Of a stretch of 64,000 bases of DNA, positions 1-64,000 are shown piece by piece. The stretch spans positions 1 through 64,000 of the forward strand of contig JACQEP010000010.1 of the NCBI GenBank assembly GCA_016200485.1, written 5' to 3'. The translations under genes and the position numbers were made by a program. Numbering within the stretch: position 1 is the first letter of the stretch; each line of letters opens with the position of its first letter. The notes beneath the pieces are model-generated. The model was not told the origin of the DNA and made no database searches. It was given only the letters and a program-made list of their open reading frames with translations. This stretch comes from Gammaproteobacteria bacterium (lineage in GTDB: Bacteria; Pseudomonadota; Gammaproteobacteria; Tenderiales; Tenderiaceae).

Positions 1-900
1 GGCGTGTTTCAAGTCCTGGGCGGTGAACGGGGCGGCCAGTAAATGAAAGGGTAAGGCGGCGGGGTGATGGCGGGCTAACCGTTGCTGGAGCTCGGCGACA
101 CGGGGGGCGAAATCTTGCCAGTCGCAGATCGACATTTGGGCATGCAAACGACAGCCATACATGTAAGACTGATTCGGATCTAGCGCGATTGACTGATCGT
201 AACTGGCCAACGCCTCATCGTAGCGATGTAGATCTCTTAGCGCGTTACCCCGATTACCATGCGCTTCGGCGTATTCGAATTTATACGCGATTGCCCTGTC
301 GAAATCACTCAACGCCTCATCAAGCCGCCAAAGCACTTTTAAGACCACCCCGCGATTGTTATATGCCTCTGCAAACTGGTTATTGAGCGCAATCGCCTTG
401 CCAAAACTCACTAACGCCTCCTCGTAGCGCTGCATATCCTTCAACACGTTACCCCGATTATTGTGAACCTCCGCCAGATTAGGATTCAGCCGCAAAGCCT
501 TATCGAAATTGATCAGCGCCTCGTCATGCCGCCGCAGCTCATCCAGCACGATTCCCTTGTTGTTGTACGCATCCGTGTAATCAGGATTTAACGAAATCGA
601 CTGATCGTAACTAACCAACGCTTCCGCATAACGGTTAAGCTCATGCAGCGCCTTACCGCGGTTAAAGTGCACCTCAAAATCATCCGGCTGTACCCTGCAC
701 GCTTGCGTCAAGGCAACCAGCGCATCGTCAAAACGCCCCATCTGCCCATACAAAATCCCCATGTAGTGCAACGCAGTGAAGTTTCGAGGATCAGCCACCA
801 GCACCTGCTGATACATGCGCAAGGCGTTATTATTACTTCCCTGCTGATGCCAGAAAATGGCTTGATTGAGTTGCTCTGCAACGCGATTTTTTGAACTCAT
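1..900 (-). CDS. TPR protein, N-terminal part of a SPINDLY/OGT-like glycosyltransferase (runs off left edge)
   Basis: The frame is open for 300 codons from an ATG at 898-900 to the left edge, so the C-terminus is missing. It begins MSSKNRVAEQLNQAI and carries about six 34-residue TPR units with recurring NNRG and YxEAL signatures. After the last unit comes a stretch reading SICDWQDFAPRV and LPFHLLAAPF, which resembles the linker before the catalytic part of bacterial O-GlcNAc-transferase-like (GT41, SPINDLY) proteins. I infer that a GT41-type domain follows outside the window; a plain TPR scaffold is the alternative. Probably cytoplasmic, no signal peptide seen. It lies upstream of srmB in the opposite genomic sense of reading order, 125 bp away, with no clear operon link. 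Confidence 0.8.
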   Translation of the reverse strand, partial: MSSKNRVAEQLNQAIFWHQQGSNNNALRMYQQVLVADPRNFTALHYMGILYGQMGRFDDALVALTQACRVQPDDFEVHFNRGKALHELNRYAEALVSYDQSISLNPDYTDAYNNKGIVLDELRRHDEALINFDKALRLNPNLAEVHNNRGNVLKDMQRYEEALVSFGKAIALNNQFAEAYNNRGVVLKVLWRLDEALSDFDRAIAYKFEYAEAHGNRGNALRDLHRYDEALASYDQSIALDPNQSYMYGCRLHAQMSICDWQDFAPRVAELQQRLARHHPAALPFHLLAAPFTAQDLKHA

Positions 901-1025
901 GGTCTTCTACTTTTTTCAGGAGATCAGCGTTAAGTCAGCAGCGCCCTTTTATAGAATGGCGCCCTCGCCCCATGCCTGTTTTGCATTTGTGTCGCCACCC
1001 AGAGGTCACCACTAGCGCCTAAATA

Positions 1026-2312
1026 TCAGGCGTCAGATGATTTATCTTTCTGTGCCACTGGCACACGGCGCTTACCTACATTCTCAGTATCACGCCGACG
1101 TTTCTTGACCTTAACTTTTTCGGATTTTTTCTCGGTCTTTTTCTTTTTAGCCCCCGACTTTGACTTTTTGGGCCCAGCGAAACGAGCCTCAAGACCAGGC
1201 AACACGCGGCGCTCAAATTTACGTTTAAGATAACGTTGAATACCTTCGGCAGTATTCCATTCGTGGGTATTCACCAGGCTGACCGCCAGCCCCTCTTCAC
1301 CCGCACGACCGGTACGACCGATGCGGTGAATGTATTGATCGCCACGACGCGCCATATCAAAGTTGATCACCAGATCAATCCCATCAATATCCAAGCCTCG
1401 TGCGGCCAACTCAGTAGCAATCAAGATGCTAATCTTGCCTTCGCGTACCAGCTCCATCACCCGCCTACGCCGCGACGGTTCCATTTCGCCGTGTAAAACG
1501 CCCACGCGCTGACGATGCTGGGTCAACACACTGCAGAGTTTATCCGCCTGATCACGGCTATTGGTGAACACTAGAGCTATGTCGTAACGCTCATTTTGCA
1601 ACAGCCACAACACCTGTTGCTGTTTGTGCTCCTTCTCATCAGAAAGCACAATCTGCTCGCGAATCGAAGGCGTCTGTGCCGCCAGAGTGGTGGCATCAAT
1701 GTACTCCGGTTCACGCAGCACCTTGGCCGCAACTGTTGGCAACGATTTGTTATTCATCGTGGCCGAGAACAACAGCGTTTGACGTTGAGGATTCGAGGCT
1801 GCGGCAATGGTCAACACATCACTGCTAAAACCCATATCTAACATACGGTCAGCTTCATCCAGTACCAGAACCTCCAACCCGGCCAAGTCAATGTTGTGCG
1901 TTTCCAGGTGTTCCAACAGACGACCCGTGGTGGCCACGATAATATCTACGCCATCCTGCAATATTTCACCCTGAGCCTTGATCGGCTCGCCACCGGAGAC
2001 CATCACCACACGCAACCGGGTGAACTGCGTGAGGGCCTTGGCCACCTCCGCCACTTGCTGGGCGAGTTCACGGGTAGGCACCAGAATCAAGGCCCGCGTG
2101 CCCTCCTCTGGGTTGGCGTGACTCAACAGATGCTGAACCGTAGGCACCAGATAGGCGAGGGTTTTACCCGTGCCCGTCTCTGCGCTGACCTGTAAATCCA
2201 CAGAATCCAGGGCCAGAGGGATCGCCGCCTGCTGTACGGGTGTGGGCCGTTGCAGACCTTGCTCATTGAGGGCTTTGAGGAGAAGAGGATGTAACGAAAA
2301 GTGAGCAAACAA
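1026..2312 (-). CDS. srmB: DEAD-box ATP-dependent RNA helicase, SrmB type
   Basis: ATP-dependent RNA helicase; E. coli SrmB acts early in 50S ribosomal subunit assembly. All core motifs are readable in order: Q-motif region (RPTPVQQAAIP), Walker A AETGTGKT, PTRELAQQ, VLDEADRMLDMGF, SAT, then TELAARGLDIDG and HRIGRTGRAG in the second RecA domain. The lysine/arginine-rich tail ends with KKRRRDTENVGKRR, very close to the SrmB C-terminus, which separates it from RhlE, DeaD and RhlB. The length of 428 residues fits. It appears to be a single-gene unit, with 125 bp and 575 bp of non-coding DNA on its two sides. Confidence 0.93.
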   Translation of the reverse strand: MFAHFSLHPLLLKALNEQGLQRPTPVQQAAIPLALDSVDLQVSAETGTGKTLAYLVPTVQHLLSHANPEEGTRALILVPTRELAQQVAEVAKALTQFTRLRVVMVSGGEPIKAQGEILQDGVDIIVATTGRLLEHLETHNIDLAGLEVLVLDEADRMLDMGFSSDVLTIAAASNPQRQTLLFSATMNNKSLPTVAAKVLREPEYIDATTLAAQTPSIREQIVLSDEKEHKQQQVLWLLQNERYDIALVFTNSRDQADKLCSVLTQHRQRVGVLHGEMEPSRRRRVMELVREGKISILIATELAARGLDIDGIDLVINFDMARRGDQYIHRIGRTGRAGEEGLAVSLVNTHEWNTAEGIQRYLKRKFERRVLPGLEARFAGPKKSKSGAKKKKTEKKSEKVKVKKRRRDTENVGKRRVPVAQKDKSSDA

Positions 2313-2887
2313 AGAGCTATCCTCTGAATAGACCGAAATTGTGCCTTATTTTAACAGGTTTGCGACCTATTCCACCGGATCAAATACCTGGACATGCACG
2401 GGACCAGAACCCTTAAATAATGGGATGCTGGCGCGAAAAGAGTTGTTATAAAGATTCGATGGTGTTGCCGGTGTAGATCACTCTGCGAATCTAGCGGATA
2501 GGAAAACAGCGTGGCAAGTGTATCCCAGTGATTACGCCACACCGGCTGCTCAACGGGCGCACTGGTGAACACTCGTTCAAAACGTACAAACAACGCTCGC
2601 TACTACCCTCTTCACCCTGCTCCCTCAGGGTGAGGGTGAATAGTTAAAGGGCTGCCCTCTTTAACTATCGCTACAATCTGGTTCTCAGCACGCTGCGGGG
2701 AATTATACCCGCAGAGATTAATAAACCAGCATCGCGCCATACGTTGTTTCATGGCTTTGCCACACATCTATCGGAAAATGATTACGATATCAGTGAAGGG
2801 GCTGTTGTGGCACAAGGGCGTGTTCAGCCCGCTGTTTCAGCGAATTAATCAGAGGTTCCTTTATATTGTTTGTTACATGAAACTCAC
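2313..2887. other. gene-poor interval with two consecutive hairpins
   Basis: This 575-bp gap holds no convincing gene. An 80-codon minus-strand frame at 2351-2593 has no recognisable domain and no good ribosome binding site. The only structure I see is a pair of adjacent inverted repeats at 2611-2668, listed separately. The srmB promoter must lie in the left part. Confidence 0.6.
2611..2668. repeat. two back-to-back inverted repeats
   Basis: Arms TTCACCCT (2611-2618) and AGGGTGAA (2633-2640) form one hairpin; arms ATAGTTAAAG (2640-2649) and CTTTAACTAT (2659-2668) form the next. The first resembles the CTC-rich palindromic elements seen elsewhere in this window (13.85, 15.95 and 23.6 kb). They could also work as a bidirectional transcription stop. 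Confidence 0.6.
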
Positions 2888-3850
2888 TTAGTGACTGGCC
2901 CGCCAACCGATCTCAATCGCCGTCGTCTCCCCAACCAAAGTCTCCGCCAAACTGCGAGGCTGTTCGGCCTTGGTTTCTGATACAGGGATATAGCCGCCCA
3001 TGATCTCGGCCCATCTTTGCGGATAACGCGGTGATTTATCCGGCTCGGCAAATCCAAGCGGATAGATCGGCATGCCGGTTGCCAGGTCATATTTATCGGT
3101 CGCACCCAAGGTGTGCAGCAACTCATGGGTGATGACTACATTGTTGCTCTCCGCCAAACGTCTATCGGCAAAGGCGTGCACCACGCTCAGCATTCCCTTT
3201 TGCAATCCAGTCGAATGTGGCAATCGTTTGTTGTCTGCCAATATGTGATACAACACAAACACGCGAATATCCGGCCTGGGGCCGTCATATTCATCCATCA
3301 CCATTGCCCAGTAACGCAATTTCAGGCTCCACCACATGATTTCCAAAATGTTGCCCTTCACCGGCGGCAACGGCGGCAGTTCCTTCATCATGGGGCCGAG
3401 ATGCACATCCATCGGATTTTTCAGCGCTATTTTGTAGCGTTGCGCCTCGTTGTGAAAATACTCATCAATGGCCTTGAAATTCTCGTTAGACAAGGTTGGC
3501 AGGTAACCCGCCACCTCCTCGCCTGCGTCCGCAGCAATGGGATACACCACCACGCGCAACGGCCGATCCCAGCCGGTCGACCTCACCTTCGTCAGCCAGG
3601 CGTCCAACGCCACTCCTAGCAACACCAGCAATAAAATCAATATGCGGAATTTCTTAAAACCATCGCCTGTCTTAATTTTCACTGGTTGCGCACCACGAGG
3701 CTGAATCGCACCTTTCATCTTTGTGGGAATTTTCTCAGGCGAACCACCATGGCCCATTACCTTGCCATAGGCGACACCGCACTGCGGACACTGCCAGGGC
3801 GGAGCCTGGTCTTCAGACTTGCGAACGTACCTGCATTTTGGGCAATCCAT
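2888..3850 (-). CDS. zinc-ribbon membrane protein with predicted HExxH metalloprotease domain
   Basis: 320 residues. Residues 3-24 hold two CxxC knuckles (CPKC and CPQC), a zinc ribbon. A hydrophobic segment near residues 69-87 (ILILLLVLLGVALDAWL) is one transmembrane helix, so the rest probably faces the periplasm. Near residues 243-247 is HELLH followed by TLGATDKYD, an HExxH zinc-protease signature in which the downstream D or further residues could supply the third ligand. No family name is certain; I describe it as a predicted membrane-anchored zinc metallopeptidase. The start is the ATG before the first CxxC. It is 130 bp upstream of the DUF3175 gene in genome order and reads the same way, so the two may be cotranscribed. 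Confidence 0.72.
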   Translation of the reverse strand: MDCPKCRYVRKSEDQAPPWQCPQCGVAYGKVMGHGGSPEKIPTKMKGAIQPRGAQPVKIKTGDGFKKFRILILLLVLLGVALDAWLTKVRSTGWDRPLRVVVYPIAADAGEEVAGYLPTLSNENFKAIDEYFHNEAQRYKIALKNPMDVHLGPMMKELPPLPPVKGNILEIMWWSLKLRYWAMVMDEYDGPRPDIRVFVLYHILADNKRLPHSTGLQKGMLSVVHAFADRRLAESNNVVITHELLHTLGATDKYDLATGMPIYPLGFAEPDKSPRYPQRWAEIMGGYIPVSETKAEQPRSLAETLVGETTAIEIGWRASH

Positions 3851-3980
3851 TCAAGGAAACCTATCATCATCCAGTCATTTTTGATATCTCATCAGGGCCA
3901 CACACTTCCCCGATTGTGGTCCCAACTCATGGCCCAGCCATATATTGAAATAACCGATGCGCGTCGTTTATCACGGCATC

Positions 3981-4286
3981 TTACTTTTTCTTATTCAGGT
4001 GGCGCGGCCGTCCATAAAGTACACGCAGTTCATCCTTCGCGGCTTCGAGGCGAGCTCTTTGCTCGGGCGGAAGCTTGCGTCCGGCGCGATTAATGTAGAA
4101 ATTCAACATCGACATCGCCGATTGAAAGGGGCTGACCTTGCGGCGTCGGCTGTGGTCGGCTGAACGTTTGAGTGACAGTGCGATTTCGTGCGGATCGGCG
4201 AGAGTAAATACACCCTCCTCCAGATCAAGCGCATTGCTGGTGTTGGTGACATGTTGTGACCAGCGTTTTGATGGACTTGCCAGCAT
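3981..4286 (-). CDS. DUF3175 family protein
   Basis: A small basic protein of 101 residues with the order WSQHVTNTSNALDLEEGVF, then SLKRSADHSRRRK and MSMLNFYINRAGRKLP, which matches the conserved pattern of DUF3175 proteins. Function is unknown. No signal peptide or membrane helix; predicted helical and cytoplasmic. The family is small and usually single-copy. The region between it and the divergent kinase/phosphatase gene (4287-4532) is AT-richer and probably contains both promoters. Confidence 0.8.
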   Translation of the reverse strand: MLASPSKRWSQHVTNTSNALDLEEGVFTLADPHEIALSLKRSADHSRRRKVSPFQSAMSMLNFYINRAGRKLPPEQRARLEAAKDELRVLYGRPRHLNKKK

Positions 4287-4532
4287 TTCCTTGCCTCTGC
4301 GTCTCCATTCGTTCTGTAGACGGTGTTGCTACGCAACGCTTGGTAGATTACGACAAAAAGCGCCTAAACCACCCTTGTATATTAAATCTCGTAGTGGTTA
4401 GCTACCATTACCCGAGACGGAAAAAACCTGAACCCGCCATCGATAAAGATGGTATCTACATTTATAGATGGTAGTTTACAATCAAATGCGTTTCACCACA
4501 CACATTAATAGGCAGTTGGATGCGATAAGCAG

Positions 4533-6242
4533 ATGAGTTCAGCCCTTACGATCAGTGCCGCTCAATACAGCGAAAAAGGCATCAAGAAGTATAACGAAGA
4601 TGCCTGCGGTATTCGTGTGCCAGAAGGTTCGTTGCTGACCACTAAGGGCATTGCGGTGGCGATTGCCGATGGCGTGAGCAGTGCCGAGGCAGGACGTGAG
4701 GCGGCAGAGGCATGCATCAAGGGGTTTTTCAGCGACTACTACAGCACACCGGAGTCGTGGACGGTAAAAAATTCAGGCCAGAAGGTGCTGGGGGCTCTCA
4801 ATCGCTGGCTCTATGGTCAGGGGCAGAGTAGTTTTAGTTCAGGACAGGGGATGCTCACCACCTTCAGCGCCATTATCTTCAAGTCCACTACCGCCCATTT
4901 GTTTCATGTGGGTGATAGCCGCATCTGGCGGCTACGCGGTGGTGAGTTGCAATGTCTCACCCGTGACCATCAGACCTGGGCCAGCAGTGAAAAAGCATTT
5001 CTCTGCCGCGCCATGGGGGCCGACATCTCGATTGAGATCGACTATCGCAGTCTGCCAGTGGAAAACGACGATCTCTATCTGCTCACCACTGATGGCGTGC
5101 ATGATTACGTTAATGATAAGACATTGCTGGAACTCTGTCAGTTGCACGCCACACAACCGGAACGCGCCGCGCGAGCTATTGCCACTCGGGCACTGGAAAA
5201 CGGCAGCCATGACAACGTTACCTGCCAGTTGCTTGCAGTGACCTCATTGCCTGATCAGAACGAAGAAGAGTTTTATCGGCATCTCACCGAACTCCCCTTC
5301 CCGCCACCGCTGGAGAGTGGCCAGATCATCGACGGTTACAAGATCCTGCGCGAACTGCACGCCAGCAAACGCACGCAGGTCTATCTGGCACTGGATACAG
5401 AAAGTAACGAAAAAGTGATTATGAAAACACCCTCGGTAAATTTTGAGGATGACGCGCACTATATCGATGGTTTTTTGCATGAAGAGTGGGTTGGAAAACG
5501 CATCCACAGTCCCCACGTACTCAAGGTGCTCGAGCCACGACGACGACGCCGTTTTCTCTACTACATTACTGAGTACATCGAAGGACAGACGCTGGAGCAG
5601 TGGATCAATGACCATCCGCAGGCTGATATTAGCAACGTGCGGCCACTCATCGAGCAAATCATTGCCGGTGTGCGCGCCTTTCACCGTCAAGAAATGATCC
5701 ACCAGGACCTCAAGCCCGGTAACATCATGATCGATATGCATGGCATCGTGAAGATCGTTGATTTTGGTTCAACCAAAATTGCCGGCATTCAGGAGATCAA
5801 CACGCCCATCGAACACGGCGAACTGCTCGGCACCTACGACTACGCCGCGCCCGAATATTTTCAAGGCTACCCCGGCACCGTGCACAGCGACCTCTACTCC
5901 ATCGGAGTCATCGCCTACGAGATGCTCACCGGCAAACTCCCCTACGGCGGCCCGCTCAGCGCCCGCTCACTGCGCCGCGTCAGTTACATCCCCGCACGTC
6001 ATATCAACTCCGAAATCCCCGCCTGGATCGACGGCGCACTGGAAAAGGCGCTGCACCTCAACCCCTCGCAGCGTTACGCAGTGATGTCTGAATTCATCAC
6101 CGACCTCGCCACGCCCAACCCCACCCTCATCAAAGAGGGGCAGCCATTGCTGCACCGTAATCCGATCGCCTTCTGGCGCGGCCTGAGCATCATGCTGCTG
6201 CTCATCAATCTGGTGCTATTGTATCTCATCACCCGCAAGTAA
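4533..6242 (+). CDS. bifunctional PP2C phosphatase / serine-threonine protein kinase, membrane-anchored
   Basis: 569 residues. Residues 1-240 are a PP2C phosphatase with its metal-binding aspartates: YNEDACG, IADGVSSAEAG, HVGDSRIWR, LTTDGVHDYV and SHDNVTCQ. Residues 265-530 are a Hanks-type kinase: catalytic lysine in VIMKTP, HQDLKPGNIM catalytic loop, DFGSTK and APEYF. The glycine-rich loop is degenerate (LHASKRTQVYLA). A C-terminal helix (LSIMLLLINLVLLYLI) tail-anchors it with both enzymes in the cytoplasm. Fusions of this architecture are known beside nitrate/nitrite assimilation genes in pseudomonads, and here it converges on the nrt operon. I infer a role in reversible Ser/Thr phosphorylation linked to nitrate uptake; the substrate is unknown. 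Confidence 0.9.
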   Translation: MSSALTISAAQYSEKGIKKYNEDACGIRVPEGSLLTTKGIAVAIADGVSSAEAGREAAEACIKGFFSDYYSTPESWTVKNSGQKVLGALNRWLYGQGQSSFSSGQGMLTTFSAIIFKSTTAHLFHVGDSRIWRLRGGELQCLTRDHQTWASSEKAFLCRAMGADISIEIDYRSLPVENDDLYLLTTDGVHDYVNDKTLLELCQLHATQPERAARAIATRALENGSHDNVTCQLLAVTSLPDQNEEEFYRHLTELPFPPPLESGQIIDGYKILRELHASKRTQVYLALDTESNEKVIMKTPSVNFEDDAHYIDGFLHEEWVGKRIHSPHVLKVLEPRRRRRFLYYITEYIEGQTLEQWINDHPQADISNVRPLIEQIIAGVRAFHRQEMIHQDLKPGNIMIDMHGIVKIVDFGSTKIAGIQEINTPIEHGELLGTYDYAAPEYFQGYPGTVHSDLYSIGVIAYEMLTGKLPYGGPLSARSLRRVSYIPARHINSEIPAWIDGALEKALHLNPSQRYAVMSEFITDLATPNPTLIKEGQPLLHRNPIAFWRGLSIMLLLINLVLLYLITRK

Positions 6243-6296
6243 TCGCGATTTTGGGTATGACCCGAACCCTGACATTACTGTAATGGAGATAAACCC

Positions 6297-6618
6297 ATGA
6301 ACAGAACAGGCATCGAAAATCTCACCGACATCCCCAACATCGGCAAGGCCCTCGTCCGCTATCTCGCCATGCCCAAAGCACTTCGTGGGGCAGGCTCTCA
6401 TCGACATCCACCACCCCAACGAGCTGATCGGCAAAGACCCCTATCAGATGTACGATAACCTCTGCCGTATTACCCACAAACGCCACGACCACTGCATGAT
6501 CGACACCTTCATCGCCGCCGTACGTTACATGGAGGGTGAGCCTGCGCAGAAATGGTGGGCCTATACCGCCGAAAGAAAAGAGGCCATGAAAAAGAGGGTG
6601 CTGAAAGAAAAAATATAG
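6297..6618 (+). pseudogene. cdd1-like helix-hairpin-helix protein, frame-disrupted
   Basis: An ATG at 6297 with a nearby GGAG starts MNRTGIENLTDIPNIGKAL, the helix-hairpin-helix start of the Cdd1 / pathogenicity-locus family. That frame then turns to proline/arginine-rich nonsense and stops near 6462. The rest of the family (HHPNELIGKDPYQMYD, RHDHCMIDTFIAAVRYMEG and WWAYTAERK) continues in the +1 frame to the TAG at 6618. The junction also seems about 10 codons too long. Either a frameshifting insertion has broken the gene or there is a sequencing error. It follows the kinase gene by 54 bp. Confidence 0.75.
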
Positions 6619-6732
6619 AGTGAGCTCACCTTTTGTTCACACCCGTCTATGAGGCCTCTCTCCGCCCAATTTATACATTTGGGAAAGGAAGAGGGGATAT
6701 TCGTGACCACGATGTTATTTCAGAATTTCACT

Positions 6733-7533
6733 TCACGCCACCTTCTCGTCCGGCTTACGCTGGCGCTCATAAAGGAACCTAAGCACTTGAGTCCGGCACC
6801 AGGCATAACGCGCATCATCCGCCAGCGCCAATCGGTCACGCGGCCGCGGCAAATTAACATCGAGTATCTCGCCCACGGTCGCCGCCGGGCCATTAGTCAT
6901 CATCACGATCTTGTCCGACAACAACACCGCCTCATCGACATCATGAGTCACCATGATGACAGTACTCTTGGTCTTGGCTTGAATGCACATTAGTTCGTCT
7001 TGAAGATGTGCCCGTGTCAATGCATCGAGTGCGCCAAAGGGCTCATCCATCAGCAGCACTTTAGGCTCAACCGCCAATGCACGGGCGATACCTACACGCT
7101 GCTTCATGCCGCCGGAAATTTCACGTGGATGTTTGTGCTCGGCATGTGACAATCCGACAAGTGCCAACGCATCGTGAGTGCGCTTTTGCATCTGGCTCTT
7201 GTTTTCCTTTCCTGCAAATACCTGCTCGACCGCCAGATAGACATTTTCAAAGCAGGTCAGCCACGGTAACAGCGAATGATTCTGAAACACAACCGCTCGT
7301 TCAGGGCCGGGGCCGGCGATTTCGCGGCCCGCACAGAGCATCGCCCCTGCCGTTGGCTCCAGCAGTCCAGCCACCAAATTTAGCACTGTCGATTTGCCAC
7401 AACCAGAATGCCCGATAATGGAAACAAACTGCCCTTGTTCAATGCCGACATTGACATCGTGTAGCGCGATGAAGTCACCTTTCTTGGTATTGAACACCAT
7501 GTCCACATGGTCAAGTTGTACATATTTGTCCAT
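6733..7533 (-). CDS. nrtD: nitrate ABC transporter, ATP-binding protein
   Basis: ATPase of the nitrate/nitrite importer, 266 residues. Walker A GHSGCGKST, Q-loop VVFQNHSLLPW, signature ISGGMKQR, Walker B VLLMDEPFGALD and the switch histidine in VTHD are all present. It lacks the solute-binding C-terminal domain of cyanobacterial NrtC, so the NrtD form fits; taurine/sulfonate ATPases are the nearest alternative but the neighbours decide. It is the last gene of nrtA-nrtB-nrtD, 3 bp after nrtB, and is transcribed under the control region described at 9810-9938. Confidence 0.9.
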   Translation of the reverse strand: MDKYVQLDHVDMVFNTKKGDFIALHDVNVGIEQGQFVSIIGHSGCGKSTVLNLVAGLLEPTAGAMLCAGREIAGPGPERAVVFQNHSLLPWLTCFENVYLAVEQVFAGKENKSQMQKRTHDALALVGLSHAEHKHPREISGGMKQRVGIARALAVEPKVLLMDEPFGALDALTRAHLQDELMCIQAKTKSTVIMVTHDVDEAVLLSDKIVMMTNGPAATVGEILDVNLPRPRDRLALADDARYAWCRTQVLRFLYERQRKPDEKVA

Positions 7534-7536
7534 GGA

Positions 7537-8427
7537 TCACTCCTCGTAAGTAAAGCGTTTAGCCATCAGCAACAGCATCTGTTCCAGCAGCAAGCCGATG
7601 ATGCCAACAACAAAGATAGCGATGATAATGTGTTCAACATTGAGATTGTTCCACTCATCCCATACCCAGAAACCGATCCCCTTGCCGCCGGTTAACATCT
7701 CGGCCGCCACGATCACCAGCCAGGCCACGCCAATTGAGAGGCGAATACCCGTCATCATGTAGGGCAGCACGGCGGGGAACAGAATACGCGTCATGATCTT
7801 CCACTCGGAGAGATTGAGTACACGCGCCACATTCATGTAATCCTGCGGCACACGCGTCACGCCGACCGCCGTGTTGATGATGATCGGCCAGATACTGGAG
7901 ATGAAGATTACCCAGATCGAGGCCGGATTGGCCGCCTGAAACACCAGCAGTCCGATCGGCAACCACGCAAGCGGCGACACCGGTCGCAGCAAGCTGATGA
8001 TCGGTGACAACATACCGTTGAGAAATTTGAAACGGCCAATCATGAAGCCGAGCGGAATCCCGATCAATGCCGCCAGTCCAAAGCCGATTTCCACCCGTTG
8101 CAGCGAACTCAAAATATTCCAGCCGATACCCTGATCATTGGGCCCTTTGCGATAAAAGGGATCACTGAACAACTCCACCGCCGATACCCAGGTCTTGCCC
8201 GGACTCGGCAGATTGGGCGTACTCTGCGATAGCAATTGCCACACCAACACAAACAGTGTCAGACCAATTACCGGCGGCAATAACCAGTGCAATACCGGCT
8301 TAACCCAGGTCGCTTTCGGCCTTGTTACAGAGACAACTATCGGCGTCGGCGTCTGAGCCTTTGCCGTGATTGATTCAAGGGAGGTAACCGTCGTGTTATC
8401 TACCACTTTCATAGGAATTACACTCAT
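7537..8427 (-). CDS. nrtB: nitrate ABC transporter, permease
   Basis: Inner-membrane channel subunit, 296 residues with about six hydrophobic helices (for example PPVIGLTLFVLVWQLL, and WLPIGLLVFQ near the middle). The cytoplasmic coupling-loop region (MNVARVLNLSEWKIMTRILFP) has the EAA-loop character of BPD_transp_1 permeases. A long, hydrophilic N-terminus of about 45 residues precedes the first helix. It sits 25 bp after nrtA and 3 bp before the ATPase gene, so translation is probably coupled. The signature GWNILSSLQRVEIGFGLAAL also matches nitrate permeases. Confidence 0.91.
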   Translation of the reverse strand: MSVIPMKVVDNTTVTSLESITAKAQTPTPIVVSVTRPKATWVKPVLHWLLPPVIGLTLFVLVWQLLSQSTPNLPSPGKTWVSAVELFSDPFYRKGPNDQGIGWNILSSLQRVEIGFGLAALIGIPLGFMIGRFKFLNGMLSPIISLLRPVSPLAWLPIGLLVFQAANPASIWVIFISSIWPIIINTAVGVTRVPQDYMNVARVLNLSEWKIMTRILFPAVLPYMMTGIRLSIGVAWLVIVAAEMLTGGKGIGFWVWDEWNNLNVEHIIIAIFVVGIIGLLLEQMLLLMAKRFTYEE

Positions 8428-8452
8428 AAGCTATTGTCCAAATTCTCTTTCT

Positions 8453-9727
8453 CTATGCTTTGATCTTAAAACCCGCCGCATACTGCGCCGGATTTTTGCC
8501 ATCCCACACCGTGCCATCGATCAATTTGCTGCTGCGCATCGGATCTTTCGGTATCGGTGCCTTGACCTGTGTTGCCGCCTGTTTGTATAACTCGATCTGA
8601 TTGATCTGCTTCGCAACCGCCAGATAATCAGGATCAGTCTTGAGCAGACCCCAACGTTTATGCTGCGTCAGGAACCACATACCATCCGACAGATACGGGA
8701 AGTTCACCGTGCCTTCGTTGTAGAACTTCATGTAATTTTGATCCTGCCACTTCTTGCCTAATCCATTCTGATACTGCCCCAGCATGCGGTCTTCAATGAC
8801 ATCAAACGGCGCATTGACATAGGATTTCTCAGAAATCACCTTCGCAACCTGCGAGCGGTTGCTCATGGTATCGATATAACGCGAAGCTTCCAGCACCGCC
8901 ATAATCAGGGCACGTGTCGTGTTGGGATATTTCTGCACAAACTCGGCGGTTGTGCCCAATACCTTTTCAGGATGATCGGTCCATATGTCTTGTGTAGTCA
9001 CGGCGGTAAAACAGATGTTGTCGAAGATCGCCCGCGCATTCCATGGCTCACCGACACAGAAGCCATCCATATTGCCGATCCGCATATTGGCCACCATCTG
9101 CGGCGGAGGCACAGTAATGGTCTTCACGTCAGTAAATGGATTGATGCCATTGGTAGCCAACCAGTAATACAACCACATCGCATGCGTGCCCGTCGGAAAT
9201 GTTTGGGCAAAGGTGTATTCACGCGGCTCCGCTTTAACGAGCTTTGCCAGCGATGTACCATCGGTCACCCCCTTTTCCTTGAGCTGATTGGCTAACGTGA
9301 TCGCCTGACCGTTATGATTGAGATTCATGAGAACAGCCATGTCCTTTTTCATCCCACCAATACCAAGATGCACGCCATAAATCAGACCATATAAAACATG
9401 AGATGCATCCAACTCGCCCGTGGTCAATTTATCGCGCACCGCCGCCCATGATGCCTCTTTACTGGGCGTAATCTTGATCCCGTATTTCTTGTCCAACCCC
9501 AGCGTGGCAGCCATCACCACCGAGGCGCAATCAGTCAGCGGAATAAAACCAATCGTCAAATCCGTCTTCTCCGGCGCATCCGAACCCGCGGCCCAAGCCG
9601 CGTTGCGAATACCCGGTGGCACCATACCCATCAATGCTGCGCCGCCCAGCAGCGCACCTGCACCCTTGATCAATTTGCGCCGTGATAGCGATTCCGGTTT
9701 TTCAATTTCATTGTCATTATTTGACAT
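8453..9727 (-). CDS. nrtA: nitrate-binding protein, Tat-exported
   Basis: Periplasmic nitrate/nitrite-binding protein of the ABC importer, 424 residues. The N-terminus carries a twin-arginine motif (SRRKLIKG, residues 14-21) followed by a hydrophobic stretch and an alanine-rich cleavage region (NAAWAAGSD), so export is by Tat. The mature part begins TDLTIGFIPLTDCASVV, characteristic of the NrtA/CmpA family, and contains FCVGEPWNARAI. It is the promoter-proximal gene of the operon. A sigma54 promoter lies about 80 bp upstream and an NtrC-type site farther out. CmpA (bicarbonate) is a close relative, but nitrate is favoured by the moeA-mobA and kinase/phosphatase neighbours. Confidence 0.92.
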   Translation of the reverse strand: MSNNDNEIEKPESLSRRKLIKGAGALLGGAALMGMVPPGIRNAAWAAGSDAPEKTDLTIGFIPLTDCASVVMAATLGLDKKYGIKITPSKEASWAAVRDKLTTGELDASHVLYGLIYGVHLGIGGMKKDMAVLMNLNHNGQAITLANQLKEKGVTDGTSLAKLVKAEPREYTFAQTFPTGTHAMWLYYWLATNGINPFTDVKTITVPPPQMVANMRIGNMDGFCVGEPWNARAIFDNICFTAVTTQDIWTDHPEKVLGTTAEFVQKYPNTTRALIMAVLEASRYIDTMSNRSQVAKVISEKSYVNAPFDVIEDRMLGQYQNGLGKKWQDQNYMKFYNEGTVNFPYLSDGMWFLTQHKRWGLLKTDPDYLAVAKQINQIELYKQAATQVKAPIPKDPMRSSKLIDGTVWDGKNPAQYAAGFKIKA

Positions 9728-9809
9728 GCAAACACTCCTTCATTGTGGTCAACAAAAACCGACTACCGTCAGTAAATGATCTGTACAGCAATCTGTTATT
9801 TGAGACAGG

Positions 9810-9825
9810 AGCAATGACCATGCCA
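9810..9825 (-). promoter_or_regulatory. sigma54 (RpoN) promoter of nrtABD
   Basis: Read on the minus strand the sequence is TGGCATGGTCATTGCT. It has the -24 GG and -12 GC elements exactly 10 nt apart and matches TGGCAY-N5-TTGCW. Transcription would begin near 9799, giving a leader of about 70 nt before nrtA. This is a visual match; expression from it is inferred. Confidence 0.82.
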
Positions 9826-9919
9826 CAATATATAATCTTATTAAATACAATTGGTTATGTAATTATAATTTTTGGACTACAACACTAAACGCACCATTCT
9901 CAGTTCGCCATCTAAAAAC

Positions 9920-9938
9920 CCGCACACGATTGGTGCGG
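9920..9938. promoter_or_regulatory. NtrC-type binding site (GCAC-N7-GTGC)
   Basis: A dyad with arms CCGCAC (9920-9925) and GTGCGG (9933-9938). The core GCAC-N7-GTGC has the geometry of NtrC (NRI) sites. It lies about 120-130 bp upstream of the predicted sigma54 start, a normal enhancer distance, and about 90 bp upstream of divergent moeA. Only one clear site is visible. Confidence 0.7.
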
Positions 9939-10022
9939 ACCATCGCGCTCAGTCAACAACTTTGTATTTATCAGTTTTTCCTGTATCTTCAACAGTAGCA
10001 AATCATTTATTCTCCTTAAAAT

Positions 10023-11258
10023 ATGGACCTTTCCTGCCCCAACCACGATCTCAACAGCGTCGAAGAAACACTTGACCGCTTACTGCTTCAGGCCTCTCCG
10101 GTTATACAAACAGAAGTCGTTTCGTTGTTAGATGCGGACAATCGTATCCTTGCCAAGGATCTGATCGCAGTCACGGATATTCCTACAGCCGATACCAGCG
10201 CAATGGATGGCTATGCCGTTCGCAGTACTGATCTGAGCGGACAAAACCAAAAGCTAAAGGTCGGCATCCGCCTGCCTGCGGGCAGTTCCAAAATCACGCT
10301 GGAACCCGGCTGTGCGGCGCGTATTTTCACCGGTGCCATCCTGCCAACCGGTGCTGATGCCGTGGTAATGCAGGAGTACACCCGCACCGAGGGTGATCAA
10401 GTTCTGATCGACACGCCTGTCACGCCTGGGCAAAACGTGCGTCCCCTGGGCTGTCATGTTCAGCGCAACATGAAAGTGATTGCACGCGGCGCTCGCTTAC
10501 GCACCCCGCATCTGGCCCTCGCAGCGTCGATTGGTGTCGATCACCTGGAAGTGACACGCCGACTTCGGGTCGCGCTGCTCAGTAATGGGGATGAACTCAT
10601 TGCGCCAGGCAATCCGTTGCCTCTTGGTAAAATCTACAATGCCAATCCCTATGGCTTGCAGGCGCTGCTAAAGCGGCTTAATTGCGAAGTCATCGACTAT
10701 GGTGTCATTCCTGATCGCCTTGATGCAGTCCGCGATTGCCTGCTAAACGCCACTCAAAATGCCGATTTGATTCTGAGTAACGGTGGCATGTCCGTTGGCG
10801 AAGAGGATCACTTGCGCGATGCTGTGTCGGAATTGGGTGAGATTGCGCTATGGCGTGTGCGGATCAAACCAGGCAAACCATTTGCCTTTGGCCGTGTAGC
10901 AAACACACCATTTATCGGCCTGCCCGGCAACCCCGTTTCTGCCATCGTCACCTTTTGTCTCTTTGTCCGTCCTTATTTGCTGGCGCGACAAGGATGCCGT
11001 TCAGTCGTGCCTGCGGCCTATCGAGCACAGGCCAACTTCGATATCAGCAAGCCACCAGAGCGCGATACCTACCTTGCCGTCTACTGCAAAACCAATAGCG
11101 ATGGTCAATCGATTGTCCGCCCCCATCCCAATCAGGATTCCGCGGCGCTGATCGCCCTTGCCGAGACTGATGGTTTTGCGGTTGTACCTGCGGGTAAAAG
11201 TATCGCCAACGGCGACCCGATACGTTTTATTCCGTTCAGGGAATTAATGGGCGAATGA
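10023..11258 (+). CDS. moeA: molybdopterin molybdenumtransferase
   Basis: Inserts molybdate into adenylylated molybdopterin in the last step of Moco synthesis. 411 residues in the usual MoeA arrangement: SAMDGYAVR near residue 60, the MoCF-domain signature SNGGMSVGEEDHL, and GLPGNPVSAIVTF in domain III. It is divergent from nrtA and overlaps mobA by 4 bp (ATGA), so the two are translationally coupled. I do not see a good Shine-Dalgarno sequence before the ATG at 10023. Placement next to a nitrate importer suggests Moco supply for a nitrate reductase encoded elsewhere. Confidence 0.95.
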   Translation: MDLSCPNHDLNSVEETLDRLLLQASPVIQTEVVSLLDADNRILAKDLIAVTDIPTADTSAMDGYAVRSTDLSGQNQKLKVGIRLPAGSSKITLEPGCAARIFTGAILPTGADAVVMQEYTRTEGDQVLIDTPVTPGQNVRPLGCHVQRNMKVIARGARLRTPHLALAASIGVDHLEVTRRLRVALLSNGDELIAPGNPLPLGKIYNANPYGLQALLKRLNCEVIDYGVIPDRLDAVRDCLLNATQNADLILSNGGMSVGEEDHLRDAVSELGEIALWRVRIKPGKPFAFGRVANTPFIGLPGNPVSAIVTFCLFVRPYLLARQGCRSVVPAAYRAQANFDISKPPERDTYLAVYCKTNSDGQSIVRPHPNQDSAALIALAETDGFAVVPAGKSIANGDPIRFIPFRELMGE

Positions 11259-11824
11259 GAGATTTAATCACCGGCATTGTTCTCGCTGGCGGCCGCGGTT
11301 CACGCCTTGGTGGTGCTGATAAAGGTCTGGTCGAATACCAGGGAAGACCGCTCGTCGCACACGTCACTGCAGCGTTACGGCCACAAGTTTCGCGCATCAT
11401 CATTATCGCCAACCGTCATCTTGATGATTACGCCCCATATGGTGATCAGGTATTGCCTGACAACCTGGCAGATTATGCCGGCCCGCTAGCCGGAATCCAT
11501 ACAGGACTGACTGCGACGATCACGCCCTATGCCTTGATTGTCGCCTGCGATATGCCGCAGCTGCCGTCTAATGTTAGTGAACTGATGCTTACTGCATTAA
11601 CCAAGCGTAATGCCAATCTCTGCATCACGCGTGATGCCAACGGTTTGCAACCGTTCCCCATGCTGATAGAGGTATCGATGTGTGAAAAAACCCTGGAGCG
11701 CGCCGCCAACGAACATCAAGCCGTGATGAAATGGCTGGATGCACAGATCGTTGAGGTGATTTCTTTAGACGAAAACGCGAAGGTATTAAATATCAATACG
11801 CGGGGAGACTTACAAGACTGCTGA
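11255..11824 (+). CDS. mobA: molybdenum cofactor guanylyltransferase
   Basis: Transfers GMP to Moco to make the MGD form used by DMSO-reductase-family enzymes such as nitrate reductases. 189 residues, normal MobA length. The nucleotide-binding start LAGGRGSRLGGADKGL and the catalytic-site VACDMPQLP are intact, followed by QPFPMLIEV. The start codon overlaps the moeA stop. The pair has no further genes downstream on this strand. Confidence 0.94.
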   Translation: MRDLITGIVLAGGRGSRLGGADKGLVEYQGRPLVAHVTAALRPQVSRIIIIANRHLDDYAPYGDQVLPDNLADYAGPLAGIHTGLTATITPYALIVACDMPQLPSNVSELMLTALTKRNANLCITRDANGLQPFPMLIEVSMCEKTLERAANEHQAVMKWLDAQIVEVISLDENAKVLNINTRGDLQDC

Positions 11825-11841
11825 ACTGGATTTTAGGAATG

Positions 11842-11928
11842 CTAGAGTGCGAGTATCGCTAACGCTAGCAAGCCTGCCAAAATCCAGATCTTTGTCATCG
11901 TAATATTCATGTTTAAAAACTCATTCAT
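11842..11928 (-). CDS. small single-helix membrane peptide (28 aa)
   Basis: ATG at 11926-11928 follows a strong ribosome binding site (GGAGGG, about 6 nt upstream). It encodes MNEFLNMNITMTKI then WILAGLLALAILAL, a polar head followed by one hydrophobic helix that runs to the stop. It is 81 bp downstream of the hydrogenase protease gene on the same strand, so it could be the last gene of the hydrogenase unit. No family recognised. The ribosome binding site and amphipathic order support coding, but length limits certainty. Confidence 0.5.
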   Translation of the reverse strand: MNEFLNMNITMTKIWILAGLLALAILAL

Positions 11929-12009
11929 AATAACCCTCCATTAAATAATCGGCCAATAAATCCAAAACCTTAGCTAATATTAGGGCTATTTCGCTTTAGC
12001 TTTGCGCGT

Positions 12010-12508
12010 TTACTCATGGCCGGGCTTGACAATTTCCCTGTCAATTATTAATTGTAATTCATTTTCAATAGGTTGCAAGATCTTCGCAATCTGATCTTGG
12101 GTCCAGCGGCCAGGGCCAGCCCCCCCTGCGAAAGACTGAATCTCCACCCCCCACACCCATAGTTTTGCTGGCAAAGTCCCCAGCGCCTGCCCCAGGCATA
12201 AGGCATCCCCCACCCCAAAACCATGACTCGACAGCAAACCAGCCTCTTGTGTTGAAAATGGCCATTCAAAACGAGCGACCGCCCCTGGCTGCCTACCGCT
12301 ACTCATCGCATCGATCACCACCCCCTGCGACACATCCACCATTTGTTCCAACAAGGAAATACCAGGCCGATCCAGAGATATCAACTCCACACCGCGACCT
12401 AGCCAGGGTTGTAACCATGGCGCCGCTGACAAAGTATCAATCACTCGCCAACCGATATCATCATCGCCAATTGGGGAGCCAACGCCGATTATTTTCAGAA
12501 AAATCTTT

Positions 12509-12525
<17 letters not shown>
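12010..12525 (-). CDS. [NiFe] hydrogenase maturation endopeptidase
   Basis: HybD/HoxW-family protease that removes the C-terminal peptide of the hydrogenase large subunit after nickel insertion. 171 residues beginning with IIGVGSPIGDDDIGWRV, where the acidic run corresponds to the first nickel-ligand region. VVIDAMSSG and LSSHGFGVGDAL correspond to the second aspartate and the histidine ligand. It overlaps the end of the large-subunit gene by 17 bp, so it is almost certainly dedicated to that protein, whose tail (after the final STH) carries a short removable peptide. Confidence 0.88.
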
Positions 12526-13807
<1,282 letters not shown>

Positions 13808-13843
13808 TCTGCCTTATCGGATCAACGGTAAAATACACTGAAC

Positions 13844-14671
13844 TCAAACCCCTTCCCCCTGCAAGAGGGAGGGAGTTAGTGCCTGCTCTGCTGCGGCAGC
13901 AAATACTGGCGCTTGATTATTGATAAACAGAAAACGGCGGGCGATTTCTTGGTCAGATAAACCAATCATGCGTAATTGATTCGCCAAGGCGGTAGTATTC
14001 GGATTTTCTGACGGCCCATAACAGGCATAACAACCACGACCATGACTCGGACACAAGGCGCCGCATCCGGTTTGCGTCACCGGTCCGAGACAAGGCTCTT
14101 GCCGCGCCACCATAACACAGACGTTTCCCTGGCGCTTACATTCGATACAGACACTGTCACGCACTGGTGCCGGCACCACACCCGATAACAAATCCCGCGT
14201 TGCAGAAAGCACCTGCAGGCTATTCACCGGACAACCCCACAACTCAAGATCAACGCGAACATGTTGTGCGATAGCTGTTGAAGTGGCCAGACTCTCGATA
14301 AATTGCGGCGAAGGATAAATGGCCGCGCGCCAGGCATCGCTATCGGCGCCATTACGCAGCGCCTGTATTCCGCCTGCCGTCGCACAGGCACCAATGGTAA
14401 TCAAATATTTACTCTTCTCACGGATGGCACGAATCCGTTTCGCTTCATCGGGCGTACTAATACTGCCCTCGATAAAGGCGATGTCAACATCCACCTCAGG
14501 CGCCACCATGCCTGCCTCAGCAAAATGCACAATCTGAACCAATTGCGAAAGGGTGAGCAAATCTTCACCGGCATTCAAAAACGCCAACTGACAACCATCG
14601 CAGGAACTAAATTTGTGAACAGCAATTCGGGGACGTGAATCAGACTTCTTCGAGGACTTCACTTTCCACAT
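13844..14671 (-). CDS. hydD: [NiFe] hydrogenase small (delta) subunit
   Basis: Electron-transfer subunit with three iron-sulfur clusters. Proximal-cluster cysteines lie in SSCDGCQLAFLNAG, GACATAGG and WGCPVN; further clusters in CIECKRQGNVC, EPCLGPVTQTGCGALC and CYACYGP. No Tat signal, so it is cytoplasmic as in group 3. The frame extends to an ATG at 14698, but family homology starts at RPRIAVHKF; I chose the ATG at 14669-14671 as the nearest start. Either choice overlaps the preceding four-helix-bundle gene. The last residues (TPSLLQGEGV) are encoded by a CTC-rich palindromic repeat that supplies the stop, so the natural C-terminus has been altered. Confidence 0.88.
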   Translation of the reverse strand: MWKVKSSKKSDSRPRIAVHKFSSCDGCQLAFLNAGEDLLTLSQLVQIVHFAEAGMVAPEVDVDIAFIEGSISTPDEAKRIRAIREKSKYLITIGACATAGGIQALRNGADSDAWRAAIYPSPQFIESLATSTAIAQHVRVDLELWGCPVNSLQVLSATRDLLSGVVPAPVRDSVCIECKRQGNVCVMVARQEPCLGPVTQTGCGALCPSHGRGCYACYGPSENPNTTALANQLRMIGLSDQEIARRFLFINNQAPVFAAAAEQALTPSLLQGEGV

Positions 14672-15044
14672 CCAGGCTAATGCGCGACGCATGAACATGT
14701 GTCATCAAGCTACTGACCAGGAACCCGAGATCTTCGACCAGAAAGTTGATGCGGTGACACAACACTTGCTCGAGATATTTCGCCCGTTCCACCGCTTGCA
14801 TTTGCTGCCCCAAGCGGGCGAGGTGTTGTTTGGCTGTAGTCAGGTAGTGGGAAAATTCAGGCACTAATCCGCGCTCAAAACCCTCGGCCAGATTACCCAT
14901 GATGGCGAAGCTTGCCGTGCGAATCTCATTCTTCAGCTGCCCGTCGCCGCCAAAATCGCTGGCCGCCGTCACACCGAAGATCTCCCAGGCCAATTCCCGC
15001 GACTTGCGCCAAGCCATTTCTTCTTCATAAGAATATGGATTCAT
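14640..15044 (-). CDS. four-helix-bundle protein (S23 / 23S rRNA intervening-sequence family)
   Basis: 134 residues, largely helical. Contains FGVTAASDFGGDGQLKNEIR, then SFAIMGNLAEGFERG and FSHYLTTAKQHLARLGQQ, the conserved pattern of the S23 family (four helix bundle, often forming pentamers). Members are found inside rRNA intervening sequences or alone; function is not established. Here it sits between hydG (19 bp) and hydD (overlap of at least 32 bp) and reads in the same direction, preceded by AGGGAGG. It is not a known hydrogenase gene, so I infer an insertion that has become part of the transcript. Confidence 0.88.
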   Translation of the reverse strand: MNPYSYEEEMAWRKSRELAWEIFGVTAASDFGGDGQLKNEIRTASFAIMGNLAEGFERGLVPEFSHYLTTAKQHLARLGQQMQAVERAKYLEQVLCHRINFLVEDLGFLVSSLMTHVHASRISLDVESEVLEEV

Positions 15045-15063
15045 GCCACAGCCTCCCTGCCGC

Positions 15064-15909
15064 TTAGAACCCCTTATGGCCCATCAGCTGGCTAATTTGA
15101 CTATAGGAAAATACCGGCCCATCCCTACAAACAAAACGGCTACCAAACTGGCAATGGCCGCAATGTCCGACCGCACACTTCATGTTGCGTTCCAAACTCA
15201 TAAAAAGCAAGTCCTCCGGCACGCCCCGCGAACTCAGCCGCTCGACTGCCGCCCGCATCATGCCCTCCGGCCCACACATCATGGCGATGGCGCGGGCCGG
15301 ATCGAACTGCACCTCGTCGAACATCTCGATCACCCGACCTATGCGCCATGGCCACTGCGGACCACCCTTGTCGGCTGCCACCACCACTTGCGTCTGCGGC
15401 AGACTGCGCCAATGCTCGTAACGTTCACGCCACAACAGATCATCACTGTGTTTAACACCCTGCATGATGATCAGCCGCCCAAACCGCTCGCGGCGCTTAA
15501 TAATGTAATTGATCACCGACACCACCGGCGCACAGCCCAGTCCCCCGGTGATGATCACCACATCCCGGCCCTCCGCCAGTGCCAACGGCCAACCGCGCCC
15601 ATACGGGCCGCGAATCCCGACATGGTCTCCGGTTTTCAGCCTGGCCAGGCCACGCGTCACCCGCCCAACGGCACGAATGGTGTGATCATAAAGATGTTCA
15701 TCTTCAGGATCGGAAACGATCGAGATCGCCACCTCGCCGACGCCATAAAGATAGACCATATTGAATTGGCCTGGCTCAAACCGATAACGCTGTTGCACGG
15801 GACCAGTCAACCGCAACCGTAATGTAAAAATGGTGGGCGATTCTTCAATGCGCTCGACGATTTCGGCTTCGGCAGGAAGATAGGGGTTATGGAACACTGC
15901 GTTATTCAT
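15064..15909 (-). CDS. hydG: hydrogenase gamma subunit, FAD/NAD(P)-binding
   Basis: Diaphorase subunit that links the hydrogenase to NADP(H). 281 residues: an FAD-binding domain with FEPGQFNMVYLYGVGE, then IRGPYGRGWPL, a nucleotide-binding loop GGLGCAPVVSVI, and CGPEGMMRAAVERL near residue 220. The C-terminus carries a [2Fe-2S] motif (CAVGHCGHCQFG, later VCRDGP). This is the dihydroorotate-dehydrogenase-electron-transfer/HydG arrangement. It follows hydB after a repeat-filled gap of 169 bp. Confidence 0.9.
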   Translation of the reverse strand: MNNAVFHNPYLPAEAEIVERIEESPTIFTLRLRLTGPVQQRYRFEPGQFNMVYLYGVGEVAISIVSDPEDEHLYDHTIRAVGRVTRGLARLKTGDHVGIRGPYGRGWPLALAEGRDVVIITGGLGCAPVVSVINYIIKRRERFGRLIIMQGVKHSDDLLWRERYEHWRSLPQTQVVVAADKGGPQWPWRIGRVIEMFDEVQFDPARAIAMMCGPEGMMRAAVERLSSRGVPEDLLFMSLERNMKCAVGHCGHCQFGSRFVCRDGPVFSYSQISQLMGHKGF

Positions 15910-15942
15910 GATGATGCAATGGTCTGATTAAACACAAATCCC

Positions 15943-16060
15943 ACAACCACCCCGGCGCTATCGCGCCACCCCTCCTTGGTGAAGGAGGGGAGAAGATCAT
16001 TCCCTCCTCCCATTTTTTGGGGAGGAGGGGTGCCCGCATGGGCGGGGTGGTGGGCATACA
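15943..16060. repeat. palindromic CTC-rich repeat element, copy 1
   Basis: The ends are CAACCACCCCG (left) and CGGGGTGGTGG (right), nearly inverse. Between them two nested hairpins form: CCCTCCTT with AAGGAGGG, and CCCTCCTCC with GGAGGAGGG. The same layout recurs at 23541-23710 with the same right end (GGTGGTGGGCATA). It fills the hydB-hydG gap and may affect mRNA processing there. Confidence 0.8.
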
Positions 16061-16078
16061 TGCACATCGATTCCATTT

Positions 16079-17182
16079 TCATGCCCCGCCTCCACAAATC
16101 GCCGCCGTTTCTTCGGTGATATCGATCCCCACCGGACACCAACTGATGCAGCGGCCACAACCGACGCAGCCGCTGCGGCCAAATTGGTCATGCCAACTGC
16201 CCAGCTTATGCGTCAACCACTGCCGGTAACGTAACTTTGTCTCGCCGCGCACCAATTGGCCATGCAGTGCACTATGTCCCGCCGTGAAGCAGGAATCCCA
16301 TTCGCGGACATGTTGCGATTCTCTACCATCCAACTTCGCATCATCAAATTCGTTGTGACAAAAACAGGTCGGACATACTTGCGTACAATTGCCGCAGGAA
16401 AGACAGCGCGCCGCCACCTCATCCCAGCGCGGATGCTCAAGATTAGCAAACAACACATCACGCAGATTCCGTCCCGGCAATGCGCGCTGTTGCACACGTT
16501 CGGCCTGCAAACGCTGTTCGCCAGATTCGTAATGTTGATGATCGGTGACAGGCGACATGGCCAGTTGTGAAAAAATCTTCTCACCCGTCTTGCTACCCGC
16601 CGTCACAATAAACCCTGAATCCAACTCCGTCAGCGCCAAATCATAGCCCGCATCGGCGACAGGGCCGTCGCCCGTCGACACACAAAAACACGTCGCCGCC
16701 GGATGACTGCAATTCACCACCACTGTAAACAGAGCTGCGCGACGCGTGCTGTAATACTGATCTTGATAAGCCCCATCGCGAAATACTTTATCCTGAATCT
16801 TCAGTGCCGCGAGATCACAACTGCGCACACCGATCACGGCATAAGGTTCGACTGGCGGCAGGTTTTCGACAAAAGCCAGTCGCCCTTGTGCATCACGCTC
16901 AACACGCCACAAAGTTTCATGAGCTGCAAAGGTAAATGGTTTGAGTGCCTGCGGGCCATTGGCCCAAGCGAAATAACGGGGCTCAGAATGTTGATGCAGT
17001 TGATAATGGCCGGGAGTTTGTTCGTCTTGCCAACCCAGCGGCAATTGCGTCACGGAATCGAGATCATCATAAATAATCGCGCCATCACGCACTTGCGGAC
17101 CGACACAGCGATAGCCCGCCTGCTGCAATTGATCCAGCAAGCTTTGGAATTGTGCGCGCGGTAAAAATCCAGAGCTATTCAC
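16079..17182 (-). CDS. hydB: hydrogenase beta subunit, iron-sulfur protein
   Basis: Electron-transfer subunit, 367 residues, HydB of sulfhydrogenases and related to anaerobic sulfite reductase subunit A. Two ferredoxin-type [4Fe-4S] motifs are present in the C-terminal third: [16 protein letters not shown] and [16 protein letters not shown]. The middle has further cysteines ([22 protein letters not shown]) typical of the family. First gene of the hydrogenase subunit group, 206 bp after the DUF455 gene. Confidence 0.9.
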
Positions 17183-17256
17183 AACAGTTCCCTCTGTGGA
17201 TGGCTTCTGTGGCTGGGCTTTATTCCCTGTAAAACTCTACTTTACGGGTTGGTGTG

Positions 17257-17392
17257 GTAGGGCGCAATGCCCAAAACATTCGCTACGCTCACGGGGCAGG
17301 CTCTAACCATCGGGCATGGTGCCGGATGTTTTATCGTTGTGTCGCCTTTGGCGACGGCTTGGTGGATTACGGCAACGCCTCATCCACCCTAC
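17257..17392. repeat. palindromic repeat with GTAGGG/CCCTAC ends
   Basis: A roughly 136-bp segment begins GTAGGGCGCAATGCCC and ends with GGTGGATTACGG, CGCCTCATCCACCCTAC, forming hairpins at both ends. Elements like this are widespread in proteobacterial intergenic DNA. Its right edge overlaps the last codon of the DUF455 gene and provides its stop. Confidence 0.6.
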
Positions 17393-18222
17393 ATCGATGC
17401 GCCAGTTGCCGCCAAACGCTCCAGTGCATCCAACTCAGATTCGGTAAATCCGGCCTGTACCCGTGCCGCCGTATGGAACGGCCCACGTAATTGACCACCG
17501 TAATATTCAGTAATCAGTTCCCGGAAGGTCGCTTGTGAATCAATCCCGCGTTTTTCACATTCAAATTGAAACCAGCGCGAACCGATTTCGACATGACCGA
17601 TTTCATCGCGCAAAATAATTTCCAACACCGCCACGGTTTCTGCATCGTCCACCTTGCGCAAACGCTTCATAATACCCGGCGTCACATCCAAACCCCGCGC
17701 TTCCAACACGCGTGGCACCAGCGCCATGCGCACCATCGGATCAAGCGCCGTCTTGCACGCCATTTCCCACAAGCTGTTATGCGCGGGAAAATCACCATAC
17801 TGATAACCCAGCGCTTCCAATCGCGCATGCAACAGCCCAAAGTGATACGCCTCTTCATCCGCCACCCGAATCCAATCGGCATAAAATTGCGTTGGCATCT
17901 GGCGAAAACGATATACCGCATCCCAGGCCAGATTGATGGCATTGAATTCGATATGCGACAACGCATGTATCAGCGCCGCCCGCCCCTCCACGGTTCCCAG
18001 GCCCCGCTTCGGCACTTCCAAAGGCGACACCAACACCGGTTTCTCCGGTCGACCGGGTTCCTCGATCGGCGCCGGTTCACCCCGCGCTTCGTGCACAAGC
18101 TTACCTTCACGCCAGGCCTGCGCCGCTGCTTGGGTTAGCGTCAGCTTATCCGCGACCGTATTTGCGGCAAGACAGGTTTCAGCCGCGGCAAAGACGTTGT
18201 TCCAGGGGAAAAAGTTATTCAT
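17389..18222 (-). CDS. DUF455 family ferritin-like protein
   Basis: 277 residues, mostly helical. Contains IEFNAINLAWDAVYRF, VADEEAYHFGLL and LRDEIGHVEIGSRWF, with E and ExxH pairs that form a ferritin-like di-iron four-helix site. DUF455 proteins are related to tRNA hydroxylase MiaE and other ferritin-like oxygenases; the substrate is unknown. Same strand as hydB and 206 bp upstream of it, so cotranscription with the hydrogenase is possible but the repeat between them argues against tight coupling. The stop codon comes from the repeat at 17257-17392. Confidence 0.85.
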   Translation of the reverse strand: MNNFFPWNNVFAAAETCLAANTVADKLTLTQAAAQAWREGKLVHEARGEPAPIEEPGRPEKPVLVSPLEVPKRGLGTVEGRAALIHALSHIEFNAINLAWDAVYRFRQMPTQFYADWIRVADEEAYHFGLLHARLEALGYQYGDFPAHNSLWEMACKTALDPMVRMALVPRVLEARGLDVTPGIMKRLRKVDDAETVAVLEIILRDEIGHVEIGSRWFQFECEKRGIDSQATFRELITEYYGGQLRGPFHTAARVQAGFTESELDALERLAATGASM

Positions 18223-18492
18223 GGCGAGTGACTGGTATCAAGACAAAGGTCTATTCTAGCAGTAAACGCATGGAAAAATGTACGCAACACAAAACTGACT
18301 TGCGACAAGGTTCTACAAGATTAGCGCCATTGGCAAAAACCTGGATTCATCCTATTTTTAATAGTTCCCTAGGGCCTGTTAACACTAATTAAGCTAGTTT
18401 CTCTCGTAAGGAGTAGTGAATGAACGTTGGGCATCACCCTGAAAGCTGGTAGCTGGTTTCGGTAAGCGCTTAACAGTAAAGGGAGAACATCA

Positions 18493-19005
18493 ATGAAATG
18501 GATCGTTGGTCTGGGCGTTGGGCTTGTTGTTCTTGTTGGTGTAGTTGTCGGTATTGGGATGTTACTGCCAGAAAAGCATCGTGCCAATGAATCGGCCCGC
18601 TTTCGTGTTGGCGCCGAGCAACTGTGGGAGATCATCACGAATTTTGGTGCTTACCCCACATGGCGCAGTGGCGTCAGTGGGGTTCAGCGTCTACCCGATA
18701 TGAACGGGCATCCCGTATGGAAGGAAACCGATTCTCATAATGAAGGTATTTCTTATGAGACAGTAGAGGCCGTGCCCGGCAAACGCCTCGTGAGGCGCAT
18801 TGCTGATCCAAACCTGCCTTTTGGTGGTACTTGGGCGTTTGATCTTGAAGCTACACCTGAGGGCGTTACGCTTACCATTACTGAGGATGGGGAGGTTTAC
18901 AATCCCATTTTCCGTTTTGTCTCTCGGTTCATCATTGGTCACACTAAGAACATTCATGGCTACCTGAACGATTTGCAAACAAAGGTGGCTGGCAAAGCAC
19001 AATGA
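18493..19005 (+). CDS. membrane-anchored SRPBCC (START-like) protein
   Basis: 170 residues. The first 27 form a transmembrane or signal-anchor helix (IVGLGVGLVVLVGVVVGIGMLL). The rest is a polyketide-cyclase/START-like lipid-binding fold with ANESARFRVGAEQLWEIITNF, then YPTWRSGV and ITEDGEVYNPIFRFVSRF. The ligand is unknown. Preceded by AAGGGAGAAC, a good ribosome binding site. It is monocistronic and ends before a strong hairpin terminator shared with the convergent methyltransferase gene. Confidence 0.82.
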   Translation: MKWIVGLGVGLVVLVGVVVGIGMLLPEKHRANESARFRVGAEQLWEIITNFGAYPTWRSGVSGVQRLPDMNGHPVWKETDSHNEGISYETVEAVPGKRLVRRIADPNLPFGGTWAFDLEATPEGVTLTITEDGEVYNPIFRFVSRFIIGHTKNIHGYLNDLQTKVAGKAQ

Positions 19006-19102
19006 TGCCCAACAACGCCATCAACTCGGACAGTAAAAAGCAGCGCGCCTTCGAGAATCGAGCTATTCTCTCAGACCTATACCGGCAACCCTTTCCCTAT
19101 TG

Positions 19103-19128
19103 ATCGGGCCGGAGCATCCCGGCCCGAT
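19103..19128. terminator. bidirectional hairpin between convergent genes
   Basis: Perfect 10-bp stem ATCGGGCCGG / CCGGCCCGAT (19103-19112 and 19119-19128) with a 6-nt loop, sitting between the SRPBCC gene and the methyltransferase gene. There is a short T run (GTTTG) on the plus side only. Confidence 0.7.
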
Positions 19129-19138
19129 GTTTGAGTGG

Positions 19139-19987
19139 TTATCGCTTGGTAGCGCTGACGGCCAAGTACTCGGCTTTGAGTGATGTTGTACCATCGTGAC
19201 GGGTGTTGTAGCGACTGAAGATGTCGCTGAGTTCATTGCGCAACTCATCCCGCCGTTCTTCAGCGGTTGCCTGATAGGCGCGATGGGTCGGCCCGTAATA
19301 ATCGATGAACCAGTCGGCGACTTTTTGCGGCGCGAACGGGTAATTGAATTCCGGATAATAATTGCGTTTCAGTTTAATGTCTTCGACTACCTCGCCAAAG
19401 CGCTCCAGTACTGTCTCCTCATTGCCCCACAACGTCGGCGGCACCACACCCGCGGGAGGCGGGGCGTATCTGGAAACGGTACGTAACATTTCACCCACCA
19501 TCCCTTCGGGGGTCCAATTGATCATCTGAATTTTTCCGCCCGGACGGACAACACGCACCAATTCGTTGGCGACTTGTTGCGGATAGGGTGCAAACATGGC
19601 GCCGATCAAGCTGTAGACGCGATCGAATTGATTGTCGCTATAGGGCAACTCGCAGGCATCACCCTGATCAAAGCGGATCTCGATCCCCTCGGCCTCGGCG
19701 CGTTGGCGGGCGGCCTGCACCAGATTGTCGGCAATATCCAGCCCCGTCACCTTCGCCCCTTTCCGGGCGGAGGGAATGGCAATCTGGCCGGCACCGCAGG
19801 CAACGTCTAATATATTTTCACCCGCCTCGATGGCAAGCTCATCGAGAATCTGCAACGCGCCAGGCTCCAGGTACTTGGCAAAGCGCGCATAATCTCCTGA
19901 TTCCCAGACAGCTTTCACCCTGGCGCGGATTTCTGCCGGGCTCGGAATGCTGGCTTGTGATACGGTTTTTGCAGTTACTGTGCTCAT
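19139..19987 (-). CDS. class I SAM-dependent methyltransferase
   Basis: 282 residues from the ATG at 19985-19987, which follows AGGGAGAGATAAC; the frame is open 29 codons farther up without support. SAM-binding motif I is ILDVACGAGQIAIPSA, followed by VTGLDIADNLVQAARQRA and RFDQGDACELPY, with FDRVYSLIGAMFAPYP. UbiE-like small-molecule methyltransferase; the substrate is unknown. It is divergent from a truncated HxlR-family regulator across a dyad at 20058-20084, the usual arrangement of a regulator and its target. Confidence 0.85.
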   Translation of the reverse strand: MSTVTAKTVSQASIPSPAEIRARVKAVWESGDYARFAKYLEPGALQILDELAIEAGENILDVACGAGQIAIPSARKGAKVTGLDIADNLVQAARQRAEAEGIEIRFDQGDACELPYSDNQFDRVYSLIGAMFAPYPQQVANELVRVVRPGGKIQMINWTPEGMVGEMLRTVSRYAPPPAGVVPPTLWGNEETVLERFGEVVEDIKLKRNYYPEFNYPFAPQKVADWFIDYYGPTHRAYQATAEERRDELRNELSDIFSRYNTRHDGTTSLKAEYLAVSATKR

Positions 19988-20057
19988 GTTATCTCTCCCT
20001 TTGTTGTTGATGACGACAGAGAGAATATAGTCGAGCCGCTCCGAGGAGTTTAGTGCA

Positions 20058-20084
20058 AAAACTGTAGCAAACAACTACAATTTT
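20058..20084. promoter_or_regulatory. candidate operator between methyltransferase and HxlR genes
   Basis: Inverted repeat AAAACTGTAG (20058-20067) and CTACAATTTT (20075-20084), nine of ten positions paired, spacer 7 nt. It lies in the 133-bp divergent intergenic region, where an HxlR regulator would bind. The local regulator is now truncated. Confidence 0.55.
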
Positions 20085-20120
20085 TGAAGTTTGGGTTTGA
20101 CCGGTCAGTGGATTGAATCA

Positions 20121-20267
20121 ATGTATGATTATTCAGAATTTTGTCCGATCTCCAAAGCCGCATCGGTATTGGGTGAGCGCTGGACGCTACAAATCATCCG
20201 CGAGATACTTTTCGGCGCGTCGCGTTTCTCCGAATTTCAGAAATACCTGCCCAAGCTGTCGCTGTGA
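20121..20267 (+). pseudogene. HxlR-family winged-helix regulator, truncated
   Basis: An ATG at 20121 starts MYDYSEFCPISKAASVLGE followed by RWTLQIIREILFGASRF and SEFQKYLPKLSL, the N-terminal half of an HxlR winged-helix domain (CPI...GxRWTLxIxRE). It stops at a TGA after 48 codons, where family members continue with the recognition helix and wing. No continuation is visible in other frames, since the next gene lies just 18 bp on. The DNA-binding part is therefore incomplete and the protein is probably non-functional. Confidence 0.8.
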
Positions 20268-20284
20268 CCCAAATCTAGCCACCC

Positions 20285-20659
20285 TCACTCTCCCTCCCGC
20301 CGCCGCTCCTGTCGCCGTTCCGGCTGTTCGGGTCGTATTGCTGCCGCGATTTTTTCGGCCTCTTCTTCGGTGGCGGTGTAGGAAATGACGAATTTCGGGC
20401 CTTTGAGTGCTTCACGCCCTTTGCGGCTATTCAGGCTCACCATGTTGAGCTTGCCGCATTTTGGGCAGGTGGTTTTGTTGTAGACGGCGATGTGAAAGGT
20501 GGTCCAGGCGATGGGGATGATCATCAGCGGGATCATGGCCGAGAGGATGGCGAAACTGGAGAAGGACAACCAGATCAGGGCATCGACAAAGAAACTTTCT
20601 ATGCCTTGCGTGGTGGGTTTACCCACGTGATAACAGGCAGTACATATTCTATCTTTCAC
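20285..20659 (-). CDS. zinc-ribbon membrane protein, unknown function
   Basis: 124 residues. One CxxC near the N-terminus (RICTACYH) and a second after the membrane segment (TTCPKCGKLNMV). Between them lies a hydrophobic stretch (ALIWLSFSSFAILSAMIPLMIIPIAW), long enough for two short helices or one long one. The C-terminal 25 residues are highly charged (RPEQPERRQERRREGE). No family recognised. The gene converges on the HxlR remnant. Confidence 0.55.
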   Translation of the reverse strand: MKDRICTACYHVGKPTTQGIESFFVDALIWLSFSSFAILSAMIPLMIIPIAWTTFHIAVYNKTTCPKCGKLNMVSLNSRKGREALKGPKFVISYTATEEEAEKIAAAIRPEQPERRQERRREGE

Positions 20660-20813
20660 CTACAACTCCATTCACAGCCATCTCGTTGACTGTCACTGTT
20701 TATGGTAACAGATTCAATTTTTCTTTCTCCAGAAAGATAAATAATGCGCAAATACGTTATTGAAAATCCGTTTATAACCGATCATATCGCTCAGTATTCA
20801 AGGGTGCGCAAAC

Positions 20814-21281
20814 CTAAATTAATTTCCCCAGCACATAGCCAATCACAATGCCAATAATCACTGCGATGGTGAGGCCACGATAGGTAAGTACATCCTTAGA
20901 ATATCCACGCCGGATGGCGATGAAAGATACGAGATAGCCGACAGCATTAATCAGCCAAATAAAACCTATCGATAATACCTTAACAATGAGCGGCCCAAGA
21001 ATCGGCACTAAGGCAATGATGCCCAGCAGCCAGGCAAAAGCATTCGAGATTAAACCGATAACGAGGACGGTGCCACCAATGACGCCGCGATCAATATTGA
21101 AGTGAATTCCTAACCAGACGAGGCCACAGATCAGCAGCCAAACGGGAACCATGACTTTCCAACTCCGCCACCAGGGTAAAGAGGCGTTACTTTTTTCGCT
21201 CTGCCCTGGCGAGTTTTTAGAATTTAATTGGTTCGATGTGTCGTCTGGATCGGCCATTGCTATTATCTTACCCCATCTCAC
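20814..21281 (-). CDS. multi-helix inner-membrane protein, unknown function
   Basis: 155 residues; ATG at 21281 or alternatively at 21257 (MADPDDTSNQ), and the ribosome binding site does not decide. After a polar head of about 40 residues come four hydrophobic segments, among them VMVPVWLLICGLVWLGI, GGTVLVIGLISNAFAWLLGI, IGFIWLINAVGYLVSFIAI and IAVIIGIVIGYVLGKLI. No motif points to transport or enzyme activity. It stands alone between two genes on the same strand. Confidence 0.6.
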   Translation of the reverse strand: MRWGKIIAMADPDDTSNQLNSKNSPGQSEKSNASLPWWRSWKVMVPVWLLICGLVWLGIHFNIDRGVIGGTVLVIGLISNAFAWLLGIIALVPILGPLIVKVLSIGFIWLINAVGYLVSFIAIRRGYSKDVLTYRGLTIAVIIGIVIGYVLGKLI

Positions 21282-21363
21282 ATAGCCTTCACTTTAACCT
21301 AATTAGTCAGCTCATGACCCTGCTGCTCGCCAAATAGTAATATATCCTATTGCTGGCGAATGA

Positions 21364-22158
21364 TTACCAGTTAACTTGAAGCCCGGCGCTATCGGCTCCC
21401 ACATAAGGCGAATAGGCAATGTTGGTACGATGTTTTTTGTTTCTGTCGCAAACAAAATCAGCGGTATAAATACCTAGTAATGCACCCGCAATCACGTCTG
21501 ATGCCCAATGTTTATTATCATAGGTGCGCGCCAATCCAGTCGATGTCGCCAAGCCATAGAACAATGCCTGAGTGGCGACTGATGGATTTTCGAGTGAGTT
21601 AAGATAGGATCTTGATACAGCAAATGCGGTACTGACATGGCCGGAAGGAAATGAACTACCATTTTTGAACCAGCCGGACTCATCGCTTGTTTCATTGGGA
21701 CGGTCTCGATGAAACACTGATTTCAGAACAAGCGTCATCGCGCCGGTATACACTACCGACTGTACCATATTATGACTTGCGTAAATATATTGATCATCTT
21801 GTTTCCAGCGTCCGTATCCGTAGACCCCCAAAATAAATGGCCCACTTAATCTCAAATCACCCCAGGCATCGCCCACTTGGTCAATTTTTTTATGGTAATA
21901 CGGATGACTATTAGTGGTCATCTCATCTTTCCAACGATCATCAAGAGTCTCGGCCACTACAATAGTGCCTCCTGCAATCAATCCAAGCGTCATCCAGTCA
22001 TCACTATTCCAATGGGTTGGCGCCGTAAAATAATCACCAAGATCACTGAAAAAATAATTCTCATCACTGGATGTGTGTTGCCCAAGCGCAATCGATGGCA
22101 ACATGATTAACAATATGGAAAAATTAAAGAGTGCCCTTGTCATTAATTGTGATGCCAT
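21364..22158 (-). CDS. PAP2-family phosphatase, exported
   Basis: 264 residues. The start MASQLMTRALFNFSILLIMLP is a signal peptide cut near GQHTS. The type 2 phosphatidic-acid phosphatase signatures are complete: KSVFHRDRP, SSFPSGHVS and ARTYDNKHWASD (the catalytic histidines and arginine). Likely substrates are lipid phosphates such as undecaprenyl pyrophosphate in the periplasm or outer membrane. The start overlaps the 3' end of the glycerate kinase gene by 16 bp, so it is the second gene of a two-gene operon. Confidence 0.88.
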   Translation of the reverse strand: MASQLMTRALFNFSILLIMLPSIALGQHTSSDENYFFSDLGDYFTAPTHWNSDDWMTLGLIAGGTIVVAETLDDRWKDEMTTNSHPYYHKKIDQVGDAWGDLRLSGPFILGVYGYGRWKQDDQYIYASHNMVQSVVYTGAMTLVLKSVFHRDRPNETSDESGWFKNGSSFPSGHVSTAFAVSRSYLNSLENPSVATQALFYGLATSTGLARTYDNKHWASDVIAGALLGIYTADFVCDRNKKHRTNIAYSPYVGADSAGLQVNW

Positions 22159-23387
22159 TTCATTCCAATCATCAAATCCATGACATTGGTGCCCGTGGGG
22201 CCGGTGTGAATGAGATCGCCACTGGCTTCAAGAAAAGTACCGGCATCGGCGCGTTGCAAACAGGTTTCGGCATTTAGACCCTCCTCTCCCCCACGCGCGA
22301 GCGTGCCACCATCGACCAAGGCACCGGCATCATCGGTTGGACCATCGGTGCCATCGGTACCGGCGGCGAGTAAGGCGACATTGTGCTCACCCGCCAGTTC
22401 GATAGCGGCGGCTAATGCTGCACTTTGATTGCGCCCGCCACGCCCAGGATTTATCGGCAAATGGACCGTGGTTTCACCGCCCCAGAGATAAACACCGGGA
22501 TCGCCTGCCAATAAACGTGAAGCGAGTTGTGCACCGACAACAACTGCATCACCGCTGATAATGGCGGCGTCTTCGTAGACGTCATACTCCAATTCACGTG
22601 CCTTGTTTGCGGCTGCGCGTCTGGCATCCGGCAGACTGGCGATAATCTCGACGCTGATATTTTCAAAACATGAATCATGTGTTTTTGGCGCGGGCGGCGC
22701 TTGCTGCATCAGCTCGATGATACATTCGGGCAATTCCAGTTCCGGTGTTTCGGTTTCGACAGCACTATCCGCCACCAATAATCCGGAGCCGATGGTGGCC
22801 GGATCATCGCCTGACACGTCCGAGATCAATAGCGCCAACGCATTACGGCCACCCAGTTGCGTCGCCAGCCGCCCCGCCTTAATGCAGGACAATGATTTGC
22901 GCACATGGTTAATAGCGTGTATATCAAGACCGCTACCGAGCAGCCATTGATTTACGCGTTGCACATCTTCCAGGCTGATTGTGGGCGGCAATACTTCCAC
23001 CAGACTTGATGTGCCTCCTGAGATCAAAAACAGCAGCGGCATGGTTGCGGGTTGTTGTTTAATAAATTCGAGGAGTGCCTGCCCCGCTTTAAGGCTGCTG
23101 TCATCCGGCTGCGGATGTCCGGCTTCGATGATCATAATGTTGCTTAATCCTGAAATCGGTTGGGCATGACCATATTTGGTGATTAATAACGCAGCGTGGA
23201 TGTTATCGCTTAGCGCATCGACGGCGCCTTGCAACATTGCCGCTGCCGCCTTACCGATGGCGATAATGGCAACTTGATTTTCAAAGTCATCAAACTCAAG
23301 CGCGCGGCGTACACATTCGCGGCCGTTTACTGCTGCTAGGGCGGCGAGGTAGATTGCTTCGAGATCTTGGCGATATGTATTTCTCAT
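22143..23387 (-). CDS. glycerate 2-kinase, MOFRL family
   Basis: Phosphorylates D-glycerate to 2-phosphoglycerate, feeding photorespiratory-type or serine-cycle carbon into glycolysis. 414 residues, normal length for the GckA/TtuD family. Contains LLFLISGGTSSLVEVL in the N-terminal domain and, in the C-terminal MOFRL domain, AAGTDGTDGPTDDAGALVDGGTL. Overlaps the PAP2 gene downstream. No riboswitch or clear promoter is seen in the 422-bp upstream gap. Confidence 0.9.
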   Translation of the reverse strand: MRNTYRQDLEAIYLAALAAVNGRECVRRALEFDDFENQVAIIAIGKAAAAMLQGAVDALSDNIHAALLITKYGHAQPISGLSNIMIIEAGHPQPDDSSLKAGQALLEFIKQQPATMPLLFLISGGTSSLVEVLPPTISLEDVQRVNQWLLGSGLDIHAINHVRKSLSCIKAGRLATQLGGRNALALLISDVSGDDPATIGSGLLVADSAVETETPELELPECIIELMQQAPPAPKTHDSCFENISVEIIASLPDARRAAANKARELEYDVYEDAAIISGDAVVVGAQLASRLLAGDPGVYLWGGETTVHLPINPGRGGRNQSAALAAAIELAGEHNVALLAAGTDGTDGPTDDAGALVDGGTLARGGEEGLNAETCLQRADAGTFLEASGDLIHTGPTGTNVMDLMIGMKWHHN

Positions 23388-23809
23388 TGAAGTGTTCCGA
23401 TCCTATTCGCCAAGTAATTAGAAAGATCGTCCTGACGCTCCCTACCTAAGGGCACACCTGTACATCTCCCTCTCCCTCAGGGCATAGGCATCTACACAAG
23501 TCACGACGAGAAAAAACCATATGTATTCTGTCACCGTCTTCAACCACCCCGTCCACATCCCGCCCGGGGTGCGCGTGCACCCGTTCGTCGGGAAAAAGGT
23601 CCACTGGACCTTTTTCTATCCCTCCTCACCCTTATCCAAGGAGGGGAGTTTTTCTCCCCTCCTCCCGGATTCGGGAGGAGGGGTGCTCCGAAGGGGTAGG
23701 GTGGTGGGCATAATGCCGAGCCGTACCACACCTTCCCAATTTGTGTAGATACCTATACCCTCAGGGAGAACGAACCATAAAGCACTTTTCAGCAGCTTAT
23801 TGGAAATCA
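23388..23809. other. gene-free interval with repeat element
   Basis: No gene is supported in this 422-bp gap. ORF-like frames here lie inside the palindromic repeat at 23541-23710 and have no recognisable homology. Shorter CTC-rich pieces flank the repeat (for example CTCCCTCTCCCTCAGGG near 23467). Confidence 0.65.
23541..23710. repeat. palindromic CTC-rich repeat element, copy 2
   Basis: Begins CAACCACCCCG and ends GGTAGGGTGGTGGGCAT, like copy 1 at 15943-16060. Internal arms are CCCTCCT/AGGAGGGG and CTCCTCCCG/CGGGAGGAG. It carries about 60 extra bases near the left end, including their own hairpin (AAAAAGGTCC / GGACCTTTTT). Confidence 0.8.
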
Positions 23810-25000
23810 TCAGGAAAGCGTTTTAAGTCCTCGCTCTAAATCAGTCTTCAGATCATTGACATCCTCCAGTCCCACCGCAATACGAATCAGATTATCGCCA
23901 ATTCCAGCAGCGGCACGATGTTCCGGCGGCATGCGGCCATGGGTGGTGGTGGCGCAATGAGTGATGGTGGATTTGGTATCACCAAGATTGGCGGTGATCG
24001 AAATCAAACGTGTGGCGTCAATCAAGCGCCAAGCCTCGGCCTGCCCGCCTTTAACTTCAAATGACAACACGCCACCAAACCCGCTTTGTTGCTGTTTGGC
24101 GAGCGCATGCTGTGGATGTGATGCCAGGCCGGGGTAATACACTCTTTTTACTGCTGGCTGTTGTTCCAGCCATTGCGCGAGTGCGAGTGCATTTTCGCAA
24201 TGCGCCTTCATGCGCAAACGCAACGTTTCCAGCCCTTTGAGGAAAACCCAGGCATTAAATGGACTCATGCATGGCCCAGCGGTGCGTAAAAACCCGTAAA
24301 CCTCTTTGCCGACCAATTCCTGATTACCAACCACGGCACCACCGATGCAACGACCTTGGCCGTCGAGATATTTGGTCGCCGAATGAATGACGATATCGGC
24401 GCCGAGTGCCAGCGGCCGCTGCAAAGCGGGAGTTAAGAAACAGTTATCCACGACCAGCAAACAGCCGCGTCCATGCGCCAGTTTGGCCAGCGCCTCGATA
24501 TCGGCAATTTCTGTCAGCGGATTGGATGGCGTTTCTAAAAACAGGATGCGTGTATTGGGCTGAATCGCTTTTTCCCAGGCATTCACATCACAAAGATCGA
24601 CATAAGTGGTGCTGACACCAAACTTGGCGATGTAATTGTTCAGCAATACCGAAGTAGTACCGAAAATCGCGCGCGATGACACGATATGATCGCCACTCTT
24701 AAGCAGGGCCATAAACGTGGACAAAATCGCAGCCATACCTGATGCAGTCGCAACACAGGATTCGCCGCCTTCCAATACCGCCAGGCGTTGCTCAAAGGTG
24801 CGCACGGTGGGATTGGTAAAGCGCGAATAGATGTTACCCGGCACTTCGCCTTTGAAACGCGCGGCGGCCTCGGCTGCATTTTTGAAGACGTAACTTGAGG
24901 TCGGGAAAATCGCTTCCGATTGTTCCTGTTCATGGGTGCGCACCTGCCCGGCCCGCACGGCCAGGGTGTCGAATCCGTAATTATCAAAGTCTTGGGGCAT
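23810..25000 (-). CDS. metZ: O-succinylhomoserine sulfhydrylase
   Basis: PLP enzyme converting O-succinylhomoserine and sulfide to homocysteine in methionine synthesis. 396 residues from the ATG at 24998-25000; the frame extends 28 codons upstream into a palindromic repeat with no support. The PLP lysine lies in HSATKYLDGQGR; NIYSRFTNPT, SGMAAI and FLETPSNP are typical of the Cys/Met-metabolism PLP family. FDTLAVRAGQVRT at the N-terminus favours MetZ over MetB. Controlled by a sigma70 promoter, SAM-II riboswitch and leader terminator (25085-25223). Confidence 0.93.
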   Translation of the reverse strand: MPQDFDNYGFDTLAVRAGQVRTHEQEQSEAIFPTSSYVFKNAAEAAARFKGEVPGNIYSRFTNPTVRTFEQRLAVLEGGESCVATASGMAAILSTFMALLKSGDHIVSSRAIFGTTSVLLNNYIAKFGVSTTYVDLCDVNAWEKAIQPNTRILFLETPSNPLTEIADIEALAKLAHGRGCLLVVDNCFLTPALQRPLALGADIVIHSATKYLDGQGRCIGGAVVGNQELVGKEVYGFLRTAGPCMSPFNAWVFLKGLETLRLRMKAHCENALALAQWLEQQPAVKRVYYPGLASHPQHALAKQQQSGFGGVLSFEVKGGQAEAWRLIDATRLISITANLGDTKSTITHCATTTHGRMPPEHRAAAGIGDNLIRIAVGLEDVNDLKTDLERGLKTLS

Positions 25001-25036
25001 TGTCTGTTTCCTTAACTCAAAATCACCTTCGCGGCT

Positions 25037-25065
25037 GTAGGGACGGGTTTTAAACCCGTCCCTAC
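25037..25065. repeat. GTAGGG-ACGGG palindrome
   Basis: Perfect palindrome around a single central T: arms GTAGGGACGGGTTT and AAACCCGTCCCTAC. Related copies lie at 41282-41309 and 48417-48445. It lies between the leader terminator and the metZ start codon, so a read-through transcript would carry this hairpin in its leader. Confidence 0.85.
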
Positions 25066-25084
25066 GACAACAAACTCCGGGCAT

Positions 25085-25119
25085 AAAAAAACCCGCTCAG
25101 CTCAGTTGGCTAAAGCAGG
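25085..25119 (-). terminator. intrinsic terminator in the metZ leader
   Basis: On the minus strand CCTGC-TTTAGC pairs with GCTGA-GCGGG and is followed by seven T. It is immediately downstream of the SAM-II aptamer. The left arm (CTTTAGC) is complementary to GCTAAAG at the aptamer's 3' end, so aptamer and terminator folding can compete. Confidence 0.85.
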
Positions 25120-25125
25120 TATCTC

Positions 25126-25182
25126 ACCCTCTCTTTAGCTGCATTTATTAGGCGCCCGCAAGCTGAGCTCAAATTCGGCGCC
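25126..25182 (-). promoter_or_regulatory. SAM-II (SAM-alpha) riboswitch aptamer
   Basis: Read on the minus strand: stem GGCGCC, then GAATTTGA, a loop ending CTTGCGG, the closing GGCGCC, then TAATAAATGCAGCTAAAG and AGAGGG. This matches the known SAM-II metX aptamer (GCGC...GAUUUAA...UUGCAAGCGC..GAUAAAUGUAGCUAAA..GGG) in stem, loop and the AAUAAAUGnAGCUAAA pseudoknot strand. It binds S-adenosylmethionine; here it precedes metZ, the expected type of target. SAM-II is mainly known from Alphaproteobacteria. Confidence 0.9.
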
Positions 25183-25194
25183 ATGGATGAGGTA

Positions 25195-25223
25195 AGATTA
25201 GAGAATCCCCCCTCCTCTGTCAA
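25195..25223 (-). promoter_or_regulatory. sigma70 promoter of metZ
   Basis: TTGACA (-35, 25218-25223) and TAATCT (-10, 25195-25200) are separated by exactly 17 nt on the minus strand. Transcription should begin near 25187, just before the SAM-II stem. Confidence 0.85.
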
Positions 25224-25281
25224 CTTGACCATGGTTGTAACAGGGGTTTCGGGGTAACAATAATCATTTCAAGGAGGGTGT

Positions 25282-25728
25282 ATGGCAACATTAAGGGATC
25301 GTCCCTATCTCAACGGCAATTTTCTTGTCGATCTCGGCACCGGCGATAGCAACAGTCTTGTGGCTGGTTTTGCCGAAGTCATCATGCCGGTGGGGGCCGT
25401 CGAGATTATCGAGTATCGGACGGGTAACGAAAAAAGTCATGAGATGCGCAAAACACCGCGTATTCACTATGAAAACGTGATTCTGCGGCGCGGACTCATC
25501 GGCGCCCTTGATCTGTATCAATGGTGGGATGAGACGCGAAACGGCAACAATACCCGGCGCAACATCACCATTCAGATTCTTAACGAGAATCGCACGGAAA
25601 CCGTGTTTAGTTACCGACTACGCAATGCCGTACCTGTGCGTTACAACATCTCCGACCTCAATGCCGTGGGCAATGAAGTGGTGATGGAGGAACTGGAACT
25701 CGCCTATGAGGGGTTTACAGTCGAGTAA
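25282..25728 (+). CDS. phage tail tube (gp19-like) protein, stand-alone
   Basis: 148 residues. Starts RDRPYLNGNFLVDLGTGD and continues with GFAEVIMPVGAVEIIEYRTG, KTPRIHYENVILRRGLIGALDLYQ and VMEELELAYEGF, the pattern of T4 gp19-like tail-tube proteins used by phage tails and extracellular contractile injection systems. No sheath, baseplate, spike or ATPase gene is in the window. A strong ribosome binding site (AAGGAGGG) precedes the ATG. It reads divergently from metZ and converges on purF. A relic or a component of a distant locus. Confidence 0.82.
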   Translation: MATLRDRPYLNGNFLVDLGTGDSNSLVAGFAEVIMPVGAVEIIEYRTGNEKSHEMRKTPRIHYENVILRRGLIGALDLYQWWDETRNGNNTRRNITIQILNENRTETVFSYRLRNAVPVRYNISDLNAVGNEVVMEELELAYEGFTVE

Positions 25729-25768
25729 TATACAAACGACTAAATGTTGCCAAATTATCCTAAATCTC

Positions 25769-25890
25769 TCACCACAGAGACACAGAGAAAGGAAGAGATC
25801 AATGGTTTGCGATCCGCTGACGATCACTTGGCGGGTGAGACCCAAAACCAACAACCACTTGTTTTTCCTTTCTCTGTGTCTCTGTGGTGA
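25769..25890. repeat. inverted-repeat element with 26-bp perfect arms
   Basis: Left arm 25769-25794 (starts TCACCACAGAGACACAGAG) and right arm 25865-25890 are exact reverse complements over 26 bp, enclosing 70 bp. Sequences of this CTCTGTGTCTCTGTGGTGA type are widespread in intergenic DNA. It may act as a stop between the convergent tube gene and purF. Confidence 0.85.
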
Positions 25891-25907
25891 AACTGGAGTT
25901 TTTAGGA

Positions 25908-27425
25908 TTATTGGTTATTGTGTAAATCAATAATATCGATATTCTTGCCGCCGCGAGCTTCCTTCGCGGCGTCACTTCGATGTTGCTCCAGGCGGGCGAA
26001 ATAGGCATCGTCGATATCGCCGGTGACATAACGGCCGTCGAACACGGAGGTGTCGAAGTCTTCCAGTTTCGGATTGCGCTTGCGCACGGCAGCCATCAAA
26101 TCCTCCAAATCCTGATAGATCACCTTGTCGGCACCGATGACGGCTGCCACCTGTTCATCGGTACGGCCGTAGGCAATCAGTTCCGACTTGGCTGGCATGT
26201 CGATGCCATAGACATTGGCGAAGCGCACGGGGGGCGCGGCGGAGGCGAAATACACTTTATTGGCGCCTGCTTCGCGTGCCATCTGAATGATCTGCTGCGA
26301 AGTGGTGCCACGCACAATGGAATCATCCACCAGCAGTACATTCTTGCGTTTGAATTCAAGATCGATGGCGTTAAGCTTCTGGCGCACTGATTTCTTGCGC
26401 TGCTTCTGGCCGGGCATGATGAAGGTACGGCCGATGTAACGGTTTTTGATAAACCCTTCACGATATAACACGCCCAGACGATACGACAGCTGGAGCGCGG
26501 CGGTGCGGCTGGTGTCTGGGATCGGGATCACGACATCGATATCGTGATCCGGCCATTCGCGCAGGATTTTTTCCGCGAGCTTCTCACCCATCCGCAGCCT
26601 TGCCTTGTGCACGGAAACATCATCGATGATGGAGTCAGGCCGCGCCAGATACACATATTCGAAAATGCAGGGCGCATAACGCGGATTTTCGGCACATTGG
26701 CGTGTTTGCAGGCTGCCGTCGATTCCGATAAACACCGCTTCGCCCGGTTTGATGTCGTCAATCAACTCAAAACCGAGCGCGTCGAGGGCAACGCTCTCGG
26801 AAGCGATCATATATTCAGTGCCTTGTTCGGTTTTGCGCTTGCCGTATACCGCTGGGCGAATGCCGTAGGGGTCACGAAAACCGACAATCCCGCAACCCGT
26901 AATCATAGTGACTACGGCATAAGCACCACGGCAACGACGATGGACGCCCGCGACCGCTTCGAAAATATCGTCCAGACTGGCCTTGGCCTTATGATTGGCG
27001 CGCCGCTGTAATTCATGGGCGAAGATGTTGAGCATGACTTCCGAGTCAGATTCGGTATTGATATGGCGCAAATCTTCATTATAGAGATCGCGCTTTAGTT
27101 CATCGGCGTTGGTGAGATTGCCGTTGTGGGCGAGACTGATACCGTAAGGCGAATTCACATAGAACGGCTGCGCCTCGGCCGAAGAGGCACAACCCGCCGT
27201 CGGATAACGAACATGGCCGACACCCATATTGCCGCGCAAATTGAGCATGTGCTGATCAGTGAATACATCGCGCACCAGACCATTGTCCTTGCGCAGATAA
27301 AGCCGGTTGTTGTCACAGGTTACAATGCCGGCAGCATCCTGGCCGCGGTGTTGCAATACGGTCAATCCGTCATAAATCGCCTGATTGACATTGCTCTTGC
27401 CGACGATGCCGATAATGCCACACAT
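25908..27425 (-). CDS. purF: amidophosphoribosyltransferase
   Basis: First committed step of purine synthesis: PRPP plus glutamine to phosphoribosylamine. 505 residues from the ATG giving MCGIIGIVG, whose Cys2 is the glutaminase nucleophile after Met removal; the frame extends 8 codons farther but would mask it. [12 protein letters not shown] marks the glutaminase domain and [17 protein letters not shown] the PRPP-binding loop. It starts 4 bp after the cvpA stop. Confidence 0.97.
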
Positions 27426-27429
27426 ACCA

Positions 27430-27942
27430 TCAATTCTCCGCTTGCCCAAACTTCAGTGCCTGGGTCAGATCCCCTGCTTGCACAGGATACTGGTGCTGCA
27501 CCCAGTGCAACATATTATCGAAGACACCTACCATGTATGAATGTTGCCAGGCAGATTCCTTAATCATGGGTGTCATACCCACCACCAGCACTAACGTGCT
27601 GACTAAAACCACACCTCTTACCAAACCAAAACCACTGCCCGCGATACGATCTGTCGCCGTCATACCCACTGATTGCACTAGTTTTGTTAAAAGATGCGAG
27701 ACAATAAAACCAATCAAATAAACCGCGACAAAGACCAACAAGAACGCTGTCACCAGCCGCACACCTTTATCGCTGATCCAGGCGACCAGATGACCGGCGA
27801 CGGTATATGTTTCAATGTAGGCCAGCCAGAATGCCATTGCCCACACGATTAGCGACATCACTTCGCGCACGAGTCCACGCCAAAGACCGATCACGGCGGA
27901 GATCGTAATGATGCACAACAACAGGTAATCAATCCCACTCAT
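27430..27942 (-). CDS. cvpA: CvpA family membrane protein
   Basis: Inner-membrane protein of 170 residues with four hydrophobic helices; begins [28 protein letters not shown], the classic CvpA start. Required for colicin V production in E. coli and linked to envelope homeostasis; the molecular role is unsettled. Sits immediately upstream of purF, as in many Gammaproteobacteria. Confidence 0.92.
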
Positions 27943-28022
27943 ATAGCGCCGTTAAACTCCCAAAGCGGGTATCGACAGGGGCACGATTTTACCAAACCAG
28001 CGCCTCTGGCTAAAGCAATTCT

Positions 28023-28634
28023 TCAATTACTGCTGTAACGCATTACCAGGCCATCAACCTTGGCATCACGCTTCAAACGCTGTAGCAAGCTATCCGCCGC
28101 GGCCCGATCCGCCACTGGCCCGACCCGGACTCGAAATACCGCAGCACCGGCAGCATCATTTCCCTTCTGATAAAAAGCGGGGTAACCCATGCCCTTGAGG
28201 CGGTCGCTGAAGGCTTTGGCCTTGTCTTCGGCGGTAAAACTGCTGGCCTGCACCATCCATTGCTCAGTCGCTGCGGTGGGCGACGATTGCGTCACGGCTT
28301 TTTCAGCAGGCATGGCGGCTGTCGCCGGTTTTCCCTGGGTGACACTTGTCTCGGGCGCCTGCGGCGGCGCGGGTCTTGGCGTCAAGGTAGGCGTGACCAC
28401 TTCGGCTTGAGGGTCCACCGCCGGGTCGATTTTTTGCGACCAGTCCTGCAACGGCAGTACCGTCATTTTCATTTCATCCGGGGCCGCCGGGACGGTGACC
28501 TCAAACGATTTTTCAGCCACGTTCTGCGAAAAATCGATCATCAAGGGAATAATGATCAGTGCTAGCGCAATCAGAACCAAACCACCGACTATTCTTTGTT
28601 TAGCGACTGGCTCCATCATTCCTCCGTGCCACAT
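28023..28634 (-). CDS. SPOR-domain membrane protein (DedD-like)
   Basis: 203 residues. One transmembrane helix near residues 15-33 (IVGGLVLIALALIIIPLMI), a proline/alanine-rich periplasmic linker, and a C-terminal SPOR domain (WMVQASSFTAEDKAKAFSDRL, VFRVRVGPVADRAAADSLLQRL) that binds denuded septal peptidoglycan. Position between folC and cvpA is that of DedD. The first ATG overlaps the folC stop; Met6 or Met7 (MMEPVAKQR) may be the true start. Confidence 0.88.
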   Translation of the reverse strand: MWHGGMMEPVAKQRIVGGLVLIALALIIIPLMIDFSQNVAEKSFEVTVPAAPDEMKMTVLPLQDWSQKIDPAVDPQAEVVTPTLTPRPAPPQAPETSVTQGKPATAAMPAEKAVTQSSPTAATEQWMVQASSFTAEDKAKAFSDRLKGMGYPAFYQKGNDAAGAAVFRVRVGPVADRAAADSLLQRLKRDAKVDGLVMRYSSN

Positions 28635-29941
28635 TAATCAACTGGATTATATGCCGTCGCCAGCACTTCGGCCACGGTATAAAACGATCCGAAAACCACA
28701 ATCCGATCGTCTGTACTTGCTGCTTGCTGTGCGGCGCCAAGGGCAGCCGTTACGTTAGCATGTGCGTGGATTGGCTGCATCACATTCAATTGATGCAATA
28801 CTTCGATCAGTTGCTCGGCTTTGGCGGCGCGCTCGATGGCGACAGTGGTCACATACCAGGCATCGATCTGCGCGGCGATGGCGCTAAAAATCGCCGTCAG
28901 ATCCTTATCCGCCATCATGGCCACCACAGCCAATGTCTTGCCAGGTTGCGGCCAGGCACGTAAATTAGCCGCCAAGGCCGTAGCGGCTTCAGGATTGTGC
29001 GCCACATCCAGAATCACCGGCACCGGTCCCGGTAGCACCTGAAAACGTCCGGCAAGCTGTACACTGCCAAGACCAATACGTAACGCCTGCTGACTGACCG
29101 GCAATCTGACTTGCAATGACTCTATGGTCATCACTACGCCAGCCGCATTGCGCAACTGAAATTCACCCCGCAACGCCGGCCACGGCAAGACATCACGCCG
29201 TGTGGTTTCGCTTCGCCATTGCCACTGCGCGTTCTGTGCCTCAAAGCCAAAATCCCGGCCCAACACCTTGAGCGAGGCGCCAATCGCCGCTGCATGTTCA
29301 AACACGGTGTGTGGCGGGCGGGGATCGCTACACACGGCAGGCCGCCCGGCACGCATAATCCCGGCCTTTTCACGACCGACGGATTCGCGGTCATTCCCCA
29401 ACCACGCAGCATGATCCAGATCAATGGTGGCAATCAGCGCCACATCGGCGTCAATAATATTAACGGCGTCCAGCCGGCCACCGAGCCCGACTTCGAGAAT
29501 CGCAACATCTAACCGTTCAGTGGCAAAGATCTCAAAGGCCGCCAAGGTGCCAAATTCGAAATAGGAAAGCGATGTCTCGCCACGCGCAACATCGACAGCG
29601 GCAAAGGCATCGCACAAACGTGCATCTTCGACGTCTTGACCGTTAATGCGAATACGTTCGTTGTAGCGTAACAAGTGGGGAGAGGTATAGGTTCCGACAC
29701 GATATCCGGCACTGCGATAAATTGCATCCAGAATTGCCACCGATGAACCTTTGCCGTTGGTGCCGGCAACGGTGATCACAATCGGCGCTGGCTTAGCGCC
29801 ACGCAGGCGCTGCCACACCGATTGCACACGATCTAATCCAAGATCAATTTGTTTTGGATGCAGGGTCTCCTGCCAGGCAAGCCAATCGTTAAGCGTGGAG
29901 AAACGCATACTGCCTGTTAAATTCTCTGAAGCGGCATTCAC
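28634..29941 (-). CDS. folC: bifunctional folylpolyglutamate / dihydrofolate synthase
   Basis: Adds glutamate to folates and makes dihydrofolate from dihydropteroate. 435 residues. ATP loop [14 protein letters not shown], then [35 protein letters not shown] and [22 protein letters not shown], all hallmark FolC/Mur-ligase motifs. [11 protein letters not shown] lies in the C-terminal domain. Overlaps accD by 4 bp upstream. Confidence 0.96.
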
Positions 29942-30954
29942 TTCTGATCGCTGGCACCACTCTTTTTCGCTGATTTCCGCCGCGCCATGATGCGCTTGAT
30001 CGGATTCTTCGGTACTTTAGGCGCGGGTGCAGCTTTTGCCACAGACTTCGCTGCATCAGTCGAAACAACGGTTTCTTTTTCCTGAGCCGATGCCATCACC
30101 AATGAAGACTGACCCAATATCGACAAGACACTGGCCAGACGATCCCGCATCTCGCGCCGATCGATGATCATATCAATCGCGCCATGCTCAACCAGGAATT
30201 CGCTACGCTGAAATCCTTCCGGCAATTTCTCGCGCACCGTCTGCTCAATAACACGCGGCCCAGCGAAGCCGATCAAGGCATTCGGTTCACCGACATTGAT
30301 ATCCCCCAGCATCGCCAAACTGGCCGAAACACCGCCCATGGTCGGGTCAGTCATGACTGAAATAAAAGGAACGCCTTCACGACTCAAGCGCGACAACGCA
30401 GCGCTGGTCTTGGCCATTTGCATCAACGAGATCAATGCCTCTTGCATCCGTGCGCCGCCACTGGCCGAAAAACAGACCAAGGGAATCTTTTTCTCGATAC
30501 TGCGATTAACGGCGCGCACAAAACGTTCGCCCACCACTGAACCCATGGAGCCACCCAGAAAACCGAACTCAAACGCCGCCGCGACTACCGGCATCCCTTT
30601 GAGCGTGCCCTGCATCACGATCAATGCGTCTTTCTCGCCGGTCGCCTTTTGGGCCTGCACCAAACGATCTTTATATCTTTTACTGTCCTTAAAATTAAGT
30701 GCATCTACCGGAGAAACTTCTCCGCCAATCTCCTCTCTCGACTCAGGATCGAGAAACAGATCCAGACGGCGCCGGGCACCAACACGATGATGATGACTGC
30801 ACTTGGGGCAGACTTCCATGCTGCGATCCAATTCTCCGCGGTAAAGCACCGCACTGCAACCATCGCACTTGATCCAGAGCCCTTCAGGAATGGATTTCTT
30901 GCGGCTGCCATCGGTGCGAATCTGGGAAGGAATTAGTTTTTCGAACCAACTCAT
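29938..30954 (-). CDS. accD: acetyl-CoA carboxylase, carboxyltransferase beta subunit
   Basis: Transfers carboxyl from biotin to acetyl-CoA in fatty-acid synthesis, with AccA. 338 residues from the ATG giving [15 protein letters not shown], the family start. Zinc ribbon [20 protein letters not shown] with PKC, and carboxyltransferase motifs [16 protein letters not shown] and [20 protein letters not shown]. The C-terminal 45 residues are lysine/alanine/proline-rich, longer than in E. coli. 34 bp after trpA. Confidence 0.95.
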
Positions 30955-30988
30955 GTTTGTCTCATCCGCCTTGTCATTAAATAATTCG

Positions 30989-31792
30989 TTATCGATCCAT
31001 CGCCTGCCGCATTTCGCGCAACACCGCACTCACTTCAGCGTTGATACGCTCCGGCGTCTGCGCCAAATCGGCAATACGCTTCACAATGGCACTGCCGACG
31101 ACCACAGCATCCGCAATCTTGGCCACCTGCGCAGCGGATGCCGCATCGCGTATGCCAAAACCAACGCCTATCGGCAAATCAGTATGGCGGCGAATCTGCT
31201 CCAGTTTACCCGCCACCGCTGCGACATCGAGATTGGCGGCGCCGGTCACGCCCTTCAGCGAAACATAGTATACAAAACCACTGGCCGCGGCAGTGACCTT
31301 GGCAATGCGCTCATCGTTACTGGTCGGCGCCAGCAAAAAGATCGGATCCATACCACTCTGATCCAGCACGGCAACCAGATCGCCCGCCTCTTCCGGTGGC
31401 ATGTCGACCGTCAACACGCCATCGACACCGGCCTGCTTGGCGGCAGCGACAAACTTATCGTAACCCATCGCTTCCACCGGGTTGAGGTAACCCATCAACA
31501 CCACCGGCGTCGACTGATTGCGCTCACGGAATTGCTGCACCATCGCCAGCACATCGCGCAAACTGACATTGTGACTCAATGCACGTTCGCACGCCGCCTG
31601 AATCACGGGGCCATCGGCCATCGGATCGGAAAACGGCACGCCGAGCTCGATGATGTCGGCGCCTGCTTCGACCATCGCATGCATCAATGGCACCGTCACA
31701 TTGGATTGCGGATCACCGGCAGTGACATATGGGATCAGCGCCTTGCGTCCTTCGCGTTTTAAGCGGGTAAAGGTATCGTTGATACGACTCAT
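30989..31792 (-). CDS. trpA: tryptophan synthase alpha chain
   Basis: Cleaves indole-3-glycerol phosphate to indole, passed to TrpB. 267 residues. Catalytic glutamate in [18 protein letters not shown] and catalytic aspartate in [10 protein letters not shown]; phosphate-binding [10 protein letters not shown]. The start overlaps the trpB stop by 4 bp, so the two subunits are translated together. Confidence 0.97.
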
Positions 31793-32988
31793 ACCTTGAT
31801 TCCTTCGAGATTGGCGACGGTATGAATATCTTTATCACCACGGCCGGAGACATTGACGATGATAATCTTGTCACGATCCAGCATCGGCGCCAGTTTCGTG
31901 GCATACGCCAGGGCATGACTCGATTCCAATGCCGGCATGATGCCTTCAAGACGTGTCAATGTATGAAATGCAGCAAGCGCTTCGTCATCGGTGGCGGACA
32001 CATAAGTGGCGCGACCGGTATCATTCAACCAGGCGTGTTCCGGACCTACACCGGCATAATCCAAGCCTGCCGAAATGGAGTGCGTTTCGAGAATCTGGCC
32101 GTTGTCATCCTCTAGCAGGTAGGTGCGCACGCCTTGAAACACACCGGGGCGACCGGTGGCAAAACGTGCCGCGTGACGGCCTGTGCCTACGCCTTCGCCG
32201 CCCGCTTCCACACCGTAGAGTGCAACACCTGAGTCATCCAAAAATGGATAAAACAGGCCGATGGCGTTGGAACCCCCACCGACACACGCCACCAGCGCAT
32301 CCGGCAAACGACCTTCGGCCTCGAGAATTTGGCGCTTCGCCTCACGGCCGATGATCGTCTGAAAATCACGTACCATCGCCGGATAGGGATGCGGCCCGCT
32401 GACAGTGCCGATGAGGTAATAAGTATTGTCGACGTTGGTAACCCAGTCGCGCATCGCCTCGTTCATGGCGTCTTTGAGCGTTCGGGTACCCGAGGTCACC
32501 GGCACCACGGTGGCGCCCAGCAATTTCATGCGATAAACATTCAGTGACTGACGCTGCACATCTTCAGCACCCATATACACCACGCACTCCAGCCCGAGTC
32601 GCGCGGCAACGGTTGCGGTTGCCACACCGTGCTGGCCGGCGCCGGTTTCGGCGATGATACGCGTCTTGCCCATGCGCTTGGCCAGCAACGCCTGGCCGAT
32701 GGTATTATTCACCTTGTGCGCGCCGGTGTGATTCAAATCTTCACGCTTGAGATAAACCTTGGCGCCGCCCAGTTTACGGGTCCAACGTTCGGCAAAATAT
32801 AACGGCGACGGACGACCGACATAATGCGCCAGATCCTGATCGAACTCGCGCTGAAATTCGGCATCGTGCTTATATCGTTCGTAGGCAAGCCGCAATGTTT
32901 CCAGCGGCTCCATCAAAGTTTCCGCCACAAAGCGGCCCCCGTAAGGACCGAAGTGACCATTGTCATCCGGTAAATTAGCTTTCGACAC
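31789..32988 (-). CDS. trpB: tryptophan synthase beta chain
   Basis: PLP enzyme that condenses indole with serine. 399 residues. PLP lysine in [17 protein letters not shown]; the phosphate loop is [14 protein letters not shown]; the catalytic-site [11 protein letters not shown] is intact. N-terminus [16 protein letters not shown] is the TrpB1 type. Overlaps the 3' end of trpF by 14 bp. Confidence 0.97.
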
Positions 32989-33598
32989 GCTTCACTTCCC
33001 CCATCAATGCGGCCATTTTCGCCGCATCCTTAATTCCTTTGGCTGCTTCCACACCACCACTCACGTCAATCGCGTAAGGGCGCGCCTGCTGGATTGCCGC
33101 CGCGACATTCACAGGCGTTAAACCTCCGGCCAAAATAATCGGCAGCGTCAAATTACGCGGCACTCTGACCCAATCAAAACGTTCACCAGTACCACCGGCG
33201 ACACCCTCTTTGTAAGCGTCCAGCAACAACCCTTGCGCCGATGCGTAACGCGTTGCCTCTGTGGCAAGATCAATTCCCTCGCGCATCCGTAGCGCTTTCA
33301 AATACGGCCGCGAAAAGCGTACACAAAATTCCGGCGCTTCGTTGCCATGAAATTGCAGTACATCGACGGCCACGTTTTGCAACACTGTTTCCACTTCCGC
33401 CTCTGTCGGATCGACAAACAAAGCGACCACGGTGACGAAGGGGGGCAAGGCCGCAACAATCGCCTGCGCCCTGGCGATATCAATTGCCCGCGGACTGGGT
33501 GCATAGAACACTAAGCCGATCGCATCGGCACCCGCGCGTGCTGCCGCTAGTCCATCCTCCGGGCGGGTGATCCCACAGATTTTTATACGCGTACGCAT
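32975..33598 (-). CDS. trpF: phosphoribosylanthranilate isomerase
   Basis: Third step of tryptophan synthesis. 207 residues from the ATG giving [17 protein letters not shown] (catalytic cysteine in ICG). LQFHGNE and the phosphate-binding [14 protein letters not shown] are present; the general-acid aspartate lies in LLLDAYKEG. First of trpF-trpB-trpA; trpE, D and C are not here. The frame runs 27 codons upstream without a start that fits the family. Confidence 0.95.
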
Positions 33599-33756
33599 CA
33601 GGTTAGCGCTGGTTTGGCAAAGGCGAGATGTTACCAGATTGGTGGCCTCTCCGTGAACCCAAAACCATTTGGGCAACAAAGGAACGCGATGAGGTTCAAT
33701 AGGTTATTGAAGAACGCCTGATCATGTTGCCGAGGCTCCGAGAAGAATACTTAAAT

Positions 33757-33806
33757 TGAAAAAACGGCCCCGGGGTTGGGAGGAGTAGGGGGAGCCCCGG
33801 GGCCGT
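33757..33806 (-). terminator. strong intrinsic terminator
   Basis: Arms ACGGCCCCGGGG (33764-33775) and CCCCGGGGCCGT (33795-33806) pair perfectly over 12 bp; on the minus strand they are followed by TTTTTT. It lies just after the small membrane-protein gene at 33815 and separates it from trpF. Confidence 0.9.
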
Positions 33807-33814
33807 GGCCCGCG

Positions 33815-33916
33815 TTAGCGGGTCTTCTTGCTCAGGCGAGCATCTGCTAGGCCGATGTAAACCGCGAATACCACTAAAGCCACCAGTGAAGCAATTTGAA
33901 TATAGGCCCATTCCAT
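33815..33916 (-). CDS. small single-helix membrane protein (33 aa)
   Basis: ATG at 33914-33916 with GGGAGATC upstream. Encodes MEWAYIQIASLVALVVFAVYI followed by GLADARLSKKTR: one membrane helix with a basic, probably cytoplasmic tail. A strong terminator begins 9 bp after the stop, making a complete promoter-gene-terminator unit in the trpF-truA gap. No family recognised. Confidence 0.72.
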   Translation of the reverse strand: MEWAYIQIASLVALVVFAVYIGLADARLSKKTR

Positions 33917-34100
33917 AATTGATCTCCCTAGCAATTGACTAAAGTATTACAAATAAAGATGCTATATAGCCTTGCAGAATATACCCCTTAATTGAACACG
34001 TCTATAGTCTTGAGGAAGATTTTTCCGATAAATAACCTATTATATCAATAGGTTATAAAACTTGTAAACTATGCCTGTCTTTAGTTTTCAGGTGCGCCTT

Positions 34101-34880
34101 TCACCACACCGCAGCGCTACGGTGCACCTGCGGCAATTGAAATTCAGCGGGATACTCCACCGCCATCAGGTACAACCCCGAAGGCGGCGCCGTCACCCCA
34201 CCCAAAGCCCGTTGCCGGTGCTCCAGCACCTCTTTGGCCCAGGTCACGGGCTGCTCACCCGCCCCAATGGCAAGCAGCACCCCGGCGATATTGCGAACCA
34301 TATGGTGGAGAAAGGCGTTGGCCTCGATATCGATGAACACTAACTCCTCCTGGCGGCTCACGTCCAGGCGGGTGACGGTACGCACCGGACTCTTGGCCTG
34401 GCAGCCCTGCGCCCGATAGGAAGAAAAATCGTGCTCGCCGATCAGCATCTGGGCCGCTGCCTGCATCCTGGCCACATCCAGCGGCCGGTAATCCCAGGTC
34501 GTGCGCCAGGCGAGAAAGGTCGGCCGCACCGGCCGGTTGTAGATCACATACCGATAACGGCGGCGGCAGGCCTTGAATCGGGCATGGAATTCCTCGCTGA
34601 CCGGCGTGGCCCATAGCACTACGACTTCTTTGGGCAGATTGGCATTGGCGCCAAACACCCAGGCCCGCAGACTGCGCTCCACCTCGGTATCGAAATGCAC
34701 TACCTGCTCGGCCGCGTGAACACCGGTATCTGTACGCCCGGCGCAAACGACGCGCACTGGCTGATCCGCTACCTTGGATAAAGCGGCTTCTACCACGGCC
34801 TGTACTGACGGCGAGTGATCCTGAAATTGCCAGCCGGAAAACGCCGAGCCGTCGTATTCAATACCGAGTGCGATGCGCAT
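34101..34880 (-). CDS. truA: tRNA pseudouridine(38-40) synthase
   Basis: Makes pseudouridine at positions 38-40 of the tRNA anticodon arm. 259 residues. The catalytic aspartate lies in CAGRTDTGVHAAEQVVHFD; IEYDGSAFSGWQFQ is the family start; NAFLHHMVRNIAGVLLAIG is the conserved C-terminal motif. It lies upstream of trpF as in other Gammaproteobacteria, though 500 bp apart here. Confidence 0.96.
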   Translation of the reverse strand: MRIALGIEYDGSAFSGWQFQDHSPSVQAVVEAALSKVADQPVRVVCAGRTDTGVHAAEQVVHFDTEVERSLRAWVFGANANLPKEVVVLWATPVSEEFHARFKACRRRYRYVIYNRPVRPTFLAWRTTWDYRPLDVARMQAAAQMLIGEHDFSSYRAQGCQAKSPVRTVTRLDVSRQEELVFIDIEANAFLHHMVRNIAGVLLAIGAGEQPVTWAKEVLEHRQRALGGVTAPPSGLYLMAVEYPAEFQLPQVHRSAAVW

Positions 34881-34928
34881 TAAGACAGGCTAAAGGGAAA
34901 AGGTGAAGGTTAAAGGGGACGATAAAGC

Positions 34929-35288
34929 TCATTTGGAATCTGGTTCCAGCGGCGGTAATAGCCGCTCCAGCTGAACGATCAATGCCGGAACATCTACAGT
35001 CGCTGTTTTATAAAGCACTTCGTGATCAATCTGTCCGTATTCATGCGCCAGAATATTACGTTGCCCAATGATTTGACGCCAAGCAATTTCGGGGTGCGAT
35101 CCGGTATAGCTGGCTGAGATCCGGCGCGCCGCTTCACCAATAATCTCAACTCCTCGTTCCATGGCGCGCAACAGTACACGATTATTCAGAAATGACTTCA
35201 AATCATGCCCGTGCATCATCTCTATGACTTCCCTGGCCGCTTGCAGCATGTCCCACAGATAAGCAGCATCTTTATCCTCAGGCCGCAT
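34929..35288 (-). CDS. HEPN-domain toxin (HepT/DUF86 family)
   Basis: 119 residues, all helical. The RNase motif RxxxxH is present with the flanking tyrosine as RNILAHEYGQI. VEIIGEAARRISASY is the DUF86 signature. HepT toxins cleave or inactivate RNA and are silenced by MNT antitoxins through AMPylation of the tyrosine. Overlaps the upstream antitoxin gene by 11 bp. The only one of three such pairs in this window that looks fully intact. Confidence 0.88.
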   Translation of the reverse strand: MRPEDKDAAYLWDMLQAAREVIEMMHGHDLKSFLNNRVLLRAMERGVEIIGEAARRISASYTGSHPEIAWRQIIGQRNILAHEYGQIDHEVLYKTATVDVPALIVQLERLLPPLEPDSK

Positions 35289-35907
35289 ACAACTCCCTCA
35301 TATCCCTTTCAATCGCGCGACGACGGTATGGATTATTCAGGATAGCAAGCGTCGCCACATCCACCTTGCGCCCACCAAACAATCCCGAGAACTCCTGCTG
35401 CAATTCAAACATCCCACCGAGGGAAGGCGCCCCCCCCGGCTCAAATTCAATCAGCAGATCAATATCACTCTCGGGACCCAGTTCGCCCCGCGCTGCCGAT
35501 CCAAAAAGCACCAGCCGACAAACATGATAACGCTGCGCCAACGCCCGCAAACGCTCGCGTGACACACGAATCACGCCTCCAACGACTAAACAGTCTTCGG
35601 TATTCATAATGCTAACCTTCGCCGACTTTGCAAGTATCCCGCGTAATTCGCCATAAATGGGGCATCGGACATCTGCCTGATAGCGCACCAGATTACCGGC
35701 CTTTTCACGGCTGATCAGACCCGCCTCCGCCAATCGCCTCAACTCCCGATGTAGCGACCCGGCAGGCACGGCAGTCAAGCGTGAAATCTCACGCACGTGG
35801 AAGCTTTCACCAGACCGCAGCAATAACAAGGCCAAGATGCGCCGATGATAGGCGCTGAACAACACCTCGACGGGGCCTTTCCGAAGCTTGATCTCTTTTG
35901 TTCTCAT
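35278..35907 (-). CDS. MNT nucleotidyltransferase antitoxin with winged-helix DNA-binding domain
   Basis: 209 residues. Residues 1-85 form a winged helix-turn-helix (FHVREISRLTAVPAGSLHRELRRL, then AGLISREKAGNLVRYQ). The C-terminal half is a minimal nucleotidyltransferase with FGSAARGELGPESDIDLLIEF, active-site GS and DxD intact. It is expected to AMPylate and neutralise the HEPN partner and, through the N-domain, to repress its own promoter, where an inverted repeat overlaps the -10 box four bases before the ATG. Confidence 0.88.
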   Translation of the reverse strand: MRTKEIKLRKGPVEVLFSAYHRRILALLLLRSGESFHVREISRLTAVPAGSLHRELRRLAEAGLISREKAGNLVRYQADVRCPIYGELRGILAKSAKVSIMNTEDCLVVGGVIRVSRERLRALAQRYHVCRLVLFGSAARGELGPESDIDLLIEFEPGGAPSLGGMFELQQEFSGLFGGRKVDVATLAILNNPYRRRAIERDMRELYAA

Positions 35908-35910
35908 AAT

Positions 35911-35926
35911 TGCTACTATTGTAGCA
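35911..35926 (-). promoter_or_regulatory. operator overlapping an extended -10 promoter of the MNT/HEPN operon
   Basis: Perfect inverted repeat TGCTAC-TATT-GTAGCA. On the minus strand it contains TGCTACAAT, an extended -10 (TGn plus TACAAT). The ATG lies only 10 nt beyond the hexamer, so the transcript would be leaderless or nearly so. I see no Shine-Dalgarno sequence. Confidence 0.65.
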
Positions 35927-36046
35927 TATTTGATAACGTTTTAAAAGCCAGGGAAAGAGATCAAAACTTCGCGGTGATATTGCTCAACCCCATGGTCCGC
36001 TTCAACCGACACATTCACCCCGGATTGTCATCCGGGCTAACGCTGG

Positions 36047-36571
36047 CTATTTTCCAGCTACCGGCCTCAGCCGCCAGGTCTGATTTTTATTGGCAATATA
36101 GCTGCGGCCATCAAAGAAATGCACCAGCCAGACACGTTCGGTCACGATGCCTGGATTTTCGGTACTGGTCCAGAAACCAGACTCCGGGGAATAGGGAAAC
36201 ACTTTGAGATTGATGGCCGGGCGTGCGCAACGCTTTTCGACGATCCCTGATAATTCGTCCACTGTCGGAATTCGCCAATCGCTACGACCCGCAACGCGCA
36301 TTTTGTTCTGGACATCAATGGCCGATTCAGCACCGCCATAGGTATATTCCTGCGTTTGGCCAATGCACGAGCCCTCCTTCCATTCCATCCCCAGCGCACA
36401 CCGTAACCAGGTGCGATTGGTGGTCTTGTCGGTTACGGTACCATCGTTGTTGTCCTTGAACCGCGATGTGGGGGTCGATTCCGGCTTGCTGGCATCACAT
36501 TCCTGATCGGCCTGACTCAGGCTCACCACGCTCAGCATCAAGATTATGGAAAACAACGACTTTAGTTTCAT
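36047..36571 (-). CDS. secreted DUF1566 (Lcl C-terminal-like) protein
   Basis: 174 residues from the ATG giving MKLKSLFSIILMLSVVSLSQA, a clear signal peptide; the upstream extension to 36646 begins with TTG and lacks support. The mature part has FKDNNDGTVTDKTTNRTWLRC, WRIPTVDELSGIV and FWTSTEN, WLVHFFDGRSY, the DUF1566 pattern of C-type-lectin-like surface proteins. Four cysteines could form two disulfides. Function unknown. Monocistronic. Confidence 0.82.
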   Translation of the reverse strand: MKLKSLFSIILMLSVVSLSQADQECDASKPESTPTSRFKDNNDGTVTDKTTNRTWLRCALGMEWKEGSCIGQTQEYTYGGAESAIDVQNKMRVAGRSDWRIPTVDELSGIVEKRCARPAINLKVFPYSPESGFWTSTENPGIVTERVWLVHFFDGRSYIANKNQTWRLRPVAGK

Positions 36572-36752
36572 ATTTTGGTCCTCACCCGTTTCGTTAATTC
36601 TTTGCCGCACCCAGACGCCATGATAATTATCGGTGACTCCGATCAAATCCTGGTAGTTTTATGGGCGCATATTAAATTACAGGAAAGTGGGGTGAGACCA
36701 CAAATAAAATGGCATAATAGTTGCCCAGCTAATTCCCGACTGAAAGATTTAC

Positions 36753-37793
36753 GTGGACACGATTACCCTCACCAGACCTGACGACTGGCACATCCACTTA
36801 CGCGATGGCGCCGCACTTAGTACTACTGTTGCCCACGCCGCTGCCCAGTTTGGCCGCGCCATTGTGATGCCCAATCTCAAGCCACCGGTCACAACGGTGG
36901 CGGCAGCTCAGGCCTATCGCGAACGCATCCTGAACGCGCGTCCGGAAAATAGTCAGTTCGAGCCATTGATGACCTTGTACCTCACGGACAACACCCGCCT
37001 GGACGAAATTCGTACGGCAAAAAGCAGCGCCTTTATTCACGGCGTAAAACTCTATCCTGCGGGGGCGACGACCAATTCTGACGCTGGCGTCACTGATCTC
37101 GCTCGTGTTGACCACGTGCTGGCGGCGATGGAAGAAGTCGATCTGCCGCTGTTAGTGCACGGTGAAGTGACCCGCGCCGACGTCGACATCTTCGATCGCG
37201 AAAAAGTATTTATCGATGAACAGCTCGTACCGCTGACCGAGCGTTTTCCGAAACTACGGATCGTCTTTGAACACATCACCACCCATGATGCAGTGCAATT
37301 CGTACTGTTCAGCTCGGATCGTGTCGGCGCCACAATTACTGCGCATCATCTGCTACTTAATCGCAATGACATGCTGGTCGGTGGTATCCGTCCGCATCAC
37401 TACTGTCTCCCGGTGCTCAAGCGTGAAGAACATCGCCGCGCTCTATTGGATGCCGTTGCCAGTGGCAATCCGAAATTTTTCCTCGGAACAGATAGCGCAC
37501 CTCACGCCAGACACACCAAAGAAGCGGCCTGCGGCTGCGCCGGCATTTATTCCGCCCATGCCGCCATCGAACTTTATGCCGAGGCCTTCGAACAGATCGG
37601 TGCGTTGGGACATCTGAATACCTTCGCCAGCCATCACGGCCCGCGTTTTTACGGCCTTAGCCCCAATCGAGAAAAAATCACTTTAGCTCGCCAATCCTGG
37701 GACATCCCTGAAGGCTTCACCTTAGGTGATGATGTCGTCGTACCACTGCGCGCCGGCGAAAAGCTTGGCTGGCGCATACAAGATCAAGGTTAA
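36753..37793 (+). CDS. pyrC: dihydroorotase (type II)
   Basis: Closes carbamoyl-aspartate to dihydroorotate in pyrimidine synthesis. 346 residues from a GTG start. Zinc ligands HIHLR near the N-terminus, carboxylated-lysine region [32 protein letters not shown] and the catalytic aspartate in [14 protein letters not shown]. Followed after 2 bp by rnt, so the two are one operon. Confidence 0.96.
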
Positions 37794-37795
37794 TC

Positions 37796-38413
37796 ATGGA
37801 TCCTGCAGCATTTAACATGGCGGAACGTTTCCGTGGTTTTTTACCCGTCGTCATTGATGTCGAAACGGGGGGCTTCAATGCCAACACCGATGCGTTGCTG
37901 GAAATCGCCGCCGTCACCGTGCGCATGGACGAAAAAGGCGTCATGTACCGCTATGAAACGCATGCCTGCCACGTCAAACCCTTCGCCGGTGCAAACCTCG
38001 ATCAGGCATCACTGGCCTTTAACGGTATCGATCCCTATCACCCTTTTCGTATTGCTCATGATGAAAAAGCCGCTTTGGATCGCATCTTCAACGCGGTGCG
38101 GCAGGAACTAAAAGTCACCGGCTGCAACCGCGCGATTCTCGTCGGTCACAATCCGTTCTTCGATCTCGGTTTTATCAAGGCCGCTGTCGAACGCACCAAG
38201 GTCAACAATCCGCTTCATGCCTTCAGCACTTTCGACACGGCCACGCTGGCAGGCCTTGCCTATGGTCAGACCGTGTTAGCGCGCGCTGTGAAAGCAGCAG
38301 GATTTAGTTGGGAGGAAACAGAAGCACACTCTGCCATTTACGATGCGGAACGCACCGCCGATCTGTTTTGCACCATCGTCAATAGCTGGCGGACGTTTAC
38401 TCTGAACTACTGA
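37796..38413 (+). CDS. rnt: ribonuclease T
   Basis: 3'-5' exoribonuclease that trims tRNA and other stable RNAs. 205 residues. DEDDh motifs: [11 protein letters not shown] (Exo I), [11 protein letters not shown] (Exo II) and [14 protein letters not shown] (Exo III with the catalytic histidine). N-terminus [17 protein letters not shown] is typical; the start may be the Met at 37796 or the internal Met before AERF. The last 7 bp overlap the convergent histidine kinase gene. Confidence 0.95.
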
Positions 38414-39741
38414 ATCACACTATTCGCATACCCAGGCAGCGTAACGCTCACTGCAAATCCTCCCAGCTCAGTTGACTGGGAAAACGTCAGCGTTCCACCA
38501 TAGTACTCGACGATATCGCGCACGATCGACAACCCCAAACCATGTCCCGTGGTTGATTCATCGACCCGCATTCCGCGCACCGACAATTGCTCACGATATT
38601 CCGGGGCACACCCCGGACCATCATCTTCAACCGTCAGCACCAATCCCGATTGATTTTCAATCGTCAACCTGACGCGCCCCCGCGCCCACTTACAGGCGTT
38701 ATCGATCAAATTGCCAAACAACTCCATCATGTCTTCACGATCGCCATTGAATACAAAATGCTCAGGGAAGTACAGATCAATCTTCAAGCCACGCTCGGAA
38801 TAGATTTTCTGCATCATATCCACGAGCGGCGGTAGCTCTACCTCAGGCAAGAACTGCCAGCCCTGCGCCGCTGCTCCCGCCATCCGCGCCCGCTTTAATT
38901 GCCGGTCGACAATCTGGCGTATGGAGTCCGATTGCTTCACCAACTCATCCCGCACTTCAGGCGCAGCATTCATCTCGCCGGTATCTGCCAGCCGCCGCAA
39001 TACCGTGAGCGGTGTCTTTAACGCGTGCGCCAGGTTTCCCACTGCTGTGCGCGAACGATCCAGTCGCGAACGCATCACTCCCAGCAAACGATTAAATTCC
39101 ACCACCACAGGTTTAATTTCCGTCGGCACATCTTCCTGCAAACGATCAATTTCACCACGCTCCAAGCGAGAGATATCGCTCTCCACCTGTCGCAATGGTT
39201 TCAGGCCCCCACGCACCAGCATCGTTTGCACAATCAACACCAGAAAAATCACTAATAATGATGTCAGAGCATAGGAATATTGAAATTCATCCAACTCATG
39301 GAGCAATGGCGTCATATCCTCGGCCACTCCGATCTTGATGTGTTTTCCGGATTTCTCGAATTCGCCCATCACCACCAGCAATTGCTGTCCCTCCGGCCCG
39401 ACGACATACGCGTCCCCATCGGCCTGCACGGGAAATTTCAGATCGAAATCCCAAAACGAGCGAGATATGATTTCCTTGTCGCCCGCAATAACCCGGTAAT
39501 AATGCCCTGAAAAAGGCATGTCGTAGACGCCATTGATGCGCGAGGGATTTAGCTCAAGGCTGCCATCCTCGGCCGGCTGCAGCGCCCCCAGCAGGCTATC
39601 CGCATCATGTTGCAACCGGGAATGGACGTAATTTCCAGCAAATTCCTTGACTGTCGCGGTCACCAGCCACCATTGCGCCAACGCTAGCAACAACAACGTC
39701 AACGCCAAACCAATGCCGAGACGCTGATTCAGCGATCTCAT
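38407..39741 (-). CDS. sensor histidine kinase, PhoQ-like
   Basis: 444 residues. Two membrane helices (residues 8-31 and about 155-178, [18 protein letters not shown]) bracket a periplasmic sensor domain. Then HAMP, the phosphoacceptor histidine in [15 protein letters not shown], and HATPase boxes [16 protein letters not shown] and [13 protein letters not shown]. Overlaps the response-regulator gene by 4 bp. The signal is unknown; PhoQ-like kinases sense divalent cations or envelope stress. Confidence 0.9.
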
Positions 39742-40406
39742 TTGGTCCCTGCGCCAAATACGTAGCCTTGACCGCGCCGCGTCTCGATCAGTTCTTTGCC
39801 GAGTTTTTGCCGTAACCGGTTGATGTAGACTTCAATGACATTGCTATCTTTATCTGAATTGTAGTCATAGACATGCTCGGTCAGAATCGACTTGGATAAA
39901 ATCCGCCCCGGATTGAGCATCATATAACGCAGTAAGCGAAACTCTGTCCCGGTTAACTCGAACTCCTGGCCATCGCCCGTACTTACCACTTGCCGCTCTT
40001 CATCAAGCACCAGCCCGGAGGTTTGCAATTGCGCACTGGCTTGACCTTTTTGGCGCCGCATCACCGCCTGCATTCGCGCCATCAATTCTTCAATATGAAA
40101 TGGCTTGGTAAGATAATCGTCGGCCCCCGCCTTGAAGCCATCGACTTTCTCATGCCAGGCATCGCGTGCCGTTAATATCACCACCGGCACTTTGTTGCCT
40201 TGCTTACGCCAGTTCTGCAACACCTCCAACCCCGAGCGCTTGGGCAGACCAAGATCAAGCACGACGAGATCGTAGGGTTCCTCATTGCCCATGAATTCGG
40301 CATCGGCGCCATTGTCAACGGTATCGATCGCATAGCCCGCTTTCGCTAAATCGCGCGCCAACTGGGAACTCAGAGTTGTATCATCCTCCACCAATAACAC
40401 TCTCAT
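39738..40406 (-). CDS. OmpR/PhoP-family response regulator
   Basis: 222 residues. Receiver domain with acidic pocket VEDDTTLSS, phosphoacceptor VVLDLGLPKRSG, TARDAWHEKVDGFKAGADDYLTKPF. The C-terminal winged helix has ELTGTEFRLLRYMMLNPGRILSK and VYINRLRQKLG, RRGQGYVFGA. Between the PepSY gene and the kinase, each overlapping by 4 bp, forming one three-gene operon. Confidence 0.93.
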   Translation of the reverse strand: MRVLLVEDDTTLSSQLARDLAKAGYAIDTVDNGADAEFMGNEEPYDLVVLDLGLPKRSGLEVLQNWRKQGNKVPVVILTARDAWHEKVDGFKAGADDYLTKPFHIEELMARMQAVMRRQKGQASAQLQTSGLVLDEERQVVSTGDGQEFELTGTEFRLLRYMMLNPGRILSKSILTEHVYDYNSDKDSNVIEVYINRLRQKLGKELIETRRGQGYVFGAGTK

Positions 40407-40747
40407 CGCCGTTTTCCCTCAGCTTCGCCTGACTGCGCACCCCAATGGATGCCTTCTTTCAAAAACCGGCCGGTTTTGGCGTCAAAAAAAAACTCCCTCA
40501 CTACGCCCTTGTTGTCAACCAGTTCGATTTCATAAACATACTCGCCATCACCCTTGTCCTCAAACTCGATCTCCAGCAATCGTCCGGGCAATCGCCGCTT
40601 TGCCTCGGCAATCAAGGGCTCCACCGCCACAATCACACCCGCCTCGCGCAATTGACGGGCGCGATCATGGTCTTTTTCGGATTCCGCCTGTGCAACGGCC
40701 CCCGTCAGCAACATCAATAGCAGCAGCCCAAGCCTCGCCCACACCAT
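40403..40747 (-). CDS. exported PepSY-domain protein
   Basis: 114 residues. Signal peptide (ARLGLLLLMLLTGAVAQAES) and a single PepSY domain: ARQLREAGVIVAVEPLI, LLEIEFEDKGDGEYVYEIELV, VREFFFDAKTGRFL. Small PepSY proteins are often cotranscribed with PhoPQ-type systems and may modulate the sensor or a protease in the periplasm. First gene of the operon. Confidence 0.88.
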   Translation of the reverse strand: MVWARLGLLLLMLLTGAVAQAESEKDHDRARQLREAGVIVAVEPLIAEAKRRLPGRLLEIEFEDKGDGEYVYEIELVDNKGVVREFFFDAKTGRFLKEGIHWGAQSGEAEGKRR

Positions 40748-40811
40748 CGCCTACCACCTCATTCAGCCCACCATACCATGAGCCTAATCTAGCAGCCTGA
40801 ATCCAAAATGA

Positions 40812-40846
40812 AAAAGGCCGTTTATCCCGAGGATAAACGGCCTTTT
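40812..40846. terminator. bidirectional intrinsic terminator
   Basis: Stem of 16 bp, AAAAGGCCGTTTATCC / GGATAAACGGCCTTTT, with a CGA loop. A and T runs at the two ends allow termination both ways. Placed between grxD and the PepSY operon, both minus strand, so it mainly ends the grxD transcript. Confidence 0.92.
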
Positions 40847-40866
40847 CAAACCCTTGCAAGCAAAGA

Positions 40867-41181
40867 TTAACTATTGGCGGCCTGCACCAGCCTCGCCAAT
40901 TCACCGTTACGATAGAGTTCCAACGTGATATCGCAGCCACCGATCAATTCGCCCTTAATATAAATTTGCGGGAACGTCGGCCAATTGGCAAAGCGCGGCA
41001 AATTCTGCATCACTTCCATATCTTCCAGGACATTGACGTAACCAAAGTTCGCTCCCGTCGCCTTGAGTGCTTCCACTGCACGCGCAGAAAAACCGCACAT
41101 CGGAAATTGCGGTGTGCCCTTCATGAAAATCACAATCGGCGTAGTATCCACCGTTTGTTTAATGCGCGACATTACATCCAT
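40867..41181 (-). CDS. grxD: monothiol glutaredoxin Grx4
   Basis: 104 residues with the CGFS active site (PMCGFSARAVEAL), FMKGTPQFP at the start of the fold, TFPQIYIKGELIGGCDI. Grx4-type proteins hold a shared [2Fe-2S] cluster with glutathione and deliver it to apoproteins, often with BolA. Single gene ending at a strong terminator. Confidence 0.95.
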   Translation of the reverse strand: MDVMSRIKQTVDTTPIVIFMKGTPQFPMCGFSARAVEALKATGANFGYVNVLEDMEVMQNLPRFANWPTFPQIYIKGELIGGCDITLELYRNGELARLVQAANS

Positions 41182-41281
41182 ATCAATAACCTCATAATCC
41201 GATTTGCGCTATTTATTAGCTGACGCTAATTTTAAATTGCTTATGCCGGAGATTAAACCCGCCAATAACAAGGTATCAATC

Positions 41282-41309
41282 GTAGGGGCGATTCATGAAT
41301 CGCCCCTAC
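41282..41309. repeat. GTAGGGGCG palindrome
   Basis: A perfect 28-bp palindrome, arms GTAGGGGCGATTCA and TGAATCGCCCCTAC. Same outer sequence as the repeats at 25037 and 48417, but with a different centre. Located in the gap between grxD and the cytochrome gene. Confidence 0.85.
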
Positions 41310-41383
41310 ATGAACCTCGCCACTTGCCCGAAGCACCCGCTGCAACGCACTTTTCAGAACATTTTTCGGCAGACTGTTAATCT

Positions 41384-41917
41384 TCAATCCCCACCGCGGC
41401 CTACGCCCGGAATATTAATTTCACTCTCACGGAATGAATCCTTGTCGGCGCGGGTATGACAACCCTCGCACTTGCTCAGATTCTTGAGTTCGGGGTGCGC
41501 AGTGAATACTCGCTTCGGAACTTCACGGTGTTCTTTGACAAACTTGGGTATTTCACTAATCCGTAACGGAGTTTCATCTGCTTTAAGGGATTTTAGAAAT
41601 TTCTGCGCATAACCCCCGTTCGAATGCTCAGCCGCATTCGCTGTCAAATAGTTTGTCAGTGATTTACGATCTGCATCCGCCAGCTCGGCATTTTCGCCAA
41701 AATGATCATTCAACTTGCCCATCAACTTTTCCCAGGAACGCGCTGGCAATGCGCCCGGTGGGAACGGCATGTGACAGGAACCGCATTCCTTGATGTAGTT
41801 TTGATCCGTAACGGCACCAAAGGCAGCGCCGCCCTTGGCCATATCCTTATCCGCCAAAACTGCTGACGAAATCACCATTCCGCCCAACAGCAAGGCCACA
41901 CTAAACTTGGTGTTCAT
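41384..41917 (-). CDS. exported diheme cytochrome c
   Basis: 177 residues. Signal peptide MNTKFSVALLLGGMVISSAVLA. Two CxxCH haem sites, KECGSCHMPF near residue 45 and SKCEGCHTRAD near 153. The pattern ECGSCHMPFPPGALPARSWEKL is that of the DHC diheme cytochrome family found near oxidase, hydrogenase or chloride-type redox genes. Periplasmic electron carrier; partner unknown. No cytochrome b gene adjoins it. Confidence 0.88.
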   Translation of the reverse strand: MNTKFSVALLLGGMVISSAVLADKDMAKGGAAFGAVTDQNYIKECGSCHMPFPPGALPARSWEKLMGKLNDHFGENAELADADRKSLTNYLTANAAEHSNGGYAQKFLKSLKADETPLRISEIPKFVKEHREVPKRVFTAHPELKNLSKCEGCHTRADKDSFRESEINIPGVGRGGD

Positions 41918-42003
41918 TGTTCTGGCTCCTTCAATTGTCCAAATGCCAAATGATTTCCAAATGGTTTATGGTGTTACGTTACCCCTGCGATCTGAATCGA
42001 AGC

Positions 42004-43548
42004 TTAAAACTTCTGCTTACCCCAGCCACCCCCGCCTGGAGTGGCAATTCGCAACCGATTACCGGCGGTAGCCTTAAAACTGACTTTCGAAGCCAGCTCG
42101 TTGTTATTGTATAAATTTGCCCCCGCAGCACCAGCCCCGCCACCCTTCAACCCCCACGGCCGGTGCCGTCGCCGCTCAGTCAACAGGGTTACGGTGGCAT
42201 CCTCCAGGAACTCAAACTCCCGAATCAAACCATCGCCGCCAGGGTGATGACCCGCCCCGCCCGATCCCCGGCGGATGGCATAACGCCGCACCCGCAACGG
42301 GTAGTGCAGCTCCAGGCTTTCGATAGGGGTGTTGAGGGTGTTGGTCATATGCGTTTGGACCGCACTCAGGCCACCGCCCTGCGACCCGGCGCCCATGCCG
42401 CCACCGATCGTCTCGTAATAATCCCAAACCCGCCCTGCACGACTCCCCATTGCCACGTTGTTCATACTGCCGTGACTGGCCGCCGGGATCCGTTGCGGCA
42501 CGGCCTGCGCCAGGGCACCCATCACAACATCGACGATCCGGGTGCTGGTCTCGACATTACCCGCCGCCACTGCCGCCGGGCGCTGCGCGTTAACCAGACA
42601 CCCTTCCGGTGCGGCAATACTGATGGGGCGAAAGGCTCCGGCACAGGCGGGTGTTTGCTCAGGCATCAAACAGCGAAACACGTAATACACTGCCGCCGCT
42701 GCGACTGACAGCGGGCAATTAATATTGCCGCGCGTCTGCGGCGCTGTGCCAAAAAAATCGACATTAATTTTGCCATTCGTATTGACTTCAATTGCAACGT
42801 GAATCGGCAAATCAACATTGCCTTGACCATCATCGTCCATCACATCGCTGAAGCAATAACGGCCCGCAGGAATCTCACGCAAGGCACTTAACGCCAGGCG
42901 CTCGGCATAGGCATTAAGTTCATGCAGCGCAACATTAAATTGTGCAATGCCCAATGCTTGCACCAGTGCCGCCACCCGTTGCACACCGCTGCGATTGGCG
43001 CTGATCTGCGCCGCAAAATCGGCCCGGCTTTGTTCGGCATTACCTGTTGCTCGCAACAGCGAATCGAAAAATGATGGGGCGATTGCGCCATCACGCAGCA
43101 AATAAGACGGCGGAATAATCATCCCTTCCTCTTCCAGACGCGAGGACACCGGCATCGAGCCCGGCGTGCTGGCGCCGATGTCGGCATGATGGGCGCGATT
43201 CACGACAAAGGCGGTTAACTGATCATCAACGAACACCGGCGCAATCAGCGTCACATCCGGCAAGTGTGTCCCACCAAGAAAGGGATCGTTCACAATCACC
43301 ATATCCCCTGATCGCCATTCAAGCTGACCGACAATCCCTGCCATAGCATAGGCCATGCTGCCCAGATGTACCGGGATGTGCGCCGCCTGGGCACAGAGCT
43401 GCCCCGTAGCGTCGAATACCGCACAAGAGAAATCGAGCCGGTCCTTGATGTTGGGCGACTGCGCCGTGCGCCGCAGCACCACGCCCATTTCATCGCAGAC
43501 GGCGTTAATCCGGCTAGAAAACAAGGATAATTCAATCGCATTCATCAT
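42004..43548 (-). CDS. hydantoinase B / oxoprolinase family protein, orphan
   Basis: 514 residues. Typical HyuB pattern: [70 protein letters not shown] and the tail [22 protein letters not shown]. HyuB normally forms a complex with the ATP-using HyuA subunit (5-oxoproline, N-methylhydantoin or acetone carboxylase relatives). No HyuA gene flanks it, so the partner is elsewhere or the gene is a fusion remnant. Length is on the short side of normal. Confidence 0.87.
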
Positions 43549-43722
43549 CAGATCAGGGTAAAGATAAATGGCAAATGATAAAAGATTTTTTCCATATTAC
43601 CTTTTATCTGTGTCCTTTCCCCTGTTTTTCCCAACCTTGCATGGGGCTCAGTCATTGCTTAGACTTAGTCCACCTAACACAATCACTAGTCAGCCATTCC
43701 AATTTCCGGAGGAGACACGACC

Positions 43723-44304
43723 ATGGCACACGAACTGCCAGCCCTACCCTATGCCAAAAACGCCCTTGAGCCACACATGTCGGCCGAGACGTTTGAATAT
43801 CACTACGGCAAGCATCATCAGGCCTACGTCACCAACCTCAACAACCTGATCCCCGGCACCGAGTTTGAAAAACTGGCGCTGGAAGACATTATCAAAAAAG
43901 CCAGTGGTGGCATTTACAACAACGCCGCCCAGGTGTGGAACCACACCTTCTTCTGGAACTGCATGAAGCCCAACGGCGGCGGCAAGCCCAGTGGCGCGCT
44001 GCTCGCAGCCATTGAAAAGAAATGGGGCGCCTTCGATGAATTCAAAAAAACCTTCCAGACCTCTGCCGTCGGTAACTTCGGCTCCGGCTGGACCTGGCTG
44101 GTGAAAAAGGCTGACGGCTCGGTCGACATCGTCAACATGGGGGCCGCCGGCACGCCACTGACCACCGGCGACAAGGCCCTGCTCTGCGTCGACGTCTGGG
44201 AACACGCCTATTACATCGATTACCGTAACCTGCGTCCGAAGTTCGTTGAGACCTTCCTCAACAACTTGGTCAACTGGGATTTTGTTGCCAAGAACTTTGG
44301 TTGA
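43723..44304 (+). CDS. sodB: superoxide dismutase [Fe]
   Basis: Dismutates superoxide in the cytoplasm. 193 residues. Metal ligands in [22 protein letters not shown], and [22 protein letters not shown] precedes the third. The sequence [23 protein letters not shown] is the standard FeSOD start. Good ribosome binding site GGAGGAG. Monocistronic, with a repeat hairpin after the stop. Confidence 0.96.
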
Positions 44305-44316
44305 TTAAGACGGCTT

Positions 44317-44347
44317 GGCGGGTTACGCCCTGACGGGCTAACCCGCC
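44317..44347. repeat. GGCGGGTTA palindromic repeat
   Basis: Arms GGCGGGTTA (44317-44325) and TAACCCGCC (44339-44347), with an inner GCCC/GGGC pair. Followed by CTACATCGAAG, like the right end of the repeat at 17257. Could help end the sodB message though no T run follows. Confidence 0.75.
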
Positions 44348-44461
44348 CTACATCGAAGCAAACCCCAAGGTAGTTACATCCTCACGCCACCCTCTCGTCG
44401 CATTCTCCTTGAAGTCTCGCGTTTGTGACTCAGGCACGCATGCAGTACAGTATCTGTTGCC

Positions 44462-45439
44462 ATGCCTAATAGTGAACCGCCGGTGCGAAACCACCACATC
44501 AATCTGTACCTCTGGCCGACCCTGTTACTGATTGCAACGCTTCTTTCAGCCTGCGCAACTCAGCCTGCGACGCCACCCATTGCGCTCGAAACGAACGAAC
44601 CCGAGGTCATCGAAACTCCTGCGCCCATCGAAGTTACACCGCCAACACCAAGCAAAGTCCCCATTAAACCCAAGATCGCGCTAGTGCTGGGCGGCGGCGC
44701 GGCGCGTGGCTTTGCCCATATCGGCGTGATCAAGGTGCTCGAGGGGCAAGGCATTATCCCTGACATGGTCGTCGGCACCAGCGCTGGCAGCGTCGTCGGC
44801 GCCCTCTACGCCGGCGGTTACAGCGGTTTTGACCTGCAGAAAATCGCCTTTGAAATGGAGCAGTCGAGCGTCAGTGATTTTTCGATGCCGAACCGTGGTT
44901 TCATCAAAGGGGAGCTGTTGCAGTCATTCATCAATAAATCACTGCACAACCGGCCAATGGAAAAACTGGCGAAACCTTTTGCTGCGGTCGCCACTGATTT
45001 GCACTCCGGCGATATGATTGTGTTTCGCCGTGGCAACACCGGCATGGCGGTACGCGCCTCGAGCAGCGTCCCCGGCATTTTTCAGCCCGTTGTCATTGGC
45101 GATCACGAATATGTTGACGGTGGCTTGGTCAGCCCTATCCCCATCCGGGTGGCCCGCAGCATGGGGGCAGACATTGTGATCGCCGTCGACATCTCCAAGA
45201 GACCGCGCACTGTCAACGTCGAAGGCACGATCGATGTGTTGTTACAGACTTTCAGCATCATGGGGCAAACCATCAGCAACTTTGAACGGGCCGAGGCCGA
45301 TGTGGTGATCCGCCCCGAGGCGGACATGATCGGCGCCTCCGACTTCGACAGCAAACACCTGACCATCCTCGAAGGAGAGAAGGCGACCCAGGCGGCAATG
45401 CCCCTGATCCGGGAAAAACTCCAGGCTTGGCATAAGTAG
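44462..45439 (+). CDS. patatin-like phospholipase, lipoprotein
   Basis: 325 residues. Lipobox LLSAC gives lipidation at Cys30, then a proline-rich linker. Patatin motifs: oxyanion loop GGGAARGFAH, nucleophile elbow VVGTSAGSVVGAL, and the catalytic aspartate in YVDGGLVSP. The family (RssA-like) hydrolyses acyl esters of lipids, here anchored in the periplasm. Ends near a hairpin terminator before argD. Confidence 0.9.
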   Translation: MPNSEPPVRNHHINLYLWPTLLLIATLLSACATQPATPPIALETNEPEVIETPAPIEVTPPTPSKVPIKPKIALVLGGGAARGFAHIGVIKVLEGQGIIPDMVVGTSAGSVVGALYAGGYSGFDLQKIAFEMEQSSVSDFSMPNRGFIKGELLQSFINKSLHNRPMEKLAKPFAAVATDLHSGDMIVFRRGNTGMAVRASSSVPGIFQPVVIGDHEYVDGGLVSPIPIRVARSMGADIVIAVDISKRPRTVNVEGTIDVLLQTFSIMGQTISNFERAEADVVIRPEADMIGASDFDSKHLTILEGEKATQAAMPLIREKLQAWHK

Positions 45440-45549
45440 GGGATGCGACCGCCGGTGGGTGGCCAGGGATTTCCCGGCCCCTGCTCTTCGCCTCGGAGCG
45501 GCCATTGCTACCCCCAAAAAAAGGCGCTAACATTAGGCCATTGTCGACT

Positions 45550-45577
45550 GGCAGCCTTTGGGGCTGCCTTTTGTTTT
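45550..45577 (+). terminator. intrinsic terminator upstream of argD
   Basis: Stem GGCAGCC / GGCTGCC with loop TTTGG, followed by TTTTGTTTTT. It lies 16 bp before the argD start, so it ends the patatin transcript and argD must start very close by or be attenuated here. Confidence 0.8.
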
Positions 45578-45593
45578 TGGGATGTGAGCGCAG

Positions 45594-46760
45594 ATGACCG
45601 ATGCATTAATGACCACCTACAACCGCCAGCCCGTCAGCTTCGAACGGGGCGAAGGCGTTTGGTTGTGGGATGTCCAAGGGAAAAAATATCTGGACGCAAT
45701 CAGCGGCATTGCCGTCTGCGGTCTGGGGCACGCGCATCCCAAGGTGGCTGACACCTTGTGCCAGCAAGGCAAAAAACTGATTCATACCTCAAACATCTAC
45801 GGTATCGCCAATCAGGAAAAACTGGCGGTAGAGTTGACTCGGCGCGCTGGCATGGAGCGGGCATTTTTCGGTAATTCCGGCGCCGAGGCCAATGAAGCCG
45901 CGATCAAACTGGCACGGCTGTATGGCCACAATAAAGGCGTTAACGATCCCACCATCATCGTGATGGAAGGCAGCTTCCATGGCCGCACGCTGGCCACCCT
46001 CACTGCTACTGGCAATCGCAAGATCCAGGCGGGTTTTGAGCCGCTGGTCCATGGCTTTGTGCGGGCGCCCTACGGCGACGTTACCGCCGTTGAGCACATC
46101 GCGGCCAACAATCGCAACATGGTCGCCATTCTGGTCGAACCGGTGCAGGGCGAAGGCGGCATCAATATCCCAGACAAAGATTATCTGGCGCAATTACGCC
46201 GCATCTGCGACCAGCACGGCTGGTTGTTGATGCTGGACGAAATCCAGACCGGCATGGGCCGTACCGGTAAATGGTTCGCCTATCAACATGGCACCGCCAT
46301 TCCGGACGTGATCACTGTCGCCAAGGCGCTGGGCAATGGCATGCCGATTGGCGCCTGTCTGGCGCGCGGCGCGGCCGCAAACGTCTTCAAGCCCGGCAAC
46401 CATGGCTCCACCTTCGGCGGTAATCCGCTGGCCTGCGCTGTGGGCCTAACCGTGATCGAGTCTCTCGAAGCCGCTCAGGCACTGCAAAACGCTTCGGCCA
46501 TGGGCGCACGGCTGGCCAACGGCCTGCGTGAGGCTCTCGCCGGTTGCGCCACGGTCAAAGAGGTGCGTGACCTGGGGTTGATGATTGGTATTGAGCTGAA
46601 TCGCCCCTGTGGTGAACTCGTCGGCCAAGCACTCGCCGCCGGGTTGCTAATCAACGTCACTTCAGAGCGGGTGATTCGCTTGCTACCGCCTCTGATCATT
46701 CAAGCCGCTGAGGTCGACCAGATCGTCGCCACCCTCAATGGCTTGATCCGCAAACTTTAA
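45594..46760 (+). CDS. argD: acetylornithine aminotransferase
   Basis: PLP transaminase of arginine synthesis. 388 residues. The PLP lysine lies in [55 protein letters not shown] and [15 protein letters not shown] are diagnostic. Sixteen bp before argF. Confidence 0.95.
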
Positions 46761-46776
46761 GGCCGGAGGTTACCGC

Positions 46777-47688
46777 GTGGCCGTACGTCATTTTCTAAAC
46801 CTATTGGATTTCAGCCCTGCCGAACTGCGGCAATTGCTGACGCGCGCCATCGAACTCAAGGCCGAGCGCAAGGCGGGCAAGCTCAACGATAGTTTCCGCA
46901 ACAAAGTGCTGGGCATGGTCTTCGAAAAATCCTCGACCCGTACCCGCGTTGCCTTTGAAGCCGCGATGGCGCAATGCGGCGGTCATGCCATCTTCCTCTC
47001 ACCGCGTGACACTCAACTCGGCCGTGGTGAACCGATTGCCGATACGGCACGCGTGCTATCGCGCATGGTCGACATCATCATGATTCGCACTTATGAGCAT
47101 GAGAAGATCGAACAGTTCGCTGCACACTCGCATGTACCGGTGATCAATGCGTTGACGGACTTGCATCACCCCTGCCAATTACTGGCAGACATCCAAACCT
47201 ATATCGAGCATCGCGGCGAAATTCGCGGCAAGACCGTGGTCTGGGTTGGCGATGGCAATAACATGTGTCATTCCTATATTCACGCCGCCAAGCAATTCGA
47301 TTTTCAATTGGTAATCTCGGCACCTGCGGACTATCAGCCGCACCGCGATATCGTCGCCGAAGCTCCGGAACGCGTGATCCTGGAACCCAATCCGTTAAGG
47401 GCCGCCAAAGATGCCGACCTGATCGTCACCGACGTCTGGGCCAGCATGGGCCAGGAAGAGGAAATGCTGCAACGCCAACGCGCCTTTGCCGATTATCAAG
47501 TAACGACTGACATCATGCGCGAAGCCAAATCCGATTGCCTGTTCATGCACTGCCTGCCTGCACATCGCGGTGAAGAAGTGAGTGCGGAAGTGATTGATGG
47601 TCGTCAAAGCGTGGTATGGGAGGAAGCAGAGAATCGTCTGCATTCACAGAAGGCATTGTTGGAATTTTTGCTTCAGAAGACAAAATAA
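46777..47688 (+). CDS. argF: ornithine carbamoyltransferase
   Basis: Forms citrulline from ornithine and carbamoyl phosphate. 303 residues from a GTG start with GGAGG upstream. Carbamoyl-phosphate motif [33 protein letters not shown], and the ornithine-binding [12 protein letters not shown] are intact. Follows argD directly; the two form an arginine operon. Confidence 0.96.
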
Positions 47689-47779
47689 CGTCCCCAAGAG
47701 ACAAGACCTGACTTACTTTTTTTTAACCCCAAGAAAGCTGTATACTGTTACTTTAGATCAACCAGCCTGGGAGTCTCCC

Positions 47780-48070
47780 GTGAGACCATCAGAGGCACTC
47801 CGGAATCACCGGGAAGCGATACTCAAACTGGCGGCCAGACTTGGGGTTAAAAACATTCGCGTGTTTGGCTCCGTACTACACGGCGACGATACAGAATCCA
47901 GCGACCTTGATCTACTGGTGGATGTCCCTCGAGGCACCACTCTCCTCGACATGGTGCACCTCCAGAACGAAATCGAACAAGAACTAGGGGTCACGGTTGA
48001 CGTCCTGACACCCGGAGATCTTCTACCCAAAATACGCACTCGAGTACTCCAGGAGGCACGTCCGCTGTAA
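47780..48070 (+). CDS. MNT nucleotidyltransferase antitoxin (locus 2)
   Basis: 96 residues from the GTG at 47780, which gives MRPSEALRNHREAI as in the paralog at 58967; a longer frame to 47594 lies inside argF. Active site FGSVLHGDDTESSDLDLLVDV with both aspartates intact; VDVLTPGDLLPKIRTRVLQEARPL closes it. Partner of the HEPN gene 8 bp on. A TATACT box at 47741 could be its -10. Confidence 0.87.
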   Translation: MRPSEALRNHREAILKLAARLGVKNIRVFGSVLHGDDTESSDLDLLVDVPRGTTLLDMVHLQNEIEQELGVTVDVLTPGDLLPKIRTRVLQEARPL

Positions 48071-48078
48071 ATAAGCAG

Positions 48079-48357
48079 TTGCGTGACCTGGATTATCTGG
48101 AACACATTGAAGAGGCTATTGGGAAAACGTTCCGCTATGTCAGCGGCAAAAATGAGGCGGACTTCCTCTCCGAAGAATTGATTCAAGATGCAGTAATTCG
48201 TAATCTTGAAATTATCGGAGAAGCAGCAACAAAACCAAGTCCCGAGCTAAAAGCCCAGCATACTGATATTCATTGGGGCGAAATCTCCGGTATGCGCAAC
48301 CGTCTGATTCACGGCTATATCACTGTCACCCATGAGATGGTCTGGAATACAGTTTAA
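48079..48357 (+). CDS. HEPN-domain toxin, C-terminally truncated (locus 2)
   Basis: 92 residues from a TTG start (no ATG nearby). AVIRNLEIIGEAATK and the RNase motif MRNRLIHGYITV are present, so the catalytic site is intact. Family members run 20-25 residues longer; here WNTV is followed by TAA at 48355 and, after KILPGF in the same frame, a second TAA at 48376, with SRIKEI beyond. Two stops in otherwise family-like sequence suggest decay of the last helix. Activity is doubtful but not excluded. Confidence 0.78.
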   Translation: MRDLDYLEHIEEAIGKTFRYVSGKNEADFLSEELIQDAVIRNLEIIGEAATKPSPELKAQHTDIHWGEISGMRNRLIHGYITVTHEMVWNTV

Positions 48358-48416
48358 AAGATCCTGCCCGGATTCTAATCTCGCATTAAAGAAATCAAAC
48401 ATAGTCTACAAAATAA

Positions 48417-48445
48417 GTAGGGGCGGGTTTTAAACCCGCCCCTAC
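48417..48445. repeat. GTAGGGGCGGG palindrome
   Basis: Arms GTAGGGGCGGGTTT and AAACCCGCCCCTAC around one T, one base per arm different from the element at 25037-25065. Lies between the convergent HEPN and cytochrome c4 genes and may act as their shared stop. Confidence 0.85.
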
Positions 48446-48463
48446 ATCAACAACCCTATCAAC

Positions 48464-49102
48464 TTACAGCTTGGCTGAAAGATACTCAGCCAACGCTTCG
48501 ATTTCCTTGTCACTCAGCTTCTTGGCAATTGCCGCCATCATACCGGCCGGGTCATTGGCACGGGCACCATCGCGGAATTCTTTCAGCTGCTTCATCACGT
48601 AATCACGGTGCTGGCCACCAATTACCGGGAAGACAGAGACCGTTTCGGACTTACCTTTACCATTTTCGCCATGGCAATTGACGCAGGCATAAACCCCTGA
48701 CTGCGGATTACCCTGGGTAAAGATCTTTTCTCCAGCGGCCACCAAATCCTGTTTCGGTTTGGTAATTTGTCCTTTCATCTTCTGTTGCGAGAAATAGGCT
48801 GCAATGTCCTTGGCATCTTCTTCCGAAGCCACGGTCGCCGCCATGCCGGCCATGGTGTCATTGTTGGCACGATGACCACCTTGGAAGTCTTTTATCTGCT
48901 TGGCGATGTAACCGGCATACTGACCGGCCAGACGCGGAAATGTCGCATCCTCGCTGTTACCATCCGCTCCGTGGCAACCGCCACACAACGCGGATTTGTC
49001 CGCGCCTGCTTTGGCGTCCGCAGCTTGCGCCAGAGACGCCCCACCCATTGCCAAGACGCCCGCAGCGATTAATGCACTGAACTTGTTACGAACTGCTTTC
49101 AT
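48464..49102 (-). CDS. cytochrome c4, diheme
   Basis: 212 residues from the ATG giving MKAVRNKFSALIAAGVL, a signal peptide cut after AQA. Two class I cytochrome domains with CGGCHGADGNS and CVNCHGENGKG, each with a later methionine ligand (DTMAGMAATV, AGMMAAIAKKL). Tandem c4 type, a periplasmic or membrane-associated electron donor to terminal oxidases. A polypeptide with 12 more residues upstream is possible but lacks a ribosome binding site. Confidence 0.92.
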   Translation of the reverse strand: MKAVRNKFSALIAAGVLAMGGASLAQAADAKAGADKSALCGGCHGADGNSEDATFPRLAGQYAGYIAKQIKDFQGGHRANNDTMAGMAATVASEEDAKDIAAYFSQQKMKGQITKPKQDLVAAGEKIFTQGNPQSGVYACVNCHGENGKGKSETVSVFPVIGGQHRDYVMKQLKEFRDGARANDPAGMMAAIAKKLSDKEIEALAEYLSAKL

Positions 49103-49281
49103 ACGGTCCCCCCCTAAGAGACGATTGATACTGCTCACGCTCTGCCCAGAGAATACGCTGGGAGATCACTCAGGTTTTATAGCAACCTCGGCGGGTAGCC
49201 GTCAAATCGGCGATAAAAAGGAATTTAAAAACCATCTTTACGTTACCCAACCCCAAGCAATTGCCATACTAATAAAATGGC

Positions 49282-50055
49282 CTATTCGAGTGGAATCAAT
49301 TTTGCGCCGATCAACAAGTCCCGAACGAACTGGCCAGGGATGGCATAGGAAATTCCGCTCGGGTGTTCGATGGCATTTTCCTTGCTCCCTTTGACAAACA
49401 CACTATTGACGACCCCGATCACCTCACCGGTCTCCATATCAAACACCGGACTACCGCTATTGCCAGGATACGCCGTCGCATCGAGCTGAAACACCATAAA
49501 TGGCGATCGCATGCGCTTAATCAACTTCGCATTTAACTGGCTATCCGAATTTACGGGCATGATGATGGGAGTAATGGCAGAAATCATCCCCCGATGCGTT
49601 ACCGGGCGCAACCCGAGCGACTCCCCAAGCGGAAATCCGGTAAAGGCATAACTCTCACCCTCGCGGACGTGTCGGCTATCGCCCAGACTCAAGGCGGGCA
49701 ACGGACTATCGGAAAATTTCAACAAGGCAAGGTCATGATCGTCATCCCTGGCAATCAACGTTGCCAGGCGCATGTACCGCTCACCCTCATCCGGAATCAG
49801 CACCGCCAGTGACTCCTTCTCCGCGAATTCGGAAACGATATTGTGCGCATTGGTAATCACATGCCGACCATCCGCCACCACAAAACCCGTACCCACCAAT
49901 CGCGTTGCCGGACTACGAATCGCCTGGTGGGTACCGACGCCCACGATTGAGAGTTTGACTCTCGCAAGCGTGTCTGGAAGCGCCGCTTGCGCCACGCCAT
50001 ATTCAAAAAAGAACAGCGCCAAAATTCCCAGCCAGGACAGAATTTGTTTTATCAT
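49282..50055 (-). CDS. periplasmic trypsin-like serine protease
   Basis: 257 residues from the ATG giving MIKQILSWLGILALFFFEYGVAQA, a signal peptide. Catalytic triad: histidine in VITNAHNIV, aspartate in DDDHDLALLKF, serine in YPGNSGSPVFD. Only the protease domain, no PDZ, so not DegP. Its start is 11 bp from the start of the divergent lyase gene, so their promoters must lie inside each other's coding DNA or upstream starts are used. A longer frame to 50139 is open but overlaps the lyase gene. Confidence 0.82.
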   Translation of the reverse strand: MIKQILSWLGILALFFFEYGVAQAALPDTLARVKLSIVGVGTHQAIRSPATRLVGTGFVVADGRHVITNAHNIVSEFAEKESLAVLIPDEGERYMRLATLIARDDDHDLALLKFSDSPLPALSLGDSRHVREGESYAFTGFPLGESLGLRPVTHRGMISAITPIIMPVNSDSQLNAKLIKRMRSPFMVFQLDATAYPGNSGSPVFDMETGEVIGVVNSVFVKGSKENAIEHPSGISYAIPGQFVRDLLIGAKLIPLE

Positions 50056-50065
50056 CGGAGCTTCC

Positions 50066-53000
50066 ATGTCATCCATTAAACCTATGACCGTCACCAGTGA
50101 ACGCGACTCCCCGAGCCTGCTGCTGCTCCTGGCCATCATAGGGTATCTGTTCCTGATTGCCTATGGCTCGCTGTCACCCTTCTCAGGGTGGGATGGCCAA
50201 CGGTTTCAACTGGCACGCTTGGTCGCCGAATTCTGGCCCACCTATTTCACCTTCGCTGATTTTGTCACCAATTTCGTGGCCTATGTCCCGCTCGGCCTGT
50301 TATTAACACTGGCCTTGGTGTATCGAACATCCTTTCTGCGCGCCATCCTCTATGCTACTGCAAGTGCAGGCATCCTCAGCATCGGCCTCGAAATACTGCA
50401 ACTGATGTTACCGGAGCGCATCGCCTCGCTCTTCGATGCTTTCCTCAACATCAGTGGTGCACTCTGTGGTGCAATAATTGCCACTGTCTTTTCGCGACGA
50501 TCCTTCGTCGGCCAATCACTACGCCGTTTTTATAAAAAACATTTCGTCTTCACCCCTGCGAGTACCGTCGGCCTTTCTGCGCTGACGTTATGGGCGCTAT
50601 CGATTATCGTTCCCACTCTGCCAATACTGCTGTACGGTCTTTATCGACAAACGCTTCCGGAAATGGGGCTGGATCTCGCCTGGGGCGAGCTCAATATTAC
50701 ACAAACGGCAATTATCAGCCTTCAAATCATTGCCTTGGGCCTGCTTGCATCAACGTTACCGCAGCGCCAACTTATCAGTGGCATCTTATTCACAACCATC
50801 GCCTCCATCGCAATCCTGCTCAATATTGCACTCAAGACTCATGCCATCACACTTACCGAATTAGGCGGCAGCATTAGCGGCATCATAGGTGTCTTTCTCA
50901 TTCTCGGCTTTGGCAAACGGCCCAAGCTCGTCATTACCACCGTATGCCTGGTCGTTGCCTATGCGCTCAAGCAATCTCAACCCGGACCACTCGTCACTGA
51001 CAGCCTCTACGCATTCAACTGGATTCCTTTCAAGGGACAAACCGATCTTAGAGGCATTATCAATTTTCTCGAAGAAGCCTGGATCTTTGCCGCCATCGCC
51101 TATTGTGCAGCAGCTACCTGGCGCGGCCGCAGTCTGTGGTTACCCTCCATCACCGGCGTTATCGCTATTGGCTTTCTTGCCTTCTCATTGGAATGGAAAC
51201 AACAATTTACTGCCGGGCGCTATCCCGACATTACCGATATCTTAGTGGTCGTTGGCGCCTGGTTGACCGCCTGGCTCTATCTGCGTCTGGGAAAAAGCTC
51301 GGCCCATTCTGCCGCCCGCAACGACCTGACAAGACAAACAATTACGCCACGCATAGGACGCTCCACCCTCGCGCAAATCATGATGATTTTTTTCGTTGGC
51401 ATTGGCGTGTGGTATTCAACCCCGCCCGGCCCAGCCCCTGCCGCGGAAACTCCCCACTTTGGCGGTTATCCTCAACCTGCAGATCTGGCACCCGTTTCAC
51501 TGCCAAATTTTCATTTCGAACATCCACGTCTGCCCGCGCCGAGCGCGGATGACATCAAACGCATTAAACGTGATAACCCTGACTTTATTAAATCCCAACA
51601 AGAAGCCACCAGGCAAGGCAATCTTTACTCACAGATATTGACCGCCTACATTAACCCGGAACCCGAAACACTAGACAAACTCCATCATCGATTAATGAGT
51701 CTGAAATTCTCCGACCGCGGACATGAGCAGGTCAAACCTCTGGCCCAAGCCTATGACTGGCTCTACCCTCACTGGAACGAACGCCAACAACTAACTTTGC
51801 GCAACAAACTGATGCAGGGATGCGAATATGAAATCGATCTTCTTCGCAGCGAAGAACTCTCGCCCTACAATGTTTATCTTTATAATGCACCATTACAGGC
51901 CCTGGTTGCTTGCACCATTGCCGTTTATGGCGACCACCATGAAAGTGAGTTAGTGATGCGCTTTACTCACGATCTCTGGAAACATCATGTTTTACCGGTC
52001 TGGCAACAAGTGATGGGCAAAAACGGCGGTTGGCACGAAGGCGGCGAATACGTCGGCATCGGCATCGGCAGCGCCATTTATCAAGTTCCCAACATGTGGC
52101 GCAAAGCCACTGGCGAAGATTTATTTCAAACTGAACCGGGAATTCGCGGCTTCCTGGATTTTCTTGTCTATCGCATCCGCCCTGATAACACCCATATGCG
52201 GCTCGGCGATGCAGGATGGTTTGATCGTGATTCACCAGATCGATTAGCTCTGGCGCTGGAATATCGCCATGCCGCAGCCTATAGCCTCGCCAATCCACCG
52301 CAACGCCCCACTCCCACCAGTTGGCCTTGGGGACCGCTGACCGACAATACGCTCTACAATCCGAAAGCGATTGAGAAACTACCACTGACAAAATATTTTG
52401 ACGGCACTGGTTTGGTCATCATGCGTAGCGGATGGAAACCTAACTCCACCTACATCACGTTCAAGGCGGGCGATAACTTCTGGTCGCACAGTCATCTCGA
52501 TCAAGGCGGCTTTACTATTTACAAAGGCGGTGAACTCGCCATCGATAGTGGCTACTATGGCCCGAGCTATGGTTCGGATCATCATATGAATTACACCTAT
52601 CAAACCATCGCCCATAATCTGATCACCGTCACCGATCCTGATGACATCGTACCTATTCCAAATCGCAAACAACCCAACAGACCTCGCATCATCGCCAATG
52701 ATGGTGGTCAACGACGCATTGGTTCTGGCTGGGGCATCGATCCTGCACCCATCAATCTGCAAGAATGGCTCGTCAAGCACGATACTTTCCATACGGCGAC
52801 GATTGAAAAAATCCAAGAAGAGAACAACATCACCACCATCATCGCCGACCTCACGCCCGCCTATACCAATGCCATGTCCGGTAGCGGCACATTCTCGCAT
52901 CGCACTCGCCGGGTTGAAAATTACAAGCGCTTGTTCGCTTATGATCGGGAAAGCGATGTCATCGTGGTTCTTGATCTGGTGACCGCCACTCATCCAGAGT

Positions 53001-53521
53001 TTCGCAAACGCTGGCTATTACATAGCCAGGACCGTTTCACCATCACTGAACAGGGCTTTACCACTGCCATCGCGCCCGAAAACCGAACCGGCCACGCGGG
53101 CGGCGTCCTCGAAGGTGTCTTTTTGCTTCCTGCGCAACATCTTGTGAATACAGTAGGCGGGGATCGTTTTGAATTCTGGGTAGGTAATCAGAATTTTGAT
53201 GAGGCAGGCACCCTGATCAAAGAAATGAGCGTCAGAAAGCCGCTGGCTGAACCAGGTCGTTGGCGGATTGAACTCTCCCCGGCCAAACCGCAGCCCACGG
53301 ACACCTTCCTTACTGTCCTTCGCCCAAACATTTCAAACACCACAGCCTCTGAATTTAAGGCTCAATTACTCAGTCAGACCGAACAACAAATTGATTTTGA
53401 AGTAACATCAAAGAATGTTACTAAACAGTGGCAAATCAAAATGTCATCGAATCGAAGCTTGATTGAGACTATTGTTACCAGCAATCCCCCTAATGACGTG
53501 ACCACAGCTCCAACCCAATAA
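50066..53521 (+). CDS. VanZ-like repeat membrane protein fused to heparinase II/III-like lyase (copy 1)
   Basis: 1151 residues from the ATG at 50066 (GGAG 6 nt upstream). Residues 1-455 are about a dozen membrane helices with VanZ-like units: AYGSLSPF, FVTNFVAYVPLGLLL, GLEILQLMLPER (E109); a second unit that has lost the glutamate; and SLEWKQQFTAGRYPDITDIL (E376). After the last helix, residue 460 on is a lyase-like domain: LPNFHFEHPRLPAPS, MGKNGGWHEGGEY, FWSHSHLDQGGF (His808 region), AHNLITV. The domain should lie in the periplasm. I infer polysaccharide cleavage or trimming; the substrate is unknown. Thirty bp before copy 2. Confidence 0.85.
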   Translation: MSSIKPMTVTSERDSPSLLLLLAIIGYLFLIAYGSLSPFSGWDGQRFQLARLVAEFWPTYFTFADFVTNFVAYVPLGLLLTLALVYRTSFLRAILYATASAGILSIGLEILQLMLPERIASLFDAFLNISGALCGAIIATVFSRRSFVGQSLRRFYKKHFVFTPASTVGLSALTLWALSIIVPTLPILLYGLYRQTLPEMGLDLAWGELNITQTAIISLQIIALGLLASTLPQRQLISGILFTTIASIAILLNIALKTHAITLTELGGSISGIIGVFLILGFGKRPKLVITTVCLVVAYALKQSQPGPLVTDSLYAFNWIPFKGQTDLRGIINFLEEAWIFAAIAYCAAATWRGRSLWLPSITGVIAIGFLAFSLEWKQQFTAGRYPDITDILVVVGAWLTAWLYLRLGKSSAHSAARNDLTRQTITPRIGRSTLAQIMMIFFVGIGVWYSTPPGPAPAAETPHFGGYPQPADLAPVSLPNFHFEHPRLPAPSADDIKRIKRDNPDFIKSQQEATRQGNLYSQILTAYINPEPETLDKLHHRLMSLKFSDRGHEQVKPLAQAYDWLYPHWNERQQLTLRNKLMQGCEYEIDLLRSEELSPYNVYLYNAPLQALVACTIAVYGDHHESELVMRFTHDLWKHHVLPVWQQVMGKNGGWHEGGEYVGIGIGSAIYQVPNMWRKATGEDLFQTEPGIRGFLDFLVYRIRPDNTHMRLGDAGWFDRDSPDRLALALEYRHAAAYSLANPPQRPTPTSWPWGPLTDNTLYNPKAIEKLPLTKYFDGTGLVIMRSGWKPNSTYITFKAGDNFWSHSHLDQGGFTIYKGGELAIDSGYYGPSYGSDHHMNYTYQTIAHNLITVTDPDDIVPIPNRKQPNRPRIIANDGGQRRIGSGWGIDPAPINLQEWLVKHDTFHTATIEKIQEENNITTIIADLTPAYTNAMSGSGTFSHRTRRVENYKRLFAYDRESDVIVVLDLVTATHPEFRKRWLLHSQDRFTITEQGFTTAIAPENRTGHAGGVLEGVFLLPAQHLVNTVGGDRFEFWVGNQNFDEAGTLIKEMSVRKPLAEPGRWRIELSPAKPQPTDTFLTVLRPNISNTTASEFKAQLLSQTEQQIDFEVTSKNVTKQWQIKMSSNRSLIETIVTSNPPNDVTTAPTQ

Positions 53522-53550
53522 CCTAAATTGCATACCGTCCTCCAAGCTCA

Positions 53551-56500
53551 ATGATGCCTCATAAACCAACCCGCTATTTTCTGCTCTGGCTTGCTTGGGC
53601 TGTATTGATTATTTACGGCAGCCTGATGCCGTTCGAAGTACGACCTCACACTCTGACCACAGCCATCGAGCAGTTTCGTCATATCCCTTATCTAAACCTT
53701 GGCATTGTCTCTCGCGCCGACTGGATTGCCAATATTCTGCTTTACATACCGCTCGCCTATCTTGGCGTAACGTGGTTAAGCCAGTTACGTTGGTTGCCCC
53801 GTTTTTTTGCTTTGATTATCCCGGCAGGGCTGGGATTTGCGCTTGCCGTTGGTGTCGAGTTCACACAAATTTTTTTCGAACCCCGAACTGTTTCACTCAA
53901 TGATTTAATTGCGGAAAGCATCGGCACATTGCTCGGTGTCGTGCTGTGGTCAGCCGGTCATTCCCGGCTTGCCAGCCTCACCTCAGCGTTAGTCCGTCCC
54001 GGCCCAGCGGCAGTAACCGCGGGATTAACACTCTACTCACTCGCCTATTTGAGCTTGGCACTGTTTCCCTATGACTTTGTTATTTCGATGTCTGATTTAC
54101 AATGGAAGCTGCTTAACGGCAACTACGGATGGGGCATCGATAATTGTGGATCGGTGATGCGTTGCGGCAGTCAATGGCTGGCGGAAGCAGTCGCCGCGTT
54201 GCCTCTGGGGTTGTTGCTGATTCGACTGCTACAACACGGGATGCTCCGTCCTGCATTCGGATTCCTCATCGCTGCGGGAATTGGCACAAGCATCGAAGCT
54301 GCTCAATTTCTGATTAGCTCCGGTGTCAGCACCGTCACCGCTGCCCTTGCCAAAGCTGCGGGCATCGGCCTGGGGCTTTGGTTGCGCGATCCACCCTCAC
54401 CACAACTAGCGCAATATCATGCCCGCTGGTTGCGACCCGCACTGTTACTCGCATTTTTTCCGTACCTTGCGCTTGCTGCATTGCTTAACGGCTGGACCAA
54501 CGCGTCATGGAACGATTTTGAAATCGTCCGCAACAATCTCAGCGCGCAACATTATCTGCCTCTTTATTATCATTACTTCACCACTGAGACCGAAGCCGTT
54601 GCCAGCCTCGTTGCTCAGACGGCGATTTATTTGCCTCTCGGGATCGGCTTCTGGCTCTGGCATGCCAGCGGTGCAACCCCTCTCCGACAACCGCCACTAT
54701 TCGGTCTATTATTAACAACTGCTGTCACTGCATTCATTATTGAGGCAGGAAAGCTGTTCATTGCTCATTCACATCCCGATCCCACCAACATTTTGATTGC
54801 ACTTGGTGCAGCCTGGCTGGGACGACGTCTATGCCAATGGCTGGCGGAATCTATTCGCGCAACTGCGAGAAATTCAGATCGTATACCTTCGGCGATCCAT
54901 TTTCCACGTAAGGCATTAATCGGAATCGGCCTCGTTATTCTGTCACTCGGCGGCCTTGGTTTGGTGCTGATCCAGGAAACTGAGGATTCCGAAGCCGTGG
55001 TCATGGCGCGCATCAAGCACGAATATCCGGCACCGGAATCGCTACCCCCAGCCTCATTACCGAATTTCCGTCTCGATCACCCGCGTCTTCCTGCCCCCTC
55101 GATGCAGGATATTATCCGTCTAAAATCCGAGAACCCGCGATTCATCGACATGAATCGCGCACAAGCCAACGGCGGCCATGGCAATCTCAATGCCGCCATC
55201 CTCATGGCCTATGTCGAACCCGGAAGCCAGGATCTGGATGCTGTCTTCAATCAATTGATCGCCATAAAACCCAGCTGGCGCGGCCACGAGCAAGGGAAAC
55301 TGTTTGCACTCGCCTACGACTGGCTTTATAGCGACTGGAGCGAATCACAACGCCAGCAATTACGCGACAAACTGGCTCACGGCTGTAATTATCTGATCGA
55401 CGTCATCCGCAGTGCGCCGTTCTCGCCCTATAACGTCACCCTCTACACTGGCCCGATCCAGGCGCTGATGGCCTGTAGCATCGCGCTCTATAAAGATGAT
55501 TCCCGCGGCGAGCCGGTGATGGCCTTCACTGCCGATTTGTGGCAAAACCGCGCCCTGCCTGTGTGGCGGCAAGTGATGGGCAAAAACGGTGGCTGGCACG
55601 AAGGCGCCGATCACGTCGGCGAAGGCATCGGCCAGGCGATCTATCAACTCCCCAACATGTGGCGTAGCGCCACCGGCGAAGACTACTTCAAGACCGAATC
55701 CGGAATCCGCGGCTTTCTCGATTTTCTGGTGTATCGCATTCGCCCCGATGGCGCCAAAATGCACCTTGGTGATAGCGGTTCATTCAATCGTGACGCACCC
55801 GACCGCCTTGCCCTGGCCCTCGAATATCACCACACCGCTGCCTATAGCCTGGCTACGCCTCCTAAAGACCCGGTGCCTACCAGTTGGCCATGGGGGCCGC
55901 TATCTGACAACAGGCTCTACGAACCCAATGCCATAACTCAGCTACCGCTCACCAGATACTTCGACGGCATCGGCCTGGTCGTCATGCGTAGCGGCTGGGG
56001 ACCCGATGCCACTTACATCACCTTTAAGGCGGGCGACAATTACTCATCGTTCACACACCTCGATCAAGGCAGCTTCACGCTTTACAAAGGCGGTGCCCTC
56101 GCCATCGACAGCGGCCTGTATGACGACTATGGCACAGACCATCACGTGAATTATGCCTACCAAACCATTGCTCACAACGTCGCCACCATCACCGATCCTG
56201 ACGAGAGTGGCGCCATTTCCAACAACGACTTCAACTCGGCACCCCGCCCCATCGCCAACGATGGCGGTCAGCGACGTGTTGGCGGCGATATCGAAATCTA
56301 CCCCAATCCGTTGGATATCGCAGAATGGAAGGCCAGGCGCGATATTTATCACACCGGCAGCATCACTCATCTACAAGAAAAAAATGGCGTTGTATCCATC
56401 ACCGCCGATATCACTGCCGCCTACACCAACAAGTTCTCAGGTGAAGGAACACTCTCCAGCCGCACATTGCGCGTCAACCGCTATCTGCGCACCGTCATCT

Positions 56501-57084
56501 ATGACCGGATTAATGACCTGTTTCTGGTCTACGACTCCATCACCAAAACCAATCCCTCATTCACAAGCCGCTGGCTCATCCACTTTCAGGAACAGCCCGT
56601 GTTGACAGCACCCAATCAATTTCTGGCGAGCGTGTTACCGGATAACAACCCCAAACATACGGGCGGCATACTTGAAGGAAAAGTATTGATCCCTGGTGCA
56701 CCTGTGATCAAAGCCATTGGCGGTCCAGGCAAGGAATTTTGGGTCGATGGCAAGAATTACGATAACAACGGAAAACTTTACAAAATCCTGAATCGTGGCA
56801 ACCGTAAACAAATCACCGAACCCGGTGACTGGCGAATTGAAATCACAAACGCAAACGAAGAGTCACTCACAGACAACTTTCTTGTCGCCTTAAACCTGAA
56901 ACAAAACCGGTCAGACCTCACTCCCTCGATTCAATGTTCGCAAGGAGGTGGCCTGACCGATTGTATTGTTCGCGGAAAACGGGAAATGAAATTGCAAGTT
57001 AAATGGCCACCGGAAAAGCCGGTGGCTTATGGCGATAGTGTCGCTACCTCATTACCAATTTATGGCGTCCATGCCATAAATTGA
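53551..57084 (+). CDS. VanZ-like repeat membrane protein fused to heparinase II/III-like lyase (copy 2)
   Basis: 1177 residues, paralog of the previous gene along its whole length. Three VanZ-like units are plain: IIYGSLMPFEV with GVEFTQIFFEP (E103), LPLGLLL with SIEAAQFLIS (E249), LPLGIGF with IIEAGKLFIAH (E398), spaced about 148 residues. The lyase domain starts near 495: LPNFRLDHPRLPAPS, MGKNGGWHEGADH, FTHLDQGSF (H836), AHNVATI. The two lyase domains are closely similar, membrane parts less so. The last 28 residues come from a segment with a hairpin (GCCACCGG...CCGGTGGC at 57006-57026) just after a 102-bp duplicated stretch, so the C-terminus is probably secondary. Confidence 0.87.
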   Translation: MMPHKPTRYFLLWLAWAVLIIYGSLMPFEVRPHTLTTAIEQFRHIPYLNLGIVSRADWIANILLYIPLAYLGVTWLSQLRWLPRFFALIIPAGLGFALAVGVEFTQIFFEPRTVSLNDLIAESIGTLLGVVLWSAGHSRLASLTSALVRPGPAAVTAGLTLYSLAYLSLALFPYDFVISMSDLQWKLLNGNYGWGIDNCGSVMRCGSQWLAEAVAALPLGLLLIRLLQHGMLRPAFGFLIAAGIGTSIEAAQFLISSGVSTVTAALAKAAGIGLGLWLRDPPSPQLAQYHARWLRPALLLAFFPYLALAALLNGWTNASWNDFEIVRNNLSAQHYLPLYYHYFTTETEAVASLVAQTAIYLPLGIGFWLWHASGATPLRQPPLFGLLLTTAVTAFIIEAGKLFIAHSHPDPTNILIALGAAWLGRRLCQWLAESIRATARNSDRIPSAIHFPRKALIGIGLVILSLGGLGLVLIQETEDSEAVVMARIKHEYPAPESLPPASLPNFRLDHPRLPAPSMQDIIRLKSENPRFIDMNRAQANGGHGNLNAAILMAYVEPGSQDLDAVFNQLIAIKPSWRGHEQGKLFALAYDWLYSDWSESQRQQLRDKLAHGCNYLIDVIRSAPFSPYNVTLYTGPIQALMACSIALYKDDSRGEPVMAFTADLWQNRALPVWRQVMGKNGGWHEGADHVGEGIGQAIYQLPNMWRSATGEDYFKTESGIRGFLDFLVYRIRPDGAKMHLGDSGSFNRDAPDRLALALEYHHTAAYSLATPPKDPVPTSWPWGPLSDNRLYEPNAITQLPLTRYFDGIGLVVMRSGWGPDATYITFKAGDNYSSFTHLDQGSFTLYKGGALAIDSGLYDDYGTDHHVNYAYQTIAHNVATITDPDESGAISNNDFNSAPRPIANDGGQRRVGGDIEIYPNPLDIAEWKARRDIYHTGSITHLQEKNGVVSITADITAAYTNKFSGEGTLSSRTLRVNRYLRTVIYDRINDLFLVYDSITKTNPSFTSRWLIHFQEQPVLTAPNQFLASVLPDNNPKHTGGILEGKVLIPGAPVIKAIGGPGKEFWVDGKNYDNNGKLYKILNRGNRKQITEPGDWRIEITNANEESLTDNFLVALNLKQNRSDLTPSIQCSQGGGLTDCIVRGKREMKLQVKWPPEKPVAYGDSVATSLPIYGVHAIN
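56899..57000 (+). repeat. 102-bp direct repeat, copy A (inside lyase gene 2)
   Basis: Matches 59030-59131 with 4 mismatches and no gaps (offset 2131). Encodes the residues QNRSDL to MKLQV near the C-terminus of the second lyase. Confidence 0.95.
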
Positions 57085-57376
57085 CTCGCTTATGCGACAA
57101 CATCGGTCAAACCTTATCCCCACCAGACTACGCTGGCCGGGTGTTGTATACTGAGGACGAGCTCGCTTTGGCCGATAGGTTATTGAGGCTAGAACTACAA
57201 GAGGGATCCCAGTGGTGGCGCGAACGGGTAGAATACCCGTGGATGGTAACGTGGAATCGATAACGCGTGGCACATAGTGATTTTTTTGGCCACATCATAA
57301 GTTAGACATGAGATTGGTAGACTTTGTAGCGATGCGTGAAAAAAATCGGAATTACATATGGCGTGAGGTCAATTAA
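57085..57376. other. gene-poor gap after lyase gene 2
   Basis: No supported gene in these 292 bp. One frame, ending at 57263, reads EDELALADRLLRLELQEGSQ and looks like the end of a protein whose start is gone; I cannot name it. A 22-codon ORF (ATG at 57308) precedes the DUF4160 gene and is probably not coding. Confidence 0.5.
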
Positions 57377-57637
57377 ATGCCTACGATAAGCATCTTTTAC
57401 GGCATTGTGATTCAGATGTTCTGGGATGAACACGCGCCACCACATTTTCATGCCCTATACGGTGAATATGAAGTACTGATCGACATACGCACCTTAGAAA
57501 CACTCAGAGGCAAAATGCCCCGGCGAGCATTAGCTCTGATACTGGAATGGGCATCGGAACATCGTGAAGAATTAATGGAGGACTGGAACTTATGCGAAGC
57601 CAGACAGACCCCACGCAAGATCCCGCCATTGGCGTAA
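57377..57637 (+). CDS. DUF4160 protein
   Basis: 86 residues. MPTISIFYGIVIQMFWDEHAPPHFHALYGEYE with an HxxPHFHA core is the DUF4160 signature, followed by LRGKMPRRALALILEWASEHREEL. Usually paired with a DUF2442 gene, as here (overlap 46 bp), an arrangement suggestive of a small toxin-antitoxin-like or regulatory pair. Function not established. Confidence 0.88.
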   Translation: MPTISIFYGIVIQMFWDEHAPPHFHALYGEYEVLIDIRTLETLRGKMPRRALALILEWASEHREELMEDWNLCEARQTPRKIPPLA

Positions 57638-57909
57638 TCCCTACTGCCCCATGGCGCGTGGCTGAACTGCGCGTTTTGCCTGCCTACAGGTTATGGATCA
57701 AATTCATCGACGGCACCGAAGGCACTGTTGATATGTCGAAACGAGTAACAAGCAAAGATGCTGGTGTGTTTGCGGCGCTTCGTGATGAAAATCTTTTTGC
57801 TCAAGCGCGTATTGAGTATGGTGTTGTTACTTGGCCAGGCGAACTGGACTTGGCACCTGATGCCATGCATACCGAAATCTCACAGCATGGCACATGGATA
57901 TTGCATTAG
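57592..57909 (+). CDS. DUF2442 protein
   Basis: 105 residues with WRVAELRVLPAYRLWIKFIDG, TSKDAGVFAALRD and VTWPGELDLAPDAMHTEI, the DUF2442 pattern (NE0471-like fold). The start overlaps the DUF4160 gene by 46 bp; a later Met would shorten it to the conserved core but is absent, so the ATG at 57592 is used. Partner of DUF4160. Confidence 0.86.
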   Translation: MRSQTDPTQDPAIGVIPTAPWRVAELRVLPAYRLWIKFIDGTEGTVDMSKRVTSKDAGVFAALRDENLFAQARIEYGVVTWPGELDLAPDAMHTEISQHGTWILH

Positions 57910-57962
57910 AACCTATCTCAAAATTAACGACATGATCGAATTCGCCTATAGTTGGCCATACG

Positions 57963-58040
57963 TTGCGGCTGAGTGATAATCATTGGGAACGGATACGGGA
58001 TCATTTCCCGGAGGAAAACATACCGGAAAGTCCCGGACGT
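57963..58040 (+). mobile_element. IS5-family transposase remnant
   Basis: The frame reads LRLSDNHWERIRDHFPEEN then IPESPGR, the N-terminus of IS5-group (IS1031-like) transposases. Homology ends at 58040 and the frame stops at 58062. No inverted ends or target duplication found. A decayed fragment marking past IS activity in this island. Confidence 0.75.
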
Positions 58041-58137
58041 TGGAGATTTACCTCAGTTAATTAGGGCAGAAGGAATCACTCACCTTCCTCCCCCTGAAAG
58101 ATTTCTCACCGCACCAAATATCTTATCGCGCCAGAGG

Positions 58138-58169
58138 CGCTCCTACAACATCAACACCCCGTAGGAGCG
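58138..58169. repeat. small palindrome GTAGGAGCG
   Basis: Arms CGCTCCTAC and GTAGGAGCG with a 14-nt loop, then GGCTACGCCGCGA, a common short intergenic repeat. The interval 58065-58370 holds nothing else recognisable. Confidence 0.7.
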
Positions 58170-58370
58170 GCTACGCCGCGATTTCAGCCTCGACACATAA
58201 CCTATAAACTCCACAACATAATAACCTATAGATTGCACGGTACCAGCGTGCACCAGAACATCGTGCCGTTCACTGACTTTCTGGCGCGACTCGTCAAGAA
58301 TGGATGAAAGGCAAGGCCTTATTTCAGGACTCCATTCCATAGTCATTGTGGTCTTCGTCATCCACGCTTT

Positions 58371-58689
58371 TACGAATAGCGGGCAGGCAAGGCCGTCTGC
58401 ACCGTCTCCCAACCACATCGAGGTGATGTCGAAGTAGCCGTGCGCGATACGGTTGAGCATTCCCTTCATGTTCCGCCACGGCACGTCAGTGCTTCTCCAG
58501 GAACTCACCATAATTCTGAAGCAGCTTGGTTGCCGCTTCTCCGACGACGATGATATTGAGAATCACCGCTTATTGAGTGCGCTTGTCTGCAAGGAAGTCT
58601 TCTTTGTTCAAGCCTTCAACGTAGTTACACGCCTGTTGCGCAGCTTCCAGTATGTGATCAAGATAGTCGGGTAGACGGTTCCCGCTCAT
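58371..58689 (-). pseudogene. HEPN-domain toxin, decayed (locus 3)
   Basis: The ATG (58687-58689) overlaps the antitoxin stop. Reads MSGNRLPDYLDHILEAAQQA and then FLADKRTQ, a TAA stop at 58570-58572 where CAA would be expected, AVILNIIVVGEAATKLLQNYG, then a frameshift near 58505 into DVPWRNMKGMLNRIAHGYFDI, and another before WETVQTALP. The RNase motif is still recognisable as MLNRIAHGY. One nonsense and at least two frameshift mutations make it a pseudogene. Confidence 0.85.
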
Positions 58690-58967
58690 ACAGGGCGGGC
58701 CTCTGCCAGAACCCTCGCACGAAACTTCGGCGGCAGATCGCCGGGCGTCAACAGATCGACCGGCACACCAAGAAGTTCTTCCAGTTCGATTTGCAGTCCA
58801 CCCAGATCAAACAACATAGCTCCCGGCAACGCATCCACCAGAAGATCAAGTTCGCTATCTGATCCGTGGAGCACAGAGCCAAATACACGCGGGTTGGCGG
58901 TATGAAAACGAGCCGCCGCTTCACGCACTGCTTGACGATGGGTTTCAAGAACTACAGATGGCCTCAT
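58686..58967 (-). CDS. MNT nucleotidyltransferase antitoxin, probably degenerate (locus 3)
   Basis: 93 residues from the ATG at 58965-58967, preceded by AGGAGGGG. Paralog of the locus 2 antitoxin. The active-site region is FGSVLHGSDSELDLLVDA: three residues shorter, and the first aspartate of the SDxD motif is glutamate. LTPGDLPPKFRARVLAEARPV is conserved. The partner toxin is a pseudogene, so selection on this gene is likely relaxed. Confidence 0.82.
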   Translation of the reverse strand: MRPSVVLETHRQAVREAAARFHTANPRVFGSVLHGSDSELDLLVDALPGAMLFDLGGLQIELEELLGVPVDLLTPGDLPPKFRARVLAEARPV

Positions 58968-59029
58968 GAAAGCCCCTCCTGGACACACCATAACCCGGGT
59001 TCAATATAAGCCAACAGCAGGCGACCAGC

Positions 59030-59131
59030 AAACAAAACCGGTCAGACCTCACCCCCTCGATTCAATGTTCTCAAGGAGGTGGCCTGACCGATTGTATTGT
59101 TCGCGGAAAACGGGAAATGAAATTACAAATT
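59030..59131 (+). repeat. 102-bp direct repeat, copy B
   Basis: Same sequence as 56899-57000 at 98 of 102 positions. In the lyase frame it reads on into ISAEGVVTVQKTATIRDKANP before a stop at 59192, a plausible original lyase C-terminus. Confidence 0.95.
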
Positions 59132-59171
59132 TCAGCGGAAGGTGTCGTCACCGTTCAAAAAACGGCAACTA

Positions 59172-59582
59172 TCAGGGACAAGGCGAACCCATAGCTTTCA
59201 CGGTAAAATCCATACCGCCTGTTCCGCAGAAACTATAGCTGCCACCCCCGTTATCCCAAACCCCATAGGAATACGTGCCCCCAGGAGTATAGGTATAGGT
59301 AACTATGGTATTAGCGCCCGATCCCGAAACCGCCCACGTCCCGACTTTCTTTCTAGGATCAATAGGATGGCCATCACCTCTTTTATAATCCCAAAGCTCC
59401 CCGTCGCTATGATGCTCCTCCTGCCAACGATCCCCACCACGGACCGCGCACACCATTTTACCGGTTAACAAGGTACCCAGACCCGCATCTTGAATTTGTG
59501 TAGCAGGCGCATTACAGGCCGCCGTCACCCCTTTAGCAGCAAATGCAAAAACGACCGCACATGCAATTATTGGTAGTTTCAT
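59172..59582 (-). CDS. secreted protein of unknown function
   Basis: 136 residues. Signal peptide MKLPIIACAVVFAFAAKGVTA. The mature part is a small, glycine-, tyrosine- and threonine-rich protein (VTYTYTPGGTYSYGVW and GGSYSFCGTGG) with four cysteines and a C-terminal SPCP. Looks beta-rich. No family recognised. Reads toward copy B of the 102-bp repeat, whose tail overlaps its 3' end. Confidence 0.65.
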   Translation of the reverse strand: MKLPIIACAVVFAFAAKGVTAACNAPATQIQDAGLGTLLTGKMVCAVRGGDRWQEEHHSDGELWDYKRGDGHPIDPRKKVGTWAVSGSGANTIVTYTYTPGGTYSYGVWDNGGGSYSFCGTGGMDFTVKAMGSPCP

Positions 59583-59610
59583 AGCCCCTTACCCCTCATT
59601 TTTTGGAATT

Positions 59611-59636
59611 TAAAGACGTATAATACGCCGTCTTTA
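59611..59636. promoter_or_regulatory. inverted repeat around a TATAAT box
   Basis: Arms TAAAGACG (59611-59618) and CGTCTTTA (59629-59636) flank a loop with TATAAT. Lies between the secreted-protein gene (minus) and wzm (plus). Could be an operator-promoter, or a short terminator-like hairpin; no good -35 at 17 nt on either strand. Confidence 0.35.
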
Positions 59637-59811
59637 GGGGCGGAGGTACCATTGGCACAATAAATTAGCAATGGGTACAAAGGACAAGATAATGATGCCC
59701 TACCCCTCCTAAGCCCCCCAAAACACTATACCAAGTCCCGGATTTTTGGACATTAAATTGAGTTTAGGTTAACCTATATACCCCTGAAGTAGTTCTGGAT
59801 ATTTGGTTTTA

Positions 59812-60630
59812 ATGATCGCAGCCATCAAAAATCTAGTCACCTACCGTGAGCTGATGTTCGCGCTGGCATGGAAAAACATCACCGTGCGCTACAAGCAGGC
59901 CTACCTGGGAATAGCCTGGGCGGTACTAAAGCCGCTAATGCTCGTGCTTATTTTTACCCTGGTGAAGAGCTTCGTTGGCATCGATAGCGGCGACATTCCC
60001 TACCCCATTCTCACCTTCGCCGCGCTCATGCCCTGGATCTTCTTCCAGGAGGCCGCCGCCGAAGGCGTCAACAGCGTAGTGGGTAACGCCAGCCTCATTC
60101 GCAAGATCTATTTCCCCCGCGAGATCTTTCCACTCACCAGCGTTGTCACCAAACTGGTCGAACTGGGTATCAGTTTCCTGATACTGGCGGGGTTAATGGT
60201 CTATTATCACATGACCCCCACGATATATATGCTATGGGTGCCCGTCATCATCGGTTACACGATCCTGGTGGTGCTCAGTATCTCCATGGTCGGCGCCGCC
60301 ATGAATGTCTATTTCCGCGACGTGGCTTCAGCACTGCCAGTGGCCTTTTCGCTGTTAATGTACGCCTCGCCGGTGATCTACCCGCTTACCCTGGTCAAGG
60401 AAAAGCTGCTGGTCAATCAAGCCGCTGGGGAATGGTCGAACGTCCTATATACCGTATACACGCTTAACCCACTTGCAGGCATCATCGACGCCTTCCAACA
60501 CGTGGTACTGCGCGGCCTGCCGCCGGACCTCTCAACAATGTGGCCTGGCATGGTTTTGACCTTAATCTTCCTCCCAATCAGCTACCTGATTTTCAAACGG
60601 GCGGAATCATATTTTGCGGACGTTATCTGA
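59812..60630 (+). CDS. ABC-2 type polysaccharide export permease (Wzm/KpsM-like)
   Basis: 272 residues from the ATG at 59812 (the frame also opens at a TTG three codons earlier). ALAWKNITVRYKQAYLGIAWAVLKPLMLVLIF is the Wzm/RfbA N-terminal signature; ALMPWIFFQEAAAEG and RKIYFPREIFPLTSV follow; six membrane helices. Exports complete O-antigen or capsule chains across the inner membrane with the ATPase encoded 7 bp downstream. Confidence 0.92.
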   Translation: MIAAIKNLVTYRELMFALAWKNITVRYKQAYLGIAWAVLKPLMLVLIFTLVKSFVGIDSGDIPYPILTFAALMPWIFFQEAAAEGVNSVVGNASLIRKIYFPREIFPLTSVVTKLVELGISFLILAGLMVYYHMTPTIYMLWVPVIIGYTILVVLSISMVGAAMNVYFRDVASALPVAFSLLMYASPVIYPLTLVKEKLLVNQAAGEWSNVLYTVYTLNPLAGIIDAFQHVVLRGLPPDLSTMWPGMVLTLIFLPISYLIFKRAESYFADVI

Positions 60631-60637
60631 GCACACC

Positions 60638-61909
60638 ATGGCCGTCATCGAAGTCAATCATGTCACCAAGGAATTCCGTCTCGGCGCCCTGCAAGGCTTC
60701 AGGCAAACCATGCACAACACCCTCGCCCGCTTGCGCGGCGAACATGTGACTGCACGCCCTTTATTCAAGGCACTGGACGATGTCGATTTCAAGGTTGAAG
60801 CGGGCGAAGTGCTCGGCATCATCGGCCACAACGGCGCGGGCAAGAGCACGCTACTCAAGATGCTCGCCAACATCAGCACCCCCACTCGCGGCAGCGTCAA
60901 AGTCAAGGGCAAAGTCGCCCCGCTGATCGAAGTTGGCGCCGGATTGGTCGGCGACCTCACTGGGCGTGAAAATATCTTCCTGAATGGCGCCATCCTTGGC
61001 ATCCCCAAAACCGAGATCAAGAGGAAATTCGACGAAATCGTCGCCTTCGCTGAACTGGAAGAGTTTATTGACACGCCGATCAAGCGCTACAGCTCCGGCA
61101 TGTCGGTGCGCTTAGGATTTGCCATTGCCACCAGTATCGATGCAGACATCTTGATCGTGGACGAAGTGCTGGCGGTGGGGGATCTGGCGTTTCAGCGCAA
61201 GTGCTTTGACCGGATGGAGGATTTGATTAAACAACAGGGTAACACCGTGCTGCTGGTATCACACAACATCCGTCAAGTGGAACGCCTCTGCACTCGCACG
61301 ATACTTATGAATCACGGCAGGATTGCGATGGATGGAGCTCCAAAGGATGTTTGCAACGCCTTTTATGAGGCCAGTGACAAGCAGATTCAGGAAACCAAAA
61401 TCTCCGCCAAAACAGATCGCACAGAATCTAGTGGTGACGTTGAAATCGAGTCCGTGTCAGTTTTCAACATGGCTGGCCAACCAGTCTCTTCTATCGAGTA
61501 CCTTGAAGACGTCGAGTTTCAAGTGACTTATCGAATAAAGAAAACACTCCCGGAACCTATATTCGGGCTTGGTATTCATACAACCGACTTTCTCTACCTG
61601 GCCACCAGCCAAAGCCTTGGCAATCTCTCGCCAGGCAATCTCTCCCCAGGAATCTACACCTTGAGTTACAAGGTTCGCAGCTTCCCTTTTTTACCTGGCG
61701 TTTACTCTCTGCGGCTCGGGGTTGCACTTGCTGGCTCATTTCAACCCATTTTTTATAGCGAGAATGTCATGCCTATTCAGGTTGTTGCCCCCCATATCAA
61801 CCGTGCTGTTGTTTCCGCTCAGCACGAAGGGTTTGTTGCATTGGATGGCGATTGGGGGCTGACTGAAAACAGTTCTGACAAGAAAACAAGCACCGCAACT
61901 TCAGCCTGA
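60638..61909 (+). CDS. ABC polysaccharide exporter ATPase with carbohydrate-binding domain (Wzt-like)
   Basis: 423 residues from the ATG giving MAVIEVNHVTKEFRLG. ATPase: GHNGAGKST, RYSSGMSVRLGFA, ILIVDEVLAVGD, switch histidine LLVSHN. Residues 260-400 form a C-terminal extension with beta-sandwich character like the Wzt substrate-binding domain (VFNMAGQPVSSIEYLEDVEF, LPGVYSLRLGVAL). Such domains select chains by their terminal cap, and a methyltransferase gene follows. Contains a short internal duplication, GNLSPGNLSPG. Confidence 0.92.
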   Translation: MAVIEVNHVTKEFRLGALQGFRQTMHNTLARLRGEHVTARPLFKALDDVDFKVEAGEVLGIIGHNGAGKSTLLKMLANISTPTRGSVKVKGKVAPLIEVGAGLVGDLTGRENIFLNGAILGIPKTEIKRKFDEIVAFAELEEFIDTPIKRYSSGMSVRLGFAIATSIDADILIVDEVLAVGDLAFQRKCFDRMEDLIKQQGNTVLLVSHNIRQVERLCTRTILMNHGRIAMDGAPKDVCNAFYEASDKQIQETKISAKTDRTESSGDVEIESVSVFNMAGQPVSSIEYLEDVEFQVTYRIKKTLPEPIFGLGIHTTDFLYLATSQSLGNLSPGNLSPGIYTLSYKVRSFPFLPGVYSLRLGVALAGSFQPIFYSENVMPIQVVAPHINRAVVSAQHEGFVALDGDWGLTENSSDKKTSTATSA

Positions 61910-61949
61910 CGGCCGTATTTCTTTTTTCATACTTGCCGATCATAAGAAA

Positions 61950-63686
61950 ATGCGCTCATCACCAAATAACGAATCTCATAAAAACATGGCCAACCTATCA
62001 ATAGATCAGCAAGCCGCATCAAATGCTGCCGATGAAATCAGCAGTCTCTACTATTTTCATGCCCGTCCTGAAATCCTTCAGTTGGTGCCCACATCTGCAG
62101 TCAGAGTATTGGATGTCGGTTGTGGTGCGGGCGTACTTGGTGCAACAATCAAATCGCGACAGTCGGCGGAAGTGCACGGTGTAGAACTAATGAGCGATGC
62201 CGCAAACAAAGCAGCGGGGTCTCTTGATCGGGTCTGGAATCTTCCGATTGAATCAGCCTTGCCAGAGCTTGCCGATGGCTACTACGATTGCATCATTGCG
62301 GCGGACGTACTTGAGCATGTGATTGATCCGTGGGCCACATTGACTGCACTGAAAGAAAAACTCTCGCCCGATGGAAAAATGGTCGTAAGCCTGCCCAATG
62401 TTCAGAACTGGGAAGTTGTTTCCAGCCTGCTTGAAGGTAAATGGGATTATCGAAGCGAGGGCATTCTCGACCGAACCCACCTGCATTTTTTTACGCGCAA
62501 ATCGGTCGAGGAATTATTCTGGAACGCAGGCTTATGTATAGCACACATGGGCACAACTATCAGTGGCCCATCCCTGCCAAATAATTTCGCAAAATTTCTC
62601 CAGAAATGCGGCCTAATGGTCGACTCGTTGGAGCGAGATGCCGAAACATTTCAGTTTCTGGTCGTTGCAGAAAAGCCCAAACATGCCCCTTCGCCACGGG
62701 TCGCTGTCATCATTCTCAACTGGAACGGCAAGGAGGACACCCTTGAATGTTTGGCGTCTGTCGGCCAACTGGACTACCAAAACCATGAAGTTGTCGTCGT
62801 GGACAACGGCTCCGCCGATGACTCGGTCGATGCCATTTCTAAGCAATATCCAGACATAACCCTCCTGCAAACCGGTGCCAATCTGGGTTATGCAGGAGGA
62901 AACAATGTGGGCATTCGCTGGGCACTCGATCACGATGCAGATTTTGTTCTTTTGCTAAATAACGACACCATCGTGCCTCCTGATTTACTGAGCGCGTTCG
63001 TAAGTGCAAAGAACTTATTACCACTCAATTCTGCGCTTGGTGCAAAAATATTATTTTACGACAAGCCAGATATACTTTGGTGTGCTGGTGGCCGTTGGAA
63101 CAGCGGAACTAATGACTTCGAACACATTGGATATGGCCAGACGGATATCACCGAATATAAACGCATGGCAGAGGTGGATTACATAGTGGGCTGCGCCCTA
63201 TTTGCTAGCTCTGCTACATTCAAGGAAGTTGGGCTATTGAACGAAAGTTTCTTTCTTACATACGAAGAGACAGACTGGTGTTATCGGGCAAGAGCAAAAG
63301 GACACAAGTGCTTCTTTGCTCCTGATGCCAAACTTTGGCACAAGGTTTCTTCGTCCTTCGGTGGAGCTGACTCTCCATTAGTTAGCTATTTCATGCAACG
63401 GAACAGGTTGCTTTGGGCAAAAAATCACCTTTCACATCAGGCCATGAACCACCTGCACAAGGAAACCCTTTGCACTTTGCGCCGAATTCTATTACCCCCA
63501 TTAAGTTTGACCAAAGCAGATTTACCCTTGACGAAGAAGTTGCTATGGTCTTTTTCAAGTTGGCTAAAGACGGTCAAGCGAAACATCAACAATCCAACCA
63601 ACAGAGCCATATTAATGGGGTTACGTGATTACTACTTGGGCCGTTTCGGCGATTGTCCGAAGGCCGTAAGGTCTCTGAGTAAATGA
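61950..63686 (+). CDS. SAM methyltransferase - family 2 glycosyltransferase fusion
   Basis: 578 residues. Residues 25-245 are a class I methyltransferase (VRVLDVGCGAGVLGATI, DCIIAADVLEHVIDPW, RTHLHFFTRKSVEELF). Residues 250-540 are a GT2 glycosyltransferase: VAVIILNWNGKEDTLECL, VVVDNGSADDSV, FVLLLNNDTIVPP (DxD-like), and EETDWCYRARAKGH in the rhamnosyltransferase style. Suggests one polypeptide that adds and caps a sugar, fitting a chain-terminator-dependent Wzm/Wzt pathway. Forty bp after wzt. Confidence 0.9.
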   Translation: MRSSPNNESHKNMANLSIDQQAASNAADEISSLYYFHARPEILQLVPTSAVRVLDVGCGAGVLGATIKSRQSAEVHGVELMSDAANKAAGSLDRVWNLPIESALPELADGYYDCIIAADVLEHVIDPWATLTALKEKLSPDGKMVVSLPNVQNWEVVSSLLEGKWDYRSEGILDRTHLHFFTRKSVEELFWNAGLCIAHMGTTISGPSLPNNFAKFLQKCGLMVDSLERDAETFQFLVVAEKPKHAPSPRVAVIILNWNGKEDTLECLASVGQLDYQNHEVVVVDNGSADDSVDAISKQYPDITLLQTGANLGYAGGNNVGIRWALDHDADFVLLLNNDTIVPPDLLSAFVSAKNLLPLNSALGAKILFYDKPDILWCAGGRWNSGTNDFEHIGYGQTDITEYKRMAEVDYIVGCALFASSATFKEVGLLNESFFLTYEETDWCYRARAKGHKCFFAPDAKLWHKVSSSFGGADSPLVSYFMQRNRLLWAKNHLSHQAMNHLHKETLCTLRRILLPPLSLTKADLPLTKKLLWSFSSWLKTVKRNINNPTNRAILMGLRDYYLGRFGDCPKAVRSLSK

Positions 63687-63880
63687 TGATGCACGTTTCC
63701 ACCAAGCAGCCATTCTTAGAAAACTCCTTGCAGAGCGCATTGAGGCTAGGCATGCAAAGCGTGCTTGATGCAAAGCCATTTTATACTTTGGTAGATCGAA
63801 TAATGGCCAGGGGTGATTCGCGTAAGCGGGGATTAGCGGTGGCGCAAAAACGATTCATGGCAATTTATGAGAACGATTAA
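63683..63880 (+). CDS. small protein of unknown function in the polysaccharide operon
   Basis: 65 residues. The ATG overlaps the previous stop (ATGA), so it is translationally coupled. Sequence is polar/helical: LQSALRLGMQSVLDAKPFYTL, DRIMARGDSRKRGLAVAQKR. No family recognised. Overlaps the next gene by 14 bp. Confidence 0.6.
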   Translation: MMMHVSTKQPFLENSLQSALRLGMQSVLDAKPFYTLVDRIMARGDSRKRGLAVAQKRFMAIYEND

Positions 63881-64000
63881 CTTCAACGAAGCTTTAATCG
63901 GGGAATGGCTTCGTACACCATTCTTGGCATCTCCTTTGAACGCCATAGGGCTGAGATTATTGAGCCAGAGCAGGTATCGCTTGGCTTTATTGGTCTTTAC
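63867..64000 (+). CDS. partial gene at right edge, unknown product
   Basis: An ATG at 63867 opens a frame that continues beyond the window (44 codons seen): MRTINFNEALIGEWLRTPF then LASPLNAIGLRLLSQSRY and LALLVF. Overlap with the preceding gene suggests it belongs to the same polysaccharide operon. The visible part is too short to classify; a membrane protein is possible. Confidence 0.55.
   Translation, partial: MRTINFNEALIGEWLRTPFLASPLNAIGLRLLSQSRYRLALLVF

Follow-up and report, generated by a model that had tools for sequence, protein, structure and literature searches.

S23 proteins are widespread, and we know of no function for them. In Coxiella, the intervening sequence of the 23S rRNA gene carries an S23p open reading frame that, according to excerpts of the published report, was acquired once and then transferred vertically; the reading frame lies in rRNA, its protein is probably not produced in vivo, and it is subject to reductive evolution (PMC4990558). 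The same excerpts describe the protein of structure 2gsc as a pentamer of four-helix bundles (PMC4990558). A resemblance between PF05635 and Avd, a protein of diversity-generating retroelements, was noted in excerpts of another paper (PMC10053308). A full-text literature search returned no title that placed S23 in a hydrogenase operon, and no paper that combined group 3b, hydrogenase and four helix bundle. In excerpts of two papers, hydrogenase was named in the references only (PMC5371394) or in passages that concern another organism (PMC9751133).

We analyzed a stretch of 64,000 nucleotides (hereafter the window; its genome is G000) in which an S23 gene lies inside a [NiFe] hydrogenase cluster. 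Every gene of this cluster is on the minus strand, and the order is DUF455-hydB-hydG-S23-hydD-hydA-protease. Profile matches identified hydB, the beta (4Fe-4S) subunit (16079–17182); hydG, the gamma (FAD/NAD) subunit (15064–15909); hydD, the small (delta) subunit, whose longest open frame in the list of reading frames spans 13844–14698; and hydA, the large (alpha) subunit (12509–13807). The cysteine motifs RxCGxC and DPCxxC of HydA were present as RICGIC and DPCISC, and we take these cysteines to ligate the NiFe center. The cluster also contains a hydrogenase maturation protease (12010–12525; TIGR00072, above cut-off). Sulfhydrogenase subunit models were among the best NCBIfam matches, with all four subunits below the equivalog cut-offs. 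HydB, HydG, HydD and HydA types occurred together in the one cluster, and on this subunit make-up we take the enzyme to belong to group 3b.

The S23 gene (14640–15044, minus strand) encodes a protein of 134 amino acids from an ATG start. It matched Pfam PF05635 at 46.5 bits (cut-off 33.8, E = 4.6e-12) and TIGR02436 at 43.8 bits (cut-off 24), which makes the product a member of the S23, or 23S rRNA-intervening-sequence-protein, family and bears out the sequence-only reading that an S23 gene sits between hydG and hydD. The strong ribosome binding site described in that reading is also real, because a Shine-Dalgarno-like GGGAGG, read from the sequence at 15052–15057 (minus strand), lies 7 nt ahead of the ATG. 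AlphaFold predicted four helices for the monomer (mean pLDDT 88.5), and the predicted structure is a single-domain four-helix bundle. The best fold match of this model was 2gsc (TM 0.71–0.75 by query length, 0.84–0.86 by target); 2gsc and 2rld ranked first, and the Avd proteins of diversity-generating retroelements came after them. A sequence search of the PDB at E 0.01 returned 2gsc as the sole match (E = 1.2e-11), and by this homology the S23 product is probably a pentamer. We rejected a defence or phage origin of S23, since its search gave no match in PADLOC and none in PHROG at E 0.01. We likewise rejected a link to Avd and retroelements, since 5 of the 8 S23-bearing Tenderiaceae genomes, the 2-contig genome G004 among them, had no match to the reverse transcriptase profile RVT_1.

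Our sample of Tenderiaceae consisted of 11 genomes, three of which had at least 90% completeness and at most 5% contamination. S23 of this type was found in eight of them. In all seven that carried this hydrogenase (G000, G001, G004, G006, G007, G009 and G010) the gene lay between hydG and hydD, so that the arrangement cannot be put down to chance, and the hydrogenase without S23 was seen in none of the 11 genomes. This clade of S23 genes occupied one site in the genomes examined; a contig scan with patterns that reach close relatives only found seven loci, all of the same kind. Each of the 11 genomes had at most two PF05635 genes. The window’s genome has a second S23-like gene (L062, 9285–9758 of G000:C5), which stands between genes for a 719-aa ABC-transporter-like and a 444-aa HlyD-like protein, neighbors that presumably belong to HlyD/type I secretion; the same arrangement occurs in G009 (L129, 4513–4980 of G009:C288), and in L099 (G340) a piece of S23 lies ahead of a similar gene.

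The DUF455 gene (PF04305 by Pfam match; 17389–18222, minus strand in the window) heads the cluster across the family, and it remains beside S23 in G005 and L066, where the hydrogenase has been lost. We considered S23 as its obligate partner and rejected the idea: DUF455 occurred in 11 of 11 genomes and S23 in 8, which means that DUF455 does not need S23. The converse dependence, of S23 on DUF455, may exist. In G008, which has neither S23 nor the hydrogenase, DUF455 adjoins a phosphoglucomutase-like gene.

To place the insertion among related enzymes, we compared 23 further hydD loci, namely 22 from other families and the 38%-identical second cluster of G005. Junctions were counted in the 22 of these loci where hydG was also seen (L045 stops at a contig end), and S23 stood between hydG and hydD in none of the 22, the second G005 cluster included. 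The same insertion, which the sequence-only reading had proposed to look for in related clusters, was therefore found throughout the hydrogenase-bearing Tenderiaceae and at none of the 22 other junctions. A dedicated assembly factor should be present with the enzyme across its range, and by this count of junctions S23 was not. In 17 of the 21 junctions measured in these relatives, the hydG stop had at least one candidate hydD start close by, between −4 and +7 nt from it (L034 was not caught by the motif). A tight hydG-hydD junction is the usual state, and in Tenderiaceae S23 fills it. Three of the 22 relatives held other spacers at this junction (285 nt; 1147 nt with two ORFs; about 200 nt), as might be expected if the site were permissive to passengers. 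L057 (3842–6632, G043) has a different hydG-hydD insertion, consisting of a 117-aa ORF and a 215-aa ORF on the opposite strand; L026/L056 (G032) has the 285-nt spacer, and the sole hydD start found there was TTG; and a second, distant hydD-type gene at G010:C16:30981-31736 has one in-frame TGA in its match.

A class-wide search found an S23 match in 54 of 369 genomes, and 51 of the 54 were outside Tenderiaceae, a scatter that would suit a mobile element. Among 55 loci fetched from outside the family (flanks of about 1.5 kb or less a side), none had a hydrogenase subunit or DUF455 beside S23. A central intact ORF was present in 24 of 27 fetched class loci. The neighbors of these genes were picked by ORF length and the counts are approximate: the upstream neighbor was on the same strand as S23 in 20 of 24 loci, both neighbors were so in 10, and S23 overlapped the next gene by 4 nt in 4. 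A co-directional setting is thus common for S23, and the hydrogenase case is one instance of it, with a longer overlap.

We used trees to ask whether S23 had entered the operon once. The nine S23 proteins (from eight genomes and contig L066) formed one clade with support of 100/100, on a long stem branch of 1.94. A tree of hydG, hydD and hydA together, built by a quick method after the result for hydD alone was known, placed the seven operons in one clade (SH-aLRT 99), and the pairs G004 with G009 and G006 with G007 were recovered in both the S23 and the three-gene trees. For hydD alone the family did not form one clade (three changes; 0% of 200 bootstrap trees); this tree was poorly resolved and spoke against a family clade. 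Because the S23 and three-gene trees each gave one clade, a single old insertion followed by vertical inheritance is likely.

In the window, hydD overlaps the 3′ end of S23 out of frame, at +1 relative to S23. The overlap would measure 23 nt at the minimum (14640–14662, minus strand), with GTG 14662, the candidate nearest the core, as the hydD start, and 59 nt with the first ATG, 14698, in that role; these two starts and the ATGs at 14671 and 14692 all lie inside S23. The sequence-only reading was correct in that S23 overlaps the start of hydD, and literally wrong in calling the insertion in frame with the operon. The same site and the same +1 frame were seen in 7 of 7 Tenderiaceae operons. 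In these seven, the S23 stop begins 11.3–14.3 codons ahead of the SCDGCQ motif of HydD; most relatives have the hydD start codon 10–17 codons before the motif. That is, S23 ends at about the position where relatives begin hydD, which upholds the claim that the hydD N-terminus was rebuilt on the end of S23, the strongest part of the earlier reading. The distance from the S23 stop to the hydD core varied among genomes by whole codons only, as it should if this interval belongs to the translated part of hydD.

Start codons in the family were not uniform. Candidate hydD starts were ATG and GTG in G000, and GTG in G001 and G010. In G004, G006, G007 and G009, the frame ahead of the hydD core runs back 20 codons to a stop and has no ATG, GTG or TTG in this interval; in relatives, an in-frame ATG, GTG or TTG preceded CxGCQ in all 22 readable loci of 23. 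The mechanically called ORFs of the four genes begin past the first cysteines. A start further inside the gene is implausible, since an iron-sulfur cluster is bound by the CxxC at the N-terminus of HydD. Nor are these four genes explained by simple coupling to an ordinary start. An ATC codon followed by AAG is common to all five operons of the genus Tenderia (g5). We tentatively suggest, as a possibility rather than an expectation, that the four Tenderia genomes make HydD from a near-cognate start (ATC) inside S23, or as an S23-HydD fusion through +1 frameshifting close to the S23 stop. The codon that precedes this stop varies (GTC, CGT, GTT, CGT, AGT, GCC, ATT), and this lack of conservation favors the near-cognate start over the frameshift. 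A frameshift exactly at the S23 stop is less likely, because most of the pre-stop codons, as we reasoned by hand, would not re-pair; a +1 frameshift may occur at another position. If either route were true, a catalytic subunit would have lost its initiation site to the captured gene and would depend obligately on that gene for its synthesis. In these operons, a conserved gene for a hydrogenase subunit thus lacks any standard start codon, and a gene caller limited to ATG, GTG and TTG would begin it past the first cysteines.

We estimated dN/dS for S23 after removing the last 12 codons, as a guard against the overlap with hydD. Within the genus the values were 0.17 (G004/G009), 0.06 (G006/G007; dS 1.3) and 0.11 (G005/L066; dS 0.72), and wider pairs with G000 or G001 gave 0.16–0.30, for computable pairs only and near saturation. 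A selfish element should lack purifying selection, and the within-genus values of 0.06–0.17 show that S23 is under it.

The pair G005/L066 was informative because the operon is gone there. At the G005 locus we found DUF455, a short C-terminal stub of hydG, an intact S23 and then a gene of 799–822 aa that follows the hydrogenase cluster in relatives and is, we presume, PEP synthase-like; hydB, most of hydG, hydD, hydA and the protease were absent. The first ~1.25 kb of CAMYKF010000440.1 (L066) had the same layout, including DUF455, plus a decayed stub of hydD. This contig (L066, 1–7722) is filed under a Pirellulaceae MAG, and the ~1.25 kb at its start is Tenderiaceae-like DNA. Its GC content rises from about 0.4 to 0.55 once the Tenderiaceae-like stretch ends, which suggests a chimeric or misbinned contig. 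The part that we used could be aligned with G005 (491 columns, 82%), and the match resumed past S23. L066 shares its FCS sample prefix with G005, and the two therefore do not come from unrelated studies; their S23 genes are 84% identical and thus are not copies of one another. Between the two, pS was 0.46 and pN 0.08, and substitutions by codon position in the first 122 codons numbered 14/8/36. The similar stubs suggest one shared operon loss. If the loss was shared, all of the S23 divergence between G005 and L066 arose without the operon, and selection on S23 is independent of it; independent losses in the two lineages would weaken this argument. Because S23 stayed intact at a dN/dS of 0.11 after the operon was lost, selection on it seems not to need this operon. 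S23 would then be more than an insert that the host puts up with, and would not be a factor reserved for this enzyme.

The reading we prefer, and hold to be somewhat probable, is that S23 is a domesticated operon passenger entangled with the start of hydD. The position, the frame, the single clade, the purifying selection and the retention after operon loss are supported by the data. On this reading, an S23 coding sequence would have been inserted between hydG and hydD a single time, in the ancestor of those Tenderiaceae that carry the hydrogenase, at roughly the place of the original hydD start codon, and would thereafter have been kept and passed on vertically. In the window, S23 would now hold the strong ribosome-binding site after hydG, and translation of hydD would begin inside the 3′ end of S23, in the +1 frame, presumably coupled to ribosomes that have just finished S23. 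The S23 product may be a folded four-helix bundle with a selected function of its own, independent of this hydrogenase. As long as the operon is present, the entanglement of S23 with the hydD start would make it costly to lose the gene cleanly, and the protein’s own use would keep S23 once the operon goes. The single insertion event, the translational coupling, the pentamer and the function of the S23 protein are the parts that we infer. Against this reading, the family clade of the hydrogenase genes rests on the quick-method three-gene tree and hydD alone disagrees with it; in addition, the matching presence of S23 and HypD fits a hydrogenase role equally well, though with G005 as the only independent point.

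That hydrogenase role is the alternative that survives best, and we regard it as possible but doubtful. Here the S23 bundle would help NiFe hydrogenases, through assembly, stability or partner binding, and some of those enzymes would be encoded elsewhere, such that S23 would outlive its own operon while another hydrogenase is present. HypD was found in exactly those 8 of 11 genomes that have S23 (in G005 as a fragment at a contig end) and was not found in G002, G003 and G008, which are 88, 98 and 77% complete. Besides S23, G005 retains a second cluster of the hydBGDA type (L059) and a further fragment of a NiFe large subunit. However, S23 lies inside the hydrogenase operon in 7 of the 8 genomes, which leaves G005 as the sole independent point of co-occurrence, S23 is missing from the 22 other junctions, and none of the 55 loci outside the family has a hydrogenase subunit in its flanks of about 1.5 kb or less a side. 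The family’s S23 proteins are acidic (pI 4.7–5.9 in 9 of 9, versus 6.7–10.8 in 24 of 24 class relatives measured), which would fit a recruited protein, but acidic members were also found elsewhere (pI at or below 5.9 in 3 of 28 from the phylum search). We gave this charge shift little weight as a hallmark of domestication: it is clear in the class sample, and acidic or neutral members occur elsewhere in the phylum. Hence the assembly factor of the sequence-only reading finds no support in its strict form, given the intact and constrained S23 in G005 and L066 and the 22 junctions without it, and only a looser role in trans for NiFe hydrogenases in general is possible.

It is very improbable that S23 serves only as a translation leader, that is, that hydD lost its own initiation site and S23 is translated for the sake of HydD while the S23 protein is idle. 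The candidate hydD starts inside S23 and the four operons with no standard start codon are what such a leader predicts, but S23 is still under selection at the amino-acid level between G005 and L066, which have lost hydD or keep only a decayed remnant of it. Least probable, and in our judgment very unlikely, is the tolerated selfish insertion of the sequence-only reading, a mobile or neutral passenger useless to its host: the scatter of S23 across the class, its frequent co-directional neighbors and the other inserts at hydG-hydD junctions are in its favor, but the single vertically inherited clade, the low dN/dS within the genus and in wider pairs, the intact gene after operon loss, the low copy number of PF05635 genes and the 55 outside loci with no hydrogenase alongside all speak against it.

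A choice between selfish insert and assembly factor is thus too narrow, as S23 seems to be under selection for its own sake, locked to hydD by the overlap and untied to this particular enzyme. The locus offers a natural test bed for S23 proteins, with an apparently single old insertion, operons that have or lack it and lineages that lost the enzyme yet keep S23 under selection. It also illustrates how a gene that has absorbed the start codon of the gene next to it can become difficult to shed.

Comparison with the known systems places the locus as follows. It is like Avd (4dwl, 8ub7) in sharing the same fold, at a weaker match (TM about 0.63–0.69 by query). It shares its protein family with the S23p of Coxiella, where excerpts of the report also describe a single acquisition and vertical inheritance (PMC4990558); here, the S23 gene has a strong Shine-Dalgarno sequence and is under purifying selection. 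With the S23/IVP proteins XCC0516 (2gsc) and BT_0352 (2rld) it shares a profile score above cut-off and a four-helix model best matched by 2gsc, but it lies in a protein operon, between hydG and hydD and not inside a 23S rRNA gene, and its product is acidic and belongs to a clade on a long stem. Finally, the operon resembles group 3b-type NAD(P)-linked [NiFe] hydrogenase/sulfhydrogenase operons in its hydB-hydG-hydD-hydA order, subunit profiles and CxxC motifs; it differs from them in scores below the NCBIfam equivalog cut-offs, in the inserted S23 gene and in a hydD start that has been displaced into S23.

Follow-up and report, generated by a model that had tools for sequence, protein, structure and literature searches.

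To our knowledge, the release of many exported bacterial polysaccharides from their lipid carrier is unexplained, and we know of no proven activity for VanZ since its discovery in vancomycin resistance. Among the closest described systems, the lyases of families PL15, PL35 and PL12 (Atu3025, GAGase II, HepC) are secreted and catabolic and have no VanZ block. For VanZ-1, the study of the lipocone superfamily (eLife 2025, PMC12419801) reported an association with exopolysaccharide genes and proposed a handling of lipid-linked sugars in these pathways; its main text contains neither the word lyase nor the word heparin. Our literature search found no paper in which the whole words VanZ and heparinase occur together. 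Here we describe two proteins in which both domains are joined, encoded in a 64,000-nucleotide stretch of DNA from a gammaproteobacterium (the window).

VanZ units and heparinase-II-like domains of the two copies

The original prediction described two adjacent paralogs of 1151 and 1177 residues with VanZ-related N-terminal and heparinase II/III-like C-terminal halves. This was borne out, as both frames were open on the + strand with a gap of 29 bp (Table 1), Pfam VanZ scored 62.4 bits in copy 1 and 64.6 bits in copy 2 (gathering cut-off 30.1), and Pfam Hepar_II_III_C scored 42.6 and 45.7 bits, respectively (cut-off 24). Judged by their sequences the copies are old paralogs, and a recent tandem duplication was ruled out by the 78% identity of copy 2 to a Gallionellaceae protein, compared with 39% to copy 1.

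Table 1. Features of the VanZ-heparinase locus in the window.
Feature	Position	Strand	Remark
Copy 1, VanZ block and heparinase-II-like domain, 1151 aa, catalytic residues intact	50066..53521	+	within ORF 49772-53521
Copy 1 VanZ unit 1 with full VanZ-1 site (H2 Asn, H3 ExxQ, H4 Asp)	50117..50488	+	signature from PMC12419801
Copy 1 middle unit, degenerate; Glu absent, similarity to unit 1 not detectable	50543..50905	+	
Copy 1 VanZ unit 3, Glu and Asp retained	50915..51295	+	
Copy 1 final predicted membrane helix ahead of lyase	51359..51415	+	
Copy 1 heparinase-II-like domain, predicted periplasmic; N607, Y662, H808; metal ligands H810, D827, H850	51485..53518	+	
Copy 2, three VanZ units and heparinase-II-like domain, 1177 aa, catalytic residues lost	53551..57084	+	
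Copy 2 VanZ unit 1: N61, E103xxQ106, D118	53572..53970	+	
Copy 2 VanZ unit 2: E249, Q252; without H4 Asp	54013..54405	+	
Copy 2 VanZ unit 3: E398, D410	54418..54840	+	
Copy 2 pseudo-lyase domain: Tyr to H688, His to F834, Asn to T633; metal ligands H836, D853, H875 retained	55042..57000	+	
Direct repeat, left copy, within 3' end of copy 2	56899..57000	+	
Natural 3' end of copy 2, displaced by ~2.1-kb insertion	59024..59194	+	
Direct repeat, right copy, 96% identical to left	59030..59131	+	
Wzm-like ABC-2 permease	59803..60630	+	starts 2.7 kb downstream of copy 2
Wzt-like ATPase with Wzt_C domain	60614..61909	+	
Methyltransferase and family 2 glycosyltransferase	61950..63686	+	

The triple VanZ repeat proposed for copy 2 was recovered: Pfam VanZ matched three stretches of the protein, and profile-profile comparison of family slices showed the units of the copy 2 type to be homologous (unit 1 versus 2, E 1.4e-4; unit 1 versus 3, E 8e-6). 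In copy 1, units 1 and 3 alone were recognisable by profile-profile comparison (E 1.1e-9), and the middle unit gave no detectable similarity (E 0.1). The missing glutamate of this middle unit had been noticed earlier, and since it is absent from every fusion having the VanZ type of copy 1, the remark was right and applies generally. The full VanZ-1 site is found in unit 1 and not in all three units, as unit 2 lacks the Asp of H4 (in copy 1 the Glu is gone too) and unit 3 lacks the Asn of H2.

Across the fusion family N61, Q106 and D118 of unit 1 are invariant, and E103 is present in all members except L019. A site so complete would be needless if the VanZ block were an anchor only and the lyase, like AlgL in alginate export, cleaned up mis-exported or stuck polysaccharide in the periplasm. 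The polysaccharide genes around the fusions and the lyase-type active site of copy 1 would suit such a role, and AlgL is in the same broad list of fold matches, though far down at rank 50. However, VanZ blocks of a related type are also found joined to another polysaccharide enzyme, and copy 2 would be incapable of clean-up and yet is maintained, so that we consider a mere anchor unlikely. In the structure predicted for copy 1 (mean pLDDT 72) the membrane block contains 12 helices, with 1 further helix preceding the lyase, and the positive-inside loop charges on the predicted helices place the lyase domain in the periplasm, as had been proposed.

For the lyase region of copy 1 the top fold match was heparinase II (2fuq), with a VIA Z of 23.1 and an rmsd of 4.0 over 557 aligned residues; this alignment spans residues 475-1151, with the membrane block outside it, and Foldseek gave E 8e-19 to 9e-19. 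The top fold match of the lyase region of copy 2 was likewise heparinase II. Scores against the NCBIfam HepB equivalog were 163.5 bits for copy 1, 146.5 bits for copy 2 and 140-181 for other members, under the cut-off of 600. Y662 and H808 of copy 1 align with the catalytic Tyr257 and His406 of heparinase II, and N607, Y662 and H808 are jointly present in 20 of the 22 sequences outside the copy-2 clade (exceptions L013 and L092). The HLDQG and AHN motifs, with which the lyase domain had been marked in the original prediction, are indeed there, but the alignment with heparinase II identifies them as metal-ligand motifs and rules them out as the catalytic ones. The ligands H810, D827 and H850 do not vary among the 27 sequences (L090 was read in corrected frame); they are equivalent to H408, D425 and H451, which we take to bind the metal in heparinase II.

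Position 604, which aligns with the second-base His202 of heparinase II, is Tyr in copy 1 and Thr in copy 2; this mapping is indirect, through PL15 H311/R314, to which heparinase II H202/E205 were mapped on the basis of PMC12088678 (Table 4). Over the family the position holds Tyr, Phe, Gln, Ser, Thr, Ile or Ala and never His in a PL15-only alignment, and L092 has a His at 602. This bears on the idea that the domain epimerises C5 at the polymer level, as does human dermatan sulfate epimerase 1, an enzyme of the same fold that also works beside sulfotransferases. The fold match to 6hzn (VIA Z 19.2), the sulfotransferase surroundings and the conserved Tyr and metal site would agree with an epimerase. 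However, DS-epi1 requires His205 (PMC8006597), and with no His at the position that this indirect alignment matches to the second His of related lyases we regard epimerisation as very unlikely.

Copy 2 belongs to a clade that forms a single branch (support 100/100). The catalytic Asn, Tyr and His are all lost in every member, the metal site is kept, and the dN/dS of 0.11-0.18 indicates purifying selection; in the complete genome G004 the copy-2-clade protein is the sole Hepar_II_III_C protein. With neither the catalytic Tyr nor the His, copy 2 is unlikely to cut. The soluble domain might be a sugar sensor, with bound exported chain or its fragments toggling the head-group activity of VanZ. A sensor gives the best fit for a cutting-dead copy 2 that keeps fold and metal site without catalysis, and lipocone fusions to extracellular ligand-binding domains have been interpreted as signalling devices (PMC12419801). 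However, most members retain the catalytic residues and no dedicated signalling partner recurs beside the fusion, which makes this explanation rather improbable.

Gene neighbourhood and spread of the fusion

The fusion lies near Wzm/Wzt genes in the window, L021 and L089, near Wzt in L018, and near Wzx in L007, L008, L087 and L088, with glycosyltransferases alongside the exporters. Thus the suggested link to polysaccharide export recurred in relatives but was not fixed to Wzm/Wzt, as four loci have Wzm/Wzt or Wzt and four have Wzx instead. Because the exporter type varies, the fusion protein seems to be tied to the product and not to Wzm/Wzt.

Sulfotransferase genes clustered near the relatives, with 19 of 35 within 50 kb versus 1.26 expected, compared with 1 of 20 near control VanZ proteins (Fisher p 3e-4), a small control set of mixed architecture. 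PAPS-synthesis genes occur near the fusion in L007, L017, L018 and L019. Based on these neighbouring genes, this genome and several relatives probably sulfate the exported chain. L040:2-1873 and its relatives were rejected as true sulfatases, since a pattern search found no Cys/Ser-x-Pro/Ala-x-Arg motif in them, and were therefore not counted as sulfate evidence. The nearest characterised relatives of the domain are catabolic heparin and alginate lyases, which could point to an enzyme scavenging environmental glycosaminoglycans or alginate. However, the fusion proteins are fixed in the inner membrane and not secreted, their neighbours are biosynthesis and export genes, and the cutting residues are gone from copy 2; a catabolic role is therefore highly improbable.

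Of the 369 genomes sampled from the class, 12 carried the VanZ-lyase fusion (about 3%). In L012, L013 and L014 the lyase and VanZ are unfused, divergent neighbouring genes. In L094-L100 a related VanZ triple block has an O-antigen-ligase/Wzy-like domain as its fusion partner, and the lyase fusions with VanZ of the copy 2 type nest inside the VanZ clade of these proteins (100/100). Several independent lyase-VanZ fusions were hinted at by the trees, but a single lyase split by VanZ type survived the AU test (p 0.118); as this leaves the single split unrejected, we limit the claim to at least one partner exchange.

Proposed function

Taken together, the polysaccharide and sulfation gene context of the relatives and the loss of cutting residues in one copy suggest that the chain exported by the cell itself is probably trimmed, released or held by the pair. 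We give a probability of about one half to a reading in which these membrane-tethered proteins process an exported polysaccharide that contains uronate, is probably sulfated and is still lipid-linked, with copy 1 cutting and copy 2 binding or tethering. The inner-membrane proteins would act on the chain while it is attached to its lipid carrier. VanZ unit 1, a complete VanZ-1 lipocone, may hold or chemically act on the undecaprenyl-diphosphate head group at the periplasmic side, and the heparinase-II-like domain would hang in the periplasm above the same chain. In copy 1 the Tyr/His pair, with Asn as neutraliser, could carry out beta-elimination at a uronic acid, by which the chain would be trimmed or released. 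Copy 2, which has lost this machinery, most likely serves to bind or tether the chain as its VanZ block works. The trimming or releasing device originally envisaged is therefore kept for copy 1, which has its catalytic residues, and not for copy 2. The accompanying idea that the VanZ repeats bind lipid-linked sugar is in line with the proposal made for VanZ-1 (PMC12419801).

Several observations count against processing. Enzymatic activity of VanZ is a prediction only in the literature, and the confidence of the models was moderate (pLDDT 72 and 65). UDP-sugar dehydrogenases, the expected source of uronic acid, were mostly elsewhere in the genome, and uronic-acid synthesis genes adjoining the fusion were not found as a rule. 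In L010 and L020 no polysaccharide genes were found in the fetched flank.

More speculatively, the triple VanZ block could be a swappable membrane module that grips undecaprenyl-diphosphate-linked polysaccharide for release or transfer, with a Wzy/WaaL-like domain, a heparinase-like lyase or a lyase-derived binding domain as partner depending on the pathway. If true, exopolysaccharide export would gain in this module one of its missing terminal-release enzymes, with the copy-2 clade as a natural pseudo-lyase version.

New here are the metal-site role of HLDQG and AHN, a copy-2 clade without the catalytic pair under purifying selection, the recurrence of the fusion, the related triple block with ligase/Wzy-like domains, and the sulfotransferase clustering. 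The fusion joins VanZ to an assayable enzyme domain, with predicted cutting and non-cutting forms occurring naturally in one operon, and makes VanZ function directly testable, for example in the cultured Aromatoleum tolulyticum ATCC 51758 (L018). Additionally, the fusion loci point to sulfated polysaccharides in bacteria that are not known to make such polymers.

Comparison with known systems

Heparinase II of Pedobacter heparinus (HepB, PL21, 2fuq) shares with the fusion proteins the fold, the metal ligands and the catalytic Tyr and His of copy 1, at about 20% identity. In contrast to HepB, the fusion proteins fall below the equivalog cut-off, lack an equivalent of H202 (by indirect alignment), are membrane-fused and are encoded in biosynthetic loci, and copy 2 lacks the catalytic pair. 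The PL15, PL35 and PL12 lyases have the same (alpha/alpha) toroid and beta-sandwich, and PL12 and PL35 have an active site of the Asn/Tyr/His type, as in copy 1. Human dermatan sulfate epimerase 1 (6hzn) has the fold, the Tyr and the metal site in common and works on the nascent sulfated polymer, whereas its required His is not seen at the aligned position here (indirect alignment). The VanZ-Wzy_C/O-antigen-ligase-like fusions (L094-L100) have a related N-terminal triple VanZ block, but their partner is a polytopic ligase/polymerase-like domain and no sulfotransferase clustering was found nearby. With the VanZ-1 lipocone family (PMC12419801) unit 1 shares the signature of H2 Asn, H3 ExxQ and H4 Asp, whereas here three tandem units, the later ones degenerate, are joined to a lyase.

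Architecture of the two VanZ-lyase proteins

Two neighbouring open frames, separated by 29 bp, each encode a VanZ membrane block joined to a heparinase-II-like lyase domain (copy 1 and copy 2). Pfam VanZ and Hepar_II_III_C were above their curated cut-offs in both copies, in agreement with the original prediction, and DUF4962 exceeded its own cut-off in copy 1. The NCBIfam HepB model matched the two copies with E-values of 5e-48 and 7e-43, both far under its 600-bit cut-off, and the nearest solved structure by sequence was heparinase II of Pedobacter.

Copy 2 contains three consecutive VanZ units, whose glutamates are at positions 103, 249 and 398. When slices of the family were compared by profile, unit 1 was related to unit 2 (E 1.4e-4) and to unit 3 (E 8e-6), and unit 2 matched the first unit of the other VanZ type (E 3.7e-7), which supports homology among the units and thereby the triple repeat proposed from the sequence. 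The middle unit had also been predicted to have lost its glutamate in copy 1; this is true of copy 1 and of every fusion of the same VanZ type, and in these proteins profile comparison detected no remaining similarity of the middle unit. The VanZ-1 signature (PMC12419801) combines a helix-2 Asn, a helix-3 ExxQ, described there as linking Skillet with VanZ-1, and a helix-4 Asp. Unit 1 retains all three elements, the signature Glu being replaced by Gln only in the relative's locus L019. In the AlphaFold2 model of copy 1 the block comprises 12 long helices, and a further helix precedes the lyase, at moderate confidence (pLDDT 72 for copy 1 and 65 for copy 2). Because the inside loops of the block are net positive family-wide, the lyase domain is predicted to be periplasmic, provided that the N-terminus is inside.

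The 3' end of copy 2 is interrupted by an insert of ~2.1 kb that sits between 102-bp direct repeats (96%). Copy 2 now ends in ~26 foreign residues, with its natural C-terminus behind the insert.

Features of the window, of its genome (C10, contig prefix) and of relatives' loci (L numbers)
Feature	Position	Strand	Description
Copy 1	50066-53521	+	open frame, 1151 aa
Copy 2	53551-57084	+	open frame, 1177 aa
Region with the insert in copy 2	56899-59194		small genes: DUF2442, DUF4160-like, nucleotidyltransferase-like
Upstream genes	48464-50139	-	cytochrome c; trypsin-like protease
Sulfotransfer_3 cluster	C10:71783-101302		15-45 kb downstream of copy 2; includes an APS-kinase-like gene
Beta-helix protein	L045:9347-12249		weak chondroitinase-B-like match
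Triple VanZ proteins	L044:3543-5891, L047:9063-11486		~360 fused residues without Pfam match at E 0.1
Sulfatase-superfamily proteins near fusion	L040:2-1873, L008:20083-22539, L087:175-2439, L015:10594-12282		without the usual Cys/Ser-x-Pro/Ala-x-Arg motif
Protein directly adjoining fusion	L087:4361-8137		1258 aa; Ig-like + hydrazine-synthase-alpha-like domains

Lyase fold and the copy-2 clade

The top fold match of copy 1 in VIA-align was heparinase II (Z 23.1, 557 residues, rmsd 4.0), ahead of other glycosaminoglycan/alginate lyases as well as human dermatan sulfate epimerase 1; Foldseek gave a concordant result for both copies. In the alignment, Tyr257 and His406 of heparinase II (chain numbering offset by 25) fall on Y662 and H808 of copy 1, and the Y662 column corresponds to Y365 of Atu3025 and Y390 of exoHep. 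The heparinase II metal ligands H408, D425 and H451 map to H810, D827 and H850, and therefore the HLDQG and AHN motifs, correctly noted in the lyase domain by the original prediction, are metal-site motifs. Catalytic residues of these lyase families are tabulated in PMC12088678; via H311/R314 of PL15, heparinase II H202/E205 would correspond to Y604/N607.

Residues were surveyed in 27 family members, five of them in the copy-2 clade. N607, Y662 and H808 are kept in 20 of the 22 others, the exceptions being L013 (His for Tyr at the Y662 position) and L092 (His at 602, Ala at 607). All five copy-2-clade members have T, S or G for N607, H, V, A or T for Y662 and F for H808, and the metal-ligand positions H810/D827/H850 are invariant in all 27. 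The five sequences form a single branch (support 100/100), and judged by its residues the clade is a putative pseudo-lyase. Its lyase dN/dS is 0.11-0.18, with synonymous sites near saturation. In one complete genome (G004) the copy-2 form is the sole Hepar_II_III_C protein, so it needs no active partner there.

Partner exchange and genomic neighbourhood

Within the class, the fusion was detected in 12 of 369 sampled genomes, and at E 1e-60 no further genome with it turned up in a phylum sample of 398. In L012, L013 and L014 a free lyase gene adjoins a divergent VanZ gene. L094-L100 encode a related triple VanZ block fused to an O-antigen-ligase/Wzy_C-like domain (Wzy_C in L095 at E 3.7e-9, over the cut-off); these proteins have ~1100 residues, and the domain carries a carbohydrate-binding-like insert. 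The triple VanZ and beta-helix genes of L045 overlap by 4 bp, which may be a further case of VanZ paired with a polysaccharide enzyme. The VanZ tree places the copy-2 clade together with L007, L090 and L092 among the Wzy-fused and stand-alone blocks and separates them from the copy-1 type (100/100), so at least one partner exchange is needed; repeated fusion of the lyase to VanZ is likely, but not proven.

In the fetched flanks, Wzm/Wzt lie near the fusion in the window, L021 and L089, and Wzt in L018. The predicted exporter link thus stands, but not the tie to that exporter type, as Wzx is found instead in L007, L008, L087 and L088; because both kinds occur, the VanZ-lyase protein tracks the exported product and not one exporter. 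The upstream cytochrome c and protease are kept in L009, L021, L041 and L042, and the protease alone in L010, L043, L087 and L088.

PAPS-synthesis genes lie near the fusion in L007, L017, L018 and L019, adjoined in three of the four by a DHH-family gene. This phosphoesterase gene is conserved next to APS kinase and the fusion in L007, L017 and L019, and its product could recycle PAP, the sulfotransferase by-product. Three of the four Sulfotransfer_3 genes of the window's genome (four of five counting a weak one) lie in the downstream cluster. In the eight genomes whose fusions were mapped, 19 of the 35 sulfotransferases were within 50 kb of the fusion (1.26 expected, p 8e-19; pieces of single genes joined manually). 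For the controls, which were VanZ-Wzy fusions or stand-alone VanZ genes, the count was 1 of 20 (Fisher p 3e-4). Counted by genome, a sulfotransferase was nearby in 7/8 for the fusion versus 1/9 for the control (p 0.003).

Proposed role and comparison with heparinase II

The data show the domain architecture, the conserved sites, the missing lyase site of copy 2 and the genomic linkage, while the mechanism is inferred. VanZ-1 has been proposed to act at the lipid-diphosphate end in exopolysaccharide pathways (PMC12419801). Following that proposal, the VanZ block may grip the chain at this end, while copy 1 would cleave it at uronic acid and copy 2 would bind it without cleavage. The component parts of the fusion are already known. 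The fusion itself was not found described in the openly readable literature searched; none of these papers was found to use VanZ together with heparinase as complete words, and the words lyase and heparin are absent from the main text of the lipocone paper (PMC12419801).

A reading of the lyase domain as an epimerase is tentatively disfavoured, because no family member has a His at the second-base position (604), which was mapped indirectly. By the same indirect mapping the missing His sets the VanZ-fused family apart from heparinase II, which copes with both uronic acid epimers, and argues against such dual handling by the fusion.
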